Assembly: GCF_023650515.1 (NCBI RefSeq) | Contig: NZ_CP096016.1 | Span: forward strand, 1,450,001-1,514,000 | Length of the DNA: 64,000 nucleotides | Direction of reading: 5' to 3' | DNA from: Alkalimarinus coralli | GTDB lineage: Bacteria; Pseudomonadota; Gammaproteobacteria; Pseudomonadales; Oleiphilaceae | In this document: in pieces, positions 1 to 64,000 of the stretch | How the letters are laid out: every line of letters starts with the position of its first letter | Numbering within the stretch: position 1 is the first letter of the stretch | Notes under the pieces: generated by a model | Database searches by the model: none | The model's input: the letters and a program-made list of their open reading frames with translations, nothing else | Told to the model about the DNA's origin: nothing | Program-made: the position numbers and the translations under genes

Positions 1-393
1 AACTGAAGAGGAATCCAGCGTGTTCGAAAAATCTTCCATAGAGAGGCCGAACTCTCTTTTTCTCGGCGCTAGACGACTCCGGATGTTCTGAAGAATCTCA
101 GCGCAAAACTGTAAGGTTACACGTTCTTCAATTTGCAGTTCTGGATGGTTATCCCTGTTTGACCTGATTTTTCGAGCATAATCGATCATACACTTGGCAC
201 CCGCTAGCTCTGCTGCCGAAAATGCAAGGTCGTACGATACCAGTTGATACTGGTCTAACTTAGTGGCGGATACTCGACCAGCTTCGTTTAAGCAGCTGCT
301 TTTAATAAAGCTAAGTGACTTATTAAGTAGTTGTTGCCCTGATTCGACGGCAACAAGTGCCTGGTCAATCAGTTGTGAAGGGTGCTGAGACAA
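1..393 (-). CDS. Acyl-CoA dehydrogenase-like protein, N-terminal part (runs off left edge)
   Basis: This is an open frame of 131 codons that leaves the window at its left edge, so only the amino-terminal part is visible. It starts at a TTG preceded by the strong ribosome site TAGGAGG; an in-frame TAA lies just upstream, so no earlier start is possible. The visible part is helical, with a stretch beginning LDQYQLVSYDLAFSAAEL (about residues 47-64). From memory this resembles the helical N-terminal extension of long acyl-CoA dehydrogenases such as methylsuccinyl-CoA dehydrogenase. The catalytic core is not visible, so the assignment is tentative. It would fit the neighbouring mesaconyl/itaconyl-CoA-type operon, because methylsuccinyl-CoA dehydrogenase makes mesaconyl-CoA. 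Confidence 0.5.
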   Translation of the reverse strand, partial: MSQHPSQLIDQALVAVESGQQLLNKSLSFIKSSCLNEAGRVSATKLDQYQLVSYDLAFSAAELAGAKCMIDYARKIRSNRDNHPELQIEERVTLQFCAEILQNIRSRLAPRKREFGLSMEDFSNTLDSSSV

Positions 394-584
394 GAGGCCT
401 CCTAAGTAGCGTTATAGGCAATAGCTTTTTATAAACCAGACTAAAGAAATTAGTACCGTTTGATAAATTTGCAACAAATGACAAACATACTATTTGTCGA
501 AACTGTATTAGCCTAAAGTATTAGTTAATGATGCTCGGTATCGTATATTAATTACCAATATAACAAAAGAAAATGTGGGGGCTT

Positions 585-642
585 TGCGCTAAAAGCGGGC
601 ATCTATGTGATTTTTATCAAAAAATAGCCCGCATTTAGTGCA
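585..642 (-). terminator. Long-loop inverted repeat, possible terminator of the MDR gene
   Basis: Two 16-base arms (585-600 and 627-642) pair with one mismatch and one G-U pair around a 26-base loop. The structure lies just beyond the stop codon of the leftward MDR gene, and T-rich sequence follows on the minus strand. The large loop is unusual for an intrinsic terminator. The loop also holds an FNR-box-like sequence, which I regard as chance. Confidence 0.5.
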
Positions 643-677
643 TTAATGGTGCTTTTTAGCTAAAAAATTAAGTAATT

Positions 678-1730
678 TTATAGCGCGTTGGTCTGAGGGG
701 TGATCAGTATTTTGCCGGTGTGCTTGTTTGATTTGAGCAGTTTGAATGCCTCTTTATAGCAATCCAAATCAAACTTCTTAGCAATGATAGGCGTTAGTTG
801 CTGAGAATTTATACCTTGTGTGATTTTTCTTACACAATCACCTAACACTTCCTGATTATCTAACACTATGTCTAAGGTAAAGCCTTTAATGGTTAGTCGT
901 CTTTTCATTAATACGCCTGCATGTATATCCATCGGGCGCCGGTCGAGCATTCCTTGTATAACTATTCTGGAGTCTCTGGCTGAACCCTGAACCAAGTAAC
1001 GGGTATCAGGGCCAGCAACGGCATCAAAAACCAGGTCTGTGCCAGTGCCGTTGGTAATTGTTTTAATTCGCTCAACATAATCTCCATTTTTCATGTTGAT
1101 AACGTGCTGGGCCCCCAGTTTTTTAAGCTGGCTAACCTTATCATCACTGGTTGTTGTCGCGATGGAGGTGGCGCCACGCATGTTTGCAATTTGGATGGCT
1201 GCAATACCGACAGAGCTTGATGCGGCGGTGATAACAACCGTTTGCCCTTGCGTTAAACCTCCGTCAGTAACCAAACCGCCCCATGCTGTTAGATACTGCA
1301 TCCAAATTGACGCGGCGTCTTCATCGGATACAGACTCGGGCGTCGCTATTAAATTGTTAGCGTTGTAGATACCGTATTCAGCGAAACAACCGTCGCGGCT
1401 AACGTCTAATGCGAGTGGGGTGATCGCAACCCTGTCACCAACGCGGTAGCTAACACCTTCTCCTACCGCATCGATAATTCCAGCGCCTTCGAACCCAAGC
1501 CGGCTATACGCGTATTGTTCACTTGCGGGTTGTGTACAATCACTTTCCCCTAGAGGTAAGAATGTTGGTTTGAAAAAGTAACGACCTTCCGGAAAAAGCG
1601 TATCCGAGCGGTTTAGGCCTGCGGAGGTGAGTTTCAGTCTAACCTGGCCTTTACCCGGCATTGGTAATGGCAGATCAGCGAGCTCAATTGAATCTATCGG
1701 CCCTTGCTCTTTAAAAATAAGTGCACGCAT
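678..1730 (-). CDS. MDR-family (zinc-type alcohol dehydrogenase-like) NAD(P)H oxidoreductase
   Basis: A 350-residue medium-chain dehydrogenase/reductase. The N-terminal GroES-like half contains the GLNRSD and GFEGAGIIDAVG segments. The Rossmann half begins near residue 160 with the nucleotide-binding run ITAASSSVGIAAIQIA. I see no set of structural zinc cysteines, so it probably belongs to the zinc-free quinone-reductase/enoyl-reductase side of the family, reducing a C=C or quinone substrate with NADPH. It is divergent from the CoA-transferase operon (116 bp between starts) and codirectional with the acyl-CoA dehydrogenase-like gene. Substrate is unknown; the context suggests an acyl-CoA or a related unsaturated compound. 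Confidence 0.8.
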   Translation of the reverse strand: MRALIFKEQGPIDSIELADLPLPMPGKGQVRLKLTSAGLNRSDTLFPEGRYFFKPTFLPLGESDCTQPASEQYAYSRLGFEGAGIIDAVGEGVSYRVGDRVAITPLALDVSRDGCFAEYGIYNANNLIATPESVSDEDAASIWMQYLTAWGGLVTDGGLTQGQTVVITAASSSVGIAAIQIANMRGATSIATTTSDDKVSQLKKLGAQHVINMKNGDYVERIKTITNGTGTDLVFDAVAGPDTRYLVQGSARDSRIVIQGMLDRRPMDIHAGVLMKRRLTIKGFTLDIVLDNQEVLGDCVRKITQGINSQQLTPIIAKKFDLDCYKEAFKLLKSNKHTGKILITPQTNAL

Positions 1731-1846
1731 ATAAAAGACCCCGTTAGATTTGAGTGATGATCATGCATTTTGATGATATGAATAGCAAAAATGGATTTAT
1801 AGCATACTGTGGTTTATGATTCTGGAAAAATTTTAGGGAGTTACGT

Positions 1847-3058
1847 ATGAAAGGTATCCTGTCAGGTATGAGGGTCGTTGAGGCCTCAGCATTTGTTGCT
1901 GCGCCACTAGGAGGGATGACACTAGCACAATTGGGAGCAGATGTTATTCGTGTCGATGCCATTGGCGGCGGGCTGGATTATCGCCGGTGGCCAGTTACCG
2001 ATGACAACGTAAGCTTATTCTGGGCTGGCCTTAATAAGTCTAAGCGGTCAGTTGCGATTAACTTTCGATCCCCTGAAGGGGCAGAGCTTGCTCGCCAGAT
2101 TATTACCGCGCCCGGTAAAGAAGCGGGTATGCTGCTTACCAACTTTCCGCCTAAAGGTTGGCTCTCATTTGAAGAGCTGGCAACTCATAGACCGGATCTA
2201 ATCCAGTTAACAATACAGGGAGACAGGCATGGTGGGTCGGCGGTTGACTATACCGTTAACCCGTCTATTGGGCTGCCTTTTTTAACTGGAAGTGCAGAAA
2301 GTAAGGAGCCTTCTAACCACGTACTGCCTGCCTGGGATCTGGTTACAGGACAGATGGCTGCTTTGGGTTTGCTTGCTGCTGAGCGCCACCGCAACCGAAC
2401 GGGAGAAGGTCAGCATGTAAAATTAGCACTGGCTGATGCGGCAATGGCCGTAATGGGGCATTTAGGTTTTATCGCTGAAGCGCAATTGGGAGAAGAGCGG
2501 CCTCGGTATGGCAATTACTTGTTTGGCGCGTTTGGCCGAGACTTTTTAACTTCGGATGGTGCACGAGTCATGGTGATAGGGTTGACTGGTCGCCAATGGA
2601 AGTCGCTATGTAATGCAACGGATACAACCGCAGCCATGGCCTCACTTAGTGACAGGCTTAAGCTGGATCTCTCGCAAGAAGGGAACCGCTTTACTGCTCG
2701 GGATCAGATTTCAGAGCTTATCGGTGGCTGGATTTCAAACCATACCTATGCACAGGTAGAGGCATCGTTTAATTCAAATGGAGTTTGCTGGAGCCGTTAT
2801 CGGACGGTTAAGCAAATGGTTGAAACTAATCCTGATTGTTCTGCTGACAACCCGATGTTTAATAGTATCGATCAGGCGGGGGTTGGAAGTTATTTAGCTG
2901 CTGGAGCGCCTTGGAGTTTCTCGGCTTTTGAGCGAGAGCCAGCAAAGCCAGCTCCGAAACTGGGGCAACATACAGATGAAGTATTATCTGAGTTACTGGG
3001 GTTTGATTCACCTCAGATCGGAGCGCTTCATGATAAAGGCATCATCGCCGGAGCTTAA
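1847..3058 (+). CDS. CaiB/BaiF CoA transferase, mesaconyl/itaconyl-CoA type
   Basis: A 403-residue class III CoA transferase, the usual length. The N-terminus reads GMRVVEASAFVAAPLGGMTLAQLGAD, split here as the typical family opening. The catalytic aspartate is most likely D164 in the segment NHVLPAWDLVTG, and VDYTVN precedes it. From memory that combination is typical of mesaconyl-CoA C1-C4 CoA transferase (2-methylfumaryl-CoA isomerase) and of itaconate CoA transferase. The start has a good AGGGAG site six bases upstream. It is the first gene of a three-gene operon with the hydratase and the CitE-like lyase, which supports a C5-dicarboxyl-CoA role. The exact substrate (mesaconate, itaconate or a related acid) cannot be settled from sequence alone. 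Confidence 0.8.
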   Translation: MKGILSGMRVVEASAFVAAPLGGMTLAQLGADVIRVDAIGGGLDYRRWPVTDDNVSLFWAGLNKSKRSVAINFRSPEGAELARQIITAPGKEAGMLLTNFPPKGWLSFEELATHRPDLIQLTIQGDRHGGSAVDYTVNPSIGLPFLTGSAESKEPSNHVLPAWDLVTGQMAALGLLAAERHRNRTGEGQHVKLALADAAMAVMGHLGFIAEAQLGEERPRYGNYLFGAFGRDFLTSDGARVMVIGLTGRQWKSLCNATDTTAAMASLSDRLKLDLSQEGNRFTARDQISELIGGWISNHTYAQVEASFNSNGVCWSRYRTVKQMVETNPDCSADNPMFNSIDQAGVGSYLAAGAPWSFSAFEREPAKPAPKLGQHTDEVLSELLGFDSPQIGALHDKGIIAGA

Positions 3059-3117
3059 GGATTAAGCTCTATCCTGGGATTGAACTGGTTCATTAATAAA
3101 ACAAATAAGGCAAATAC

Positions 3118-3981
3118 ATGTCCGCCATCGATATAACGCATTTACAAACCTGGGTCGGAAAACAGGAAACCCTGCACGATGATATTTCACTGTTCCCTGC
3201 TCAGGCATTAGCTGCTGCCCTTGATAACGAACTATTGCCAAGCAAAGGTGATGCATTGCCACCTTTTTGGGAGTGGTTGTACTTTTTACCCACGCCAAGG
3301 GCGTCTTCAACTGGGGCTGACGGGCACCCTGCCAAGGGTGGTTTTTTACCACCCGTACCACTACCAAGAAGAATGTGGGCGGCCGGGGAGGCAAACTATA
3401 ATAAATCTCTTATTATCGGAAACCCTGCCAGGCGTGTCTCTACGATTGACTCCGTTGAATTAAAAGAAGGAAATACCGGCACATTGGTGTTCGTTGCGGT
3501 TAAGCACGAAATTTATCAGGGTGATGCGCTTTGTATTAGCCAAGTGCAGAATATCGTATATAGGGAGCAGCCTGCTGAGGGCGCTGCCTTGCCTCCTGTT
3601 AAGGCCCCGCCTGAGGATGCCACCTGGAGCCAAGTGATTACACCCGACCCTGTTTTACTGTTTCGTTACTCGGCCTTAACGTTTAATGGCCATCGTATCC
3701 ATTATGATCGGGATTATGCGGTCAAAGAGGAGCTGTACCCCGCATTGGTTGTTCATGGCCCGTTGTTAGTCACGTTGTTGCTTGAGCTGGCTCGAACTGA
3801 GTTGCCTGAAGAGGCATTATCACACATCCGGTTTCGTGCGGTTCGCCCAACATTTGATACAGAGCCGTTTAACGTTGAAGCAAAGCGGGATGGTGACAAT
3901 TTACAGCTTTGGTCAGTGGATAGCAGCAATGCGTTATGCATGAAAATTGATGCTCGACTAAATGAGGAAACAGATAAATGA
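3118..3981 (+). CDS. FAS1-like/MaoC-type hydratase (mesaconyl-C4-CoA or itaconyl-CoA hydratase-like)
   Basis: A 287-residue double-hotdog protein. The N-terminal half has the FAS1-like dehydratase pattern with FWEWLYFLPT and GGFLPPVPLPRRMWAAGE, and the C-terminal half has RYSALTFNGHRIHYDRDYA (about residues 180-198), the MaoC-like catalytic region with its Asn and His. This architecture is known from 3-methylfumaryl-CoA hydratase (Meh) and itaconyl-CoA hydratase (Ich), both of which make citramalyl-CoA. It follows the CoA transferase by 59 bp and its stop overlaps the start of the lyase by four bases (ATGA), so translation is probably coupled. Function is inferred from family plus context. 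Confidence 0.8.
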   Translation: MSAIDITHLQTWVGKQETLHDDISLFPAQALAAALDNELLPSKGDALPPFWEWLYFLPTPRASSTGADGHPAKGGFLPPVPLPRRMWAAGEANYNKSLIIGNPARRVSTIDSVELKEGNTGTLVFVAVKHEIYQGDALCISQVQNIVYREQPAEGAALPPVKAPPEDATWSQVITPDPVLLFRYSALTFNGHRIHYDRDYAVKEELYPALVVHGPLLVTLLLELARTELPEEALSHIRFRAVRPTFDTEPFNVEAKRDGDNLQLWSVDSSNALCMKIDARLNEETDK

Positions 3982-4862
3982 AGCATTCTCTATATCCCGG
4001 TTGGCGTTCACTGCTATTCATTCCGGTACATGTCGACAAATTTGTAGCAAAGGCCCACACAAGAGGTGCTGATGCTTATATTCTTGACCTTGAAGACAGT
4101 GTGCCACTGGCCGAGAAAGACGCTGCCCGTGGTAAAGTGATTGCTGCGGCCAAGCAGGTATCTGTAGAAGGGGCGTCAGCGCTGGTTCGTATTAATCTCG
4201 ATCAGGATATGGCACAGCTGGATCTCGAAGCGTCGATTGACGTGTCCGTAAAAGCAGTTGTAATCCCCAAAGTTGAAAGTGCAGATCAGGTCGTGGCAAT
4301 TGCACAGAAGATAGAACAGCTAGAGACAGAGCGGGGAATAGAGAATGGTCACACACTGTTAATTGCGATGATCGAATCTGTCGAGGCGCTGCCCAAGCTT
4401 GATGAAATCGCTGACGCCCACCCCCGTGTTGTGTCGGTTACATTGGGCTCTGAAGACTTCTCCGCTTCGGCGGGAATGCATTCAATTCCCGAGACGTTGC
4501 TGCTTCCAAATCAGATGATTGCTTTCGCATGTAGAAGGGCTGGAATCTCGCCTTTAGGGTTTCCCGGCTCAATTGCTGACTATAGTGACTTGGATCTGTT
4601 TCGTAAAACGATTCAGCTTGCAGATAAATTTGGGTTTGTTGGAGCATTTTGCATCCACCCCAAGCAGGCCGATATTCTTAATGAGGAGCTGATGCCTGGT
4701 GAAGATGATGTACAACATGCGAGAGGGTTGATTGAGGCGTTTGAGAAAGGGTTGGAAGAAGGGCGGGGCGCGGTAGAGTATCGTGGCAAAATGATCGACA
4801 TGCCTGTTGTTATCGCTGCAAAGGAGTTGATCAGGCGTTTTGAGAGTATTGTTCAATCTTAA
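3978..4862 (+). CDS. CitE/HpcH-family CoA-ester lyase, probable citramalyl-CoA lyase
   Basis: A 294-residue HpcH/HpaI-type TIM-barrel lyase. The family landmarks are present in order: RSLLFIPVHVDKF near the start, YILDLEDSVP (substrate and metal region), VIPKVES, MIESVEAL, LGSEDFSASAG (metal-binding Glu/Asp) and GAFCIHPKQ near residue 225. Known relatives cleave malyl-CoA, methylmalyl-CoA or citramalyl-CoA. Being the last gene of an operon with a CoA transferase and a hydratase, citramalyl-CoA lyase giving acetyl-CoA and pyruvate is the best guess. A strong hairpin follows the stop codon. Confidence 0.85.
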   Translation: MKHSLYPGWRSLLFIPVHVDKFVAKAHTRGADAYILDLEDSVPLAEKDAARGKVIAAAKQVSVEGASALVRINLDQDMAQLDLEASIDVSVKAVVIPKVESADQVVAIAQKIEQLETERGIENGHTLLIAMIESVEALPKLDEIADAHPRVVSVTLGSEDFSASAGMHSIPETLLLPNQMIAFACRRAGISPLGFPGSIADYSDLDLFRKTIQLADKFGFVGAFCIHPKQADILNEELMPGEDDVQHARGLIEAFEKGLEEGRGAVEYRGKMIDMPVVIAAKELIRRFESIVQS

Positions 4863-4878
4863 TCAAGTCGAGCGCACT

Positions 4879-4914
4879 CTCAGTGTCGAGGCGCAGCTAA
4901 CCTCCGACACTGAG
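4879..4914. terminator. Hairpin between convergent genes
   Basis: Arms at 4879-4891 and 4901-4914 pair over about twelve bases (one bulged base) around a short loop. The hairpin lies between the ends of the lyase gene (+) and the PIG3-like gene (-) and could terminate both. There is no long T run on either side. Confidence 0.65.
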
Positions 4915-4933
4915 GGGGGCACACTTCCAAATA

Positions 4934-5920
4934 CTACTCGTCGCTGACTTTTAGTACGATCTTTCCTATATGTTGGTTGCTTTCCATTAGCTGGTGAGCG
5001 CTAGCGGCTTCTTCGAGCTGAAAGGTTTTTGCAATAACAGGTTTTATTGCTCCTGACTCGATGAGTGGCCATACTTTTTCTTTTAAATTTTTTGCGATGG
5101 CTGCTTTTTGTTGCTCTGTTTGTGGGCGAAGTGTGGAGCCGGTCAGTGTCAGGCGTTTGAGCATGATGGGAAGGAAGTTTGTTTTCACAACAGGCCCTTG
5201 AAGGTATGCTATGTTGACAATTCGGCCATCCATTGCGGCGACTTTCAGGTTTTTTGATATGTACTCACCTCCGACCATATCAAGTATGACATCGACGCCT
5301 TTTCCTGCTGTGGCTTCTTTGATCACGTCAACAAAATCAGATTCATGGTAGTTGATCGCCAAGTCTGCTCCTAATTCCAGGCATGCGTCACATTTTGTTT
5401 CACTTCCTGCGGTGGTAAACACGCTTGCACCCAATGCTTTGGCCATTTGAATTGCGGTAGTGCCTATTCCACTGGAACCACCATGAACCAACAATGTTTC
5501 GCCTTGCTTCAACCCGCACCGGTCAAAGACATTACTCCATACGGTGAAAAATGTTTCAGGAAGTGCAGCTGCCTCAACAAAAGACAGATTTTTGGGGATA
5601 GGCATGCATTGTGATGCGGGAGCGCAAACCTGTTCAGCATAACCCCCTCCATTTGTCAGTGCGCAAACGTGATCACCAATACTCCAGCTATCTACTTTAT
5701 CGCCTAGCGCAATTATTTCACCGGCTACTTCCAGGCCAAGAATGGGTGATGCGCCGGCAGGAGCGGGGTAAAGCCCCTGACGTTGTACGACATCTGGTCT
5801 ATTGACTCCAGCGGCTATTACTCTGATCTGTACTTCGTTATCGCCCGGGTGTGGCGGGGGGGTAGTATTGGTGAAAAGAACTTCGGGGGCACCAAATTCA
5901 GTGATGTCGATAAATTTCAT
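4934..5920 (-). CDS. NAD(P)H quinone oxidoreductase, PIG3 (TP53I3)-like MDR
   Basis: A 328-residue zinc-free MDR protein, full length for the PIG3 group. It has GVNRPDVVQRQGLYPAPAGA near residue 40, the GLEVAGEI segment, the nucleotide-binding GGSSGIGTTAIQMAKA near residue 147 and the C-terminal NQHIGKIVL typical of the family. Known members reduce quinones with NADPH. It is monocistronic and convergent with the CitE-type lyase gene. Its start is next to a 19-bp tandem repeat. Confidence 0.85.
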   Translation of the reverse strand: MKFIDITEFGAPEVLFTNTTPPPHPGDNEVQIRVIAAGVNRPDVVQRQGLYPAPAGASPILGLEVAGEIIALGDKVDSWSIGDHVCALTNGGGYAEQVCAPASQCMPIPKNLSFVEAAALPETFFTVWSNVFDRCGLKQGETLLVHGGSSGIGTTAIQMAKALGASVFTTAGSETKCDACLELGADLAINYHESDFVDVIKEATAGKGVDVILDMVGGEYISKNLKVAAMDGRIVNIAYLQGPVVKTNFLPIMLKRLTLTGSTLRPQTEQQKAAIAKNLKEKVWPLIESGAIKPVIAKTFQLEEAASAHQLMESNQHIGKIVLKVSDE

Positions 5921-5924
5921 GTTG

Positions 5925-5962
5925 TTCTCACTATATTGTGTGATTCTCGCTATATTGTGTTG
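5925..5962. repeat. Two tandem 19-bp direct repeats upstream of the PIG3-like gene
   Basis: The unit TTCTCactatattgtgtga (5925-5943) is repeated with three substitutions at 5944-5962, and a third partial copy starts at 5963. The repeat begins four bases upstream of the ATG at 5920, so it forms the leader or core promoter of that leftward gene. It may simply be a replication-slippage duplication, or it may duplicate a promoter or operator. Confidence 0.75.
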
Positions 5963-6109
5963 TTCTCACGATGACTCGTCACATTGAAGCTGGGTTCGCG
6001 AGTTAATATGCACCGCCCAATAATATAACGGGCAGATGTTAAATATACTACCTGAATGCGTGTATACTTTGACGTTAGTTTTTATAGAGAGAAGAAGCAT
6101 AAATACTAT

Positions 6110-6556
6110 ATGAATGTTGAACAAATGAATCGCTTACTAAAAACGCATATACCGCTTTGTGGGTTTATGGAGTTGGCGATAAAGTCTTTGGAGTCTCACT
6201 CAATTATCGCTACCGCACCCATTCAGCCGAACCGCAATATGCACGGCACCGGATTTGCTGGTGCACAATACTCATTGGCTGTTGCAACCGGTTGGGCGCT
6301 GGTTCAAAACAGGCTTGATGTGGCAGGAATGGAGGGGCAGCTGGTCGTTCGAGAAGCTACGATTCACTATAAATATCCTGTGACCTCGGATATTACTTTA
6401 AAAGCCGAGTTTGAAGTTGAGATGAATGACAGTGAATTGCGAAGTAAAATGGCAGAGGAGGGTAGAATAAACTTTCCGCTGACTATAGCTATTTACTCTG
6501 AGGATAAGAGGTGTGCGTACTTGAATGCCGATTATGTTGTGCTCGGTAGAGCCTAA
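6110..6556 (+). CDS. YiiD C-terminal-type hotdog (thioesterase-like) protein
   Basis: About 148 residues, matching the putative thioesterase domain found at the C-terminus of YiiD proteins. Recognisable parts are LLKTHIPLCGFMEL near the start, the NRNMHGTGFAGAQYSLA segment with the family's glycine-rich helix, and ATGWALV. An in-frame start exists at 6056, but it has no ribosome site and adds residues that do not look conserved; I prefer ATG at 6110, where the family homology begins. Members are thought to hydrolyse acyl-CoA or acyl-ACP thioesters, but the substrate is unknown. It is a single gene followed by a terminator hairpin. Confidence 0.7.
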   Translation: MNVEQMNRLLKTHIPLCGFMELAIKSLESHSIIATAPIQPNRNMHGTGFAGAQYSLAVATGWALVQNRLDVAGMEGQLVVREATIHYKYPVTSDITLKAEFEVEMNDSELRSKMAEEGRINFPLTIAIYSEDKRCAYLNADYVVLGRA

Positions 6557-6560
6557 AGCC

Positions 6561-6599
6561 GCGTAGCCCGTTTGTAGGGTAAGTTAGGCTACGCTTTTT
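6561..6599 (+). terminator. Rho-independent terminator
   Basis: The arms GCGTAGCC and GGCTACGC are followed by TTTTTA, immediately after the stop codon of the YiiD-like gene. Confidence 0.8.
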
Positions 6600-6620
6600 A
6601 GCTGTTTATATTCTAGTTCT

Positions 6621-7106
6621 TTACATTCTAGGTAGTCCGCAACCACCTGCGCCTAGATACTCATAGATATCAAAGCTTTCGTCAACTTTCTCGTCTGTTC
6701 CCCGCATTCTATCAATAACTTGTTCAAGCTCGTTTGCCATGTACTGAAAGAAGTCACGAGATGAGACAATACCTACGGGGTTGCCATCTTGATCCACTAC
6801 TGGCAGATGCCGAAAACCCTGATCGCGTAAAATTTTAGCGCACTCTTTTATGTGTGTGTCATCTTTAGCCACAATTGGATTAGGGGTCGCAACGTCTTTA
6901 ACTAGCGTTGTTGAAGAGTCTTTTCCTTCTGCAACGACGCGATTGAGAAGGTCGCGCTCAGTAAATATACCTGACAACTTGTTTTCATCAATGACAAGAA
7001 TCGCTCCTAGATGAGACGCTTTCATTCGTTGGCAGACGGTGGTAACCGTTTCTTGTGATGTTGCGGTTACGAGGCTTGTTTTCATCACTTTTTTAACTAA
7101 AGCCAT
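6621..7106 (-). CDS. Two-CBS-domain protein
   Basis: A 161-residue protein made of two CBS domains (about residues 5-60 and 70-130), each ending with the typical GIFTERDLLNRV and GIVSSRDFFQYM segments. CBS pairs bind adenosine nucleotides and act as energy or redox sensors, but stand-alone proteins of this kind usually have no assigned partner. A C-terminal tail of about 25 residues ends in GAGGCGLPRM, glycine-rich with one cysteine. The start has an AGGA site. It is monocistronic between the YiiD-like gene and acnB. Confidence 0.85.
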   Translation of the reverse strand: MALVKKVMKTSLVTATSQETVTTVCQRMKASHLGAILVIDENKLSGIFTERDLLNRVVAEGKDSSTTLVKDVATPNPIVAKDDTHIKECAKILRDQGFRHLPVVDQDGNPVGIVSSRDFFQYMANELEQVIDRMRGTDEKVDESFDIYEYLGAGGCGLPRM

Positions 7107-7299
7107 TTTAAAATCCTGTTGTTTTTCAGATTATTATTTTGTTGTGTATAGGATAGCAGGCATTTAGGGCGTTGATTATTGATTAATCTCATACTTGACG
7201 GTTAATTTAGTGTTATGTCTTACAACAAAGCGGAAACTGATCAGTGGTGAGCTTGATACGGGTAAGGAGGGGCGTGCAGGTAGAAAGGTTTAACGCAAA

Positions 7300-7331
7300 A
7301 AAATACCCACATTTAAAAATGTGGGTATTTT
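7300..7331 (-). terminator. Terminator of acnB
   Basis: A perfect 13-bp stem (AAAATACCCACAT paired with its complement) with a six-base loop lies about 50 bases beyond the acnB stop codon. The stem ends are A/T runs, so it could work in both directions. Confidence 0.85.
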
Positions 7332-7382
7332 AGTCGTAACTTACAGCCCAATCGCTGCTGTGAGTTACGTAATTAAAACAAC

Positions 7383-9980
7383 TTAGGCTTCAACTGAGGC
7401 GGTCGCTGCTTTTGTTGTGTACTCAGGCATCTTGTCAAAGTTCAAGTACTTGTACACTTCTGAAGACATGCTGTTTAGTTTGGATGCATACTGCATGTAT
7501 TCTTCAGTTGTTGGAAGTTTACCCAGGATTGCACCAACAGCTGCTAGTTCTGCTGAAGTAAGGTATACATTGGCTCCATCACCTAAACGGTTAGGGAAGT
7601 TACGAGTCGATGTAGACAATACTGTGCTGCTAGCTGCAACACGCGCCTGGTTACCCATACATAGAGAGCAGCCTGGCATTTCAGTTCTAACGCCAGCTGT
7701 ACCGAATGTATTGAAGTAACCTTCTTCCATCAACTGGGCTTCGTCCATCTTGGTTGGTGGAGACATCCAGAAGCGAGTCTTAAGAGGCTCTTTATTGGCG
7801 GCAAGCAGTTTACCGGCTGCACGGAAGTGGCCGATGTTAGTCATACAAGAACCGATAAATACTTCATCGACGCCAACGCCGGCAACATCAGATAGTGTTT
7901 TTGCGTCATCTGGGTCGTTAGGGCAGCAAACGATAGGCTCTTTAATATCGGCGAGATCGATCTCTACGATATGCTTGTACTCTGCATCGCTGTCAGCTTC
8001 AAGCAGTTCTGGGTTAGCCAACCAGGCTTCCATCGATTGTGCGCGACGCTCAAGCGTGCGTGGGTCACCGTAACCTTCTGCAATCATCCAGCGTAACATG
8101 GTGATGTTTGAGTTCAGGTATTCGGCAACTGATTCTTTCGAAAGCTTGATTGAGCAGCCCGCTGCAGATCGCTCAGCAGATGCATCAGAAAGCTCAAACG
8201 CCTGCTCAACGGTTAGGTTGTCAAGACCTTCAATTTCCAGTACGCGGCCTGAGAACTCATTGATCTTGCCTTTCTTCTCAACAGTCAGTATGCCTTGCTT
8301 AATGCCGTACAAAGGAATCGCATGTACCAGATCACGTAACGTGATACCTGGCTGCATTTCGCCTTTAAAACGAACCAATATTGATTCTGGCATATCAAGA
8401 GGCATTACGCCTGTAGCGGCAGCAAATGCAACCAAACCAGAACCGGCAGGGAAAGAAATACCCATTGGGAATCGCGTATGAGAGTCACCGCCTGTACCCA
8501 CAGTATCTGGAAGAAGCATACGGTTTAACCAGGAGTGGATGATTCCGTCACCTGGGCGAAGAGCAACACCGCCACGAGTTTGGATGAAATCAGGCATGGT
8601 GTGTTGCATCTCTACGTCAACAGGCTTTGGGTAAGCCGCAGTGTGACAGAAGGACTGCATAACCAAGTCAGCCTGGAAGCCTAGACATGCCAGGTCTTTC
8701 AGTTCATCACGAGTCATTGGGCCTGTTGTATCCTGTGAACCAACGGTAGTCATTTTAGGTTCACAGTATGTGCCAGGACGTACACCCTGACCTTCAGGAA
8801 GACCACAAGCACGACCCACCATTTTCTGTGCAAGGGTGAACCCTTTTGTGCCAGCTTCTGGGTCAACAGGCAGACGGAAAACGTCTGTTGCGCCTAAACC
8901 AAGCGCTTCACGTGCTTTTGTCGTTAAGCCTCGACCAATGATCAGGTTGATACGGCCACCGGCTTGAACTTCATCAAAAATAACTTCAGATTTGATGTTG
9001 ATTTCAGAAACAACTTCGCCCGCTTCATTTAAAATTTTACGGTCATAAGGACGAATTTCAATAATGTCGCCCATGTTGATGTTGTCTACAGGCGCTTCAA
9101 ATACAAGCGCACCGGCATCTTCCATAGTATTGAAGAAAATAGGCGCCACTTTAGAGCCAAAACATACACCGCCAGTACGCTTGTTAGGTACACCTGGCAT
9201 GTCGTCGCCGAAGAACCATAGTACTGAGTTGGTTGCAGACTTACGTGAAGAACCTGTACCTACAACATCACCGATAAACGCGACAGGGTATCCCTTGGAT
9301 TTAATTTCTTCGATTTGACTGATTGGGCCTGTAACACCGTGTTCTTCAGGCGTTAGACCATCACGAGTCATTTTAAATGCAGCACGCGCGTGTAGAGGGA
9401 TGTCTGGGCGTGACCATGCATCGGGCGCAGGAGAAAGGTCATCAGTATTGATCTCTCCTGTTACTTTAAAGGCTGCCATTTTGATGCTTTCAGCCACTTT
9501 GTCTCGGCTGGTGAACCACTCGGCATTTGCCCAAGACTCAATAACAGATTTAGCTTGCGCGTTACCTGCATCCATTTTCTCTTTAATGTCATTGAATGCA
9601 TCAAATACAAGAAGAGTATGCTTCAGCTCTTTGGCTGCCAGTTCTGCAAGCGCAGGCTTGTCTAATTGCTCAACAAGAGTGGCAATGTTATAGCCGCCTT
9701 GCATCATGCCCAATAACTGAACAGCTTTTTCATCGCTGACTAAAGGTGAGGTAGCTTCACCGTTCAAGATTGCTGTCAAAAATGCAGCTTTAACGTATGC
9801 GGCTTCATCAACGCCTGGAGGGATTCGATTTTCAAGTAGGTCAACTAAAGTCTCTTCCTCACCTGCTGGCGGGTTCTTAAGTAATTCAACGAGACCCGCT
9901 ACTTGTTCGGCGTTAAGTGCCTTAGGTGGTACTCCTTCAGCTTCACGCTCTGCTACGTGTTTACGATATGCTTCTAGCAC
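7383..9980 (-). CDS. acnB: Aconitate hydratase B
   Basis: An 865-residue protein that aligns along its whole length with AcnB as I remember it from E. coli, including the N-terminal HEAT-like domain ([16 protein letters not shown]). It interconverts citrate and isocitrate in the TCA cycle. The [4Fe-4S] cysteines are C712 ([10 protein letters not shown]), C771 and C774 (GCSLCMGNQ). The start codon is GTG with an AGGG site upstream. In other bacteria AcnB can also hydrate 2-methylaconitate and, as apoprotein, bind mRNA. It has its own terminator and an upstream region of almost 300 bp shared with miaE. Confidence 0.97.
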
Positions 9981-10232
9981 AATTTAAACCCTCATCAGTT
10001 CCTGAGCCCGGATGACTTTACATCGTTATCCCGGGAGTTGTTGATTGATATATCCTTGCCGATACGTATCTGATTATCTTTAGGGATATAACAGTCTTAA
10101 TTTTTTTAAGCGGCGGTATTCTACAGTATTTTAATAAAAAAGTTAAGATTGGAATCGGCGTGTATTATTGGTCTTTAGTAGATAATAGTCATTGTTGTCA
10201 GGTGGTTAATTAGGTGTTCGGGCTATATAATC

Positions 10233-10247
10233 GCCCCTTTTTGGGGC
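10233..10247 (+). promoter_or_regulatory. Small hairpin and -10 element in the miaE leader
   Basis: A perfect five-base stem GCCCC/GGGGC with a T5 loop stands about 30 bases upstream of the miaE start. A TATAAT hexamer lies just before it at about 10226-10231, with no convincing -35 at normal spacing. Little more can be said. Confidence 0.35.
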
Positions 10248-10277
10248 TGGCTTATTTACCTTATTTTGGAGTTATGC

Positions 10278-10889
10278 GTGGCGAATCAACAGGATTTAAC
10301 TGAAATCTATTCATTCTTACCCTGTGAGACACCTGATGAATGGGTTCAATGTGCGTTAGATAATCAATCCATAATGCTGATTGATCACGCTCACTGTGAA
10401 CGAAAAGCCGCGTCAACGGCTATTAATCTAATGTATCGTTATCCGGCCAAGTTGGATTTGCAGGCAAAAATGTCTAGATTAGCTCGAGAGGAGTTGCGGC
10501 ATTTTGAGCAGGTGCTAGCGATAATGAAAAAAAGAAATATCGTTTTTAGGGGGATGTCGGCATCTCGCTATGCCGGTGGAATGAGAGAGTACGTCAGAAA
10601 AAGCGAGCCAGAGCAGTTGGTCGATGTTTTAATTATAGGTGCATTTATAGAAGCTCGATCGTGTGAGCGGTTTGCGAAGATTAGTCCATTTTTGGATGAT
10701 GAGTTGAGACTGTTTTATCAATCGCTATTAAAGTCTGAATCCCGGCACTATCAAGATTATTTAAAGCTGGCGAGAGATGCGGCGAATGGATCAATAGATC
10801 AAAGGGTTGCGGAGTTCTGTGAAGTGGAGAAGGCTTTAATTACAAGTGCTGATAACGAGTTCCGGTTTCACAGTGGTGTGATGCCTTAA
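10278..10889 (+). CDS. miaE: tRNA-(ms2io6A)-hydroxylase MiaE
   Basis: About 203 residues, a ferritin-like di-iron protein. Metal ligands can be read in the segments HAHCERKAAS, REELRHFEQV, EARSCERF and ESRHYQDYL, that is two E..ExxH-type half-sites. MiaE hydroxylates the isopentenyl side chain of ms2i6A37 in tRNAs that read UNN codons and needs oxygen. The likely start is GTG at 10278, six bases after GGAG; the TTG further upstream would include the ribosome site in the coding region. It is convergent with lpxH. Confidence 0.92.
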   Translation: MANQQDLTEIYSFLPCETPDEWVQCALDNQSIMLIDHAHCERKAASTAINLMYRYPAKLDLQAKMSRLAREELRHFEQVLAIMKKRNIVFRGMSASRYAGGMREYVRKSEPEQLVDVLIIGAFIEARSCERFAKISPFLDDELRLFYQSLLKSESRHYQDYLKLARDAANGSIDQRVAEFCEVEKALITSADNEFRFHSGVMP

Positions 10890-10920
10890 TCAGCAAAATT
10901 CGTTTTATGAGTGAAGGGCA

Positions 10921-10947
10921 ACCCTTTAGTCTAGTGCTCTAAAGGGT
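10921..10947. terminator. Hairpin between convergent miaE and lpxH
   Basis: The arms ACCCTTTAG and CTAAAGGGT (9 bp, perfect) enclose nine bases and include the lpxH stop codon. It could serve as a two-way terminator, although neither side has a long T run. Confidence 0.6.
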
Positions 10948-11662
10948 GGCTCAGTAGTTCAATTTCGCCCGTGGCATCTGCTTTCAGATACCAGACGTTT
11001 TTGTCCCAGTCGCCAAGTACAATCCGTTTGGCGGCTCTTCCGTTGGCTTCAATCTCATGTATTGCCGGGCGATGTGTATGCCCGTGAATGAGTGTGTTAA
11101 CGTTATATTTTACTAGCGAAGATTCAACCTCGGACGGAGTAACATCCATTATTTCGAGTGTTTTGCCCTTGTTTTTTGCCTGGCTTATCGTACGAAGTTG
11201 TTGTGCTACGATTTGCCTCTCAGGCAGGCTGCGCTTTAAAAATAGCACTTGCCACTCGCTATCTCTCATGTTCTTACGGAACTTCATGTACTCAATATCA
11301 TTAGTGCAAAGGCTATCGCCATGCATCAACAGAACATCCTTGCCGTAAAGGTTTACTGTCGTGGGGTCTTCCAATAAGGTGGCCCCTGTCTCTTCGCAGA
11401 ACTGCTGGCCTATTAGAAAATCCCTGTTGCCATGCATTAAAAAGATATGGGTTCCAGAGTCTGATGTCTCTCTTAGCTTGCTTTTTACTTTGACCTGAAG
11501 TGGGGTATTTTCATCGTCACCGATCCAGGCTTCAAAAAAATCACCAAGGATGTAAAGCGCATCAATACCTTGTGCTTTGTTATCGAGAAACTCAAAAAAC
11601 GCCCTGGTTATTTCAGGGCGCTCTTCCTCAAGGTGTAAATCCGAGATAAATAGAGTGGTCAT
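10931..11662 (-). CDS. lpxH: UDP-2,3-diacylglucosamine diphosphatase LpxH
   Basis: A 243-residue calcineurin-type phosphoesterase that makes lipid X in lipid A synthesis, at the inner membrane. The metal-site motifs are all present: SDLHL (residues 7-11), GDFFEAWIGD (about 40-49), HGNRDFLIG (about 78), HGDSLC and GHTHRP near residue 195. Its start overlaps the ppiB stop by one base (TAATG), so the two genes are translationally coupled, as in related bacteria. Confidence 0.95.
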   Translation of the reverse strand: MTTLFISDLHLEEERPEITRAFFEFLDNKAQGIDALYILGDFFEAWIGDDENTPLQVKVKSKLRETSDSGTHIFLMHGNRDFLIGQQFCEETGATLLEDPTTVNLYGKDVLLMHGDSLCTNDIEYMKFRKNMRDSEWQVLFLKRSLPERQIVAQQLRTISQAKNKGKTLEIMDVTPSEVESSLVKYNVNTLIHGHTHRPAIHEIEANGRAAKRIVLGDWDKNVWYLKADATGEIELLSHPLEH

Positions 11663-12183
11663 TAACTCGCAGACTCATCTTCGCTTGCATTATCGATGAC
11701 TTGAGCTGACTCGATCACCACGTCCTCAACAGGAACATCCTGGTGCCCTGCGGCCATAGTCGTCTGAACATTTTTTATTTTATCGACAACTTCCATTCCG
11801 CTGGTGACCTTGCCAAAAACAGCATACCCCCAACCTTCCGTAGTTTCAGATGTGTGATCAAGGAAGCCATTGTCTTTAACATTGATAAAAAACTGAGCTG
11901 ATGCCGAGTGAGGATCCATTGTTCTGGCCATTGCGATGGTGCCGTTTAGGTTGCTAAGACCATTATTTGCTTCGTTTTTAATGGTTTCTCTGGTTTCTTG
12001 CGGGGTCATGCCTGGGCCGAATCCGCCGCCCTGGATCATAAAATTGCTGATGACTCGGTGAAAAATTAATCCGTCATAAAAACCGTCGCGAACATTTTTC
12101 TCAAAATTCTTGGCCGTCACAGGTGCTTTTTCGTAATCAAGCTCGAGAGTAATGTCTCCAAAGTTGGTTTTTAGTTCAATCAT
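11662..12183 (-). CDS. ppiB: Peptidyl-prolyl cis-trans isomerase B (cyclophilin)
   Basis: A cytoplasmic cyclophilin of 173 residues with no signal peptide. The active-site run [13 protein letters not shown] is at about residues 42-54, followed by [20 protein letters not shown] at 12183 is preferred to a TTG one codon earlier. It is followed directly by lpxH and probably shares its transcript. A short acidic C-terminal tail (NASEDESAS) extends beyond the cyclophilin fold. Confidence 0.95.
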
Positions 12184-12420
12184 CAATGTAACCTATCGTT
12201 GGTTTGTTTAAGTGGGTGGTCAATAATCTATTATCAACCGATTGATGTAGCTATTGTAGTTAATCTGTAAGATAAAAAAAATGGCTCTCTGCAGGCAAAT
12301 TGGTCGTTCATTAGTTAAATCTGGCGAGGTATTGTGTTTTTTTATTGTATATAATGCACTGCTATGAGTTTAACTATTTAATTCGCATCCTCTAATTTCG
12401 CAAGGTACAAGTAAAAGTAT

Positions 12421-14097
12421 ATGGCAACCACCGAGACGAAAGCATCAAGCAACTTTATTCGAAACATTATTGAAGACGATGTAAAAAACAACAAGAAAGA
12501 AAAAGTGGTCACGCGCTTTCCCCCAGAGCCAAATGGTTATCTGCATATAGGGCATGCTCGTTCAATTTGGCTTAATTTTGGTATGGCCCAAGAGTTTGCC
12601 GGGGAGTGCAATCTGAGATTTGATGATACAAATCCTGAAAAAGAGGAACAGGAGTATGTTGACTCTATTAAGGAGGATGTTCGGTGGCTTGGGTATCAGT
12701 GGAGTGGGGGCGTTAAGTATGCATCTGAATATTTTGACCAGTTCTATGAGTGGGCCCTTCACCTGATTAGAGAGGGCAAGGCTTATGTTTGCCATTTGTC
12801 TGCCAAGGAATCAAGCGAGTATAGGGGATGGGCAACCAAACCCGGTAAGGATAGCCCCTACAGAAACAGAACGGTCGAAGAAAACCTTGCGCTGATAGAG
12901 CAGATGCGAGCGGGAGAGTTCGATGAGGGCGCTTGTGTGCTGAGGGCAAAAATTGATATGGCTTCGCCCAATATGAACCTGCGCGACCCTATTTTGTACC
13001 GTATTCGAAAGGTTGCTCACCATCAAACAGGTGATAAGTGGTGTATATATCCCAGCTACGACTTTGCTCATGGCCAAGAGGATGCTATTGAGGGAATTAC
13101 TCACTCTATCTGCACCCTTGAATTCCAAGATCACAGGCCGCTTTATGAATGGTTTTTGGATAACTTGCCAGTGCCAAACAAACCAAAGCAGTATGAGTTT
13201 GGAAGGCTCAATTTAAATTACACAGTGACCAGCAAGCGGAAATTAAAGCAGCTTGTTGATGAAAAGTGCGTTAACGGATGGGATGACCCAAGAATGCCAA
13301 CCGTTTCGGGTATGCGCAGAAGAGGGTATACGCCGACCGCACTGAAAGCATTCTGCGATATGGTGCCTGTGAGTAAAAGCAACAGTGTCATCGATGTATC
13401 TGTGCTAGAGCGCGCTATTAGGGATGATCTAAATGATCATGCTCCTAGAGCTATGTGTGTTATGAATCCGCTGAAAATTGTGGTGACTAACTTCCCAGAG
13501 GGGCAGACTGAAGAGATGGTTGCCGCCTGCCACCCCAGCAAGCCGGAACTGGGTGAGCGAGTGCTGCCGTTTACACGTGAATTGCTAATTGATCGCGACG
13601 ACTTCAACGAAGATAGCTCTCTGTCGCGTAAAAAGTTTAAGCGGTTAGTGCTAGGTGAGTGGGTGCGCCTAAGAGGGGCGTACATTATAAAAGCAGATGA
13701 AGTGGTTAGAGGGGCGGATGGTGAGATTGAGCAGGTTAATGTCTCACTAGTACCTGACACTGTTGGAAATGATGCGCCAGAAGGAATTAGGCCTCGCGGC
13801 GTCATTCACTGGGTCTCAGCTGAATGTGGTGTGCCCGCTGAAATTCGCCTCTACGATAGGTTGTTTAATCATGAGTCGCCTGATCAGGGAGAGGAAGATT
13901 TTATCTCGTATATTAATTCCGAAAGCCTGTCGATTATTTCTGCGGTAGTTGAGCCTTCTATTGCTGATTGTGAGCCTGAGTCTTCGTTCCAGTTCGAGCG
14001 TGAGGGGTATTTTGTGGCTGATCGTTATGATCATGCAGCTGGAAGGCCTGTGTTCAATATGACTATAGGCTTGAGAGATACATGGGCTAATAAGTAG
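12421..14097 (+). CDS. glnS: Glutaminyl-tRNA synthetase
   Basis: A 558-residue class I synthetase that charges tRNA-Gln. The HIGH signature is in PPEPNGYLHIGHAR (residues 34-47) and the KMSKS equivalent is VTSKRKL near residue 270. A bacterial/eukaryotic-type beta-barrel anticodon domain fills the C-terminus. A TATAAT hexamer at 12350-12355 may be the -10 element, but I see no good -35. cysS follows after 74 bp without a terminator, so the two synthetases may be cotranscribed. Confidence 0.97.
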   Translation: MATTETKASSNFIRNIIEDDVKNNKKEKVVTRFPPEPNGYLHIGHARSIWLNFGMAQEFAGECNLRFDDTNPEKEEQEYVDSIKEDVRWLGYQWSGGVKYASEYFDQFYEWALHLIREGKAYVCHLSAKESSEYRGWATKPGKDSPYRNRTVEENLALIEQMRAGEFDEGACVLRAKIDMASPNMNLRDPILYRIRKVAHHQTGDKWCIYPSYDFAHGQEDAIEGITHSICTLEFQDHRPLYEWFLDNLPVPNKPKQYEFGRLNLNYTVTSKRKLKQLVDEKCVNGWDDPRMPTVSGMRRRGYTPTALKAFCDMVPVSKSNSVIDVSVLERAIRDDLNDHAPRAMCVMNPLKIVVTNFPEGQTEEMVAACHPSKPELGERVLPFTRELLIDRDDFNEDSSLSRKKFKRLVLGEWVRLRGAYIIKADEVVRGADGEIEQVNVSLVPDTVGNDAPEGIRPRGVIHWVSAECGVPAEIRLYDRLFNHESPDQGEEDFISYINSESLSIISAVVEPSIADCEPESSFQFEREGYFVADRYDHAAGRPVFNMTIGLRDTWANK

Positions 14098-14171
14098 CTT
14101 GTTTAGTGTTGATTTGTTTTTTGTAAGAGGTTTTACCTCAAATAATAGTTGTCTATTTAGGGTTTTATTTA

Positions 14172-15578
14172 ATGTCGCTTCAAATTTTTAATACGTTAAC
14201 TCGCAAAAAAGATGTCTTCGTTCCTTTGGAGGAAAATAAAGTGAAGATGTATGTCTGTGGAATGACAGTCTATGACTACTGTCATCTGGGGCATGCGAGG
14301 GTATTGGTTTGCTTTGATGTGATAGTCCGTTATTTAAGGTCGCAAGGTTATGACGTGACCTATGTAAGAAATATCACGGATATTGATGACAAAATTTTAA
14401 ATAGGGCGAATGAAAATGGAGAAAAATTTACCTCATTAACAGAGCGCTTTATTGATGCAATGCATGAAGATGAAGCCAGGTTAAATGTTAAAAAGCCTGA
14501 TTTTGAACCTAAAGCGACTGCTCATATTGCAGAAATCATAAAGATGATTGAGCAATTGATCAGCAATGGCTTTGCGTACGCGGCTCCGAACGGCGATGTT
14601 TACTACTCGGTTCAGAAATTCCCAACCTATGGCCAGTTGTCGAAGAAAAATCTTGAAGAGTTGTTGGCTGGTGCGCGTGTAGACGTTGAAGACTTGAAGC
14701 AAGATCCAAGGGACTTTGCGCTTTGGAAGTCGGCTAAGCAAGGTGAGGTGAGTTGGAACAGTCCGTGGGGTGAGGGGCGTCCAGGCTGGCATATTGAGTG
14801 CTCTGCTATGTCGACCTGCTGCCTTGGGGATACATTTGATATTCATGGTGGTGGGCCTGACCTGCCATTCCCTCATCATGAAAATGAAATTGCCCAATCA
14901 GAAGGGGCGACAGGGCAGAAGTATGTGAATTACTGGATGCACGCCGGCGCAATAAGGGTTAACAAAGAGAAGATGTCAAAATCTCTAGGTAACTTCTTTA
15001 CTATTCGGGATGTGTTGGAAAGCTATCCTGCAGAGGTTGTACGATATTTTCTGGTGTCCAGCCATTATCGCAGTCAGGTTGACTACTCTGAAGGAAGCCT
15101 TAAGGAGGCTCAGTCAGCATTGTCCCGTTTATATACGGCGTTAAGAGATGTTTTGCCGGTCGAGACTGTCGGTGATGACTCGGATTATTTAAATGAATAT
15201 CGAGCTCGATTTCAGAGTGCGATGAATGATGATTTTAATACTCCGGAGGCCTTGGCGGTGATGTTTGATCTTGTTAAAGAGCTTAATCGAGCTAAAGCGG
15301 ACTCAGATGGGCGAGTAGGGAAGCTGGCAGGCTTGCTCAAGGAGTTTGGTGAAATCTTGGGGGTTCTGCAGTTGGACGCGGAAGCTTTTCTAAAATCCAG
15401 CGGAAGTTTTGGAGAAGATCTTATAAGTGAAGAGGAGGTTGAAATGTTAATTGCCGATCGGGTCAATGCAAGAAATAGTAAAGATTGGGCTGAATCTGAC
15501 CGTATAAGAGACTATCTAAAGGATGCAGGCATAATTCTGGATGACAGAAAAGAGGGAACTGTCTGGCGGCGAGGGTAG
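14172..15578 (+). CDS. cysS: Cysteinyl-tRNA synthetase
   Basis: A 468-residue class I synthetase of normal length. It has the zinc cysteine C29 (VCGMTVYD), the HIGH motif as HLGH at 38-41, the second zinc segment ECSAMS near residue 215 and KMSKS near residue 267. It charges tRNA-Cys. It probably shares a transcript with glnS and ends at a clear terminator. The same glnS-cysS-folD order is known from pseudomonads. Confidence 0.97.
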   Translation: MSLQIFNTLTRKKDVFVPLEENKVKMYVCGMTVYDYCHLGHARVLVCFDVIVRYLRSQGYDVTYVRNITDIDDKILNRANENGEKFTSLTERFIDAMHEDEARLNVKKPDFEPKATAHIAEIIKMIEQLISNGFAYAAPNGDVYYSVQKFPTYGQLSKKNLEELLAGARVDVEDLKQDPRDFALWKSAKQGEVSWNSPWGEGRPGWHIECSAMSTCCLGDTFDIHGGGPDLPFPHHENEIAQSEGATGQKYVNYWMHAGAIRVNKEKMSKSLGNFFTIRDVLESYPAEVVRYFLVSSHYRSQVDYSEGSLKEAQSALSRLYTALRDVLPVETVGDDSDYLNEYRARFQSAMNDDFNTPEALAVMFDLVKELNRAKADSDGRVGKLAGLLKEFGEILGVLQLDAEAFLKSSGSFGEDLISEEEVEMLIADRVNARNSKDWAESDRIRDYLKDAGIILDDRKEGTVWRRG

Positions 15579-15619
15579 AGATTTTAAGGTTGAATCCAAG
15601 TTGTAAGTGTTAGATGCAA

Positions 15620-15648
15620 GAAAGAGCGCCAAAATAGCGCTCTTTTTT
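15620..15648 (+). terminator. Terminator of the glnS-cysS unit
   Basis: The arms AAAGAGCGC and GCGCTCTTT enclose a seven-base loop and are followed by a T run. The hairpin lies between convergent cysS and folD. Confidence 0.85.
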
Positions 15649-15680
15649 GTTATGCTTTCACCCAATAAATGCGGGTCTCT

Positions 15681-16535
15681 TTATGAGTGGAGTTTGTCCG
15701 CTGCATAAAGTGTGTTCTCCATAAGGGTTGCGACTGTCATTGGGCCGACCCCTCCGGGAACGGGTGTGATCCAGCTTGCATTCTCTTTGGCTGTATCAAA
15801 TTCAATGTCGCCAACAAGTTTTCCCGAATCGAGTCGGTTAATGCCTACGTCAATTACAATGGCGCCAGGCTTGATCCATTCCCCTTTAACTATCCCTGGT
15901 TTTCCAACTGCCACTACTACAATGTCAGCTTGAGAGATTTTCTGGTCTAGGTTTTGTGTGAATCGGTGGGTCGTTGTTACCGTGCAGCCCGCTAGTAATA
16001 GCTCAAGCCCCATGGGTCTGCCAACAATATTTGAAGCGCCAACAATGACGGCGTCCTTTCCTCTAATGGTTTCACCTGTGCTTTCAAGCAGGGTCATGAT
16101 TCCTTTTGGTGTGCATGGCCTCAGTAGTGGGAGTCTTTGTGCTAGCTTACCCAGGTTAAACGGGTGAAACCCGTCTACGTCTTTATCAGGACGAATTTGC
16201 TCAAGAATCTTGTCTGCGTTCAAATGTTGAGGGAGGGGGAGTTGCACCAGGATGCCATCAATCTCCCTGTCCTCGTTTAACCGATCTACTAATACTTCTA
16301 GCTCTTCTTGTGTTGCTGATGATTCAAGCTTGTATGAGCGTGAGTGGAAGCCGACCTCTTCACAAGCGTTGGTTTTATTCTTTACATAAACCTGTGAGGC
16401 CGCATCTTCGCCGACAAGAACGACTGCCAGGCCAGGCACTCTAAGTCCTTTGTTGACCCGTTCTTTAACTCCGTCTGCTACTTTTTTTCTAACTGATGCA
16501 GCAATTGCTTTGCCGTCAATGAGATTTGCGCTCAT
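15681..16535 (-). CDS. folD: Bifunctional methylene-THF dehydrogenase / methenyl-THF cyclohydrolase
   Basis: A 284-residue FolD that interconverts methylene-, methenyl- and formyl-tetrahydrofolate with NADP. The family signatures are present: [14 protein letters not shown] near residue 50 with the catalytic lysine, [12 protein letters not shown] near residue 95, [11 protein letters not shown] in the nucleotide-binding loop and [11 protein letters not shown] near the C-terminus. It is leftward and convergent with cysS, with a 250-bp gap to the tRNA cluster on the other side. Confidence 0.97.
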
Positions 16536-16724
16536 ATGAGTGTCTTCGCCTATTGATTAATGTATGGAAACGTAAAACAAACTATGCGTATATTTTCTCA
16601 TGCTGGTAGCTGAATAAAAAGAGCTGATTAATCGTTATACTGAAATGAGTGAGCAGCAATTAAATGCTGCTTAGCTGCTATTTACACAATTTCCTGTTTG
16701 TAAAAATAAATATGCATGCAGTGG

Positions 16725-16753
16725 TTGACGGATGTTGAAACCGGCTGTATTAT
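16725..16753 (+). promoter_or_regulatory. Sigma-70 promoter of the tRNA cluster
   Basis: The -35 TTGACG (16725-16730) and -10 TATTAT (16748-16753) are separated by exactly 17 bases. A G/C-rich discriminator (TCGCGCC) follows, a feature of stringently controlled stable-RNA promoters. The first tRNA begins 35 bases further on. Confidence 0.75.
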
Positions 16754-16787
16754 TCGCGCCATCTTGTTGAGACACAGAAGAACGAGA

Positions 16788-16864
16788 CGGGGTATAGCGC
16801 AGTCTGGTAGCGCGCCTGCTTTGGGAGCAGGATGTCGGGAGTTCGAATCTCTCTACCCCGACCA
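16788..16864 (+). tRNA. tRNA-Pro (anticodon TGG)
   Basis: A 77-base cloverleaf with acceptor arms CGGGGTA/TACCCCG, anticodon TGG at 16822-16824, a TTCGAAT T-loop and an encoded CCA end. Confidence 0.97.
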
Positions 16865-16920
16865 ATTAGTTTGTTTTATGGCTGGTTGTGGTTTTTGTGT
16901 CTTGTTGGATCGGGATCTAT

Positions 16921-16997
<77 letters not shown>

Positions 16998-17037
16998 TAT
17001 TAGGTAGCTGGCAGAGAAAGATTCAATACAAGTGATG

Positions 17038-17113
17038 GTGGGCGTAGCTCAGTTGGTAGAGCTCAGGATTGTGATTCCTGCGGTCGCGGGTTCGATCCCC
17101 GTCGCCCACCCCA
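17038..17113 (+). tRNA. tRNA-His (anticodon GTG)
   Basis: Acceptor arms GTGGGCG/CGCCCAC, anticodon loop TTGTGAT with anticodon GTG, and an encoded CCA end. The extra G at position -1 that is specific to tRNA-His is encoded at 17037 and can pair with C73 at 17110. Confidence 0.97.
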
Positions 17114-17168
17114 ACTTTCTAATATCTAAGGGTATTCTAAGGTTGGTAAATAGTGTATAGTTAAAAAA

Positions 17169-17254
<86 letters not shown>

Positions 17255-17633
17255 CGTTTTAAGTGGTGATCCTTCAGAAAGTTCTCAGAGCGCTCAGCTC
17301 GATTTAATCTAAAAAATTGACTTGTTTATTGGTGTGATTCAATCGTACTGTTGTGCCTATTTCTGTGTGTTTTAGGTTGTATCTGGGCAGGAATATAAAA
17401 TATAATTCCCTGTTTTATCATACGTGGTTTAGCGAAATCGCAGTCAGTGCATTACCGAGTTTTTCGGTTTCCTGTTAATTAGACTTCTAATTAACGGTTC
17501 CAGATGTGTAGAGTATATTGTCATATATTTTAGCATTGGGTGTTTGGTCGTGATCTCATTAGCCTTTATGAGGGTGGTGAGGCTAGGCTTTACCTTTTAA
17601 GTAATAATTAGAAATTAGATTCGAGGATCTTCC
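17255..17633 (+). promoter_or_regulatory. Gene-free leader region between the tRNAs and tig
   Basis: I see no coding sequence here. A candidate tig promoter is TTGTAT (17377-17382), an 18-base gap and TATAAT (17401-17406). Downstream of it are a small CCGAG/TTCGG-type hairpin near 17455 and a perfect 9-bp hairpin, GTTAATTAG/CTAATTAAC at 17474-17495 with a four-base loop. These would lie in a leader RNA of more than 200 bases. Confidence 0.5.
17474..17495 (+). repeat. Perfect 9-bp hairpin in the tig leader
   Basis: The arms GTTAATTAG and CTAATTAAC with loop ACTT form a short A/U-rich hairpin about 140 bases upstream of tig. It has no T run, so it is not an obvious terminator; it could be an operator, an mRNA-stability element or chance. 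Confidence 0.6.
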
Positions 17634-18944
17634 ATGCAAGTTTCCGTTGAAACGACGTCTTCAATCGAACGTCGCATGACTATCGGTGTTCCTGCGGAGC
17701 AGGTAGAAAGCGAAGTGCAAAAGCGTCTACAGCAGACTGCTAAAACTGTTAAGATTAATGGCTTTCGCCCAGGCAAAGTGCCTTTTAATGTTGTTAAGAA
17801 GCGTTATGGGCAAGGTGTTCGTCAAGAGGTTCTTGGTGAAGTGATGCGCAATGCTTATGTAGAAGCGTTGGCAGAAGAAAAAATCACCCCTGCTGGCTAC
17901 CCGAAATTTGAGACCAAGTCTGTAGAAGACGGAAAGGATCTTGAGTTTGTAGCGGTGTTTGATGTATATCCAGAGTTTGAACCAGCCGATATGTCGGGCA
18001 TTTCAATCGAGCGCGAAACTGCTGAAATTAAGAAAACTGACATCAAAAATATGATCGATGTTTTGCGTCGTCAGCATGCTACTCCGAAGTCTGTTAAGCG
18101 TAAGGCTAAGAAGAAAGACGTACTGACTATTGATTTTAAGGGGACGATCGATGGCGAGGAGTTTGCTGGTGGTAGTGCGGAAGACTCTAAAGTAACACTA
18201 GGGTCGGGTCAGATGATTCCTGGCTTCGAGGATGGGTTGATCGGTTCCAAGCCTGGTGAAGAGCTTACGCTTGACGTAACGTTCCCTGAAGACTACCAGA
18301 ATAAGGAACTTGCCGGTAAGGCAGCTCAGTTCGCTGTAACCGTTAAAGCTAACGAAGAGATGATTCTTCCAGAAATGAATCAAGAGTTTTTCTCAAAGTA
18401 TGGCATTGAAGACGCAGATGAAGAGAAGTTTACCGCAGAAATACTTAAAAACATGGAGCGTGAACTGGCTCAGGCTGTCAATAACAAGGTTAAGCAGCAA
18501 ATCGTTGACCAGTTAGTAGAAATAAATGAGTTTGATGTTCCAGGTACGATGGTTGATCAGGAAATTGATCGCATGCGTGAAGATGCTGTGCGTCAGTTTG
18601 GCGGTGGTCAGATGAAGGCGGCGGATCTTCCTGCTGAGCTATTTAAAGATCAAGCCGAGAAGCGTGTTAGGACGGGGTTAATTTTCTCTGCGATTGTTAA
18701 GGCTAATGACATTAGCGTTAATGCTGAAAAGGTAGATGAAAAAATAGCTCAAATAGCTAGCACGTATCAAGATCCAGAGCAGGTGATTGAGTACTATAAG
18801 GGTAATCAGGAGCAGATGGCTCAAATCGAGTCAGTCGTTTTGGAAGACCAGGTTGTAGAGCTTGTGTTGGATAAGGCGAGTGTCAAAGACAAGAAAGTGA
18901 GCTATGAAGATGCTGTTAAGCCTGCTGCACAGCCAGTTGCTTAA
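17634..18944 (+). CDS. tig: Trigger factor
   Basis: A 436-residue ribosome-bound chaperone. The ribosome-docking loop GFRPGKVP is at residues 43-50. The FKBP-type isomerase domain occupies about residues 150-245 and is followed by the long helical chaperone arms. It shields nascent chains at the exit tunnel. It heads the tig-clpP-clpX-lon cluster. A clear terminator follows the gene, so it can be expressed separately. Confidence 0.97.
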   Translation: MQVSVETTSSIERRMTIGVPAEQVESEVQKRLQQTAKTVKINGFRPGKVPFNVVKKRYGQGVRQEVLGEVMRNAYVEALAEEKITPAGYPKFETKSVEDGKDLEFVAVFDVYPEFEPADMSGISIERETAEIKKTDIKNMIDVLRRQHATPKSVKRKAKKKDVLTIDFKGTIDGEEFAGGSAEDSKVTLGSGQMIPGFEDGLIGSKPGEELTLDVTFPEDYQNKELAGKAAQFAVTVKANEEMILPEMNQEFFSKYGIEDADEEKFTAEILKNMERELAQAVNNKVKQQIVDQLVEINEFDVPGTMVDQEIDRMREDAVRQFGGGQMKAADLPAELFKDQAEKRVRTGLIFSAIVKANDISVNAEKVDEKIAQIASTYQDPEQVIEYYKGNQEQMAQIESVVLEDQVVELVLDKASVKDKKVSYEDAVKPAAQPVA

Positions 18945-19000
18945 TAGAAATCTGAAACTAGCAAAGAAAAAGCTGAATATTTTTTAAATTTAGCTAAAAT

Positions 19001-19032
19001 AAAAACAGCCGGCCGAAAACCGGCTGTTTTAT
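19001..19032 (+). terminator. Terminator of tig
   Basis: The stem AAAACAGCCGG/CCGGCTGTTTT encloses a six-base loop, with T residues following. It lies 55 bases before clpP. Confidence 0.85.
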
Positions 19033-19086
19033 GTTTAGGGTACGGTATTTTTCTTTTTTTGTGTCATTTGAGGGAATTATAAAAAT

Positions 19087-19719
19087 ATGAGTAATCAAAA
19101 GATTATCGGGGACGGTTCAAGTATTATCACTAGCAGTGGCTTAGTGCCAATGGTGATTGAGCAAACTGCAAGAGGAGAGCGTTCTTTTGATATCTATTCC
19201 CGCCTGCTAAAAGAGCGGGTTATTTTTTTGGTTGGTCAGGTGGAAGATCATATGGCTAACTTAGTGGTTGCTCAGTTACTATTCCTTGAGTCCGAAAACC
19301 CCGACAAAGACATTCATTTATACATAAACTCTCCAGGTGGCTCAGTAACGGCAGGAATGTCAATTTATGATACTATGCAGTTTATCAAGCCGGACGTGTC
19401 AACTATGTGTATAGGCCAGGCAGCCAGCATGGGGGCTTTATTGTTGACTGGTGGAGCAAAAGGTAAGCGCTACTGCCTTCCGCACTCAAGAATGATGATT
19501 CACCAGCCTTTGGGCGGGTATCAGGGGCAAGCTACTGATATCGAAATACACACGAAAGAAATATTGACCATTCGTGAGAAGCTAAATCGCGTGTTGGCTG
19601 GCCATACAGGTCAAGACATGGAGACAATTGCGAAAGATACTGATCGCGATAACTTTATGGATGGAAATGCGGCAGTTGAATACGGTTTGATTGATTCCGT
19701 ACTTGAAAAAAGAGGTTAG
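19087..19719 (+). CDS. clpP: ATP-dependent Clp protease proteolytic subunit
   Basis: A 210-residue serine protease with an intact catalytic triad: S114 ([11 protein letters not shown]), H139 (MMIHQPLGG) and D188 (TDRDNF). It forms the double-heptamer chamber fed by ClpX or ClpA. The first 15 or so residues are probably a propeptide, as in E. coli. clpX follows after 194 bp without a visible terminator. Confidence 0.97.
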
Positions 19720-19913
19720 TGTAGCCAATACTAGATGGTATAGATCGCTTGCATTTATATAGTTGCGCAAGTATTTTGGTTATGTGAATTGTTATTTGAG
19801 TAAAGTGCTCTTAACAGTCTAAGAATAATGGTTTTGTTTTAGTGTATTGGGACTTATAGAATCCGTTCTTAAGTTATGAGCCTAAGGCAAAAAGCGAATT
19901 TAGAGGTAGTCGA

Positions 19914-21197
19914 ATGGCTGACGATAAAAACGGTAAAGGCGAAGACAACGGTAAATTGCTTTACTGTTCTTTTTGTGGAAAAAGTCAGCATGAGGTCAGA
20001 AAGCTAATTGCTGGACCTTCTGTTTTTATATGCGACGAATGCGTGGATCTTTGTAACGATATTATTCGTGAAGAGATTCAGGAGAGTAGCACTGAAGAGA
20101 CCAGTGATCGTCTCCCAGCTCCACAGGAAATCAAAACAACACTTGATGATTATGTTATCGGGCAGGATCGTGCGAAGGTGGTTCTCTCTGTAGCCGTTTA
20201 CAATCATTATAAGCGATTGCGATTCGATGATAAGAAGTCTGATATTGAGCTTGGAAAAAGTAATATCTTGCTTATCGGCCCGACAGGTTCTGGTAAGACG
20301 TTGCTGGCAGAAACTCTAGCCAGGCTACTAAATGTGCCATTTACGATTGCTGATGCGACAACGCTGACTGAAGCAGGTTATGTCGGTGAGGATGTCGAGA
20401 ATATCATACAAAAGTTACTTCAAAAGTGTGACTATGATGTTGAGAAGGCGCAGAGAGGTATCGTTTATATAGATGAGATCGATAAAATATCTCGCAAGTC
20501 TGATAACCCTTCAATAACCAGGGATGTCTCTGGGGAAGGAGTGCAGCAAGCGCTATTGAAGTTGATTGAGGGCACTGTTGCGTCTGTGCCACCTCAGGGC
20601 GGGCGGAAGCACCCTCAGCAGGAATTTTTGCAAGTTGATACTTCAAATATATTGTTTATTTGTGGTGGTGCGTTTGCCGGGCTTGATCGCGTTATAAGTG
20701 ACCGTTCTGAAAAGAGTAGTATTGGCTTTTCTGCGGTAGTTAAAGGAAAGGATGACGTTAAGAGTGTGGGAGACACGCTTAAAGACGTTGAGACTGAAGA
20801 TTTGGTCAGGTATGGTCTTATTCCTGAGTTTGTTGGGCGTCTTCCGGTTGTTGCTACGTTGACCGAACTGGACGAAGATGCACTCATTGAGATTCTAACT
20901 GAACCCAAGAACTCTCTCACCAAGCAGTATCATAAGCTGTTTGAAATGGAGGGTGTTGAAGTCGACTTTCGCGAGGATGCTTTGCGTGCTGTTGCTAAGA
21001 AAGCTATGGAGCGTAAAACGGGAGCGCGTGGTCTTCGCTCAATTTTGGAAAATGTGCTTCTTGATACGATGTACCATATACCTTCGGAAGTCGGTGTTTC
21101 AAAAGTTGTTATTGATGAGAGTGTGATTAAAGGAGACTCTGATCCAATAAAAATATATGAGAATACAGATCAGCCTAAAGCTGTTCCTGATGATTAG
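19914..21197 (+). CDS. clpX: ATP-dependent Clp protease ATP-binding subunit ClpX
   Basis: A 427-residue AAA+ unfoldase. The N-terminal zinc-binding domain has C18, C21, C40 and C43. Walker A is GPTGSGKT at residues 122-129 and Walker B is [10 protein letters not shown]. The ClpP-docking loop carries IGF in the segment SSIGFSAVV. It recognises tagged substrates and hands them to ClpP. A terminator follows before lon. Confidence 0.97.
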
Positions 21198-21211
21198 AGA
21201 TCTCATTAAAC

Positions 21212-21238
21212 AAAAAGGGCCGTTTGGCCCTTTTTTTG
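21212..21238 (+). terminator. Terminator of clpX
   Basis: The stem AAAGGGCC/GGCCCTTT with a GTTT-type loop is followed by a run of seven T residues. Confidence 0.9.
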
Positions 21239-21311
21239 TGGCGGATAAAAACTTTGCGTGTGTGAATGATTAGTCGGTCTATAGTTAAACTAAGCTTCTG
21301 CAAAATTTTAT

Positions 21312-21340
21312 AGTTGTAATCTCCATCTTTGCCCCCATCT
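21312..21340 (+). promoter_or_regulatory. Possible sigma-32 (heat-shock) promoter of lon
   Basis: CCCCATCT at 21333-21340 fits the sigma-32 -10 consensus CCCCATNT. GTTGTAA at 21313-21319 is a partial match to the -35 CTTGAAA, 13 bases upstream. Transcription would start about 45 bases before the lon ATG. Heat-shock control of lon is well known in gammaproteobacteria; the site itself is inferred. Confidence 0.45.
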
Positions 21341-21391
21341 AGGTTTCAAAGTGTGGAATTTGCCAAATAATAAGTCGTCCAGGGGACATCT

Positions 21392-23818
21392 ATGACAGAT
21401 ATTGATAATCCAGTGACTCAAACTAGCTCAGAGCTACCCGTTTTGCCGTTGAGAGATGTGGTGGTTTTCCCTCACATGGTAATACCTCTATTTGTTGGTC
21501 GTGAAAAGTCTATCGAGGCTTTAGAGTTTGCAATGCAGGGCGATAAACAAATACTTCTGGTTGCGCAAAAAGATGCTGGTGAAGATGACCCCAGACAAGA
21601 TGATGTCTTCAGTATTGGTACTATCTCGACTATTTTACAAATGCTCAAGCTGCCTGATGGTACGGTTAAAGTGTTGGTTGAGGGTGGTGCAAGGGCTCAA
21701 ATAAACTCTATTAAAGAAGAGGCTTTCTATACCGCTGACATTACAGAGTTAGATGAAACTGAGCTATCAGAGGAAGACTCTAGCGCCTTGCTAAGAACGT
21801 TGTCTGGTCAGTTTGAGCAGTACGGAAAACTTAGTAAAAAAATACCATCAGAAATTAGTTCATCGCTTTCCAGTATTACTGATCCTGGCAGGTTAGTGGA
21901 TACAATTGCTGCGCACCTTGAGCTCAAAATTCCTGAAAAGCAGGAGCTATTAGAAGAGCTTAATATTACAGACCGTGTTGAGCTTTTACTTGCCAGGATT
22001 GAAGGTGAGCTTGATCTAATTAAGGTAGAGAAAAGAATTCGCGGCCGTGTTAAGAAGCAGATGGAAAAGAGTCAGCGAGAGTATTACCTCAATGAGCAAA
22101 TGAAAGCCATTCAAAAAGAAATGGGCGCATTGGGTGACTCTGGCAATGAATTTGATGATATTGAACAGAAGATTGCCTCCTCGGGGATGACCGCTGAAGC
22201 AAAAGAGAAGGCGGAATCAGAGTTAAATAAGCTTAAAATGATGTCACCTATGTCTGCCGAGGCTACAGTAGTTCGTGGGTATGTGGATTGGTTGGTCGGA
22301 CTTCCCTGGAAAAAACGCAGCAAAGTTCGTCATGATATTGATAAAGCGCGAGAAATTCTTGATGCTGACCACTATGGTCTTGAAGAAGTAAAAGATCGTA
22401 TTCTAGAGTATCTGGCAGTCCAGAGTCGCGTTAAGAAGCTCAAGGGGCCTGTGCTATGTCTCGTAGGCCCACCAGGGGTTGGTAAAACTTCATTGGGCCA
22501 GTCTATCGCAAAAGCGACAAACCGGAAGTATACCCGCATGGCGTTAGGCGGGGTTAGAGATGAGGCAGAGATTAGGGGGCATCGAAGGACCTATATCGGG
22601 TCTATGCCTGGGAAGCTGGTTCAGAAAATCTCAAAAGCAGGGGTTAAAAACCCTTTGTTCCTGCTTGATGAAATCGACAAGATGGGTATGGATCAAAGGG
22701 GAGACCCAGCGTCTGCGCTGCTTGAAGTGTTGGATCCGGAGCAGAATCACACATTTAATGATCATTATCTTGAGGTTGATTATGACCTTTCGGATGTGAT
22801 GTTTGTCTGTACGTCGAATTCAATGAATATCCCCTCTGCGCTTCTTGACCGAATGGAAATTATTCGAATTCCAGGTTATACCGAGGACGAAAAAGTCAAC
22901 ATTGCACAACGGTATCTCATTCCAAAACAACAAGAGAACAATGGCCTGAAAAGTGATGAGATTTCTATTAGTGAGCAAGCAGTAAAAGAGATTATACGTT
23001 ACTACACCCGTGAGGCCGGTGTGCGGGGGTTGGAGCGTGAAATTGCGAAGGTTTGCAGGAAGGTCGTTAAAGAGAATACGTTAAGACATAGCAATGAGCT
23101 GATTGAAGTTACTACAGATAATCTCGAGCACTACTCAGGTGTTCGTAAGTTCAGTTATGGTGTAGCTGACGAAGAAGATAGCGTTGGCCAGGTAACCGGT
23201 TTAGCCTGGACACAAGTTGGTGGAGAGCTCCTTACCATCGAGTGCACATCGGTTAAGGGGAAGGGTAAAACGATTAAGACTGGGTCGCTTGGGGATGTTA
23301 TGCAAGAGTCCATTCAGGCAGCTTTAACAGTCGTTAGAAGCCGTTCGATGGCGTTGGGTATAGAAGAAGAGTTTCATGAAAAAAATGATATACATATCCA
23401 CGTACCCGAAGGGGCTACTCCCAAGGATGGGCCCAGTGCCGGTATTGCTATGTGTACCGCGCTGGTTTCTTCTCTAACAGGTGTGCCGGTTAAGTCAGAG
23501 GTTGCCATGACAGGAGAGATAACGCTGCGAGGTCAAGTGTTGGCAATTGGAGGGCTTAAAGAAAAATTACTGGCCGCTCATCGTGGGGGTATTAAAACAG
23601 TTGTTATTCCTGATGAGAATAAGAAAGACTTAAAAGAGATTCCTGATAATATAAAAGAATCGCTAAATGTCATTCCTGTGAAGTGGATTGATGAAGTATT
23701 AGATGTTGCGCTAGCTTATCAGCCAGAGCCACTCTCAGTTGAAAAAAGTGCTCATAAACCGAAAGACGGTGGAACTGATGAGGATTTAGAGGGAAACGAG
23801 CGAATAAATACACATTAG
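21392..23818 (+). CDS. lon: ATP-dependent protease La (Lon)
   Basis: An 808-residue LonA protease that degrades misfolded and regulatory proteins in the cytoplasm. The N-terminal substrate-binding LON domain (about residues 12-205) opens with [19 protein letters not shown]. Walker A is GPPGVGKT at 359-366. The catalytic dyad is S682 (PKDGPSAG) and K725 (second Lys of GGLKEK). It sits alone between the clpX terminator and the hupB promoter. Confidence 0.97.
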
Positions 23819-23831
23819 GTGCTTTGGCTGC

Positions 23832-23861
23832 TTGACATGCCTTTCTACAAGTTGGTATAAA
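23832..23861 (+). promoter_or_regulatory. Sigma-70 promoter of hupB
   Basis: A consensus -35 TTGACA (23832-23837), an 18-base spacer and a near-consensus -10 TATAAA (23856-23861). It lies just downstream of lon and would give hupB a leader of about 200 bases. Confidence 0.75.
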
Positions 23862-24068
23862 ATAAAACGCCGTTAAGCAGCCAAAATAAGGCCTCGGGGG
23901 CTCATTCGAAATTGTTTCTGTTAAAAATATCAAATAGAAATAGTAGAAACTTTAAACTGAAATAAATACGTATAATTTAATATTCCTGCTGCGATATTTG
24001 CCGTTGGAGTGGTACGGTTTTTCTAATTCGATTTTCTGTTAATTAAGATATAAAAAAAGGGGTTAAGT

Positions 24069-24341
24069 GTGAACAAGTCTGAACTTATTGACGCAATTGC
24101 TGCATCAGCAGATATTTCTAAGGCTGCAGCGGGTCGTGCATTAGATGCAATGACTGAGTCTGTTACAACTGCTCTTAAGGATGGAGATCAGGTTACATTA
24201 ATCGGTTTTGGAACTTTTTCTGTTAAGGATCGTGCTGCTCGTACAGGTCGTAATCCTCAGACTGGTGCCGAAATTCAAATTGCTGCTGCTAAAGTGCCTA
24301 GCTTTAAAGCAGGTAAGGCGCTAAAGGATGCTGTGAACTAA
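24069..24341 (+). CDS. hupB: DNA-binding protein HU-beta
   Basis: A 90-residue histone-like nucleoid protein of standard length. The DNA-binding arm contains the signature [12 protein letters not shown], and the C-terminus is the usual [12 protein letters not shown]. The start is GTG, nine bases after an AGGGG site. It binds and bends DNA as a homo- or heterodimer. It has its own promoter and terminator. Confidence 0.97.
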
Positions 24342-24364
24342 GCAGTTCTTTTAGTAGTCAATAT

Positions 24365-24395
24365 AAAAGGCGCATTCTTTGGAGTGCGCCTTTTT
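24365..24395 (+). terminator. Terminator of hupB
   Basis: The stem AAAGGCGCA/TGCGCCTTT with a ten-base loop is followed by T residues. Confidence 0.9.
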
Positions 24396-24454
24396 AATTT
24401 GAATAGAAAAGAAATATCGATCCAATTTATAAGAATATAGCTGTCGGGGGAGCC

Positions 24455-26323
24455 ATGCTTCAGGATATAAGAGATAACGCTCAGAGTACGGTCGCGAAAG
24501 TGATTGTCGGGCTTATAGTATTAACGTTTGCCTTATTTGGGGTTGACTCTATTGTTGGTGGTTTTGGCGGTGAACCTGAGGTCGCAGTTGTTAATGGTAA
24601 TGAAATTAAAGAAATAGAATTTTTAAGAGCTGTTGATATAAAACGGCGCCAAATTCTGGGGCAAATGGGCGAAAATGCAGACCCGACGCTCATTGATGAT
24701 CAGTTACTTAAAAAGTCTGTGCTGGAAGGCTTAATTGATCAGGAAATTCTGCTACAGGATGCACTTGAGCAAGGTGTATATATTTCAAGTTCTGCTATTG
24801 ATGGGCTTATTACAGGAATTAATCAGTTTAAATTGGACGGACAGTTCAATAACGATCTCTTTTTGGCATCTATTAGAAACTTTGGAATGACAACGAACAT
24901 GTTTAAGGACTCCATTAAAAAGGAGGTCTTGATTTCTCAGCCTAGAAACGCCATTGTCGCTTCGTCATTTATACTTGACAACGAATTTAATCGGGTTATA
25001 GAAATAGATAGGCAGACGCGGAGCTATTCGGTCGCTAAGCTGATGAGCGAGAGCTATCTCGATGATGTAACTGTTGATGATAGCGAGATAACAGAATTTT
25101 ATGAAGCAAATAAGAGCGATTATACGACACCTGAATCTGTAGATGCTGAATTTGTGCAACTGGATAAGAGTGCGCTGCTTGATCGTATCGAGGTTTCCGA
25201 GTCTGAGCTGACTAAGCTTTACGAGCAGGAGCTGGAAGACTTTGAGGCCGCCGAAGAGCGGAATGCATCGCACATTCTGATAGAAATCAATGATCAGGTT
25301 AGCGACTCCCAGGCAAAACAAAAAATACAAGAGATTAGCGAAAAACTTGCAGCTGGTGAATCATTTGAAGCTCTGGCGAAAGAGTATTCCGACGATGTTG
25401 GTTCAGCTGCCCAAGGTGGTAGCTTAGGATTTACGGCTAAAGGTGCTTTCCTTCCTGAGTTTGATGAGGCTCTTTTTGCTTTATCAGAGGGGGATGTCTC
25501 TAAGCCTGTACTAACGGAATACGGATACCACTTAATTAAGTTACACGAAGTTCAGGTGCAGGAGATTCCAACATTTGAGGAAATGAAGTATTCCCTTGAA
25601 GCTGACGCAAAGTCTGAAAAGGCTGAGGCATTGTATGTAGAGCTGTCTGAAAACTTGGCTGACTTGAGTTATTCGTCATCAGACCTTTCTGAACCAGCGG
25701 AAGAGCTTGGTCTTGAGGTTCAATCACTGAAAAAAGTGACGACTTTTTCTACGGAAGGAATATTCGCAAACCCAAAGGTAAAAAAATCTCTTTTTTCGCC
25801 CGAAGTGCTTGAAGAAAGAAACAACAGTGACTTAATAGAAATTAGCAACGACAGTGTCATTGTATTGAGGGTAGCAAATCATTACCCCTCAGCTCAGAAA
25901 GCGTTGGAAACGGTTAAGGTCGATATTTTGGATAGACTTAAGTCTCAAAAAGCAACAGCAAAAGCGACTGAAGAAGCACAACGCATCGTCGAAAACTTAA
26001 GATCCGGCAGTACTGTTAAAGATGATGTGGTGTGGGAGTCATTTAGTGATGTAAAAAGAAATGAGGTGGCAATATCTCCAGAGCTAATTAAGCTGGTTTT
26101 TTCAATGCCAAATTCGAAGGATGAAGCCCCCGTTGCTGGTACAGAAATAAATGGCGATTACTATATCGTTAAGTTAGATGGTGTAAACGTTCCGAGCGCT
26201 GATGAGCTAGAGCCTCAGGAGCGTAAAACCATCGAAAAAGTTGTAGGCAGCGGTCTTGGCAATGCGGAGTATCAGATATATCAAACTTCGCTTAAGTCTA
26301 AAGCGGATATAGAAAAGATATAG
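24455..26323 (+). CDS. ppiD: Periplasmic folding chaperone PpiD (SurA/parvulin-like)
   Basis: A 622-residue inner-membrane protein. One N-terminal membrane helix (about residues 13-36, VAKVIVGLIVLTFALFG) anchors a SurA_N-like domain, then a parvulin domain (about residues 265-360) with the ASHILIEI and GSLGFTAKGAFLPEFDEALF segments. It works at the SecYEG exit as a chaperone for outer-membrane and periplasmic proteins. The order lon-hupB-ppiD is widely conserved. A terminator follows. Confidence 0.93.
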   Translation: MLQDIRDNAQSTVAKVIVGLIVLTFALFGVDSIVGGFGGEPEVAVVNGNEIKEIEFLRAVDIKRRQILGQMGENADPTLIDDQLLKKSVLEGLIDQEILLQDALEQGVYISSSAIDGLITGINQFKLDGQFNNDLFLASIRNFGMTTNMFKDSIKKEVLISQPRNAIVASSFILDNEFNRVIEIDRQTRSYSVAKLMSESYLDDVTVDDSEITEFYEANKSDYTTPESVDAEFVQLDKSALLDRIEVSESELTKLYEQELEDFEAAEERNASHILIEINDQVSDSQAKQKIQEISEKLAAGESFEALAKEYSDDVGSAAQGGSLGFTAKGAFLPEFDEALFALSEGDVSKPVLTEYGYHLIKLHEVQVQEIPTFEEMKYSLEADAKSEKAEALYVELSENLADLSYSSSDLSEPAEELGLEVQSLKKVTTFSTEGIFANPKVKKSLFSPEVLEERNNSDLIEISNDSVIVLRVANHYPSAQKALETVKVDILDRLKSQKATAKATEEAQRIVENLRSGSTVKDDVVWESFSDVKRNEVAISPELIKLVFSMPNSKDEAPVAGTEINGDYYIVKLDGVNVPSADELEPQERKTIEKVVGSGLGNAEYQIYQTSLKSKADIEKI

Positions 26324-26340
26324 CATTGTTGCTCCACAGG

Positions 26341-26370
26341 AAACGAGGCCGTAGCGCCTCGTTTTTTTTG
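26341..26370 (+). terminator. Terminator of ppiD
   Basis: The stem AACGAGGC/GCCTCGTT is followed by a run of eight T residues. Confidence 0.9.
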
Positions 26371-26441
26371 CCCAGTGTATAGTTGAACACGCAATTAACG
26401 GTTTAATAGTACCAATAGCGAGACCTTCTTCACGTTACGAG

Positions 26442-26521
26442 AGTACACCCATAACTTTTTGTGTACTGGTTATCTTTAACTACGCCATAAATAATGTATC
26501 TTTAAGTAACAGCAAGTTACT
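26442..26521. repeat. Two inverted repeats upstream of the C39 peptidase gene
   Basis: AGTACAC (26442-26448) pairs with GTGTACT (26461-26467). AGTAAC (26505-26510) pairs with GTTACT (26516-26521). Both lie in the A/T-rich gap before the envelope module and could be operators; neither is a terminator. I see no small gene in this gap that could encode a peptide substrate for the protease. Confidence 0.45.
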
Positions 26522-26600
26522 AAGGTAAATGGGTAAAACTAATAGAAATATAATAAGAAAAGTTAACTAATAATTTTAAACAAAAGGAATCTCGAATCTT

Positions 26601-27401
26601 ATGATTCTTGTACTTGTCGGCTCTGTCTTAGCGTTTACCATGGTTCAAGAGGCTAGTGTTATCGAACCTCATAAAAAGGGATTGGTAATATATGAGCGCT
26701 CTATTAATAATGAATCAACCTTCGTTCAAGAACGGGTAGTCGTTGAGCCTCTCTCAGAGTTACGGTTTAGAAATATAACTCGCCAAGCATACGACTATAG
26801 TTGCGGGTCCGCAGCGTTGACTACTGTTCTTGAGTTCTATTTGGGGCGTAAGTTCCAGGAAAGGCAGGTTATGGAAGGGCTGCTACATTACGGAGAAAGT
26901 GAAAGGATTGTCGAGCGAAGAGGCTTTTCTATGTTAGATATGAAACGCCTTGTGTCGGCCTTGGGGTATCCGGCTGGAGGGTTTAAGGCTGAAATTGAAG
27001 ACTTGGAAGAGCTTGATCACCCTGCAATTGTGCCAATTCATCATGCTGGCTTTAAGCACTTCGTAGTGGTGAGAACTATAAAAAATGGCAGGGTATACAT
27101 AGCCGACCCATCTCAAGGGAATATAACGTTCACAGTAGAGCGATTTAAAGAAAAGTGGGATCAGAACGTGCTGTTTGTGGTGTTCCCGGGGAACTCAAAG
27201 CCTATAGATGCTCTGGAGCTCAGGGAAGAAGATCTTAGGCATATCGATGATCAGACGATTACCTATCTTGCTTTTCAGCAATTTCCAGACTTCAACGAAG
27301 CGTTGGAGTTTAAGATACAAAACGAGCTTGAGCGTCAGAAGAACAATCCCGATGGCTCAGTTGACAATACTGTGAAGCACCTGCATTACAAAAGACAATA
27401 A
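26601..27401 (+). CDS. Stand-alone C39-family cysteine peptidase
   Basis: A 266-residue protein with a short hydrophobic N-terminus (MILVLVGSVLAFTMV), probably a signal or anchor placing it outside the cytoplasm. The C39 site is complete: Q62 (oxyanion), C68 in YDYSCGSAAL, H153 in FKHFVVV and D169 in YIADPSQG. C39 domains normally trim double-glycine leaders as part of ABC exporters, but no ATPase or exporter domain is fused here. Stand-alone C39 proteins occur in envelope and amyloid systems (FapD in Pseudomonas). The C-terminal 70 residues are charged and not part of the peptidase. It is the first of four codirectional genes for envelope proteins; its substrate is unknown. Confidence 0.85.
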   Translation: MILVLVGSVLAFTMVQEASVIEPHKKGLVIYERSINNESTFVQERVVVEPLSELRFRNITRQAYDYSCGSAALTTVLEFYLGRKFQERQVMEGLLHYGESERIVERRGFSMLDMKRLVSALGYPAGGFKAEIEDLEELDHPAIVPIHHAGFKHFVVVRTIKNGRVYIADPSQGNITFTVERFKEKWDQNVLFVVFPGNSKPIDALELREEDLRHIDDQTITYLAFQQFPDFNEALEFKIQNELERQKNNPDGSVDNTVKHLHYKRQ

Positions 27402-27455
27402 ATTCTAATAATACACATACTCACAATAACTAATTACTAATAAAAGGGATCAGGA

Positions 27456-28466
27456 ATGAACCGTTGGGTAGTACCATGCTCTTTCTTATTTGTGTCAATA
27501 CTCGCTTCAGAAGTTTACGCTGAAGAAAAATCAAGCGTTGATAAAGCCAGGGAAGCTTTAACTAAACAAGAAGGGGACTCAGACTCTGCTAAACAGCTCG
27601 AGGAGGTTTTTCAGGCAGCAGAGAAAAACTACTCTCTGTTAAAAAAGGGCAAGCAGTCCATGAGCTATAGTTTTGACTATAGCTATTTTGGTGATCAAAG
27701 GTTTGATATCGAAATCGTGAACAACTCTGTGCGGAACCTTGACGTCACCCCTGCAGCGACCCACACATTTACTAACTCTTTTTCGTACGACTACGGACTG
27801 CTCAATAACTTGACTGTTAGTGCAAGGGTTCCGCTATCGTCAAAGTTTGATACTCAAGATGAGCTGTCAAATACTGATCTTGGAGACATCAGTTTTACAC
27901 TGCGTTGGCAGCCATTGGCTTATGTTCCTGGAAAACCATCGATTACACTGTTTAGTTCTGTAAAAACAAAAACAGGTGTTAGCCCCTACGAGATCGACGT
28001 GAACCGTGAGCTTTCTTCGGGCAGTGGTTACTATTCGGTTTCTGGTGGTGTTAGTACTTCCAAAGTTATTGATCCTGTTGTGCTATTTGGCTCGCTGAGT
28101 ATGACCTATAATTTTGAGCAGGAGGACTTGAACCAGGTTCGAGGAGCTAGGTTACTTAGAAGTGTTGAACCAGGAATCAGTCTGTCTCTATCTGGCGGGT
28201 ATTCCTACTCGCTTTCTTATGACACCTCTTTGAGCGCGTCAGTGCAAATTAGTTATTCAGACGAAACCATTCTTCATTTTAGCGATGGCACAGCAGCCAA
28301 AGCGCAGGATCAGGTAAGTAGCATACTCAACTTCTCACTCGGTAATCGAATTAGTGAAAAAACAATCATCAATACTAATGTTGGTTTCGGGTTAACAGAA
28401 GACTCTCCCGATGTCCTTATAGGCTTCTCCTTGCCTATTAATCTAGCGGGTTTAAAGGACGAATAA
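27456..28466 (+). CDS. Secreted beta-barrel protein with helical head (transporter/FapF-like architecture)
   Basis: A 336-residue protein with a signal peptide ending near ASEVYA (about residue 22). Residues 25-65 are charged and helix-forming, possibly a coiled coil. From about residue 68 there are repeated alternating aromatic/small patterns of outer-membrane strands (for example SMSYSFDYSYFGD), ending in GFSLPINLAGL. The layout recalls the PF13557-type 'transporter' barrels and, more loosely, FapF, the amyloid export channel that also has a helical head before its barrel. I do not recognise it by sequence. It lies 54 bp after the C39 peptidase gene and is probably cotranscribed. Confidence 0.65.
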   Translation: MNRWVVPCSFLFVSILASEVYAEEKSSVDKAREALTKQEGDSDSAKQLEEVFQAAEKNYSLLKKGKQSMSYSFDYSYFGDQRFDIEIVNNSVRNLDVTPAATHTFTNSFSYDYGLLNNLTVSARVPLSSKFDTQDELSNTDLGDISFTLRWQPLAYVPGKPSITLFSSVKTKTGVSPYEIDVNRELSSGSGYYSVSGGVSTSKVIDPVVLFGSLSMTYNFEQEDLNQVRGARLLRSVEPGISLSLSGGYSYSLSYDTSLSASVQISYSDETILHFSDGTAAKAQDQVSSILNFSLGNRISEKTIINTNVGFGLTEDSPDVLIGFSLPINLAGLKDE

Positions 28467-28493
28467 CAAACTAATTGGGATGAGAAGTTGCTA

Positions 28494-30122
28494 ATGAAAA
28501 GTATTAGACGTAGCGGCTACAAATTGGTGCAAGCTATTGCATTGTGTAGCTTGGGCATGCCAGTAATGGCCCAAATGACAACTAACTTGACTGGGCCTTC
28601 CAAGGCAATGTCGCTTGGTAATGCGGTTACTGCAGATACCCCCGGAGTATTTGCAATTCAGTACAATCCAGCTGGTTTATCAAAAGTTAAAGGGCGTCAA
28701 TTCCAGTTTAATTTGTTGAATGCCTATATGGACATTGATGCCGACTTCATTGCGCCTCCGGGGTATGAAATTTTTGGCATTGATGGCTTGGCTATTGACC
28801 CGGTTACGGGACAGCAGAAAGATTGGGCTGCAAATAACCACAGCCATACCAACACAGTAGCGGTTTATTTGCCTGGTTATGGCTTACAGAAGCTGCCAAG
28901 AGGCCCCGGTGTTTTACCTACCATGGGTTTCTCCATTAATGCCCCTGGTTCGAAATTTACTTTTGGTAATGCGTTTTATATGCCTATGTTCGCTGGTTTT
29001 TACCGGGACGAAGGCGACCCCGGGAAATATATGCCTAAGGCAACCGCTATGCAACGGGTTACCTATCTTTCGCCTACTGTCGGTTATGAAATAAATGACG
29101 AGTGGTCTGTTGGTGCCGGCGTACAGTTCTCACATCAGGCTATTGCAGCAGACCAGTGGATGAGGGCTCCCAATATGCTGTTGGGCGTTGCCGAAATACT
29201 ACAGGATGCGTTTAACTGTGAAAGTGGGAATGAGCCTTTAGCGCCTTTTATCGCGCTATGTGGTGGTAATGTTGGTCCATGGGATGACGTGGGCGCTATG
29301 AGCCTGGATCTCCAGGAAACAATATCGCCAACTTACTCACTAGGGGTCTTGTGGGAGCCAAATGACTGGTTTTCCTGGGGGGCATCCTACTACAGTGAGG
29401 CCGATATGAACTTAAAAGGGACATTCGAGCTGAACTATACTGATGATTGGTCAGGTTTTTGGCAAAGCTTAAATGGCTCTATTATTGGCGCGATAAGCGC
29501 AGCCATTTTAAGTCTTCCTTCGGGGGCGCCTCGTGAAGCGGGCAATGTTTCTTCCAAGTTAACCTATCCTCAGCACTTTAAGTCAGGTATAAGTCTTAAG
29601 GTGCACCCCAAGTTAACCATCAATGCCGATGTTGGCTATTATGACTGGAGTACCTTCGACGGACTTCATTTGCAGTTTGACAGGAATCTTGAATTCTTGG
29701 GGGCCGCGAAAATTCTTTCACCTGAAAACGCAACATCTAATACCCTAACGCTTCCGTTTAACTGGACGGATGAATGGAATATTGGAATCGGCTTCGAACA
29801 TCACGTTACGTCACGTCTTGATTTAAGGTTTGGGGCAGAGATCCGAGACTCTATTACCCCTGATGACCAGCGGAGCTTGTTAGGTGTTTTCGGTGACTCA
29901 ATTCTGTGGGGCGCAGGATTAGGTTATCAGTGGGATAAGGATAGTGTTGTTGATTTTCACATCTCTTATCTCCAATCCATTGAGTACATTCCTGCAAATG
30001 GTAGTTGTAACCTTAACTGTGATAACCTTACGAATATTATTTATAACCCTTATGCGGGCCTGGATGTAAAGACATCGTTGAGGTTTGCTTCGTTAGGTTT
30101 TTCGTTTAGAACAAAATTTTGA
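28494..30122 (+). CDS. FadL/OmpP1-family outer-membrane protein
   Basis: About 542 residues with a signal peptide (cleavage near PVMAQ, about residue 27). The mature start has the family signature: SLGNAVTADTPGVFAIQYNPAGLS (here quoted in part: NAVTADTPG, YNPAGLS), which forms the N-terminal hatch. The C-terminus ends in the aromatic SLGFSFRTKF expected for an outer-membrane barrel. FadL-type channels take up hydrophobic compounds such as long-chain fatty acids. Two cysteine pairs (near residues 241/256 and 503/507) may form disulphides. ATG at 28494 is preferred to a TTG two codons earlier. Its TGA overlaps the next start (TGATG). Confidence 0.85.
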   Translation: MKSIRRSGYKLVQAIALCSLGMPVMAQMTTNLTGPSKAMSLGNAVTADTPGVFAIQYNPAGLSKVKGRQFQFNLLNAYMDIDADFIAPPGYEIFGIDGLAIDPVTGQQKDWAANNHSHTNTVAVYLPGYGLQKLPRGPGVLPTMGFSINAPGSKFTFGNAFYMPMFAGFYRDEGDPGKYMPKATAMQRVTYLSPTVGYEINDEWSVGAGVQFSHQAIAADQWMRAPNMLLGVAEILQDAFNCESGNEPLAPFIALCGGNVGPWDDVGAMSLDLQETISPTYSLGVLWEPNDWFSWGASYYSEADMNLKGTFELNYTDDWSGFWQSLNGSIIGAISAAILSLPSGAPREAGNVSSKLTYPQHFKSGISLKVHPKLTINADVGYYDWSTFDGLHLQFDRNLEFLGAAKILSPENATSNTLTLPFNWTDEWNIGIGFEHHVTSRLDLRFGAEIRDSITPDDQRSLLGVFGDSILWGAGLGYQWDKDSVVDFHISYLQSIEYIPANGSCNLNCDNLTNIIYNPYAGLDVKTSLRFASLGFSFRTKF

Positions 30123-31375
30123 TGATCAAGTTTCTATCAATACCCGTCAAAAATGCTCATTACCTTGCAGTGTTTATGGTGGGTATATTTATTCTCTCTA
30201 TAGCTTCGCTATATTCTCCCTTAGCACAGGCTGAAAAGTATTTCACTTGGGTTGATGAAATGGGGCGTGTTAATCATACGCTTATCCCTGAAGAGGATAA
30301 CCCCTTAATCAAATATAAACGAGAGGAAAAGCTTGACCAAGAGGTTATTGATGGTGAGAGCTATTCATCGAAATTAAATAATTCAGATTCGGTAGAAGAA
30401 AAAGCAACGTCCACAGTGGATACAAAAAAGCTCGAGGTTAGCCGCCAAAATGAAAGCACTAACGGTGCTGAAGAACTCGTTCTACAGCCTGATGAGGTGG
30501 CTACAACGGACAAACGAGCTATTAATGATTTGGAGCCTGAGCCTGATTCAGTAACACCCTCTAGCCGCAAGATTGTCATAAATGAAGAAGATTATGTCGA
30601 TGGTGATCTGCTTCTGGAGCAAGGGGGCGTTAGAAGTCAGAGTGACTTGCCATATTACACATGGACTGATGAGCAGGGTAGAGTAAGAAATACGCCTTAT
30701 CAGCCAGCCGTATCAAATATGACGTCCAAGGCAGCTCAACCAAAAAAGACGAATATAGTTGAATATTCGGTATATGAGGAATACAGACGCGGGATTAAAA
30801 CCGTTAGTGTTGCTAACCAGGCTGATGAGTACGCAAGGGAGTTGTTTTTTGGTAAGGAAGAAGAAAACTTTATTGATGCCTTTGCAAAGAAATGTTGTGA
30901 AGAATTGCCAAAAGAATCACCCGATACTCTGACGTTTGAAGACTCTGTTTATGTTGAAATTGACAAAAAATCGGAATCCTTCAATTTTGCTGAAGGAAAA
31001 AGCCCGTTCCAGCTATTTCTACTACCCAACACCCAGGAAACCTATAGTCTGAGTCTCAAAACATTCGTTAAAAGTAGCGGCAAAACAGGCGTAAAGAATG
31101 GCGTTTTTTTCCCTCAACTTGTTTTCCTGGATGATAATTTCGAAGTCGTTCGGATCATTAGAAACCCCTCAATGGAGTTTTCTCCTGAGAACTGGCGGCG
31201 GCACGGCTATCTAAAAGGACTTTTTAAAATAAATGGAGTAGATAAGGAACGTTATGTTCTTATCAATACAACAAAAAAAATCTTGTTAACCAGGAACCAA
31301 ATTAGAGGCAGTAAAGTTATTAATTTTAAAAACCAAAAAACTGGTTCCTTAGAGTTAGAAATTAAGAAAATATAA
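30122..31375 (+). CDS. Periplasmic protein with two DUF4124-like segments and a MalM-like C-terminus
   Basis: About 417 residues with a hydrophobic signal or anchor (roughly residues 15-38, ending SPLAQA). Two related segments, YFTWVDEMGRVNHT near residue 41 and YYTWTDEQGRVRNT near residue 178, look like DUF4124 motifs. They are separated by a low-complexity acidic linker. The last 150 residues (FAEGKSPFQLFLLP, VFFPQLVFLDDNF) resemble the maltose-operon periplasmic protein MalM. A conserved-looking KKCCEEL lies between. It is coupled to the FadL-like gene by a one-base overlap, so the two products are probably made in fixed ratio and may work together. Function unknown. Confidence 0.65.
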   Translation: MIKFLSIPVKNAHYLAVFMVGIFILSIASLYSPLAQAEKYFTWVDEMGRVNHTLIPEEDNPLIKYKREEKLDQEVIDGESYSSKLNNSDSVEEKATSTVDTKKLEVSRQNESTNGAEELVLQPDEVATTDKRAINDLEPEPDSVTPSSRKIVINEEDYVDGDLLLEQGGVRSQSDLPYYTWTDEQGRVRNTPYQPAVSNMTSKAAQPKKTNIVEYSVYEEYRRGIKTVSVANQADEYARELFFGKEEENFIDAFAKKCCEELPKESPDTLTFEDSVYVEIDKKSESFNFAEGKSPFQLFLLPNTQETYSLSLKTFVKSSGKTGVKNGVFFPQLVFLDDNFEVVRIIRNPSMEFSPENWRRHGYLKGLFKINGVDKERYVLINTTKKILLTRNQIRGSKVINFKNQKTGSLELEIKKI

Positions 31376-31414
31376 CTGGGCAGGGCGCAGAGGTTTAACA
31401 ATCTACGTTATACG

Positions 31415-32443
31415 TTATTGGTTACTTACTGACAGGTTGATCCAAGGTATAGATATCCAGCTAAAACGCCCTGTTTCGGTAGATCGTGATGTGCAATTAT
31501 AGCGAAATCTTCGCATGTTGAATGGAGTTGGCGCTTTTACCATGTATGTTGATGCACTTTCTCTCACTTTTTCTAACCTACCAACTGAAGAACCAAAGCA
31601 ATTGATGTTTTTTATTGCAGATGAATCCCCATAGATAAATAATTCTGGAGGGTTATTCCTATCTTGATATACGATACCGCTATTTGGCTTAAACGTTGTA
31701 TTCTCGAATGCTGTGCTGTTTAACTTTTGAGCAAATTGAGGAAATTGTCCATACTGGTTCGAAGCAGGGAACCTGGGCAAAGCCTGAAAATCAGGCTCAG
31801 AAGGAATAGCCCCCGAATGCTGTCCAAAACTGATATACCCCAGTTCAGAGAGTATTTTCTTTGTAGTTTTGTCAAACTCCCCATAAGGATATGCAAACAG
31901 CTTAATATCCTGTTTTAGCTTCTTGTTAATAATTGACTGCGCAGTATTAATTTCATTGATGATATGGTTTTCCCGGACTTTCGCATTACTCCTGGGTTCA
32001 ATCAGGTAACTATGATTATGAGTATGGTTTGCTATTGTTCCTCCGTTGTTTTTCATTTCTCTGAGTTGTGACCAGGAAATATGTGTGGGTCGGTTTGCTT
32101 CAATAGGGTCAGTATTTACAAAGACGGTAAAGGGTATGCCGTATTTCTTTAAAATAGGGAACGCGTTTTCATAAACTGAAATGTAGCCGTCATCAAATGT
32201 AATGGCAACGGTCTTATCTTCAACTTTTTCGTTATTAGTTAGTTTGTGGGTGATCTCTGTCAGTGGGGTGACTTTGAAGTCATTATTCACTATGAACTCT
32301 ATATGGTCTTTGAACAGCGTTGGAGAGGTGCTAGTGCTGTCTGGAGTCTCTGTATCAACATGGTGATATTGAAGAACAACGGCGGCGTTTGAGAGAGCCG
32401 CCTGAAAAAGTAATATGCTAAGAACTAAATTGTGAGGTTTCAT
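31415..32443 (-). CDS. Secreted polysaccharide deacetylase (NodB-type, PgaB N-domain-like)
   Basis: A 342-residue protein with a signal peptide (cleavage near ALSNA, residue 20), then VLQYHHVD. The NodB metal site is visible as TFDDGY (D84, D85) and HTHNH (H140, H144). PLPRFP-like RFPASNQ follows near residue 230. The family removes N-acetyl groups from surface polysaccharides such as poly-GlcNAc or peptidoglycan. The last 90 residues lie outside the deacetylase domain and contain two cysteines. The gene overlaps the upstream J-domain gene by four bases. It is convergent with the envelope module, and no polysaccharide synthase is nearby. Confidence 0.85.
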   Translation of the reverse strand: MKPHNLVLSILLFQAALSNAAVVLQYHHVDTETPDSTSTSPTLFKDHIEFIVNNDFKVTPLTEITHKLTNNEKVEDKTVAITFDDGYISVYENAFPILKKYGIPFTVFVNTDPIEANRPTHISWSQLREMKNNGGTIANHTHNHSYLIEPRSNAKVRENHIINEINTAQSIINKKLKQDIKLFAYPYGEFDKTTKKILSELGYISFGQHSGAIPSEPDFQALPRFPASNQYGQFPQFAQKLNSTAFENTTFKPNSGIVYQDRNNPPELFIYGDSSAIKNINCFGSSVGRLEKVRESASTYMVKAPTPFNMRRFRYNCTSRSTETGRFSWISIPWINLSVSNQ

Positions 32444-33075
32444 TTTATAGACGCTAGATTTCTGTTTTTATAGATACTGTTTAATGTAGCCATCGCTTGA
32501 TTGATCTGTTGAGCTTTTTCTTTTGTTCCCCCTTTGTCTGGGTGGTGTTTTGATGCCAGCTTTTTATATTGTATTTTTATTTCATCATAAGAAACAGGGG
32601 CAGTAAGCTCTAGTACTTTGAGAGACTCTAAGTGTTTGTCTGGGCTGATAAATGTCTTCCAGAAAGACAATAGGAGTTGGTCGATTTCTTGTTTTGTTGT
32701 GTTTTTCAGGTTTTCAATGTTTAAGTAATATTGTGCAATCTTAGTGTTATGAGAAAACGTTAGCTCATTTGACTCATTTTCTTTATAGGGTGTGAGCGTA
32801 ATATTAAGTGGCGAGATTTCAAGGTAACCAATCTTTTCATCCAGAAGCGTTTGTTGTAGCTTGTATAGTGAGTGGAATATTAGGAAGTGAAGCTGAAATA
32901 ATTGCTCTGATTGATCAAAACGGAGCTTCGAGAGCGTATTATATTGATCAGACTGCAACATTTTTATTAGCTCGTACTCCGATAAAGTAGGCTTGGATGA
33001 AGTCAAAATAACCGTCTTTATAGTGTCGCATAGCTGAAATATAAGAGTGTCTGAGTTTTGATCGTTTTCAAGCAT
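32440..33075 (-). CDS. DnaJ-related protein (DNAJ_related N-domain plus C-terminal J domain)
   Basis: A 211-residue protein whose J domain is at the C-terminus (about residues 150-211), with the HPD motif at 178-180 followed by KGGTKEKAQQINQAMATLN. The N-terminal 140 residues match my memory of the DNAJ_related domain (FHSLYKLQQTLL, GYLEISPLNITL). Such proteins probably stimulate DnaK ATPase on special clients. There is no signal peptide, so it is cytoplasmic. It is translationally coupled to a secreted deacetylase, which is an odd pairing. Confidence 0.85.
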   Translation of the reverse strand: MLENDQNSDTLIFQLCDTIKTVILTSSKPTLSEYELIKMLQSDQYNTLSKLRFDQSEQLFQLHFLIFHSLYKLQQTLLDEKIGYLEISPLNITLTPYKENESNELTFSHNTKIAQYYLNIENLKNTTKQEIDQLLLSFWKTFISPDKHLESLKVLELTAPVSYDEIKIQYKKLASKHHPDKGGTKEKAQQINQAMATLNSIYKNRNLASIK

Positions 33076-33145
33076 CGAATGACTTTAACCGAGAGTTGAG
33101 CGTGTAGTATAGACGTTTATTAATTTAATTGGAGCTGATATTAGT

Positions 33146-33958
33146 ATGGCTAAAATTTCGCTGTTTACCATTTTAACATTATGCATTGTTTTCTCGGCTC
33201 AATCTGCACCTAAGGCCGATCTTTGGGTTTACTGGGACGCATCAAACGAGGGTAGTGTCGAGACTATCTCTCACAAAGCCTGGGAACGTTTTTTGGTTAA
33301 ATATGCGTCATTCGTTGAGCCTTCAAGTGAAACAAGGCTTGTCGACTACTCAAGCGTTACCCGATCAGACCATCGGGAGTTAAAGGGGTATATTTTGACC
33401 CTTAGTCAACTTGATCCCCGAGACTTTAATCGCAATGAGCAGTTTGCTTATTGGGTGAATTTATATAACTCAACGACGATTGATCTGATTTTGGATAACT
33501 ACCCTACAACTAGTATCACGAAGCTTGGCGGCTTCTTTTCGTTTGGGCCATGGGATCAAGATATTATTACGATTGCCGGAAAGCGTATTTCGTTGAATGA
33601 CATTGAACATAGAATTTTACGGCCTATATGGAATGACAATAGAATTCACTATGTTGTCAATTGTGCAAGTATTGGTTGCCCTAACTTGCCATTGAGCCCG
33701 ATTAGTTCATTGAACCTAAATGAGCAGCTGGACTCCGCTGCAAAGGAGTTTATTAACTCTGATAAGGCTCTAAGGTTTTATGGCGATAAGCTAATTTTAT
33801 CGAAAATCTATGATTGGTATTCGGTTGACTTTGGGAGTTTTCAGGAGCTAAAAACGCATCTATCGCACTATTTAGATAAGTCGAAAGCAACTGTGTTAAA
33901 GTCATTTCAGGGAGATGTAGATTATGAGTATGATTGGCAGTTGAACGATACTAACTAA
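33146..33958 (+). CDS. DUF547 domain protein, secreted
   Basis: A 270-residue protein with a signal peptide (about 20 residues, ending FSAQSA). The DUF547 features are NEQFAYWVNLYNSTTIDLIL near residue 95, the LGGFFSFGPWD segment and HYVVNCASIGCPNL near residue 172. The fold is thought to be related to papain-like or transglutaminase-type proteins, but no function is established. It is divergent from the J-domain gene, with 70 bp between starts, and ends before a hairpin shared with the TetR gene. Confidence 0.85.
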   Translation: MAKISLFTILTLCIVFSAQSAPKADLWVYWDASNEGSVETISHKAWERFLVKYASFVEPSSETRLVDYSSVTRSDHRELKGYILTLSQLDPRDFNRNEQFAYWVNLYNSTTIDLILDNYPTTSITKLGGFFSFGPWDQDIITIAGKRISLNDIEHRILRPIWNDNRIHYVVNCASIGCPNLPLSPISSLNLNEQLDSAAKEFINSDKALRFYGDKLILSKIYDWYSVDFGSFQELKTHLSHYLDKSKATVLKSFQGDVDYEYDWQLNDTN

Positions 33959-33993
33959 ACCACAGAACGCCTTATTAAAGAGGTCTGTATGCC

Positions 33994-34025
33994 TTCCACT
34001 TATAGCGAAAGAACTATAAGTGGAA
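33994..34025. terminator. Two-way hairpin between the DUF547 and TetR genes
   Basis: A perfect 12-bp stem, TTCCACTTATAG/CTATAAGTGGAA, with an eight-base loop lies between the ends of the convergent genes. There is no long T run. Confidence 0.65.
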
Positions 34026-34042
34026 AGCGGTTGGTCGATGTA

Positions 34043-34672
34043 CTAACTGACCGAGTCCGAGAGTAGGGTCGCTTGGGAAATCTCTTTGATTCCACCCATA
34101 AATAAGCCGGTTGCAAATTTTGCAGCCATTGTTGGGTCTGGCATAGAGGTATTTGCCACTCTCAGGCCTATTTCGTAAGCCACGCCAAAGAATGCGGCGG
34201 AGAGAAAGTGAGAATCAATTTCGGGAATAACGCCTCGTTTTATTGCATCATCGATATCTTTTTCAAGTGTCGCGATGTTAGTGCCGATAATACTTTCCCC
34301 GAATAGGTCACGAATGACTCTATTGTTGGTGTGCGCTAGCTGATAAACCACAGGGTCTTCGGAAATTGCTGTGAAAACGGCGAGGTAGGTCGAATGAATG
34401 AATGATTCCAGCGTTTCTGAGCTCTTTCTAAGTTCGTGAAGATGAGATCCCAGGCGTTCAATATAGTCAGAGAGTAAGGCTGAAAATATAGACTGCTTAT
34501 CTTCAAAATAATTATAGAAAGTTCCTGACGCTAGACCTGTGCGTCGAATAATATCCCGAACGGTGACTTGATCGTATCCCTTTTCGCTAAAGCAGTCTCG
34601 TGCAGCAGAAATTATTGCTTTTCTGTTGTTGATCCGATTTAGCTCTCTCTTCCCTAAGTTCTCTTTAATCAT
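34043..34672 (-). CDS. TetR/AcrR-family transcriptional regulator
   Basis: A 209-residue regulator. The helix-turn-helix is at about residues 16-62 with FSEKGYDQVTVRDI and GLASGTFYNYFEDKQSIFSA. The C-terminal ligand domain is not assignable. It is divergent from ttcA with 249 bp between them, and convergent with the DUF547 gene. TetR proteins often control themselves and the divergent gene, but ttcA is an unlikely target. I see no clear palindromic operator in the gap. Confidence 0.9.
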   Translation of the reverse strand: MIKENLGKRELNRINNRKAIISAARDCFSEKGYDQVTVRDIIRRTGLASGTFYNYFEDKQSIFSALLSDYIERLGSHLHELRKSSETLESFIHSTYLAVFTAISEDPVVYQLAHTNNRVIRDLFGESIIGTNIATLEKDIDDAIKRGVIPEIDSHFLSAAFFGVAYEIGLRVANTSMPDPTMAAKFATGLFMGGIKEISQATLLSDSVS

Positions 34673-34872
34673 CCTTATATCCTTTATGAATTAGAGCAAA
34701 AGGATTATATCTCTTTTAATTTTTATTGCACATAGGGGGCGTTGCTAAATTGCGCAAAAGTGTGACCTTAAGCCGATATTAATAGGTTTATCAATTAAGT
34801 AGCGACATTTTATTTGGTTGAGTCGATATAAACCCCGTTGGTTTTGCATTATGGTTTATAGAGCAAATGCCT

Positions 34873-34878
34873 TATAAT
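34873..34878 (+). promoter_or_regulatory. Putative -10 of ttcA
   Basis: A TATAAT hexamer stands 43 bases before the ttcA ATG. There is no convincing -35 at 16-18 bases. Confidence 0.35.
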
Positions 34879-34921
34879 CGCTGCCTGAAAATTGTGTCTT
34901 ATAAGCGGTAGATAGACTGTT

Positions 34922-35770
34922 ATGACGAATGCGGTAAAAGTAGACAAAAAAGAGCAGCTAGAGAAAAACAAACTACAAAAGCTGTTACGGCGTGAAGTAG
35001 GGAAGGCCATTGCTGATTTTAATATGATTAGCGAAGGCGATAAAGTTATGTGCTGTTTGAGCGGTGGTAAGGATTCATACGCGATGCTCGATATTCTCAT
35101 GAACTTGCAGCAACGGGCTCCAGTACAGTTTGACATTATTGCCGTGAATCTCGATCAAAAGCAGCCAGGGTTTCCTGATACTGTCTTGCCGGGTTACTTA
35201 ACATCGTTAGGCATTGAATATCACATCATAGAAAAAGACACTTACAGTATTGTTAAAGATAAAATACCTGAAGGCAAAACAACATGCGGGCTTTGCTCAA
35301 GGCTTAGGCGCGGCATTCTGTATAATTTTGCAGCTGAGCATGGCGTGACGAAAATAGCACTAGGGCACCACCGTGATGATATTCTGGAAACACTGTTTCT
35401 GAATATGTTTTATGGCGGCAAGCTTAAATCAATGCCACCAAAGCTAAAGAGCGACGATGGCCGGAATATTGTTATCCGTCCGATGGCATATTGCAGGGAA
35501 AAAGACATAGCTCGTTATGCAAACATAAAAGACTTCCCCATTATTCCTTGCAATCTCTGTGGTTCGCAAGAGAACATGCAAAGGAAAAAAATAAAAGCAA
35601 TGTTCCAGGATTGGGATCGGCAGCATCCAGGTCGGCTAGAAAATATGTTTAGAGCTATCCAAAATGTAGTTCCCTCGCACCTTGCTGATACCTCAAAATA
35701 CGACTTTGATAACATGACTCACGCAGAACCAATTGAGCCTTTTGAAAAGTTGGATGTGATCAACTTATAA
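34922..35770 (+). CDS. ttcA: tRNA 2-thiocytidine biosynthesis protein TtcA
   Basis: A 282-residue PP-loop ATPase that thiolates C32 in some tRNAs. The PP-loop SGGKDS is at residues 47-52. The iron-sulphur cysteines are in [12 protein letters not shown] (about residue 123) and [12 protein letters not shown] (about residue 213). It acts with an Fe-S cluster and IscS-derived sulphur in the cytoplasm. It is convergent with the lysozyme-like gene. Confidence 0.96.
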
Positions 35771-35797
35771 TGAAGTTGTGTTACTTTCCACGCTGGC

Positions 35798-36337
35798 TTA
35801 CGCCGCATCGATAGCCTGAAGCTTATTCTTACTGCCCTCAATAGGGTGTGAGGTAGCCATAATCAGGCTGTTATAGCGTTTATGGAAATCGTATAGATTG
35901 TAATCGGACTCTTCTTGCCGGTAATGCTCATTCCAGTAGGCGGCAAGTGACTTGGTGGCCCCGTTTTCTATTATCAGGTTTGATCGCTTATAAATACACC
36001 ATGCAATGGCTGTGGCGTAGGACAGGTTGGTACCAAGTTCCGTGTGAGGGTTAGTTAAGAAGGTTCTTTGGCTAGCAAGCCCTCGAACCTGGCTTGCTAA
36101 ATCAGGATCAAATGCAAGAAATTGGTCCCAAATATCTATGTGGCGCTGACGTGAAATGTTAAACAGGCCTATCCCACTTTTCTCTACGCCTGAATTGTAA
36201 AACTCTAATGGTTTTAGCTGGGTTTCAACCGCTGCAGTGCCTAGTAGTAGATTCACCGCAGCAGGCGTATACCCGTTCAAATACTTGAGAGTTGGCTCAA
36301 TAACCTGTTCTTTTAAACTCTGCGCATCTATTGACAT
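35798..36337 (-). CDS. Phage-type lysozyme/transglycosylase-like protein
   Basis: A 179-residue protein without a signal peptide. It resembles a family I remember from phages and proteobacterial genomes, with the N-terminal pattern LLLGTAAVETQL (E38 would be the candidate acid residue), then GIGLFNISRQRHIDIWDQFLAF, VRGLASQRTF, LSYATAIAWCIYKR and LAAYWNEHY. The fold is probably lysozyme-like, but activity is unproven. No holin, endopeptidase or other phage gene is nearby, so it is either a relic or a domesticated gene. Confidence 0.6.
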   Translation of the reverse strand: MSIDAQSLKEQVIEPTLKYLNGYTPAAVNLLLGTAAVETQLKPLEFYNSGVEKSGIGLFNISRQRHIDIWDQFLAFDPDLASQVRGLASQRTFLTNPHTELGTNLSYATAIAWCIYKRSNLIIENGATKSLAAYWNEHYRQEESDYNLYDFHKRYNSLIMATSHPIEGSKNKLQAIDAA

Positions 36338-36644
36338 GATAAAGCTCGCTAAACTAACTACAAACTAAAAAGGCAAATCCTGGGCCATTTAGTTAGCTTC
36401 CTTTTATAAAATATTTTTTAATAAAGCACGCTAACACACTGTTAACGTTAGTATAGGTACTAAACGTTATTGGTGCTGGAAGTCTGTGAAATTTAATTGT
36501 TACAGATTGTAAGTGATAGGGCTTGTCAATAAGGTGGCGAAGCCCCAGCCAAAAAACAGACAATTAAGTAAATTGAGCGTTTATATTTGGGGCATAGAGA
36601 GGTGTGAGATTTAGTCTGAACTAATTCAGTTTATATGAATTGGG
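36338..36644. other. Gene-free region of 307 bp
   Basis: I see no coding sequence. It holds an imperfect palindrome, AACGTTAGTA (36444-36453) against TACTAAACGTT (36458-36468), overlapped by CTAAC/GTTAG arms (36431-36451), at a position suitable for an operator of the leftward lysozyme-like gene. A weak AATTCA/TGAATT hairpin near 36625-36640 lies after the DUF3365 stop. Confidence 0.5.
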
Positions 36645-37226
36645 CTAGAGCGGTATTTTTACAGTGAAAGCACCTCTTATATCGCCATGATCAAAGCCTG
36701 TTGCTTGATCGTTTGGGTAAAGCTCAGCGATTGATTCACGCAAGGCTTTATCGATATTTTTTCCATGACAAGCTAAACAGGGTTTTTGTGTGGGTATCGC
36801 TTTCATATAGCGAAAATATTTTTGCCCATTTATATTCATTATGCTGCTTTGATCAAGTTCACTGACGTTAGCTCCCGCCAATTTTTGTTTTTCAAACGAG
36901 ACCAGTATCTCGCGTTCCCATTTATCTGGGGTATTAGATTGGTTTCTTGTTTTCAGGCTTGTTCTTTTCACTTCAAGATTTTTGCTGAGCGAAACGGATG
37001 AGGTAATTACTGGAGCTTTCACATTGCACACTTTAAGTGCTGCAATAGGGCCTCCTTCTTTCATTTTTGCAACCAGTTCAGATTTTAGCTCGGTTGCAAG
37101 TGATTTGATTGCATCTCTGCTTTGGTTTTCAAGGCTGGCGATGCGTTCAGACGCGTTAGCTTGGGTGGTTAATAGTGCTACCAGAAGAAGGGTAGAGGAC
37201 TTTGTTTTTCGCATTTTTGTAAACAT
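36645..37226 (-). CDS. DUF3365 (Tll0287-like) periplasmic haem-binding protein
   Basis: A 193-residue protein with a signal peptide (about 25 residues, ending TQANA). Near residue 153 it has a c-type haem motif, CLACHG, preceded by AIPTQKP. The rest (AALKVCNVKAPVI, KRTSLKTRNQSNTPDKWE) matches my memory of the DUF3365/Tll0287-like family, PAS-like haem proteins thought to sense redox or gas. It sits at the end of the hemN/cbb3 block, which fits a redox role. The start has an AGGTGA site. Confidence 0.8.
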   Translation of the reverse strand: MFTKMRKTKSSTLLLVALLTTQANASERIASLENQSRDAIKSLATELKSELVAKMKEGGPIAALKVCNVKAPVITSSVSLSKNLEVKRTSLKTRNQSNTPDKWEREILVSFEKQKLAGANVSELDQSSIMNINGQKYFRYMKAIPTQKPCLACHGKNIDKALRESIAELYPNDQATGFDHGDIRGAFTVKIPL

Positions 37227-37262
37227 GATTCACCTATATCGATATGTGGTTATATAATAATA

Positions 37263-37793
37263 CTAAATTGATATAAGTGGAAATAGATTTAAATCAAGTG
37301 ATTGGGCTTGAGAAACGCCACCACAGTCTGAAATGGCGACGATGCAGCAAATTTCATTTATTGTGGCCCCGCTACGCCTGATGAGCGCTGTTGCCGTGCT
37401 CACTGTTTGGCCGGTGGCTATAACATCATCAAACAGCAGCACGTTGTCAGAGCTTGCGCACTCGTGCTCTCTAATATAAAGCGAATCATAATTGACCCCT
37501 TTATGTGCTTCTTCATACCAGCTTTCAGGGGTTCTTTTGTATTTTCTTATGCAAGACAACGGCAAGTTTAGCGAATAGGATACTGCCGAGGCAAAAGGAA
37601 GGGCATTCGTCTCTATAGCGACAATATGGTTGATATCAGAGTCAATATAGTTGTGCACTAAAGCATCAACTACCATTCTAAATGCTTTTGGGTTTGAGGA
37701 TATTTTTGATAAATCAAAATAGCTTAAATTGTCTTCAGGCCAATTATTAAAACGAGTAATTAATGACTTTATAAGATAATCATCGAATACCAT
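37263..37793 (-). CDS. Phosphoribosyltransferase related to adenine phosphoribosyltransferase
   Basis: About 176 residues. It begins MVFDDYLIKSLI and carries the PRPP-binding loop VLLFDDVIATGQTVSTA near residue 120, with RKYKRTPESWYEEA in the flexible loop region. It looks like a divergent Apt: an apt gene sits beside anr and hemN in Pseudomonas aeruginosa as I recall, and the start MxFD and overall layout agree. The base-binding part is poorly conserved, so adenine salvage is likely but not certain. ATG at 37793 has a GGTGAG site; two in-frame ATGs lie upstream without one. Confidence 0.75.
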   Translation of the reverse strand: MVFDDYLIKSLITRFNNWPEDNLSYFDLSKISSNPKAFRMVVDALVHNYIDSDINHIVAIETNALPFASAVSYSLNLPLSCIRKYKRTPESWYEEAHKGVNYDSLYIREHECASSDNVLLFDDVIATGQTVSTATALIRRSGATINEICCIVAISDCGGVSQAQSLDLNLFPLISI

Positions 37794-37905
37794 AGCGCTC
37801 ACCATTGTCATTATCGTATGAATGAGAAAGTTGCGTGCAGCGTGATATAAATATCTTGGGTCTATAGGCTAAGTTTAGGACAACTTACTGGAAAGGGTAG
37901 GGGGA

Positions 37906-37949
37906 ATGACTGGGAGTGGAGGCAGAATGCAATAACCACTACCAGTCAT
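37906..37949 (-). terminator. Hairpin after hemN
   Basis: ATGACTGG-G-AGTGG pairs with CCACT-A-CCAGTCAT around a 16-base loop, just beyond the hemN stop codon. No T run follows on the minus strand, so it may instead stabilise the mRNA end. Confidence 0.55.
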
Positions 37950-37956
37950 CGAGAGA

Positions 37957-39348
37957 CTATATTATTCGAGAGTATCCTTTTTGAATTTCTTCTGCAGGGA
38001 TGTATTTATCAAAAACTTTGCAAATTGCTCGAATAAGCAGTCGGCCGCCAGGTTGAACATAGATTGTATCGCCTTCAACTTTTATCAGGTTGTCAGCTAC
38101 GTATTGGGACAGCCTGTCCAGCTCGCCCTTAAAGTACTCAGAGAAATCTAATGAATGCTGTTCTCCGAATGCTTTCATATCGAGGCTGAAATGGCAGATG
38201 AGTTGCATAATCGCATCTTTTCGAATCAGGTCATCATCAGTAAGCCAAACTCCGCGCTTAACAGGCAGTAAGTCTTGATCTATAGCGCTATTGTATTCTT
38301 CAAGGTCGTGGTGGTTTTGATAGTAACACTGACCAACCTGGCTTATCGATGAGACGCCCATGCTGATAAGGTCGCAGTCACTATGGGTTGTGTAACCCTG
38401 GAAGTTTCGGTGAAGTTTACCTTGCTTTTGAGCAATAGCTAACTCATCGTCTGGTTTAGCAAAGTGATCCATTCCGATGTAGACATAGCCAGCATTCAGC
38501 AGTGTCTCAATTGTTTCGTGAAGAATGACGAGCTTCTGGTCAGGAGTGGGTAAATCTTCTTCGTTAATTCTGCGTTGTGGCATAAAACGATGAGGCATGT
38601 GTGCGTAGTTGAACACAGAAAGCCTGTCCGGGCTCATATCGAGCACACGTTTTACTGTCTCTGCAAATGTTTCCGGCGTTTGGAAGGGAAGCCCGTAAAT
38701 CAGATCCAGGTTTATCGACTTAAATCCGAGCTCACGGCCTTTTTCCAAAACAAAACGGGTTTCCTCTTCAGATTGGACACGATTAACCGCTTTTTGAACT
38801 TTGGGATTGAAATCCTGAACACCTAATGAGATTCTGTTAAAGCCAATGTCTCTTAATGTACTTAGCGTATCTTCGCTGGCTTCTCGCGGATCGATCTCAA
38901 TAGAGTAGTCGCCACTGTCATCATCGAGCAACCGGAAGTTTTTCCGAAGCTCTGCCATTAATTCTCGCATCTGCTCGTCGGCGATAAAGGTTGGAGTGCC
39001 ACCACCCCAGTGCAGTTGCTCGACAATTCGGTTTTCGGCAAACAGGTCAGACTGCATCTTAATATCCTTATACAGTCTGTCCAGGTAAGGCTGTGCGCGG
39101 TCTCTATGTTTAGTGATAACTTTATTGCATGCACAGTAGTAGCAAACATGAGCGCAAAATGGAATATGCACATACAATGAAAGCGGCGCCGAGCTCCCTC
39201 TACACATATTTGAAGCGGAAACACAGTCTTTTGCACCAAACTCTCCATCGAATTGTACTGCTGTAGGGTATGAAGTGTATCTTGGGCCAGAAAGGTCATA
39301 GCGCCTTATTAGATCTTCATTCCAAATTAACTTGTCGATATTGTTCAT
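37957..39348 (-). CDS. hemN: Oxygen-independent coproporphyrinogen III dehydrogenase
   Basis: A 463-residue radical-SAM enzyme that makes protoporphyrinogen IX without oxygen. The cluster cysteines C65, C69 and C72 form CxxxCxxC in HIPFCAHVCYYCACN. Other landmarks are HWGGGTPTF near residue 110 and the C-terminal HemN domain. The upstream region has a perfect FNR box and a -10 hexamer at class II spacing, so Anr probably activates it when oxygen falls, together with the cbb3 oxidase next door. Confidence 0.96.
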   Translation of the reverse strand: MNNIDKLIWNEDLIRRYDLSGPRYTSYPTAVQFDGEFGAKDCVSASNMCRGSSAPLSLYVHIPFCAHVCYYCACNKVITKHRDRAQPYLDRLYKDIKMQSDLFAENRIVEQLHWGGGTPTFIADEQMRELMAELRKNFRLLDDDSGDYSIEIDPREASEDTLSTLRDIGFNRISLGVQDFNPKVQKAVNRVQSEEETRFVLEKGRELGFKSINLDLIYGLPFQTPETFAETVKRVLDMSPDRLSVFNYAHMPHRFMPQRRINEEDLPTPDQKLVILHETIETLLNAGYVYIGMDHFAKPDDELAIAQKQGKLHRNFQGYTTHSDCDLISMGVSSISQVGQCYYQNHHDLEEYNSAIDQDLLPVKRGVWLTDDDLIRKDAIMQLICHFSLDMKAFGEQHSLDFSEYFKGELDRLSQYVADNLIKVEGDTIYVQPGGRLLIRAICKVFDKYIPAEEIQKGYSRII

Positions 39349-39397
39349 GCTTAGGGCTAACCTGATAGGGGTGGAATAGGTTCAAAGTATGCTGCTC

Positions 39398-39438
39398 AGT
39401 ATAGCGGCATCTATAAATGGGTCGTTGATACATATCAA
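39398..39438 (-). promoter_or_regulatory. FNR/Anr box and class II promoter of hemN
   Basis: TTGAT-N4-ATCAA at 39425-39438 is a perfect FNR box. On the minus strand TATACT (39398-39403) lies 21 bases downstream of the box, close to the 22-base gap expected when the box is centred at -41.5. Transcription would start near 39391, about 43 bases before the hemN ATG. Confidence 0.8.
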
Positions 39439-39471
39439 CGGATGCTTTTTGCGTATTTTATTACTTGTTCA

Positions 39472-40155
39472 CTAGGCGGCAAGTGATTGGACATACGGCA
39501 GTGTCCATACGCCGTAAGTTATTAGTAAAACGCCTGACACTGATCTAAAACCGGTGCTTTTTATCAGCCAGGATGTCCTTTCGGCGAGAAGGCCTGTAGT
39601 CATAATAGCGGGTAATGTTCCTAGACCGAAGGCAACCATTAATATTGCAGAGGTAAGAGGGGAGCTCGCCATACTTGACCATACAAGTGTTGAGTATACC
39701 AGTCCGCAGGGTAGCCAGCCCCAAAGAGTCCCCAGCAATAGTGCATTTTTTAAACTCTTAACTGGTAGCAATTTCTTAGACAGGGGTTGAATTCTTTTCC
39801 ATAAATGACCTCCTGTTTTTTCAATGATGACCAATCCATTGCCCCATCCGGCGATATAGATCCCCATCAGCACTAATAACACTGCCGCAATATTCCGAAG
39901 TGCAAAAAATACAAATGAGCCCTGTTCTGCAAGTAGCCAGCCAAAGCTCCCAACAATAAATCCGGCGAGGGAGTAGCTAAAAATTCGACCGGTGTTATAG
40001 AAGAGTAGCGTTGTAATAAGGCGTTTCTGGTACCCTTCACCGGTAGGAATTGCCATTGAAAGTGCCCCGGTTATCCCGCCGCACATGCCAATGCAGTGTG
40101 TGCCACCAAGAAGTCCGATGATGAATGCGGTGCTAAGTTCGAGCGTGTTTTCCAT
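39472..40155 (-). CDS. SafE/TauE (DsbD_2-like) membrane protein, cbb3 cluster
   Basis: A 227-residue polytopic membrane protein with about six helices. It opens with FIIGLLGGTHCIGMCGGITGAL (in parts: GLLGGTHCIGMCGG), the cysteine-bearing signature of the family found next to ccoS in many proteobacteria. Relatives are linked to copper or thiol handling in cytochrome oxidase assembly. It follows ccoS by 29 bp and is probably in the same operon. Annotated elsewhere as 'sulfite exporter TauE/SafE', but sulphite export is unlikely here. Confidence 0.8.
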   Translation of the reverse strand: MENTLELSTAFIIGLLGGTHCIGMCGGITGALSMAIPTGEGYQKRLITTLLFYNTGRIFSYSLAGFIVGSFGWLLAEQGSFVFFALRNIAAVLLVLMGIYIAGWGNGLVIIEKTGGHLWKRIQPLSKKLLPVKSLKNALLLGTLWGWLPCGLVYSTLVWSSMASSPLTSAILMVAFGLGTLPAIMTTGLLAERTSWLIKSTGFRSVSGVLLITYGVWTLPYVQSLAA

Positions 40156-40184
40156 ATGGATAAAGGTCAGGGGCTGTTGAAATG

Positions 40185-40403
40185 CTATGATGAAGTACGT
40201 TCATCTTCACTAAGGGGGCGCTCATTCTCGGAAGCAGTTTCCTCTGTTGGAGGGATCATATCTTTATCATCATCATAAAGAATGCTATGTGCAGGCCCCT
40301 CAAGATCATCAAATTGGCCGCTTTTTACTGCCCAGCTAAACACCATTACAGCTAGAGTGATTAAAACAATCGATAAGGGGATCAGCGCGTAAAGAATTTC
40401 CAC
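40185..40403 (-). CDS. ccoS: cbb3-type cytochrome oxidase assembly protein CcoS
   Basis: A 72-residue protein with one membrane helix near the N-terminus (ALIPLSIVLITLAVMVF) and then FSWAVKSGQFDDLEGPA, the family signature. It is needed to insert redox cofactors in CcoN. The acidic C-terminal tail is longer than usual. It lies 96 bp after ccoI. Confidence 0.92.
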   Translation of the reverse strand: MEILYALIPLSIVLITLAVMVFSWAVKSGQFDDLEGPAHSILYDDDKDMIPPTEETASENERPLSEDERTSS

Positions 40404-40499
40404 GGTAACTTCCTCAAATGGGAGTGGCAGGTAAATTATACCGAATTATGCTGCGGCTAGATACTCAGCGGTTTATTCAGCCCAGTGGTTACAGCTGCA

Positions 40500-42923
40500 T
40501 TAGTTTCTGAGTCTCATTGCGTTACAAACCACGATGAGTGAGCTAGCAGACATTCCAATAGCCGCAGCGTATGGCGGTATCATACCGGCCGCTGCCATAG
40601 GCAGAGCAATCAGGTTGTACCCTATGGCCCAGCTAATATTCTGGCGGATAATATGCCGAGTCTTTTTCCCAACGCATAGCGCGAGTGGTAGCGTTTTTAG
40701 GTTGTTAGACAGTAGAATGGCATCAGCCTTCAGTTTTGTTAGGTCATTAGCATTACCCATGGCTATCGATAACTGGGTTCCTGCCATTACCGGGACATCA
40801 TTTAGTCCATCGCCTATCATGACTGCATTGCTACCTGTTGCTTGTATTGACTGCATATATGCCAATTTGTCTTCCGGTGTTGCGCCGCCAATTGCATTGC
40901 TAATACCCAGCTCCTGGGCTGTAGATGAGACTGAGCCGGACTGGTCTCCACTTAAAAGAGAGCACCTATAGCCTTGAGCGTTTAAGTTGCCAATAACTTC
41001 TTTGCTTTCGTCTTTTAGTCTGTCTTCAATCTGAAACCAGCCAAGAAGGCCGCCAGGTGAGGTTAGAGCAAGCCACTGCCCATCAGTAGGGGGCATAAAA
41101 GGCGATTTTAACTTGGAGACTATCTGAGCTGCATACTTTGCGTGTCCCAGTCTGTATGTGGTGTTGTCGATGACGCCTTCGACGCCTCCTCCGGGGGTAG
41201 CAACAATGGCGTCGGCAATAACCGTTGTTTTATCGCGAGAGAAGGCCTTTGCTATCGGGTGCTCTGAATGCTGCTCCAGGCTCGCTGCAATTGAAAGTAA
41301 CGCTGAGGCATCGAGATTTGCTTTTGGCACAATGTCGCTAATAACAATTTGCCCAACAGTAAGCGTACCGGTTTTATCAAAAATAAGCTCATCGGCCTGC
41401 GCCAGGGACTCTAATACGTGGCCTCTGGTAATCAGAAACCCATTAGACCGTAGCAGGTTTGTGGCTGCAGTGAGCGCCGTTGGTGTTGCAAGAGACAGTG
41501 CACAAGGGCAGGTGACGACCAGAACAGAAAGTGCAATTGAGAAGGCATCCTGAGAGCCCTGTAACCACCAATAGACAAAAACCGATGTTGTTATAACAAG
41601 TACTGCGGCAACAAAGTAGCTAGCGACCTTATCTGCTATCAATGCAGTTCTGGGCTTTTCTCCCTGAGCTCGGTTCAGGAGTCTCATAATAGAGCTCAAC
41701 CGTGCATTTTGGCCAACCGCAGTAATTGATACTTCAATCATATTCTCAACATTGCTGGTGCCCCCAACAACGATATCTCCGACGTGTTTTTCAATAGGCA
41801 TAAACTCGCCGGTTAAGGCAGATTCGTCGACGCTGCTTTGGCCTTTGGTTATGACCCCGTCTGAGGGAATGGGCGTGGCAGGCTTTATACGCACTATATC
41901 TCCTACCTTGAGATCCTTGGCTGCAATCACCACCTCTTCTCCATCAACAAGTTTTATCGCTGATGGGGGAATAAGGTTAGTTAATTGAGAGATTGATTGA
42001 CCTGATTTCAATCGGGCCTGGCTTTCCAAAAAACGGCCAAGTAGAAGGAAAAAAGTAAACATGGCGACGGAGTCGAAATATACGTCTTCTCCGCCAAATA
42101 TGGTTATAAACACGCTTGAAATATAGGCAATAGATATTGCAAGCGAGACAGGAACATCCATCGTCAAATGGCGTGTTTTTATATCTCTGAGAGCCGCTTG
42201 GAAAAAAGGGCGTGCTGAGTACAGAACAACAGGGGTCGTTACTAAAAGGCTAACCCAGCGGAACAGCAAGAGAAAGTTATCGGAAATTCCGCTGACCATA
42301 CCAACGTAAAGTGGTACAGAGAACATCATGTTTTGCATCATTGCAAAGCCAGCTACTCCGAGCCTGATGATAGCTCTTTTTCTTTCCTTATTTAGAATTT
42401 CCTCTTCCAGGTTGGGCTTGAACGGGTGTGCTTTATAGCCAAGCTGATACACCATCATGAGAATATTGCTAAGCTTTATCTCTTCAGGGTTCCAGCACAG
42501 AGCTGCTCGCTGTGTGGTATGGTTGATCGAAAAAGAGTCTACCCCGACCTTTGACGATATGTGCTTTTCCAATAACCATATGCAGGCAGCACAGGTAATG
42601 CCCTCTATGATGAGCGTTGCTTCATTGCGAGCGTGACTGTTATCAGTTGAAGAAGCCGGGATGACAAACTCTTTTTGCAGCTCAATGTTATCATAGAGCC
42701 TCAACTCGTTTAGTGTTGTCTCTTCAATTTCCTGAGGGGTAACGGATGGCTGACTTCTATGCTGATAAAAGCCCTCCATCCCGCTTTCTGAGATTAATTG
42801 TGCAACGGCTTTACAGCCATGACAGCAGAATGCATGCTCTTCACCTGAGATAAGTAGACTTATTTCGGAGTTACTGGGATTGGGCTCCCCACAGTGATAG
42901 CAGAGCCCTGAATGTTGTCCCAT
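40500..42923 (-). CDS. ccoI: Copper-transporting P1B-type ATPase CcoI (FixI/CopA2)
   Basis: An 807-residue heavy-metal P-type ATPase that supplies copper for cbb3 oxidase. The N-terminus has a cysteine-rich segment ([15 protein letters not shown]) and one metal-binding domain with ITCAACIW. The membrane metal site is [12 protein letters not shown], the phosphorylation site is DKTGTLT and the hinge is GDGLND. It abuts ccoH: the ATG and the previous stop are one base apart. The order GHIS is the usual one. Confidence 0.95.
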
Positions 42924-43430
42924 TTATGAGCCCGATTCGAGTACAGTAGGAGTGGAGCTTGGTAGGGCTGTTTGGCCTTTCAACCTCCAGCTTGAATCCT
43001 GCGCAATAACATCAACATACCAACGGCCAGTTAAAGGAGTCGCCAGTTGAGTCGAGTAGACGTACCCTGGTTCAGGTAGGAGTTTTTGTTCGATATCCTG
43101 GCCATCGACGGTTGGGTGAAGCAGTTTAAGTGTTAAGAATGAGGGCTGAGTGGGTAAGTCTCCATCCAGAATGAGAGAGACTCGTCCGGCCTCGCCAAAA
43201 CGTAGTTCAGCACTCAAATTAAGGTCTTTTGCCTTATTGTCCATCGCAAGACTTTGATTTATCGCAAGCCCATCTTTGTAATAATTGTCACTGACAAGGG
43301 AGTTTTCTGATGTAACTGCGAGATAGATCATAATGGCACAATAAATAATTGTGACCAAAGGGATTACGATTAGAAACCATGGCCAGAACTGCTTAAACCA
43401 AGGTGTTGTGTCTCTATCAAAGTTTGTCAT
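42924..43430 (-). CDS. ccoH: FixH/CcoH family protein
   Basis: A 168-residue protein with one N-terminal membrane helix (FWPWFLIVIPLVTIIYCAIMI, given in parts: PWFLIVIPLV) and a periplasmic beta domain. NYYKDGLAINQ near residue 58 is the family motif. It stabilises cbb3 assembly. It is the middle gene of ccoG-H-I-S. A hairpin separates it from ccoG, so it may also have its own promoter. Confidence 0.9.
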   Translation of the reverse strand: MTNFDRDTTPWFKQFWPWFLIVIPLVTIIYCAIMIYLAVTSENSLVSDNYYKDGLAINQSLAMDNKAKDLNLSAELRFGEAGRVSLILDGDLPTQPSFLTLKLLHPTVDGQDIEQKLLPEPGYVYSTQLATPLTGRWYVDVIAQDSSWRLKGQTALPSSTPTVLESGS

Positions 43431-43520
43431 ATCAGGCTGCTTCTACATAAAACTAAAGAAATCGAGGGGCACATATTCGTGCCAGCACTCAATATGGGAT
43501 TATCTCAATTGTATCCGTCA

Positions 43521-43555
43521 AAACCAAGCGTCAAATGCATATTGACTCTTGGTTT
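43521..43555 (-). terminator. Hairpin between ccoG and ccoH
   Basis: AAACCAAG pairs with CTTGGTTT, and inside it GTCAA pairs with TTGAC across one mismatch and a seven-base loop. It lies 22 bases after the ccoG stop. It could end ccoG transcripts or protect the upstream mRNA. Confidence 0.5.
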
Positions 43556-43576
43556 TGGGATTGATTCGAGAGCAAA

Positions 43577-45013
43577 TTAATAACTAAGCGGGCCAAGAAA
43601 ACGACTGTCTGATGTTGCTTTAACAGACTTGTCATCGTTGGCAATAACGACAAACTCAATGTCATGGTTGGTTTGTGTCATGTTAGCGGGGTCGACTTCA
43701 ATACTTGTGGGTAAAGAGTAGACTTCACCTGAGTTTACCGTGAACCTTGTCTCTGTCGAGATTGATAGACCTTCTATACCGGTAACCGCCAGCTCAAACT
43801 CACGCGGCTGGTCAGACATATTAATGACCTTAAGCGTGTAAGAGTTTTCTACCAGGCCCATTCCGGTTAGTTGGTATAGCGCACCGCGGTCTTTAATAAC
43901 ATCAAGACCCAATGGTACTCTGGATGTTACCCCGTAGATGACAGACGCAATCATAAACAGCAGCATCAAACCATAACCCACTGATTTTGGGCGAACAAGA
44001 TGGCTCTGCTTTCCTTCTAGTGAGTTCTCGGTGCTGTAGCTGATAAGCCCTTTCGGATAATTCATCTTGTCCATTATCTGGTCACAGGCGTCAATGCAGA
44101 GGGCACAACCAATACATTCATATTGAAGACCATCGCGAATGTCAATTCCAGTAGGGCATACCTGGACACACATTCCACAATCGACGCAATCCCCTAGTCC
44201 TGCTTGTTTGGGGTCAGCAGATTTTTTCCGGCTGCCTCGCGGCTCCCCCCGGTTGGGGTTGTATGAAACAACCATTGTATCTTTATCAAACATTACTGAC
44301 TGGAAACGTGCGTATGGGCACATGTAAAGACAGACTTGCTCCCTTAACCAGCCCGCATTAATGTACGTGGCAGCAGTGAAAAACAGGATCCAGAAGTAAG
44401 CCCAGCCACCGATAAAGTTAAAGCTGAAAAAGTCAACGACCAGCTCACGAATAGGGTAAAAATAACCAACAAATGTTAGCCCAGTCGCGAAAGCGATTAG
44501 AAGCCATATACTGTGTTTAATAACTTTTTTAAGGGTTTTAGAGGCGTCATTGGGTGCTTTGTCCAGTTTAATTCGCTTATTTCTGCTCCCTTCGACTTTC
44601 TCCTCAGCCCACATAAAGATGAATGTCCATACGGTTTGAGGGCATGTATAGCCACACCAGATGCGGCCAAACAGTGAGGTGATAAAGAACAACCCAAAGG
44701 CACAAATGATGAGAAGCCAGGAGAGCAAGACAAAGTCCTGGGGCCAGAATGTTTCGCCAAACAGGTGGAACTTCCGACCAGGAATATCAAAATATATTAG
44801 CTGTTCACCATTGATCGAAACCCAGCAAAAAATAAAGTACATGCTCATTAAGAGCCACAGTGAGGCGGTTCTGATTCGTTGAAATACACCGGTTATTTCT
44901 TTTACATATATCTTTTTCCTTGAAGCATAAAGATCAATTGTCGTTTCTTCAGGCTTTTTCTTAGGAGAGGGATCTATGTTTTTGACAGGAATATTGGCGC
45001 TCATTGCACTCAC
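43577..45013 (-). CDS. ccoG: cbb3 oxidase accessory protein CcoG (FixG/RdxA)
   Basis: A 478-residue membrane iron-sulphur protein with about five helices. Cysteine motifs include WCGYTCPQTVW, VCLYMCPYAR and a two-[4Fe-4S] ferredoxin segment CVDCGMCVQVCPTG...CIGCALCIDACD near residues 285-320. It is thought to reduce Cu(II) for CcoI. The C-terminal third is a periplasmic IgE-like beta domain. It is separated from ccoP by a strong hairpin. Confidence 0.95.
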   Translation of the reverse strand: MSAMSANIPVKNIDPSPKKKPEETTIDLYASRKKIYVKEITGVFQRIRTASLWLLMSMYFIFCWVSINGEQLIYFDIPGRKFHLFGETFWPQDFVLLSWLLIICAFGLFFITSLFGRIWCGYTCPQTVWTFIFMWAEEKVEGSRNKRIKLDKAPNDASKTLKKVIKHSIWLLIAFATGLTFVGYFYPIRELVVDFFSFNFIGGWAYFWILFFTAATYINAGWLREQVCLYMCPYARFQSVMFDKDTMVVSYNPNRGEPRGSRKKSADPKQAGLGDCVDCGMCVQVCPTGIDIRDGLQYECIGCALCIDACDQIMDKMNYPKGLISYSTENSLEGKQSHLVRPKSVGYGLMLLFMIASVIYGVTSRVPLGLDVIKDRGALYQLTGMGLVENSYTLKVINMSDQPREFELAVTGIEGLSISTETRFTVNSGEVYSLPTSIEVDPANMTQTNHDIEFVVIANDDKSVKATSDSRFLGPLSY

Positions 45014-45184
45014 CGTATTTTAATCTGTTTAGCAATGGAGTTTGGTTTAACTACATTGCATAAAAAGACTAGTGGAGTCGTTTGGATTAACTAACGTTTG
45101 CTACCGATCAATCTCTATTAATGAGTTTTTGCGCTGTTATCGGTCAAATTAAGCGCTTCTGATTCTAGCTTTGCTAGAAAGTTA

Positions 45185-45208
45185 GAGGAGGGGCGTTGCA
45201 CCCTCCTC
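45185..45208 (-). terminator. Terminator-like hairpin after ccoNOQP
   Basis: GAGGAGGG pairs perfectly with CCCTCCTC around eight bases, and the flanks GTTAG/CTAAC extend the pairing. It begins eight bases after the ccoP stop. A T-containing stretch follows on the minus strand. It separates the structural operon from ccoGHIS. Confidence 0.7.
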
Positions 45209-45215
45209 AACTAAC

Positions 45216-46112
45216 CTATTTGCCTTGTGAAAGGCTATAAATATAGGCTGACAGCACATGAACCTTCTCTTCACCAAGAAGCTCATTGTGGGCTGGCATT
45301 ACACCAGCACGACCAAACTCAATTGTTTGTTTGATCATCGATGGTGTGCCACCGTAGAGCCAAACATTATCTGTTAAGTTTGGAGCACCCATTGCCAAAT
45401 TGCCTTTTGCATCAGCTCCGTGACAAGCCGCGCAAGCAGTTTGGAACATCGCTGCTCCACGCTCACTTGATGCTTTGTCTTCAGCTCTGTTGCTAAACGC
45501 CAAAAGGTAGTTTGTTAGATCATCAATGTCAGACTTTGACATTGCAGGATTTAAACCTTTTGCTGGCATATTCCCGTTTCTACCGTGCCCAATCGTTTGT
45601 TTGATAGCATCAGCAGAGCCACCATACAACCAATCAGAATCAGTCAGGTTTGGAAAGCCTAGTGACCCTCTAGCGGTTGAGCCGTGACATATCGCACAGT
45701 TGTTTGCAAACAGACGCTGGCCGACTTTAAGCGCAGCTGGGTCTTTTGAAAGATCTTCAACTGACTTCTCAGCGAATGCGGCAAATATTGGCCCGTATTC
45801 AGCGTCTGCTTCTTCAACTTCTTGTTCCCACTGGTTGGTAGAGGTCCAACCAAGAAGGCCAGGGTATGAACCCAAACCAGGGTAAAGAGCATAGTAAGCT
45901 AGCCCGAAAAAGATTGTCGCAAGAAACATGTAGAACCACCATTTTGGAAGTGGGTTGTCCAGTTCCTCAATGCCATCATAGGTGTGGCCCGTTGTTTCTT
46001 CTGTTTCAGTATTACTTGTTTGGCTCTTTCGGGTTGCGTATAGAAGCCACCAGCAACCGAAGACGCTACCCAAACTGATGATTATGATCCATGCGCTCCA
46101 AAAACTACTCAT
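45216..46112 (-). CDS. ccoP: cbb3-type cytochrome c oxidase subunit III (dihaem)
   Basis: A 298-residue protein with two membrane helices near the N-terminus (about residues 5-25 and 57-77) and two c-type haem domains, CAICHG near residue 140 and CAACHG near residue 228. It passes electrons from cytochrome c to CcoO/CcoN. Its start overlaps the ccoQ end by eight bases. Confidence 0.96.
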   Translation of the reverse strand: MSSFWSAWIIIISLGSVFGCWWLLYATRKSQTSNTETEETTGHTYDGIEELDNPLPKWWFYMFLATIFFGLAYYALYPGLGSYPGLLGWTSTNQWEQEVEEADAEYGPIFAAFAEKSVEDLSKDPAALKVGQRLFANNCAICHGSTARGSLGFPNLTDSDWLYGGSADAIKQTIGHGRNGNMPAKGLNPAMSKSDIDDLTNYLLAFSNRAEDKASSERGAAMFQTACAACHGADAKGNLAMGAPNLTDNVWLYGGTPSMIKQTIEFGRAGVMPAHNELLGEEKVHVLSAYIYSLSQGK

Positions 46113-46290
46113 GGTCTTTTTTCTCCGTTTCGATCGTAGTACGTTTGGCTATCTCTTCATCTTCAAAAGGCAGATTAGCCGCGTCATCAAAGTTTTTTTT
46201 ACGCTTTGAGCTATAAGCCCAAAGGCAAATACCGATGAACGCTATCATTACCAATATTGTTGAAATGCCACGTAACGTATTAATATCCAT
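46105..46290 (-). CDS. ccoQ: cbb3-type cytochrome oxidase subunit CcoQ
   Basis: A 61-residue single-helix protein (about residues 8-28, STILVMIAFIGICLWAYS) with a charged tail. Its size and place between ccoO and ccoP identify it. It protects the complex from oxygen damage in other species. Confidence 0.9.
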   Translation of the reverse strand: MDINTLRGISTILVMIAFIGICLWAYSSKRKKNFDDAANLPFEDEEIAKRTTIETEKKDHE

Positions 46291-46296
46291 GATGTA

Positions 46297-46905
46297 TTAC
46301 CGCTTGTTCTTGAGCACTGTACCCAGCTGCTGAAGATAAGCCACCATTGCTTCAATTTCGGTTTTACCTTTTACTGCTTCGGATGCACCAGCAATATCCT
46401 CATCCGTGTACGGAACACCTACAGCTCTTAGAGCCTCCATACGTTTTGGAGTGATCTTGTGGTCGATCTTCGCGGTAAATAACCATGGGTAAGACGGCAT
46501 CTTAGACTCAGGTACAACGTTTCTTGGGTTGTATAGGTGAGCTCTGTGCCAGTCGTCACTGTATCGTTCGCCTACACGTGCCAAATCAGGTCCGGTACGC
46601 TTGGAGCCCCACAAGAATGGATGCTCGTATACGTGCTCTCCGGCAACAGAGTAGTGACCGTAACGCTCGGTTTCAGCTCTGAAGGGTCTGATCATCTGTG
46701 TATGGCAAACGTGACAGCCTTCACGGATATAGATATCGCGACCTTCCAGCTGAAGGGCGTTTAAAGGCTTAAGTCCTGCAATAGGTTCGTTTACCTGCTT
46801 TGAGAAAAACAGAGGAACAATTTCAACTAGTGCGCCAAAACTGATTGCTACAATAACCAGAACAATCATCAGCCCAAGGTTTTTTTCTACAACTTCATGA
46901 TTCAT
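46297..46905 (-). CDS. ccoO: cbb3-type cytochrome c oxidase subunit II (monohaem)
   Basis: A 202-residue protein with one N-terminal membrane helix ([18 protein letters not shown]) and one c-type haem motif, CHVCHTQM, near residue 60. Its start follows the ccoN stop by 11 bases. Confidence 0.96.
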
Positions 46906-46916
46906 GCTAAACCTCC

Positions 46917-48344
46917 TTAAGCTGTCTGTGGGACGTTGTCAAGAGCCTGAGCGTCTTTTACGCGCACAGTCATCCATACGTTGTAAGCCATGATCAGCAT
47001 TCCGGCAAGGAATATAGCGCCGCCAATGGCCCGGACAAGATAACCTGCATGGCTTGCTTCAAGTGATTCAACGAAGCTATAGGTTAGTGTTCCATCGTCG
47101 TTTATCGCTCTCCACATCAAGCCCTGCATAATACCGTTAACCCACATCGCAGCGATGTAAAGTACAGTACCTATAGTCGCCAACCAGAAGTGTGCGTTAA
47201 TCATTGATGTGCTATACATGCCCTTGAGGCCATATAGTTTTGGAATCAAGTGGTACATTGCACCGATAGAAACCATCGCAACCCAGCCGAGTGCGCCAGA
47301 GTGAACGTGACCTACAGTCCAGTCGGTATTGTGAGATAGCGCATTAACAGTCTTGATTGCCATCATTGGACCTTCAAAGGTCGACATACCGTAGAAAGAC
47401 AGTGATACGACAAGGAAGCGCAAAATAGGATCAGTACGCAATTTATCCCATGCACCCGATAGTGTCATCATACCGTTGATCATACCACCCCAAGATGGAG
47501 CAAGAAGGATCAGGGACATTACCATACCTGCGCTTTGAGCCCAGTCAGGAAGTGCACTGTAGTGAAGGTGGTGCGAACCAGCCCACACATAAATTGATAT
47601 CAAGGCCCAAAAGTGAACGATCGATAGTCTATAGGAGTAAACAGGGCGCTCTGCCTGCTTTGGCACAAAGTAGTACATGATGCCCAAAAAGCCTGCAGTC
47701 AGGAAGAATCCTACCGCGTTATGGCCGTACCACCACTGAACCATCGCATCGATAGTGCCAGGGTAGATAGAGTAAGACTTCCATAGCGTAACGGGTATTT
47801 CAAGGTTGTTTACGATATGCAGAACGGCAACCGTTATGATGAATGCGCCAAAGAACCAGTTAGCAACGTAGATATGCTTGGCTTTACGCTTCATGATAGT
47901 ACCAAAGAAAACCACTGCATAACCGACCCAAACGATAGTAATTAAGATATCGATTGGCCACTCCAGTTCTGCATACTCTTTAGAAGAAGTGTAACCCAGA
48001 GGTAAGGTAATCGCGGCTAATACGATAACCAGCTGCCAGCCCCAGAAGACGAAAGACGCCAGAGAGTCGGAAAATAGTCGTGCTTGACAGGTGCGCTGCA
48101 CAACGTAGAAGGAGGTTGCAAAAAGTGCAGAACCACCAAAAGCGAATATAACTGCATTAGTGTGAAGCGGACGAAGGCGACCAAAGCTAAGCCAGGCCGT
48201 ATCGAAGTTGAGTTCTGGCCATACAAGTTGCGAGGCGATCAATACGCCGGCGGCCATCCCAACAATACCCCACACGACAGTCATAATGGCGAATTGGCGC
48301 ACCACTTTGTAGTTGTATGTCGTCTGATTGTTTACTGTGCTCAT
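46917..48344 (-). CDS. ccoN: cbb3-type cytochrome c oxidase subunit I
   Basis: A 475-residue, about 12-helix haem-copper oxidase core. Conserved histidine segments include [34 protein letters not shown] (the copper and active-site region), [19 protein letters not shown] and the haem-ligand [10 protein letters not shown]. It reduces oxygen to water with high affinity under microaerobic conditions. It heads ccoNOQP, preceded by a 330-bp control region with two FNR boxes. Confidence 0.97.
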
Positions 48345-48478
48345 TATTCAGGATCCAATTTTTATCACAAGCTAGAAGTGAAGAGGACTACTAGAAATAA
48401 CGTTAGCTATCTCTTTGTCGTTGAAAAAACATAACCGTGCTCCCGACCAGTTATTCCAACCTATTTGCTGCCCTATGA

Positions 48479-48502
48479 ATCAATCGATCAAAATCGATTG
48501 AT
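48479..48502. repeat. Perfect palindrome near the ccoN start region
   Basis: Ten-base arms ATCAATCGAT and ATCGATTGAT surround CAAA. It lies between the promoter-like hexamers and the ccoN ATG and could be a repressor operator. The arms contain ATCAA and TTGAT half-sites, so it may bind a CRP/FNR-family protein in some form. Confidence 0.7.
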
Positions 48503-48539
48503 ATCTATAGTAGCAGCGCGCGAAGGATACGTTTTGTTA

Positions 48540-48553
48540 TTGATAAATGTCAA
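48540..48553 (-). promoter_or_regulatory. FNR/Anr box 1 of ccoN
   Basis: TTGAT-AAAT-GTCAA differs from the ideal TTGAT-N4-ATCAA by one base. Confidence 0.75.
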
Positions 48554-48602
48554 TAGACGCACCTCATGGACAAAGTGTATTTTGTAGGTGGTTATAGGGG
48601 GG

Positions 48603-48616
48603 TTGATATATGTCAA
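48603..48616 (-). promoter_or_regulatory. FNR/Anr box 2 of ccoN
   Basis: TTGAT-ATAT-GTCAA has the same single mismatch as box 1 and lies 63 bases further upstream, almost six helical turns, so both would face the same side. Confidence 0.75.
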
Positions 48617-48627
48617 TATCAAATACA

Positions 48628-48651
48628 AAAATACCTCTATGGAGGTATTTT
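48628..48651 (-). terminator. Terminator of anr
   Basis: The stem AAAATACCTC/GAGGTATTTT with a TATG loop lies 23 bases after the anr stop; T-rich sequence follows on the minus strand. It almost touches FNR box 2. Confidence 0.85.
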
Positions 48652-48674
48652 GTTGCAGGTAAGGGGTGTTTGGC

Positions 48675-49412
48675 TTAAATACTAAGCCCTTGAGCCTCTT
48701 TCAAATGCTCAAAGTTTGATATGTGAATGTACTTGCCACTCGTCTCGATAAGATCTCTATTTTGAATTCTCGTAAGTGAGCGGCTAAGCGTTTCTTTAGT
48801 AATGCCCAGATAGTTGGCGATGTCACTCCTGCTCATGCTTAGTTTAATATCAATATAGTTCTGATTGCGGTTTTTATGGCGGAGTGAAATGTTGTAAAGG
48901 AATGCCGCGACTTTACTTTCTGCGGTTGTTGCGGAGGCAAGACTCTTTCTAACTTCAGACTCATGATAGCTATCGATAGAAAATAATGTGACTATTTTGG
49001 TCAACAGCTGAGGAAGGCTGGTCGCACTTTCGAGAACATCTTTATACGGGAGAACGCAAATATCGCAGTCTTCCAGAGCAACCAATGAATTGGGGTATAT
49101 ATCGGTTGCTACTGCATTTTGACCCGCTAGCTCTCCTTTCAATTTAAACGATATTACTTGCTCTTGCGGCTGACCATATAAACATACTTCTTTAGCAGAA
49201 CCTGATGTGATTGCGTACAGGAACTCAAAAGGTTGGCCTTCCTTATAAATGAGTTCACCTGTTTTAAACGGCTGCTTCTTCATTAGTAGCGTTTCTTTAA
49301 CGTCAAACTCGACACTTCCAATGGGGGTAGGTTCACAAATTGGAGAGAGTGCGCAATCACTGCAGTTTATATGGCGAGAGTTCTCTGAGGTGGGTAAGTG
49401 AATATATTTCAT
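48675..49412 (-). CDS. anr: Oxygen-sensing CRP/FNR-family regulator Anr
   Basis: About 245 residues. The N-terminus has three cluster cysteines, C17, C20 and C26 (CSDCALSPIC), and the fourth is probably C119 (ALEDCDICVLPY), as in FNR, so it should hold an oxygen-labile [4Fe-4S] cluster. The recognition helix contains ITKETLSRSL with the Glu-Ser-Arg set that reads TTGAT. Those boxes occur before ccoN and hemN. ATG at 49412 is chosen; a GTG eight codons upstream also fits. Neither has a good ribosome site, so expression may depend on the gene before it. Confidence 0.93.
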   Translation of the reverse strand: MKYIHLPTSENSRHINCSDCALSPICEPTPIGSVEFDVKETLLMKKQPFKTGELIYKEGQPFEFLYAITSGSAKEVCLYGQPQEQVISFKLKGELAGQNAVATDIYPNSLVALEDCDICVLPYKDVLESATSLPQLLTKIVTLFSIDSYHESEVRKSLASATTAESKVAAFLYNISLRHKNRNQNYIDIKLSMSRSDIANYLGITKETLSRSLTRIQNRDLIETSGKYIHISNFEHLKEAQGLSI

Positions 49413-49445
49413 AAAAAGGATTAAACGCCAGTGCACAGGTTTTGG

Positions 49446-51008
49446 TCATTGATAACGATCAACCAGCTCCAAATACTTTTTGGCTGTCGTTTGAACGTCA
49501 CTGCTGTTGTTAAGGCTGCTCATTACTTCGAGCTCTGTTTTTTCGTGTGCGACTCGTAATGCATTCAGCAACACCTGTAAGTCATTAAATAACGGTTGAT
49601 TAGCCGGGTTTGCTTCTTTATCTGTGCGGTTTTGGTTTAACAGCTGAGCAACGCGGCTAACTTCTTTTAGGGACAAACTAAGCTGTTCTAGCCCGGCAAC
49701 TGTCTCTTGGGCGTTTTGTACAGTCGTAGTTAGCTCGCTTTTTGTAGCAGCGGTATCTAGGTTTAGGGCTTCAATTATTTGATCGATCGACTCTGTTGAT
49801 TGTTGTGTTTTTGTTGCCAGTGTTCTGACTTCGTCCGCTACAACTGCAAACCCTCTACCTGCGTCTCCTGCTCTTGCGGCTTCAATTGATGCGTTCAATG
49901 CTAGCAGGTTTGTTTGCTCGGCAATGCCCTTAATCTCGGATAGAATGACCGCGATCTGCTCACCGTCTTCAATGAGTTTATCGGACAGCGTTGTTGCGTG
50001 AAGAGCATTGTTACAGAGTTGTTGGGTTTGTCCCAAAAATTGGCTGCTGTCATTATTGGCTTTTGTTGCCAGGTCGAGTAGGGCTTCACTTGTGCATTTA
50101 CTGCCCCTTTCTGATAGCAGCAATGTTTCGGAATGGGAAATGCAATCTGATAGTTGTTTTGATAGTGTCTCAAATTGTTCGTTATAAGACTTAATATCCT
50201 CTTGAATACTATTCCTCGAGCCATCTATAAATGAAGACAAGGTAATAATGTCACTTGCTGATTGTTTGTAACGAAGCTTCATTACACCGCGCTGTCTCTC
50301 CAGTGTTTTCAGAGCGGTATGAATGTTTGATGTGTGAGATACTTTACCCGTGTACATGTATTGGGTTGTTTTACTTGAGGAAACCCGATTGACAATATCC
50401 TTTATATATTTAGATTCTCGGGTGAGGTATAAACTAAAAAAAGAGCCAGTGATAATGGTCACCAGCGCAATAATTGGCAGCGACCAGGATAGCGGTGCGG
50501 TTCGTACCAGTGCCACGCAAATGCTGGCCAATATCGCATAGGAGAGTAAGCCAATGGTGAAGGGCGGGATCTTATAATGCTTGGGAGTGTACTGCTTCAG
50601 CCCTTGGTTTATGCGTGAATAAATAATCTCTGCTCTTAATTTTTGTTGATCAGTTGCTGCAACGCCAACTGATTCATACCCAATAACATCCCCGTTTTCA
50701 ATTAGTGGTTCGATATATAGATCAAGCCAGAAAAACTCTCCGTTCTTGCTCCTGTTTTTAATGATCCCCATCCATGGGTTACCGCTTTTTATCGTTTGCC
50801 ATAATTCTTCATAAACGGGCTTAGGCACTTCTGGGTGGCGAAGGATATTGTGGTGTTTGCCTAATAATTCTTCCGCAGAGAAACCGGAAATTTCAATAAA
50901 TGCATCATTGCAATATTCGATTTCTCCTTCGCCGTTTGTTCTGGAAACCAGGGATGTCGCAGCATCAAAACATCGCTCTTCGGTTGTATTAGATAAGATT
51001 TTTTGCAC
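49446..51008 (-). CDS. Aer-like methyl-accepting chemotaxis protein with PAS domain
   Basis: A 520-residue receptor. A PAS domain fills residues 15-125 ([23 protein letters not shown], in parts: [27 protein letters not shown]), as in the FAD-binding Aer group. Two adjacent membrane helices lie at about 150-190. The signalling hairpin [19 protein letters not shown] with [15 protein letters not shown] is intact near residues 370-405. The start is GTG. It ends 33 bp before anr, suggesting cotranscription of an energy-taxis receptor with the oxygen regulator. Confidence 0.92.
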
Positions 51009-51091
51009 TAACTATCCACTAGTTAAAAGAGTAAAGGTTAAACCTTAAGAATAGGTGGCGATTCAGCGTTAGACAAATGATCTTCAATCAA

Positions 51092-52966
51092 TTAGGTGGT
51101 GGTTACCTGTTGCTGATATCGCTTGCAGTTGTTACGCCCACTGTTTTTGGCAAGATATAATGCTTGGTCGGCTTCTCTAATGAGAATATTCTTATCGCTT
51201 ATGGGCGCATCATGGGTGGTGATACCAATGCTAACGGTTAGTGATAGTTCGAGCCCTGATGCTGTAAAATGGCTTTGCCTTACAGAGTCCAGAATGTGTC
51301 TTGCAATTAACTCGGCCCCGGATGACGAAGTATTCGGTAAAACCGCAGCGAACTCTTCTCCACCATACCGAGCAAGGAAGTCCCCCGGTCTATGAAGGCA
51401 ATGGTTAATAACCGTTGTTAAGTGTATTAGACACTTGTCTCCCACTAAATGCCCATAAGCGTCGTTCACCAGTTTAAAGTGATCAATATCGATGAGTAAA
51501 AGGCTTAGTGACTGTTGCTCTCGGTTTGCCAGTTTAATGTTCTCGTCAAGTGTGTCATTAAAAAATCGCCGGTTTGCAATGCCTGTCAATTCATCCGTTG
51601 TGCTAATGCTTTGTAACGTCTCATTAAGGTTCGATAACGTTGTCATTGCCTTTTCGAGTTGCTGCGTTCTCTGTGCCACCTGGCTTTCCAGTGTTTCTTT
51701 GGCTTTTGTTTCTGAATCAATGAGTTGTTGGTTTAGTACTCTTACACGCGTGGCCAAAGCGATGTTGATAAAAATCACCTGCGCGCCAGTTGCTATCCGA
51801 ATGATATATTCTTGAATAAATTGGTTAGGTATAAAGCCGAATGTTGCCAACGCGTAGGTTAGGGCGGCTGCGAGAAATATTGTCCAGGCAAGAACAAACT
51901 GTTTAGCGGGTTTATAGTTTTCTGAGAGACGTGTAACGCCAATCAGGTATACGATCACTATCGCTATAACTCCAAGAAGAGTGCCTACTTTAACCGCGAT
52001 ATGATAAGGGGTCGTGAGGCCAAGTAAGATAATAACGACACCAAATGCCGTAATGACATTGATTGCTCTGAGAGTGTTGTGTTGCTCCTCAGATGTTAGG
52101 AGGAATGATCGGGCAAACAGCGCAATTGTTAGTATTACAAAGCCTTCTGTGACAGGTATGGATGTATTGGCAATGCCCGGATTATCTGGCCATATATACT
52201 GAAAGGAAAGGCCGCTAATGGAGAACATAAACAACCCAAGGGAGAGCATATAAAGCGCATTGTATAGATACGACGCACTCCTCGTTGAGCCAAATAGCAG
52301 GCAATTGTAAATAGATAGGATTAGCAGGGTGCCGTAATGAAGCCCCTGAAGCAGCGAATGTGTATTGCTCGTCGATAAAAGTTCTTCTGCTTGATAAAGC
52401 TGCAACGGAAGGGTGATAGCGCCGCTGGATACGACTCGCACATAAATATCTAATTCTTCGTTTGGTTCGAATAATATAGGGAATACAAAATACTGATGAT
52501 TGACAGGTCTTGAGTCAAAAGGTTTTGAGTCGCCAGTGTCTATTGAGGATACACCGGTTTTGCGGACTATATTAAAGCTAATATCATCGAGTAATGGGTA
52601 GTTAATTTGTGCATACCAGGTTATGGGCATATCGGTGCTATTGAGCAGCTTAACGTGAAACCAGTAGGCAGAGTCTGTGCTGGTAAAAGATGGGGCGTTA
52701 CCTTCTGATTTTGTAAATGCTAACGCTTTATCGAGTTCAATGACGTCATTTAGTGTCAATTTGGCAGGTTTGTCTTCATAATACGCGATTGCAGATGCCA
52801 AGTCGTGAATCGGGCTATCAGGTGAAAGAAGATAGAGGCTGCAAGCACCGTTACATGGTTTGTCAGATGTACTCGCAAGGCTTGAACCCGATAACAATAG
52901 AAGCATCACCGAAAGCAACAAACCTGTAGCCTTGGCAGGCAGAAAAAGGTAAACCCGTTTAATCAT
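51092..52966 (-). CDS. Membrane diguanylate cyclase with 7TMR-DISM sensor
   Basis: A 624-residue protein: signal peptide, a periplasmic 7TMR-DISMED2-like beta domain (about residues 40-190), seven membrane helices (about 205-405), a coiled-coil linker and a GGDEF domain (about 450-620). The catalytic loop is GGEEF, preceded five residues earlier by RPGD, so the inhibitory I-site RxxD is present. It makes c-di-GMP from GTP. A PilZ protein near 60.6 kb is a possible reader. It is divergent from rlmM. Confidence 0.92.
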   Translation of the reverse strand: MIKRVYLFLPAKATGLLLSVMLLLLSGSSLASTSDKPCNGACSLYLLSPDSPIHDLASAIAYYEDKPAKLTLNDVIELDKALAFTKSEGNAPSFTSTDSAYWFHVKLLNSTDMPITWYAQINYPLLDDISFNIVRKTGVSSIDTGDSKPFDSRPVNHQYFVFPILFEPNEELDIYVRVVSSGAITLPLQLYQAEELLSTSNTHSLLQGLHYGTLLILSIYNCLLFGSTRSASYLYNALYMLSLGLFMFSISGLSFQYIWPDNPGIANTSIPVTEGFVILTIALFARSFLLTSEEQHNTLRAINVITAFGVVIILLGLTTPYHIAVKVGTLLGVIAIVIVYLIGVTRLSENYKPAKQFVLAWTIFLAAALTYALATFGFIPNQFIQEYIIRIATGAQVIFINIALATRVRVLNQQLIDSETKAKETLESQVAQRTQQLEKAMTTLSNLNETLQSISTTDELTGIANRRFFNDTLDENIKLANREQQSLSLLLIDIDHFKLVNDAYGHLVGDKCLIHLTTVINHCLHRPGDFLARYGGEEFAAVLPNTSSSGAELIARHILDSVRQSHFTASGLELSLTVSIGITTHDAPISDKNILIREADQALYLAKNSGRNNCKRYQQQVTTT

Positions 52967-53054
52967 TTTTATAGTTTTATTAGATAATGGCAGACGTAAT
53001 TATATTGCCGTTGATGATTAATATATATACAAAATACACCGATAATTGGTAAAA

Positions 53055-54122
53055 ATGAACATAATATTATTGTACTGCCGTGCCGGCTTCGAAGGTGAGT
53101 GCTCCCAGGAAATACAAGACAAAGCGTCGTATTTGGGCGTATTTGGTTATTGCAGAACCAATAAAGGGCAAGGGTTTGTTGAGTTTGTTTTACCTACAGC
53201 CAAAGATGCCTCAAAAATATTTAAGCAGGTTCAATTAAGTGAACTTGTTTTTGCTCGTCAGTGGGCTCGCGTAAGTGAGCCGTTAGACGACGTTCCAAGA
53301 GAAGACCGTGTACAGCCCATATTGGAGTTTCTCGCTAATGAGGATAAAAATACTTGGGGCAGAGTCTCTGTGGACTGTCCTGATAGTGAAGGTGCCGCAC
53401 ACCTGAAAACATTCGTTAGAAAGTTTACTGCCCCTATTGCTAAGGCGCTCAGAGGTAATGGATTTCTGACACCTAAACAGGACTCGCGCTTACATACATT
53501 GTGCTTGTTTTTTTCAGACTTCGATAAAGTTTATATCGGGGAGCTGGATAAAGAAAACAGCAGCCGGGATCACTTGGGTATTCCAAGGTTAAAATTTCCA
53601 AAAGACGCACCTAGCCGCTCTACGCTGAAGCTAGAAGAAGCATGGCGAACTTTCTTGCATCCAGATGAGTGGTATGACCTCCTTGGGGGGCACCAAAAAG
53701 CGGTTGATCTCGGGGCTTGCCCTGGTGGCTGGACTTGGCAATTGGTTAATCAAGGGATGGATGTTTTTTCTGTAGATCACGGCCCTATGGATGAAGGGTT
53801 AATGAATAGTGGCCATGTTACACACGTACTCGAGGACGGATTTGTTTATAAACCTGCCAAAAAGGTAGATTGGATGGTGTGTGATATAGTTGACAAGCCC
53901 AAGCGTGTAAGCGCGATGATTATCGAGTGGCTTGTTGGTGGGTATTGTACAAAAACAGTATTTAATTTGAAATTACCGATGAAAAAACGCTATCAGGAGG
54001 TGCAAGAGTGCCTCCAATTAATCGAGTCTGCTTTGGCTGAAAATAACCAGCGTTGCAGAATTCAAGCTAAACATCTATATCATGATCGAGAGGAAATCAC
54101 CTGCTTTATACAGGTGATGTAG
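53055..54122 (+). CDS. rlmM: 23S rRNA 2'-O-ribose C2498 methyltransferase RlmM
   Basis: About 355 residues. The N-terminal THUMP-like part opens with MNIILLYCRAGFEGECSQEI, and the Rossmann methyltransferase motif is VDLGACPGGWTWQL near residue 215. SKHLKFP-like RLKFPKDAPSRSTLKLEEAW precedes it (given in part). It methylates C2498 before ribosome assembly. ATG at 53055 matches the family start better than the TTG three codons earlier. Confidence 0.94.
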   Translation: MNIILLYCRAGFEGECSQEIQDKASYLGVFGYCRTNKGQGFVEFVLPTAKDASKIFKQVQLSELVFARQWARVSEPLDDVPREDRVQPILEFLANEDKNTWGRVSVDCPDSEGAAHLKTFVRKFTAPIAKALRGNGFLTPKQDSRLHTLCLFFSDFDKVYIGELDKENSSRDHLGIPRLKFPKDAPSRSTLKLEEAWRTFLHPDEWYDLLGGHQKAVDLGACPGGWTWQLVNQGMDVFSVDHGPMDEGLMNSGHVTHVLEDGFVYKPAKKVDWMVCDIVDKPKRVSAMIIEWLVGGYCTKTVFNLKLPMKKRYQEVQECLQLIESALAENNQRCRIQAKHLYHDREEITCFIQVM

Positions 54123-54173
54123 TGTTTCGCTTAATATTAACTGGTTGCATGGTGATCGATTACTAAAAATCAG

Positions 54174-54217
54174 CTGCAAAGCTAAATTGGATAATTGCAT
54201 GAAGACAGGCTTTGCAG
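54174..54217. repeat. Inverted repeat between convergent rlmM and the ABM gene
   Basis: Perfect nine-base arms CTGCAAAGC and GCTTTGCAG surround 26 bases. It stands between the ends of two convergent genes and may help termination, though the loop is long and there is no T run. Confidence 0.5.
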
Positions 54218-54241
54218 TGACGGATTTGCAGGCATGTAGCG

Positions 54242-54526
54242 CTAGGCTTGTTCGAGTATGGTTACTTTCTCTTCAGTCTCAAGTATAGGGTTTAGTTCGT
54301 TCATCATTTCTTTTCGTTCTTCAGATTGAAACCAGCGGTACCAGTCTTGAACACTTCTCCAGTTTGATAAGATTAAACGGTGGTTGGGGTCATCTGCGTT
54401 TCTTAGTGACTCACCCGATATAAACCCATCTGCGGACACTGCCTTTTGCAGTGTTCTCTTTGCTACCAGTTCATAGGTTGTTTCTAAGGTATGAGCAATA
54501 TGTCGTTCAATAATCACTCTGATCAT
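54242..54526 (-). CDS. Antibiotic-biosynthesis-monooxygenase (ABM) domain protein
   Basis: A 94-residue ferredoxin-fold protein. ISGESLRNADDPNHRLILSNWRS near residues 36-58 and WYRWFQSEER match ABM-domain proteins. Many such small proteins have unknown function; some are monooxygenases or haem-degrading enzymes. It is a single gene between rlmM and tusA. Confidence 0.8.
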   Translation of the reverse strand: MIRVIIERHIAHTLETTYELVAKRTLQKAVSADGFISGESLRNADDPNHRLILSNWRSVQDWYRWFQSEERKEMMNELNPILETEEKVTILEQA

Positions 54527-54712
54527 ATAGTTGAATTCCTTTTTTCTGATTTAAGTATTTATTAGCATAAGCCGCCTAAGTCGCTGTATGCTATAGAACT
54601 GTTTTAAAGGTTATATGAATTATAATAGTACGGCATGGCTGATTTTGGAACGAAATGTCAGTCAATTTTTTGTTCTTAATTCTTAATTAAATAATTATCT
54701 AGGTAAATCAAA

Positions 54713-54955
54713 GTGAGTCACGAGAAAGAGAGCGCCCGGCTGGATACCAAGGGGCTATATTGCCCCGAGCCTGTGATGATGTTGCATACCAAAATTGGAG
54801 AAATCGAAGAAGGGGGCTTGCTGGAGGTTGTTGCCACCGACCCGTCGACCAAAAGAGATATACCCAAGTTCTGCAACTTTCTCGGGCATGAGCTAGTTGA
54901 ACAGCGTGAAGAAGATTCATGCTATTACTATGTAATTAGAAAGGGCGCATCCTAA
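54713..54955 (+). CDS. tusA: TusA-family sulfur carrier protein
   Basis: An 80-residue protein with the family signature LYCPEPVM, whose C17 carries the persulphide. It passes sulphur from IscS towards 2-thiouridine in tRNA. The start is GTG. An rlmM-tusA neighbourhood is also what I recall from pseudomonads. Confidence 0.92.
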
Positions 54956-54974
54956 ACAGAATGTGGCGTGCTCG

Positions 54975-56849
54975 TTATGTCGCTTTATTTAGGGCGCTGA
55001 GCACGTTTGTCAGCTGTTTTATAAACTGCTCTTCGTTTAGTTCCCCCATCACTCTATACTCAACTAATTCGTCTCCATTGGGGTTAAAAAATAAAATTGA
55101 AGGAGGGCCAAATAGGCCGAATGTATCGAGCAACCTCTGGTTGCCTTGATCGTTTTCAGTAACATCTGCCTGCACCAAGGTGAAATGAGACATTAGTTGA
55201 GCGGCTGATGGTTGAGTAAACACTTCTCTTTCCATTACTTTGCAGCTAATACACCAGTCAGCGTAAAAATCTAACAAAACCGGTTTTTCTGTCGCTTTAG
55301 AGCGCTCTATCTCGCTATTGAATTGGTTCAAGTTATAGACCGTGTTGAACGGGGTGTGCGTCTGTTGCTCTGTTGAGGCCTGCTGGGTGTTCTTCGTTAC
55401 GATATTTTCAAGTGGGTTAAGTGGATCCTGTGCCCCAGTGAGTGCGCCGATAAAAAGAGTTGAAGCATACAATACGAGAAACAGCCCGAGCCCCTTGATT
55501 ACTCTTTGTTTGCCCGCTTGGGCTGCTTCGAAGGCGCCCATTTGAGCCCCGGTCAACCCTGCCAATAAAGACCATAGCATTAAGGTAATTGATGATGGAA
55601 GTAATCGTTCGAGCAACCATATTGCGACACCGATGAGCATTATCCCAAATACGGTTTTTATGGTTTCCATCCAGTGACCGGCTTTGGGTAAAAACTTACC
55701 TCCTCCTACACCTACTGCGATGAGTGGAACGCCCATACCCAGGCCAAGCGCAAAAAGAGAAAGCCCTCCAAGCGTTGCATCGGCCGTTGTACTGATATAT
55801 AGCAGTGCGCCTGCAAGAGGCGCTGAAACACATGGCGATACAATGAGTGCCGACAGCGCACCGATAAAGAAGACGCCAACTGACTTTCCGCCCTTAATAC
55901 CCTGACTGGTGTTGTTCAGGCGATTTCGAAGCCCCTCAGGTAGTTGTAACTCATAGAATCCAAACATGGAAAGTGAGAGAAGTACAAAGATTATTGAAAA
56001 CGTTATAAGTACTGCGGGCGCTTGTAGATAGGCTTGTATATTTGCACTTGCGCCGAGCATGCCGGTAACAACGCCAGCTGTTGCGTAGGTCAGAGACATA
56101 CCTAAAACATATGATAATGACAGGCTGAATGATTTCCAGGTACTGGGGTTTTTCTGGCCGGCAATAATGCTGGAAATAATGGGGATCATTGGAAAAACGC
56201 AGGGTGTAAATGTCAACCCGATACCCAGGAGAAAAAATATGCCGATTATTGCAGGTAAGGATGCTGACTGAATGAAGCTAAATATGCCGCTGGCACTCTC
56301 ATAATCTGGCGCAACGCCCGCCTTTGCGGGCACTGAGCTTTGTGCGCTGTTGCCGTTACCGTTACCGTTACTATCGGTTTGTGCGTTAGTTAAAAAGAGG
56401 GCGGTTTTGGTTTGCGGAGGATAGCACAGCCCAGCATCGGCACAGCCTTGATAGCTCACTTCGACCGGGGTTTCTGAAAGGCCTGCTAGCGATACAGGTA
56501 TCCTGATGTCAATGTCTTCATGAAACACCGTGACCTTGCCGAAGTTAGGATCATCTTTTTCGGAACCTTGCCTTGAAAAGACGGGGCTACCCAAGCTACC
56601 GTTGGTATCGGGTAAGCTAAACTTAAAGCGCTCTTTATAGAGGTAATACCCTTCTTCAATTTGCCAGGATAAGACAAGACTTTCTCCTTCAACGCTTGAG
56701 CTAAAATGAAATGCGTTATCGACAGGAAGAAATTCAGCGTCTCCAAACAAGCTTTTACCGAACGTAGAGCCGTTAGTGCCTTGCAGGGCGTATGAACTTG
56801 ATGAAGAAATAAGTAGAATAAATGCTATTAGGGATAAAAACCTGTGCAT
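54975..56849 (-). CDS. dsbD: Thiol:disulfide interchange protein DsbD
   Basis: A 624-residue protein with all three parts: a periplasmic N-terminal domain (about residues 30-145, with CADAGLCYPPQ), an eight-helix core (about 190-470, including GLTFTPCVFPMIPI and VSPCVSAPLAGALL with the membrane cysteines) and a C-terminal thioredoxin-like domain with YADWCISCKVME near residue 537. It carries electrons from cytoplasmic thioredoxin to periplasmic DsbC and cytochrome c maturation. It is convergent with tusA. Confidence 0.95.
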   Translation of the reverse strand: MHRFLSLIAFILLISSSSSYALQGTNGSTFGKSLFGDAEFLPVDNAFHFSSSVEGESLVLSWQIEEGYYLYKERFKFSLPDTNGSLGSPVFSRQGSEKDDPNFGKVTVFHEDIDIRIPVSLAGLSETPVEVSYQGCADAGLCYPPQTKTALFLTNAQTDSNGNGNGNSAQSSVPAKAGVAPDYESASGIFSFIQSASLPAIIGIFFLLGIGLTFTPCVFPMIPIISSIIAGQKNPSTWKSFSLSLSYVLGMSLTYATAGVVTGMLGASANIQAYLQAPAVLITFSIIFVLLSLSMFGFYELQLPEGLRNRLNNTSQGIKGGKSVGVFFIGALSALIVSPCVSAPLAGALLYISTTADATLGGLSLFALGLGMGVPLIAVGVGGGKFLPKAGHWMETIKTVFGIMLIGVAIWLLERLLPSSITLMLWSLLAGLTGAQMGAFEAAQAGKQRVIKGLGLFLVLYASTLFIGALTGAQDPLNPLENIVTKNTQQASTEQQTHTPFNTVYNLNQFNSEIERSKATEKPVLLDFYADWCISCKVMEREVFTQPSAAQLMSHFTLVQADVTENDQGNQRLLDTFGLFGPPSILFFNPNGDELVEYRVMGELNEEQFIKQLTNVLSALNKAT

Positions 56850-57192
56850 AAAATTTAGCCGCTTAATTATGAAACAGTAGTTTGACGCACACTTTATACG
56901 TCTGACGCCAATATAATGCCAAAGTTCCTTTTAGTAAGTGACCTTGGTTAATAAACGCGAAATTCTCGCGTTGAATTATGTGAATAACGAGAGCTTGCTC
57001 ACTTTTTGTTTGGCATTTGGGTTTTTATGTACTCATTTGGGTAATGAGCCAAAAGGGCCCGCCAACGCTTCGAGGTTTTTACCGTTTCGGTGGTTGATTA
57101 TCAAGTTTCGTTGGTTAATATTTATTAATGTTTTATATGCCACCATGTTCTATGAGTAGATATTGGGGCATATTAAAGAGAATTCGTAGTTA
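56850..57192 (+). promoter_or_regulatory. Gap of 343 bp between divergent dsbD and epmC
   Basis: A TATAAT hexamer at 56912-56917 on the + strand is a possible -10 element, without a -35 at normal spacing (TTGACG at 56882-56887 is 24 bases away). An open frame of 73 codons (56938-57159) has no ribosome site or family resemblance, and I do not call it a gene. Confidence 0.4.
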
Positions 57193-57738
57193 ATGCCTGT
57201 AAACCAAGACGTAGCCAACCTTATAACGCTATTTAATGACTGCTTCAAATATACCGAGAACACTATATTAGTTAAGGGTGAAGACGAACCTATCTACCTT
57301 CCCTCAAGTGATAAGCAGCCTCACAATCACATTGTGTTTGCCCATGGTTATTTCAGCAGCGCATTACATGAGATAAGTCATTGGTGCATTGCGGGTGAAG
57401 CAAGGCGTAAGCTTGTCGACTTTGGATACTGGTATGAGCCGGATGGAAGAACAATAGAGCAGCAGCACGCATTTGAGCAGGTCGAGGTAAAGCCCCAGGC
57501 GCTGGAATGGATTTTCTCTGTTGCGGCAGGGGTCAAGTTCAACATTAGTGCCGACAATCTCGGGGGGGAGGTTTCACCAACGGCAGCGACTTTTACGCAA
57601 AACGTGCGCAATCAGGCGGCTCTCTATTTAGAACAAGGCTTGCCTAACAATGCGCGGCAGTTTACCGAGATATTGGTGAGCTATTACGGAACAGAGGGTA
57701 AACTAGTTCCAGATACGTTTCTGGCAGAGCGGTTGTGA
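57193..57738 (+). CDS. epmC: Elongation factor P hydroxylase EpmC (YfcM)
   Basis: A 181-residue protein with the iron-binding signature ALHEISHWCIAGEARRKLVD near residue 57 and FGYWYEPDGR after it. EpmC hydroxylates the beta-lysylated lysine of EF-P. EpmA and EpmB, which act before it, are not in this window. rhlB follows after about 146 bp. Confidence 0.92.
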   Translation: MPVNQDVANLITLFNDCFKYTENTILVKGEDEPIYLPSSDKQPHNHIVFAHGYFSSALHEISHWCIAGEARRKLVDFGYWYEPDGRTIEQQHAFEQVEVKPQALEWIFSVAAGVKFNISADNLGGEVSPTAATFTQNVRNQAALYLEQGLPNNARQFTEILVSYYGTEGKLVPDTFLAERL

Positions 57739-57884
57739 ATAATGAACGGTTGTAAATTAAATGCTGTAAAGCTGTTTGCATTCGATTAAAGGCAAACGTG
57801 CAGCGAATAAATATATAGTTGAAATGTTATACAAACTCACCCAGTATTGGGTGTCTAAACCTTATTAAAATCAAGGAATACCCA

Positions 57885-59372
57885 TTGTTAAACAAATTAT
57901 TTGACCTTTTTAGCCGACTATTCCAAATCTTGGGGTTAAAGCCGAAGAACACACCGAATACCGGTGGCGCAAAACCCAATGGTGGTCAGCCTGCAAGTGC
58001 GGGCAAGAAAAAATCCTCAAGTGGCCATAACAGGCAGGATAAAGCTGGCAAAGGCCAGTCATCAGCAAGCCAAAATAATCCTAAAAAAGACAGCCCCAAG
58101 CAGCAAAAGTTTGAGGCAAAAAAACGAGATACCGCGAAAAAGGACGGTAGTGGTCAACAAAAACAAAAGGAGTGGACCGCTGATCAATTTGTTGTTCCCC
58201 CAGAAGAAGGTAAGTCACGCTTTCATGACTTTAATTTAGATAATCGATTGTTGCATGCGATTGCAGACTTGGGCTTTAAATATTGCAGCCCAATTCAGGC
58301 CGCCTCACTACCATATACATTACAAGGTAACGATTTCATAGGTAAGGCTCAGACCGGGACGGGTAAAACAGCAGCCTTTCTAATCACTACGATACAGAAC
58401 TTTCTACTAAACCCCATTCCTAAAGAAGAACGTTATGCGAGTGAGCCCAGGGCGCTGATTATTGCACCCACACGTGAACTGGTGATGCAGATTGAAAAAG
58501 ATGCGCATCACCTAACGGCTCATACAGATTTGCAGGTTTATTCGGTAATGGGAGGGATTGACTATCAGAAACAGCGTACGCATTTGAGGGATAAAGTCGT
58601 CGATATTCTGGTTGCAACTCCAGGTCGGTTAATTGACTTCTTGGGAAGCCAGGATGTGTTTCTGGATCAGGTTGAAACACTGGTTATAGATGAAGCTGAT
58701 CGAATGCTCGACATGGGTTTCATTCCTGATGTTAAGAGAATTATCAGGCACAACAAACCGGTGGGTGAGAGGCAGACGTTACTGTTTAGTGCAACGTTCA
58801 ATGATGACGTGCTAAACCTGGTGAATAACTGGACTAAAGACGCTCAATTTATCGAAATAGAAGCTGAGCAACAAACAACGGAAAAGGTAGACCAAACTGT
58901 ATTTATGGTCTCAACAGACGAAAAATTAACGGTTATTTGCAACTATATTCAAAAGAATGATGTTAAAAGGGCAATCATTTTTGGTAACCGTAGAGATGAA
59001 ACCAGGCGCTTACAGGAAACGATCAGACGACTGGGAATCAAATGTGCGCTGCTATCTGGAGAGGTTCCCCAACATAAACGTATAAAAACGCTGGACGGTT
59101 TTAAGAAGGGAGACATTGAAATTCTGGTGGCAACGGATGTGGCAGGTCGTGGTATACACGTAGATGATGTCACTCACGTCTTTAACTATAACTTGCCGGA
59201 AGACCCGGAAGATTACGTGCACCGAATTGGCCGCACGGGGCGTGCAGGCAAGGAAGGGAAGTCTATTAGTTTTGCCTGTGAGGATGATGCGTTTTTATTG
59301 CCGGAGCTAGAGCGTTATATCGGTATGAAGTTAGAGTGTACTTACCCAGATGAGACCCTTACACAAAAATAA
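57885..59372 (+). CDS. rhlB: DEAD-box ATP-dependent RNA helicase RhlB
   Basis: About 495 residues. A basic, low-complexity extension (residues 20-110, rich in K, Q, S and G) comes before the helicase core. Motifs in order: GKAQTGTGKTAAF (Walker A), PTRELVMQI, VATPGRLIDF, VIDEADRMLDMGF (DEAD), FSATFN (SAT), TDVAGRGIHV and HRIGRTGRAG. The long basic N-terminus and the short tail after the core are like pseudomonad RhlB. The start is probably TTG at 57885, seven bases after AAGGA. Confidence 0.88.
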   Translation: MLNKLFDLFSRLFQILGLKPKNTPNTGGAKPNGGQPASAGKKKSSSGHNRQDKAGKGQSSASQNNPKKDSPKQQKFEAKKRDTAKKDGSGQQKQKEWTADQFVVPPEEGKSRFHDFNLDNRLLHAIADLGFKYCSPIQAASLPYTLQGNDFIGKAQTGTGKTAAFLITTIQNFLLNPIPKEERYASEPRALIIAPTRELVMQIEKDAHHLTAHTDLQVYSVMGGIDYQKQRTHLRDKVVDILVATPGRLIDFLGSQDVFLDQVETLVIDEADRMLDMGFIPDVKRIIRHNKPVGERQTLLFSATFNDDVLNLVNNWTKDAQFIEIEAEQQTTEKVDQTVFMVSTDEKLTVICNYIQKNDVKRAIIFGNRRDETRRLQETIRRLGIKCALLSGEVPQHKRIKTLDGFKKGDIEILVATDVAGRGIHVDDVTHVFNYNLPEDPEDYVHRIGRTGRAGKEGKSISFACEDDAFLLPELERYIGMKLECTYPDETLTQK

Positions 59373-59388
59373 CTATTCGGATTGAATG

Positions 59389-60525
59389 ATGAAAATCGTT
59401 GCAGATGAAAATATTCCGCTTCTACACAACTTCTTCAGTGATATAGGCCCCATTGAAACGTTTCCGGGTCGTGAACTGAATGCTCAGAATGTAGGCGATG
59501 CTGATATCTTGCTTGTTCGTTCAGTCACCAACGTTGACGAGGGCTTGCTGAAAAACAGCAACGTTAAATTTGTTGGTACCTGCACGATTGGTATGGATCA
59601 TATTGATACCGAATATTTGCAGCAAAATAATATCGCCTTTGCCAGTGCGCCTGGGTGTAATGCAACTTCAGTTGTTGAATATGTGGTTAGTGCGCTCTCG
59701 TCTCTAACAGAGAGCAACGGTCTTAATCTTGAAAAAATTAGAGTGGGTGTTGTCGGTTGCGGTAATGTTGGCAGTCGAGTCGTCGAAACCTTAAAGCGCT
59801 TGGGTATTGATGTTTGCTGCAATGACCCGTTGATTGATCAGACTGGCCTGGTCTCTTTTGATGAAATTCTAAGCTGTGATGTTATTACTCTACACACGCC
59901 ATTGACGAAGGATGGCCCATACCCCACTCATCATATGTTTAATGATGAAGTGCTTTCCCGGCTTAAAGAAGAACAAATTCTTATCAATACAGGTCGAGGC
60001 GCGGTTGTTGATGGGAGGGCCTTAAAGCATAAGTTACAAAAGCAGCCATCATTTACCGCCGTATTAGATGTATGGGAGTCTGAGCCTGCGATAGATATCG
60101 AATTGGCCAATCTGGTAACAATAGGTACTCCCCATATTGCAGGATACAGTTTGGACGGCAAAGTTGCCGGTACCGAGATGATCTATCAAGCAATGTGTCG
60201 TCATTTTGGTTTGCCTTCACGGCATAAGGCCGCTCAGTTTATACCTTCCCCCCCACTGTCAAAGCTGTACTTCACCTCAGAAGCAGAACTGAGCTGGTCA
60301 ATGCATACCGCAATTAGGGCTTGTTACGATGTCAGGCATGATCACTATGCTTTGATGTCTAGCCTCAGCGGAACTGAAGTTCAGCGCAGTCAGGCCTTTG
60401 ATCAGCTAAGAAAGAGCTATAGGCCCCGTCGTGAGTTTTCAACGATTAAAGTTTTGCTAAAAAATACCGATTCTTCAATGCATAGTCAGTTTAAAGCGTT
60501 AGGTTTTAATGTAAAAAGTGCTTAG
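59389..60525 (+). CDS. pdxB: Erythronate-4-phosphate dehydrogenase
   Basis: A 378-residue D-2-hydroxyacid dehydrogenase of the pyridoxal-phosphate pathway. It starts MKIVADENIPLL as expected for the family; an ATG one codon earlier is also possible. The nucleotide-binding loop is VGVVGCGNVGSRVVETL near residue 120. The catalytic Arg, Glu and His are in NTGRGAVVDG, WESEPAID and TPHIAGYS. The C-terminal dimerisation domain (DUF3410) is present, which separates PdxB from other family members. Confidence 0.94.
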   Translation: MKIVADENIPLLHNFFSDIGPIETFPGRELNAQNVGDADILLVRSVTNVDEGLLKNSNVKFVGTCTIGMDHIDTEYLQQNNIAFASAPGCNATSVVEYVVSALSSLTESNGLNLEKIRVGVVGCGNVGSRVVETLKRLGIDVCCNDPLIDQTGLVSFDEILSCDVITLHTPLTKDGPYPTHHMFNDEVLSRLKEEQILINTGRGAVVDGRALKHKLQKQPSFTAVLDVWESEPAIDIELANLVTIGTPHIAGYSLDGKVAGTEMIYQAMCRHFGLPSRHKAAQFIPSPPLSKLYFTSEAELSWSMHTAIRACYDVRHDHYALMSSLSGTEVQRSQAFDQLRKSYRPRREFSTIKVLLKNTDSSMHSQFKALGFNVKSA

Positions 60526-60561
60526 ATACTGAACGCACAGTAATAAAATAGAGACATAGCT

Positions 60562-61242
60562 TTGGCAGACGAAAATAATCAAAACAACAGTCAGCAACTA
60601 TTTGAGAAGCTAGGTGTTTCAATTGGCGCACCATTAACCATTGAAACCGTGTCGCCTAGTAGACGCATGAATGTAAAGGTAATAGGCTATTTTGTTGGCA
60701 AAAGCCTTCTGGTTTCGCCGCCAGTTAAAGATGGTAAAGAACAACTGCTGGAAATTGGTGATATTGTTGCAGTCAGGATGCTGATTCGAAAGCAGATTTG
60801 TGCATTTGAAACGCGGGTTAAGTATCGCTCATTGCAGCCTTATTCGTACTACCACTTGGAATATCCAACTGAACTCGTCTCGCTTCAAGTTAGAAGTTCG
60901 GAGCGTGTTGATATTCATATTCCGGTTCAAATCGATAGCGATTTCGATATAGGGACTGATGAGTGGCCAAAGAGTGCAACAATTACAAACCTGAGTAAGA
61001 CAGGGGCGGCGATATCAAGCGCGGAATCGTTTGGTGAAGCAGGACATGAGGTCATTGTCGTTTTGGATATTGAGGTCAGTGGTTTGAAAAGGTCACTGCA
61101 ATTGAACGCAGTGATTCGCAACAAAGAGTCAGCAGATGATGGTTCAGGCAATATTACGTTTGGTGTTCAGTTTGTTGATCTCAAAGATGAAGACACGCTT
61201 TCTCTAACCAGTTTTATTTATGAAAATGACCATGGGGTCTAA
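60562..61242 (+). CDS. PilZ-domain c-di-GMP-binding protein (YcgR-like)
   Basis: A 226-residue protein. The N-terminal half (about residues 10-105) is a YcgR-type PilZN domain. The C-terminal PilZ domain has the c-di-GMP motif RSSER (RxxxR, about residue 112) and NLSKTG (the D/NxSxxG motif, about residue 143). Such proteins brake flagella or alter polysaccharide export on binding c-di-GMP. The start is TTG with only a weak ribosome site. The diguanylate cyclase at 51-53 kb could supply its ligand. Confidence 0.85.
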   Translation: MADENNQNNSQQLFEKLGVSIGAPLTIETVSPSRRMNVKVIGYFVGKSLLVSPPVKDGKEQLLEIGDIVAVRMLIRKQICAFETRVKYRSLQPYSYYHLEYPTELVSLQVRSSERVDIHIPVQIDSDFDIGTDEWPKSATITNLSKTGAAISSAESFGEAGHEVIVVLDIEVSGLKRSLQLNAVIRNKESADDGSGNITFGVQFVDLKDEDTLSLTSFIYENDHGV

Positions 61243-61322
61243 AACGTATTTTCTGTCTTCCGTTCCACTATTATTAACGCGCTATTCGTTCAGACATTTC
61301 TCTTCATTTATTTAGGCTTCGC

Positions 61323-62453
61323 ATGTTTAAAATCGGACTTATTGTAAACCCTGTAGCAGGCATTGGCGGGCCAGCAGGCCTTAAAGGCAGTGATGGGGAA
61401 AATATCTACCAGAAAGCCAAATCACTTGGGTTTGAAGCAAAGGCAATACAGCGAGCGATGATTGTCGTTAACTTTCTTGAACCTTTTGCAGATTCATTGG
61501 CGTTCATCACGTGCTCAGGCTCAATGGGGGAGGACTGCCTTAAACACTCAACACTAAACTATACCGCTGTTTACGCTGCCGAAGATGAGTCTCATACACG
61601 CGCTGAGGATACGCGCCAAGCTGCACTGTCAGTCATGGGGGCCGGGGTTGATTTAATTTTGTTCGTCGGTGGGGATGGCACTGCCAGAGATATTTGTTCG
61701 GTGGTTGGTACCAATCAGCCGGTGTTAGGGATTCCGGCTGGCGTTAAAATGCATTCTGGCGTGTTTGCGGTTACGCCTAAAGCGGCCGGTCAGTTAGTAG
61801 CAGACATGATACATGGGGGACTTGTGTCGATTGCTGAAAGCGAAGTCAGGGATATTGATGAGATCGCCTTTAGAGAGGGGGTAGTTAAATCCAGGCACTA
61901 CGGCGAAATGCTAACCCCTCAAGAAGGGCGCTATTTGCAGCATGTAAAATGTGGTGGCAAGGAATTAGAAGAGCTTGTACTTGATGATATTGCTGCTGAA
62001 ATCACTGAGTCGATGGAAGACGATACGCTTTATGTAATGGGGTCTGGCGGGACTGTGATGCACATAAAGCGTTCGCTCTGTAGTGATGAGTGCTCACTGC
62101 TAGGTGTTGATCTGTTCCTAAACCATAAACTCGTTGCGAAAGATGTTAATGAGCGCCAGCTACATGACTGGCTATCTGAATACCCCGGCCGCTTAGTGAT
62201 TACGCTTATTGGTGGGCAGGGACACCTTTTTGGCAGGGGTAATCAACAATTAAGCCCCCGCAATTTGCGTAAAATAGGTCTGGAAAATATTTCGATAGTG
62301 GCTACCAAAAGCAAAATTAAAGAAATGGAAGGTCGCCCGCTTGTTGTTGATACCGGGGATGACCAGCTGGACAAGCAGTTAGCAGGAATGCGGCAGATAA
62401 TTACAGGCTATGATGACCGGATTGTATACCCTGTCGCGTACCTGACGGAGTAG
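61323..62453 (+). CDS. ATP-NAD kinase-like protein (AcoX type)
   Basis: A 376-residue protein with the NAD-kinase nucleotide signature FVGGDGTARDI near residue 118, preceded by VNPVAGIGGP at the start. It is longer than NadK (about 290) and matches AcoX-type 'ATP-NAD kinase family' proteins as I remember them. It may bind ATP or phosphorylate a different substrate. It ends seven bases before the methyltransferase gene and is probably cotranscribed with it. Confidence 0.85.
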   Translation: MFKIGLIVNPVAGIGGPAGLKGSDGENIYQKAKSLGFEAKAIQRAMIVVNFLEPFADSLAFITCSGSMGEDCLKHSTLNYTAVYAAEDESHTRAEDTRQAALSVMGAGVDLILFVGGDGTARDICSVVGTNQPVLGIPAGVKMHSGVFAVTPKAAGQLVADMIHGGLVSIAESEVRDIDEIAFREGVVKSRHYGEMLTPQEGRYLQHVKCGGKELEELVLDDIAAEITESMEDDTLYVMGSGGTVMHIKRSLCSDECSLLGVDLFLNHKLVAKDVNERQLHDWLSEYPGRLVITLIGGQGHLFGRGNQQLSPRNLRKIGLENISIVATKSKIKEMEGRPLVVDTGDDQLDKQLAGMRQIITGYDDRIVYPVAYLTE

Positions 62454-62460
62454 GGTGGCG

Positions 62461-63408
62461 ATGAACGAACTGATTAGCGAGATTAACCATAATATACAAC
62501 GACTTAACAAAGATAGTGGTCGGGTTTTTCATGGCAGAGGCAAAACCCTTGACGGTTTCGAAGATATCACGGTTGAATATTTGTCAGGAACACTGCTCGT
62601 CATTTTGTTCGCTGAAAGACCGGTTACATGGCTCAAGGCGTTCTCAGTCAAGCTATCTGAAACGGTGCCAATAGGCGCGCCTGTGCAAGTGTTGTTTCAA
62701 ATGCGCTATTTAAAGAACGCACCTGTTTTAAATGAGAGCGGCGAAGCTGTGCGACTCGATAAAACGATGACTGAAAACGGATTAAAGTATCAGCTAACCC
62801 TTGGGGATTGCCAGAATTTTGGCTTCTTTACCGATATGGCCAATGGGCGTAAATGGGTAAAGGCACACTCGAGTGGACACAGAGTGCTTAACCTTTTTAG
62901 CTATACCTGTTCGTTCTCTGTGGCAGCCATATCAGGCGGTGCCGAAAAAGTGATCAATATCGACATGAGCTCAGCTGCTTTGTCGGTAGGTAGAAAAAAT
63001 CATCAGCTTAATGAACAGCCGTTAGAGCAGGTTGTCTTCCAAAAACTTAATATCTTAAAAAGCTGGGGCAGAATTAAAAAATATGGCCCCTATGGGCTTG
63101 TGATTGTCGACCCTCCGTCGTTCCAAAAGGGAAGTTTTTCAGTGAGTAAAGACTACATGAAAGTGGTTAAGCGGCTTTCTGAAATGACGCTTGATGATGC
63201 AGACGTTTTATTTTGCCTCAATGACCCGCTCGTTACCGTAGACTCTTTCAAGCAGATGCTAAACAGTGAGCACTTTGAGTTTATTGAACGGATTGAAAAC
63301 CCTGAGGTGATGAGGGAAGCCCAGGTAGACGTTGGCCTTAAGGTATTGCACTATAAAAAACGACCAACCAGCCCGGCGGTTAATGAGTGCGGCTCAATCT
63401 TTAAATAA
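62461..63408 (+). CDS. RlmI/RlmK-type SAM-dependent methyltransferase
   Basis: About 315 residues. The SAM-binding motif is VLNLFSYTCSFSVAAISGGA near residue 140 and the catalytic-loop motif is VIVDPPSF near residue 217, as in 23S rRNA m5C methyltransferases of the RlmI group. It lacks the N-terminal PUA domain of RlmI. ATG at 62461 lies ten bases after GGAG. Its 3' end overlaps the convergent gene at 63394 by 15 bases. Confidence 0.82.
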   Translation: MNELISEINHNIQRLNKDSGRVFHGRGKTLDGFEDITVEYLSGTLLVILFAERPVTWLKAFSVKLSETVPIGAPVQVLFQMRYLKNAPVLNESGEAVRLDKTMTENGLKYQLTLGDCQNFGFFTDMANGRKWVKAHSSGHRVLNLFSYTCSFSVAAISGGAEKVINIDMSSAALSVGRKNHQLNEQPLEQVVFQKLNILKSWGRIKKYGPYGLVIVDPPSFQKGSFSVSKDYMKVVKRLSEMTLDDADVLFCLNDPLVTVDSFKQMLNSEHFEFIERIENPEVMREAQVDVGLKVLHYKKRPTSPAVNECGSIFK

Positions 63409-63840
63409 GAGACGCTGCATCGCTTCTGCCAATTGCGTTGATGTGCCTTTGAGTTGAATTTTTCTAACCAGATTGATGTTGGTTTGAAGGTCTGATGGTA
63501 TTTGTTTTGTTTGGCTGTTACTGCGCTCTGACAGCTCAATTATACGTGCATCGTTACATACTCGTGACAGCAGCGAAAATGATTTCTGGGTCAGAACGGC
63601 CTGGTCAATGGCGTCTTGTCTGATTGTAGACTCAAATCGAAGATATCCCTCTTCTTCAAGCCACAGCATACAACCAAAACAAGCCTGATGCCTGGGAGCA
63701 TGAAGGCCATATTCATCGGGCGTGTCTTCACCCGAAATATCTTCGACAAAGACGCTGCTTTTTTTAGGGAAGTTCATGTAAAGCTGGCTTAGTATTTTAG
63801 CCGCATCTTTAAAAAAATCTTCTATATGTAAATCAGCCAT
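63394..63840 (-). CDS. Conserved protein of unknown function
   Basis: A 148-residue protein that I cannot name. GLHAPRHQACFGCMLWLEEEGYLRFES (in parts: HQACFGCMLWLEEEGY) looks like the wing region of a winged-helix fold, and IRQDAIDQAVLTQKSF follows. Similar proteins occur in pseudomonads as far as I recall. It lacks a signal peptide and membrane helices. It lies 27 bp before the stop codon of the aminotransferase gene but on its downstream side, so it may end the same leftward operon. Confidence 0.65.
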   Translation of the reverse strand: MADLHIEDFFKDAAKILSQLYMNFPKKSSVFVEDISGEDTPDEYGLHAPRHQACFGCMLWLEEEGYLRFESTIRQDAIDQAVLTQKSFSLLSRVCNDARIIELSERSNSQTKQIPSDLQTNINLVRKIQLKGTSTQLAEAMQRLLFKD

Positions 63841-63867
63841 AGTTTATGGTTTTTATTATTGTCGAGG

Positions 63868-64000
63868 TTATTGCTTATATTTGCTTAAAAAGTGAGCAAA
63901 CCGACCGATGGCATCTTCCAGTATGTCGACTCTGGGGAGAAAAACCACTCTCAAATGCTGAGTATCATCGATATTGAACGCGCTCCCTTGAACAAACAGC
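63868..64000 (-). CDS. alaA: AlaA-like PLP-dependent aminotransferase, C-terminal end (runs off right edge)
   Basis: The last 44 codons are visible, reading LFVQGSAFNIDDTQHLRV, then VFLPRVDILEDAIGRFAHFL and a TAA stop. This matches the C-terminus of glutamate-pyruvate aminotransferase AlaA as I remember it (LVQG-AFN, LPRVD, FARFL). The N-terminal part lies beyond the window, so only the family is certain. Confidence 0.75.
   Translation of the reverse strand, partial: LFVQGSAFNIDDTQHLRVVFLPRVDILEDAIGRFAHFLSKYKQ

Follow-up and report, generated by a model that had tools for sequence, protein, structure and literature searches.

A filBCDE-type locus of Alkalimarinus coralli that probably supplies the machinery for Fap-like secretion of cargos encoded elsewhere

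The closest described systems to the locus presented here are the fil operon of Acinetobacter, the Fap system and the ABC exporters that carry a C39 peptidase. A six-gene fil operon is reported for Acinetobacter baumannii in the accessible part of PMC4751259. The NCBIfam models of Acinetobacter fil (NF050077-NF050081) label FilA-D and FilF as a "putative pilus system". FilA belongs to Pfam DUF6160, and FilF is a surface lipoprotein that is exported in Acinetobacter by a type II system. Searches of open PMC text yielded no functional paper on filA-E and none showing a Fil pilus, and they found DUF6160, a family of unknown function, named in one paper, only in a list. For Fap, the accessible parts of PMC5557850 and PMC6173800 describe the substrate of FapD as undetermined, and the Fap papers are all that the searches of open PMC text yielded on the substrates of periplasmic C39 proteases. 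In the C39 exporters (PCAT), which include ComA, LahT and PCAT1, ComA and LahT recognize leaders through hydrophobic residues at positions -15, -12, -7 and -4, the established C39 cut falls behind GG, GA or GS, and LahT serves many precursors (PMC10885120).

The window, that is, the whole stretch of DNA analysed, comprises 64,000 nucleotides of A. coralli (NZ_CP096016.1, positions 1,450,001 to 1,514,000). Four open reading frames, all on the + strand and without internal stops, lie where the first-pass annotation had placed four codirectional, tightly packed genes; they are real and operon-like, with gaps of 54, 27 and -1 bases. The first, filB (26601..27401), encodes a stand-alone C39 peptidase of 266 aa with an N-terminal hydrophobic stretch, presumed to be periplasmic. 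It is followed by filC (27456..28466; 336 aa), for a FapF-like outer-membrane barrel with a helical head, and filD (28494..30122; 542 aa from ATG), for an OmpP1/FadL-type barrel, with a TTG at 28488, two codons 5' of the ATG. The last gene, filE (30122..31375; 417 aa from ATG), encodes a presumably periplasmic protein with a MalM domain and two DUF4124 stretches. The one-base overlap of filD and filE (TGATG, 30120-30124) holds on condition that ATG 30122 is the start. Between a PpiD-like gene and filB, a terminator-like hairpin with a T run (26336..26371, + strand; folding energy -15.8 kcal/mol, with a z of -3.8 relative to 200 shuffled sequences) sets the four-gene unit apart from its upstream neighbour. 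This hairpin is absent from the list of a consensus terminator scan, and the promoter/terminator scan gave counts close to those of shuffles (14 against 10.0 and 5 against 4.5).

The families that had been read from the letters were borne out by profile searches. FilB consists of a C39 domain only (Pfam Peptidase_C39, 2.3e-21), with no exporter ATPase; FilD matches Toluene_X (1.3e-60), in keeping with a FadL-type protein; and FilE matches MalM (2.7e-11) and, in two stretches, DUF4124 (6.5e-7). FilC is without any Pfam match, and FapF is the solved relative of its headed barrel (3.8e-12). The description of the module as unassigned had to be given up: its first three genes are homologues of NCBIfam FilB (2.1e-81; 273 bits, curated cut-off 475), FilC (6.4e-104; 348 bits, cut-off 630) and FilD (2.8e-145; 485 bits, cut-off 970). 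By sequence, these are clear homologues that stand outside the curated NCBIfam scope. As in the Acinetobacter operon, the order of the three genes is kept and the genome also has FilA-type (DUF6160) proteins; unlike that operon, filA is dispersed and multiplied, and scores fall under the Acinetobacter-level cut-offs. No NCBIfam Fil model matched FilE, whose name is given by position only. A profile built on FilE of the window type had no hits in L083 or L086-L090 at E<=1e-3, so that homology of FilE across the family, including to the gene in that position in L086, is not supported. A search of the genome for FilF gave no match at E<=1, with the search controls equally silent.

The kinship with FapD/FapF that had been suspected was also upheld: a stand-alone C39 peptidase adjoins a FapF-type pore. 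FilB matches NCBIfam FapD (8.8e-36; 123 bits, cut-off 330) as well as the C39 exporter structures of LahT (6mpz, 7.1e-9) and PCAT1 (1.9e-9). Its residues Q62, C68, H153 and D169, which we take to be the C39 catalytic residues, are invariant in 12/12 aligned homologues. The FilC profile finds only FapF chains in the PDB (best 1.2e-29), and FapF fills Foldseek ranks 1-18 for the predicted FilC structure (pLDDT 71.8); the NCBIfam FapF score is 71 bits, under the cut-off of 700. FilC also resembles COG4313 channels (4rl8, 1.7e-7). For FilD, FadL (2.2e-7) is a better match than the PorV family, which is weak and under its cut-off (5.1e-6). PorU and PorV of type IX secretion offer an analogy, and no more, for a FadL-type barrel that neighbours a protease with a role in secretion.

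A substrate encoded elsewhere had been anticipated, and about 20 leader-bearing FilA/DUF6160 proteins were found at scattered loci of the genome. DUF6160 occurs at 20 places at E<=1 and at 17 at E<=0.001, and a leader profile gives 21 matches at E<=0.1, 19 of them at 6.5e-12 or better. The statement that no substrate is present can thus be kept for the window, where a regular expression revealed no leader-bearing gene, but not for the genome. Regular-expression hits in TtcA (w34922) were rejected as false positives without a signal peptide. Behind its Sec signal, each FilA/DUF6160 protein has a leader of the double-glycine type that ends in G-Q. It spans 16 residues and reads E-L-x-x-(L/M)-x-D-x-x-(L/M)-x-x-V-x-G-Q. 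Among 18 such proteins, positions -15, -12 and -7 are hydrophobic in 18/18 and -4 in 15/18, while G at -2 and Q at -1 are each found in 17/18, with GA ending one leader. Many of the passengers behind it are mutually unrelated. One of the proteins, L171, matches NCBIfam FilA at 1.2e-9 (38 bits, cut-off 220); a structure model of FilA was too poor to use (pLDDT 55.5) and was set aside. Within the window no FilA-type gene adjoins filB. Such a gene lies directly upstream of filB in L086 and in 7/9 Thalassolituus-type loci; contig ends truncate the remaining two. In a cargo-like protein of L082, the signal is fused directly to the predicted mature start.

Linkage of the four families is conserved beyond chance, with the order B-C-D-E in 61/80 loci of named genomes, which are the top 80 among 137 relatives. 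The other 19 comprise 11 with C-D-E only, four with no FilC call, two with split D/E frames, one B-C-D and one B-C-E; in several of these, the simple gene caller put an antisense ORF in place of the gene. FilB and FilC are the minimal core and form a constant pair in the closely examined Fil-type genomes. Four genomes have FilB, FilC and leaders with no FilD match; passengers are shorter in genomes without FilD, and mostly short in four genomes. Of 369 Gammaproteobacteria genomes, the same six have DUF6160, the leader and a strong FilC match; these raw counts ignore kinship, and at most 13 or 18 candidates were scored per genome. The leader was found in all of nine genomes that had no part in the training of its profile. 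Co-occurrence extends over eight families; G015, from the same family, has neither of the two. Three draft genomes (G020, G026 and G031) have leaders and no FilB, FilC or FilD match; an assembly gap is likely, because PpiD is missing there too.

Gene content, homology, the leader pattern and co-occurrence are directly established. From them we infer, with a probability of roughly 0.7, that filBCDE supplies the machinery for a Fap-like mode of secretion in which FilB clips a second leader and FilC passes the cargo outward. Cargos of FilA/DUF6160 type, from genes scattered over the chromosome, would be exported by Sec, and a signal peptidase cut after A-x-A would expose the 16-residue second address tag. 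Periplasmic FilB would then dock the tag through -15, -12, -7 and -4, in the way that ComA and LahT engage double-glycine leaders, before cutting behind G-Q. The trimmed cargo would cross the outer membrane via the FapF-like pore FilC, and surface-exposed products would be expected. FilD and FilE may be accessory and used with large cargos, perhaps in docking or surface display. The route would share with the PCAT exporters a C39 peptidase, a leader hydrophobic at the same positions and, in the case of LahT, multiple substrates. It differs in that no transporter or ATPase part is fused or adjacent, the neighbours being barrels and a periplasmic protein, and in that its substrates are Sec-exported. 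The G-Q leader end departs from the GG, GA or GS of known C39 cuts and counts against cleavage at G-Q. Also weighing against the proposed route are the draft genomes with leaders and no Fil match, the Fap-type loci in which no leader of exact spacing was found, and the type II export of FilF in Acinetobacter.

It is also conceivable, though unlikely, that FilB leaves the cargo uncut and either trims FilC or gates the pore in the role of a chaperone, the tag being a retained docking helix. The accessible parts of the Fap papers show that cleavage of FapF by FapD was considered by their authors (PMC5557850) and that some C39 subsets are purely chaperones (PMC6173800), and the invariable pairing of FilB with FilC suits this idea. 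However, the tag fits the C39 leader positions, the catalytic residues of FilB are invariant, and the L082 protein begins at the predicted cut. We consider it less probable still that FilA subunits are assembled by the operon into a genuine pilus or fibre, which is what the NCBIfam name implies and what the amyloid fibres of the related Fap system might suggest (accessible parts of PMC5557850 and PMC6173800), since some 20 cargos per genome, with unrelated passengers that are mostly short in four genomes, are unlike a single subunit, and the literature surveyed contains no Fil pilus. Finally, the lipid-linked role that had been entertained, here an uptake module for hydrophobic compounds whose linkage to DUF6160 is a by-product of shared ancestry, is very improbable and was rejected: what favours it is the FadL-type match of FilD, the channel-like resemblance of FilC and the lifestyle of several hosts, which are hydrocarbon degraders, whereas the core and leaders persist in four genomes where FilD has no match and the co-occurrence spans eight families, with G015 lacking both.

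The secretion route proposed for filBCDE can be compared further with Fap. A leader with the Fil spacing, mostly ending in G-R or G-G, is present in a gene adjoining fapD in 12/22 Fap-type loci; no exact-spacing leader was found beside fapD in the other 10, among which L315 has no fapD match and L308 has a leader with one extra residue. Unlike Fap, Fil has many scattered cargos, a leader that ends in G-Q directly after the Sec signal, and the additional FadL and MalM proteins, a pair confirmed as foreign to fap. FapB/FapC amyloid-repeat subunits were found neither next door nor among the 10/20 own-genome cargos scanned with NCBIfam. We lean slightly towards seeing FilB/FilC and FapD/FapF as two branches of one tandem-address class, in which a Sec signal precedes a portable leader of the double-glycine type that a C39 peptidase recognizes in the periplasm. 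On the Fil side one machine would serve up to dozens of unrelated, genome-wide cargos, and in the Fap branch the leader would mark FapE. If this is true, FapE is the missing substrate of FapD, and a common leader code would link the question of what the Fap peptidase cuts with DUF6160. Such a code would specify precisely where the mature N-terminus of many candidate surface proteins lies. A tested function would then stand behind the "pilus" label of the fil operon, and a testable answer would be offered on what periplasmic C39 proteases cut.

As the first-pass annotation had claimed, the four genes at 26601-31375 (forward strand) are codirectional and closely packed; all are intact in the window sequence, with spacings of 54, 27 and -1 bases. 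A terminator-like hairpin separates the first from a PpiD-like gene, and a polysaccharide deacetylase is the downstream neighbour on the opposite strand. Three genes match NCBIfam pilus families, each under the curated cut-off: gene 1 pilus_FilB (2.1e-81; runner-up FapD, 8.8e-36), gene 2 pilus_FilC (6.4e-104; runner-up FapF, 9.1e-20) and gene 3 pilus_FilD (2.8e-145). Gene 4, with a MalM domain and two DUF4124 stretches, is named FilE by position only. Published work on A. baumannii describes a fil operon of six genes (PMC4751259), the last ORF encoding the antigen FilF, a lipoprotein released via the type II system (PMC12802150). No paper on the function of filA-E was found in open PMC text.

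Relatives can be found well beyond this genome. A named-genome scan with one peptide pattern as query, in which the best 80 of 137 relatives were kept, returned mostly Marinobacter; Hahella, Oleiphilus and Thalassolituus-type bacteria were also among them. The nearest of these 80 shares 93% identity and carries the label uncultured Oleiphilaceae bacterium. FilC was matched in 36 of 58 relatives, our own genome included. Conserved linkage of the four families, the check proposed earlier, was borne out: the order B-C-D-E is found at 24 of 34 fetched loci, and at a further locus it holds with D and E separated by a 1541-aa gene. At the other nine, contig ends truncate some, only B-C or B-C-D is present in some, and one has no FilC call. 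FilB Q62, C68, H153 and D169 are kept in all 12 aligned homologues. A PDB search with the FilC profile found FapF only (1.2e-29), and Foldseek ranks 1-18 for the predicted FilC model (pLDDT 71.8) are FapF, with TM 0.49-0.55 by query length. Two FilC homologues (locus L089:3253-4719, 488 aa; locus L090:8858-10360, 500 aa) have an extra N-terminal part, OmpA-like by eye.

The substrate had been suggested to lie elsewhere, and FilA-type proteins of family DUF6160 (PF19657) are candidates: the family occurs at 20 scattered places in our own genome at E<=1 (17 at E<=0.001), including one cluster of six genes, one of three and a tandem duplication. In locus L086 of genome G064, with gene order as in the window, four DUF6160 genes precede filB (the two scanned match FilA at 1.4e-16 and 1.5e-18, under cut-offs) and a FilF-type gene follows (9.1e-19, under cut-off). 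Seven of the nine Thalassolituus-type loci (L258-L266) have a FilA gene with the leader directly 5' of filB; the remaining two end there.

The leader is a 16-residue, G-Q-terminal tag that starts immediately after the A-x-A of the Sec signal. Among 18 own-genome proteins, positions -15, -12 and -7 are hydrophobic in all and -4 in 15, positions -11, -10 and -6 in none, and G at -2 and Q at -1 each occur in 17. The hydrophobic positions are those described for leader recognition by ComA and LahT (PMC10885120). A signal-plus-leader profile of 33 rows (A3) gave 21 own-genome matches at E<=0.1; E is at most 6.5e-12 for 19 of these and 0.003 for another, and the last is unlisted. The passengers behind the leader differ, with the mature parts of 20 own-genome proteins forming groups of eight and six plus six singletons (E<=1e-3). 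Five leader-bearing own-genome proteins (L168:6824-8116, 8459-9631 and 9882-11114; L175:4114-5244; L176:5024-5962) share a C-terminal end close to R(T/R)EY(I/V)DRGxGLF, and seven of a FilA-type group of eight others end in YGH; both ends are possible exit signals. In the same genome, a two-gene filA unit is duplicated in tandem (L170:4960-9539), the copies equal in length with matching ends, and six leader genes run between transposase-like and birA-like genes, as judged by eye (L168:4908-16433). Similar runs, including an ~800-aa member, occur in L293 (G013) and L290 (G042). A secreted-looking protein of ~170-230 aa adjoins filA genes or filB (L170:9736-10326, L173:6326-6907, L291:9801-10490, L082:11515-12021); identity is 28-36% among the first three, L082 being doubtful (18%), and neither of two scanned had a Pfam match. 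It is perhaps a cargo chaperone. The 1541-aa protein between filD and filE (L082:3165-7790) contains TSP3 repeats and weakly matches GlyGly-CTERM (0.036); its signal runs directly into AGISIDL, a DUF6160-like predicted mature start. A regex for such a junction gave three matches in 329 loci, L082 being the sole convincing one; 46 distinct stretches in the same comparison are preceded by G then Q, A or K.

Co-occurrence ties the leader to FilC. In a class sample of 369 genomes, FilC matched in 40, six strongly (E<1e-50: G000, our own, and G064, G067, G195, G266 and G307) and 34 weakly (best 9.5e-25; FapF-like where examined). With at most 13 candidates scored per genome, DUF6160 at E<=0.001 occurs in precisely these six (above the Pfam cut-off in five); with at most 18, so does the leader profile at E<1e-6, the other 363 reaching 6.8e-4 at best and 14 having a match below 0.01. 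Since the six gave rows to A3, the independent tests are PF19657 and a leader search scoring all candidates. In the latter, nine genomes without A3 rows (G001, G013, G014, G020, G026, G031, G038, G042, G052) had 2-27 leader matches, best E 2.4e-8 or lower, and 17 without Fil-type FilC had none (nine) or one (eight; best 2.1e-4). Among the relatives, FilC and DUF6160 occur together in 36, DUF6160 only in three, neither in 19 and FilC only in none. The three DUF6160-only drafts (G020, G026, G031) also lack PpiD, which adjoins fil in their genera, so fil is likely missing through an assembly gap. The complete genome G015, the one same-family genome in which fil and leaders are missing, has PpiD, but FilC, FilD, DUF6160 and the leader were not found there, and its only C39 match is weak (2.8e-31). 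An orphan FapD-like C39 peptidase lies at L285:8783-9334 in this genome. Fisher values for co-occurrence (3e-13 and 2e-12) ignore kinship; by family, leaders occur in all eight families with Fil-type FilC.

A similar leader can be seen beside Fap. At 12 of 22 Fap-type loci, which come from 22 genomes among the 34 with weak FilC matches, a gene adjoining fapD has a leader of the same spacing, ending in G-R (5), G-G (5), G-K (1) or G-M (1), for example LSEIPDPELNLMRGR, followed by Y. This leader lies some residues beyond the signal, whereas the Fil-type leader lies directly behind it. Four such genes were scanned: two gave FapE matches (4.1e-29 and 1.1e-19, under cut-off), and the other two had no match. 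According to the Fap papers (PMC5557850; also PMC6173800), the FapD target is unclear, the FapD active-site Cys is required for FapC secretion, and FapE is the only Fap protein with complete N-terminal processing. The Fap authors, who describe Fap proteins as without canonical C39 sequences, already suspected FapE from GG/GA motifs (PMC5557850), so the present leader alignment supplements a suspicion that was already in print. Genome G228 has two weak leader-profile matches, C35:14690-14791 (0.002) and C13:53638-53754 (0.001); the former, ~1.5 kb from a FapF-type match, is perhaps a Fap-type leader.

We propose a route in which cargo would be exported by Sec and processed by signal peptidase, FilB would dock the leader and cut behind G-Q, and the cargo would pass through FilC, with FilD and FilE assisting. 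The observations behind it are gene anatomy, homology, the leader pattern and co-occurrence; the leader cut, export and surface fate are predictions. FilD (NF050080, E<=1e-10) was not found in G052, G067, G195 and G307, which retain FilB, FilC and leaders. Among the matches listed, leader-bearing open frames span 101-272 aa in genomes without a FilD match (median 143.5, n=46) and 104-2071 aa in eight FilD genomes (median 334, n=89). From these shorter frames we infer that FilD and FilE may serve large cargos.
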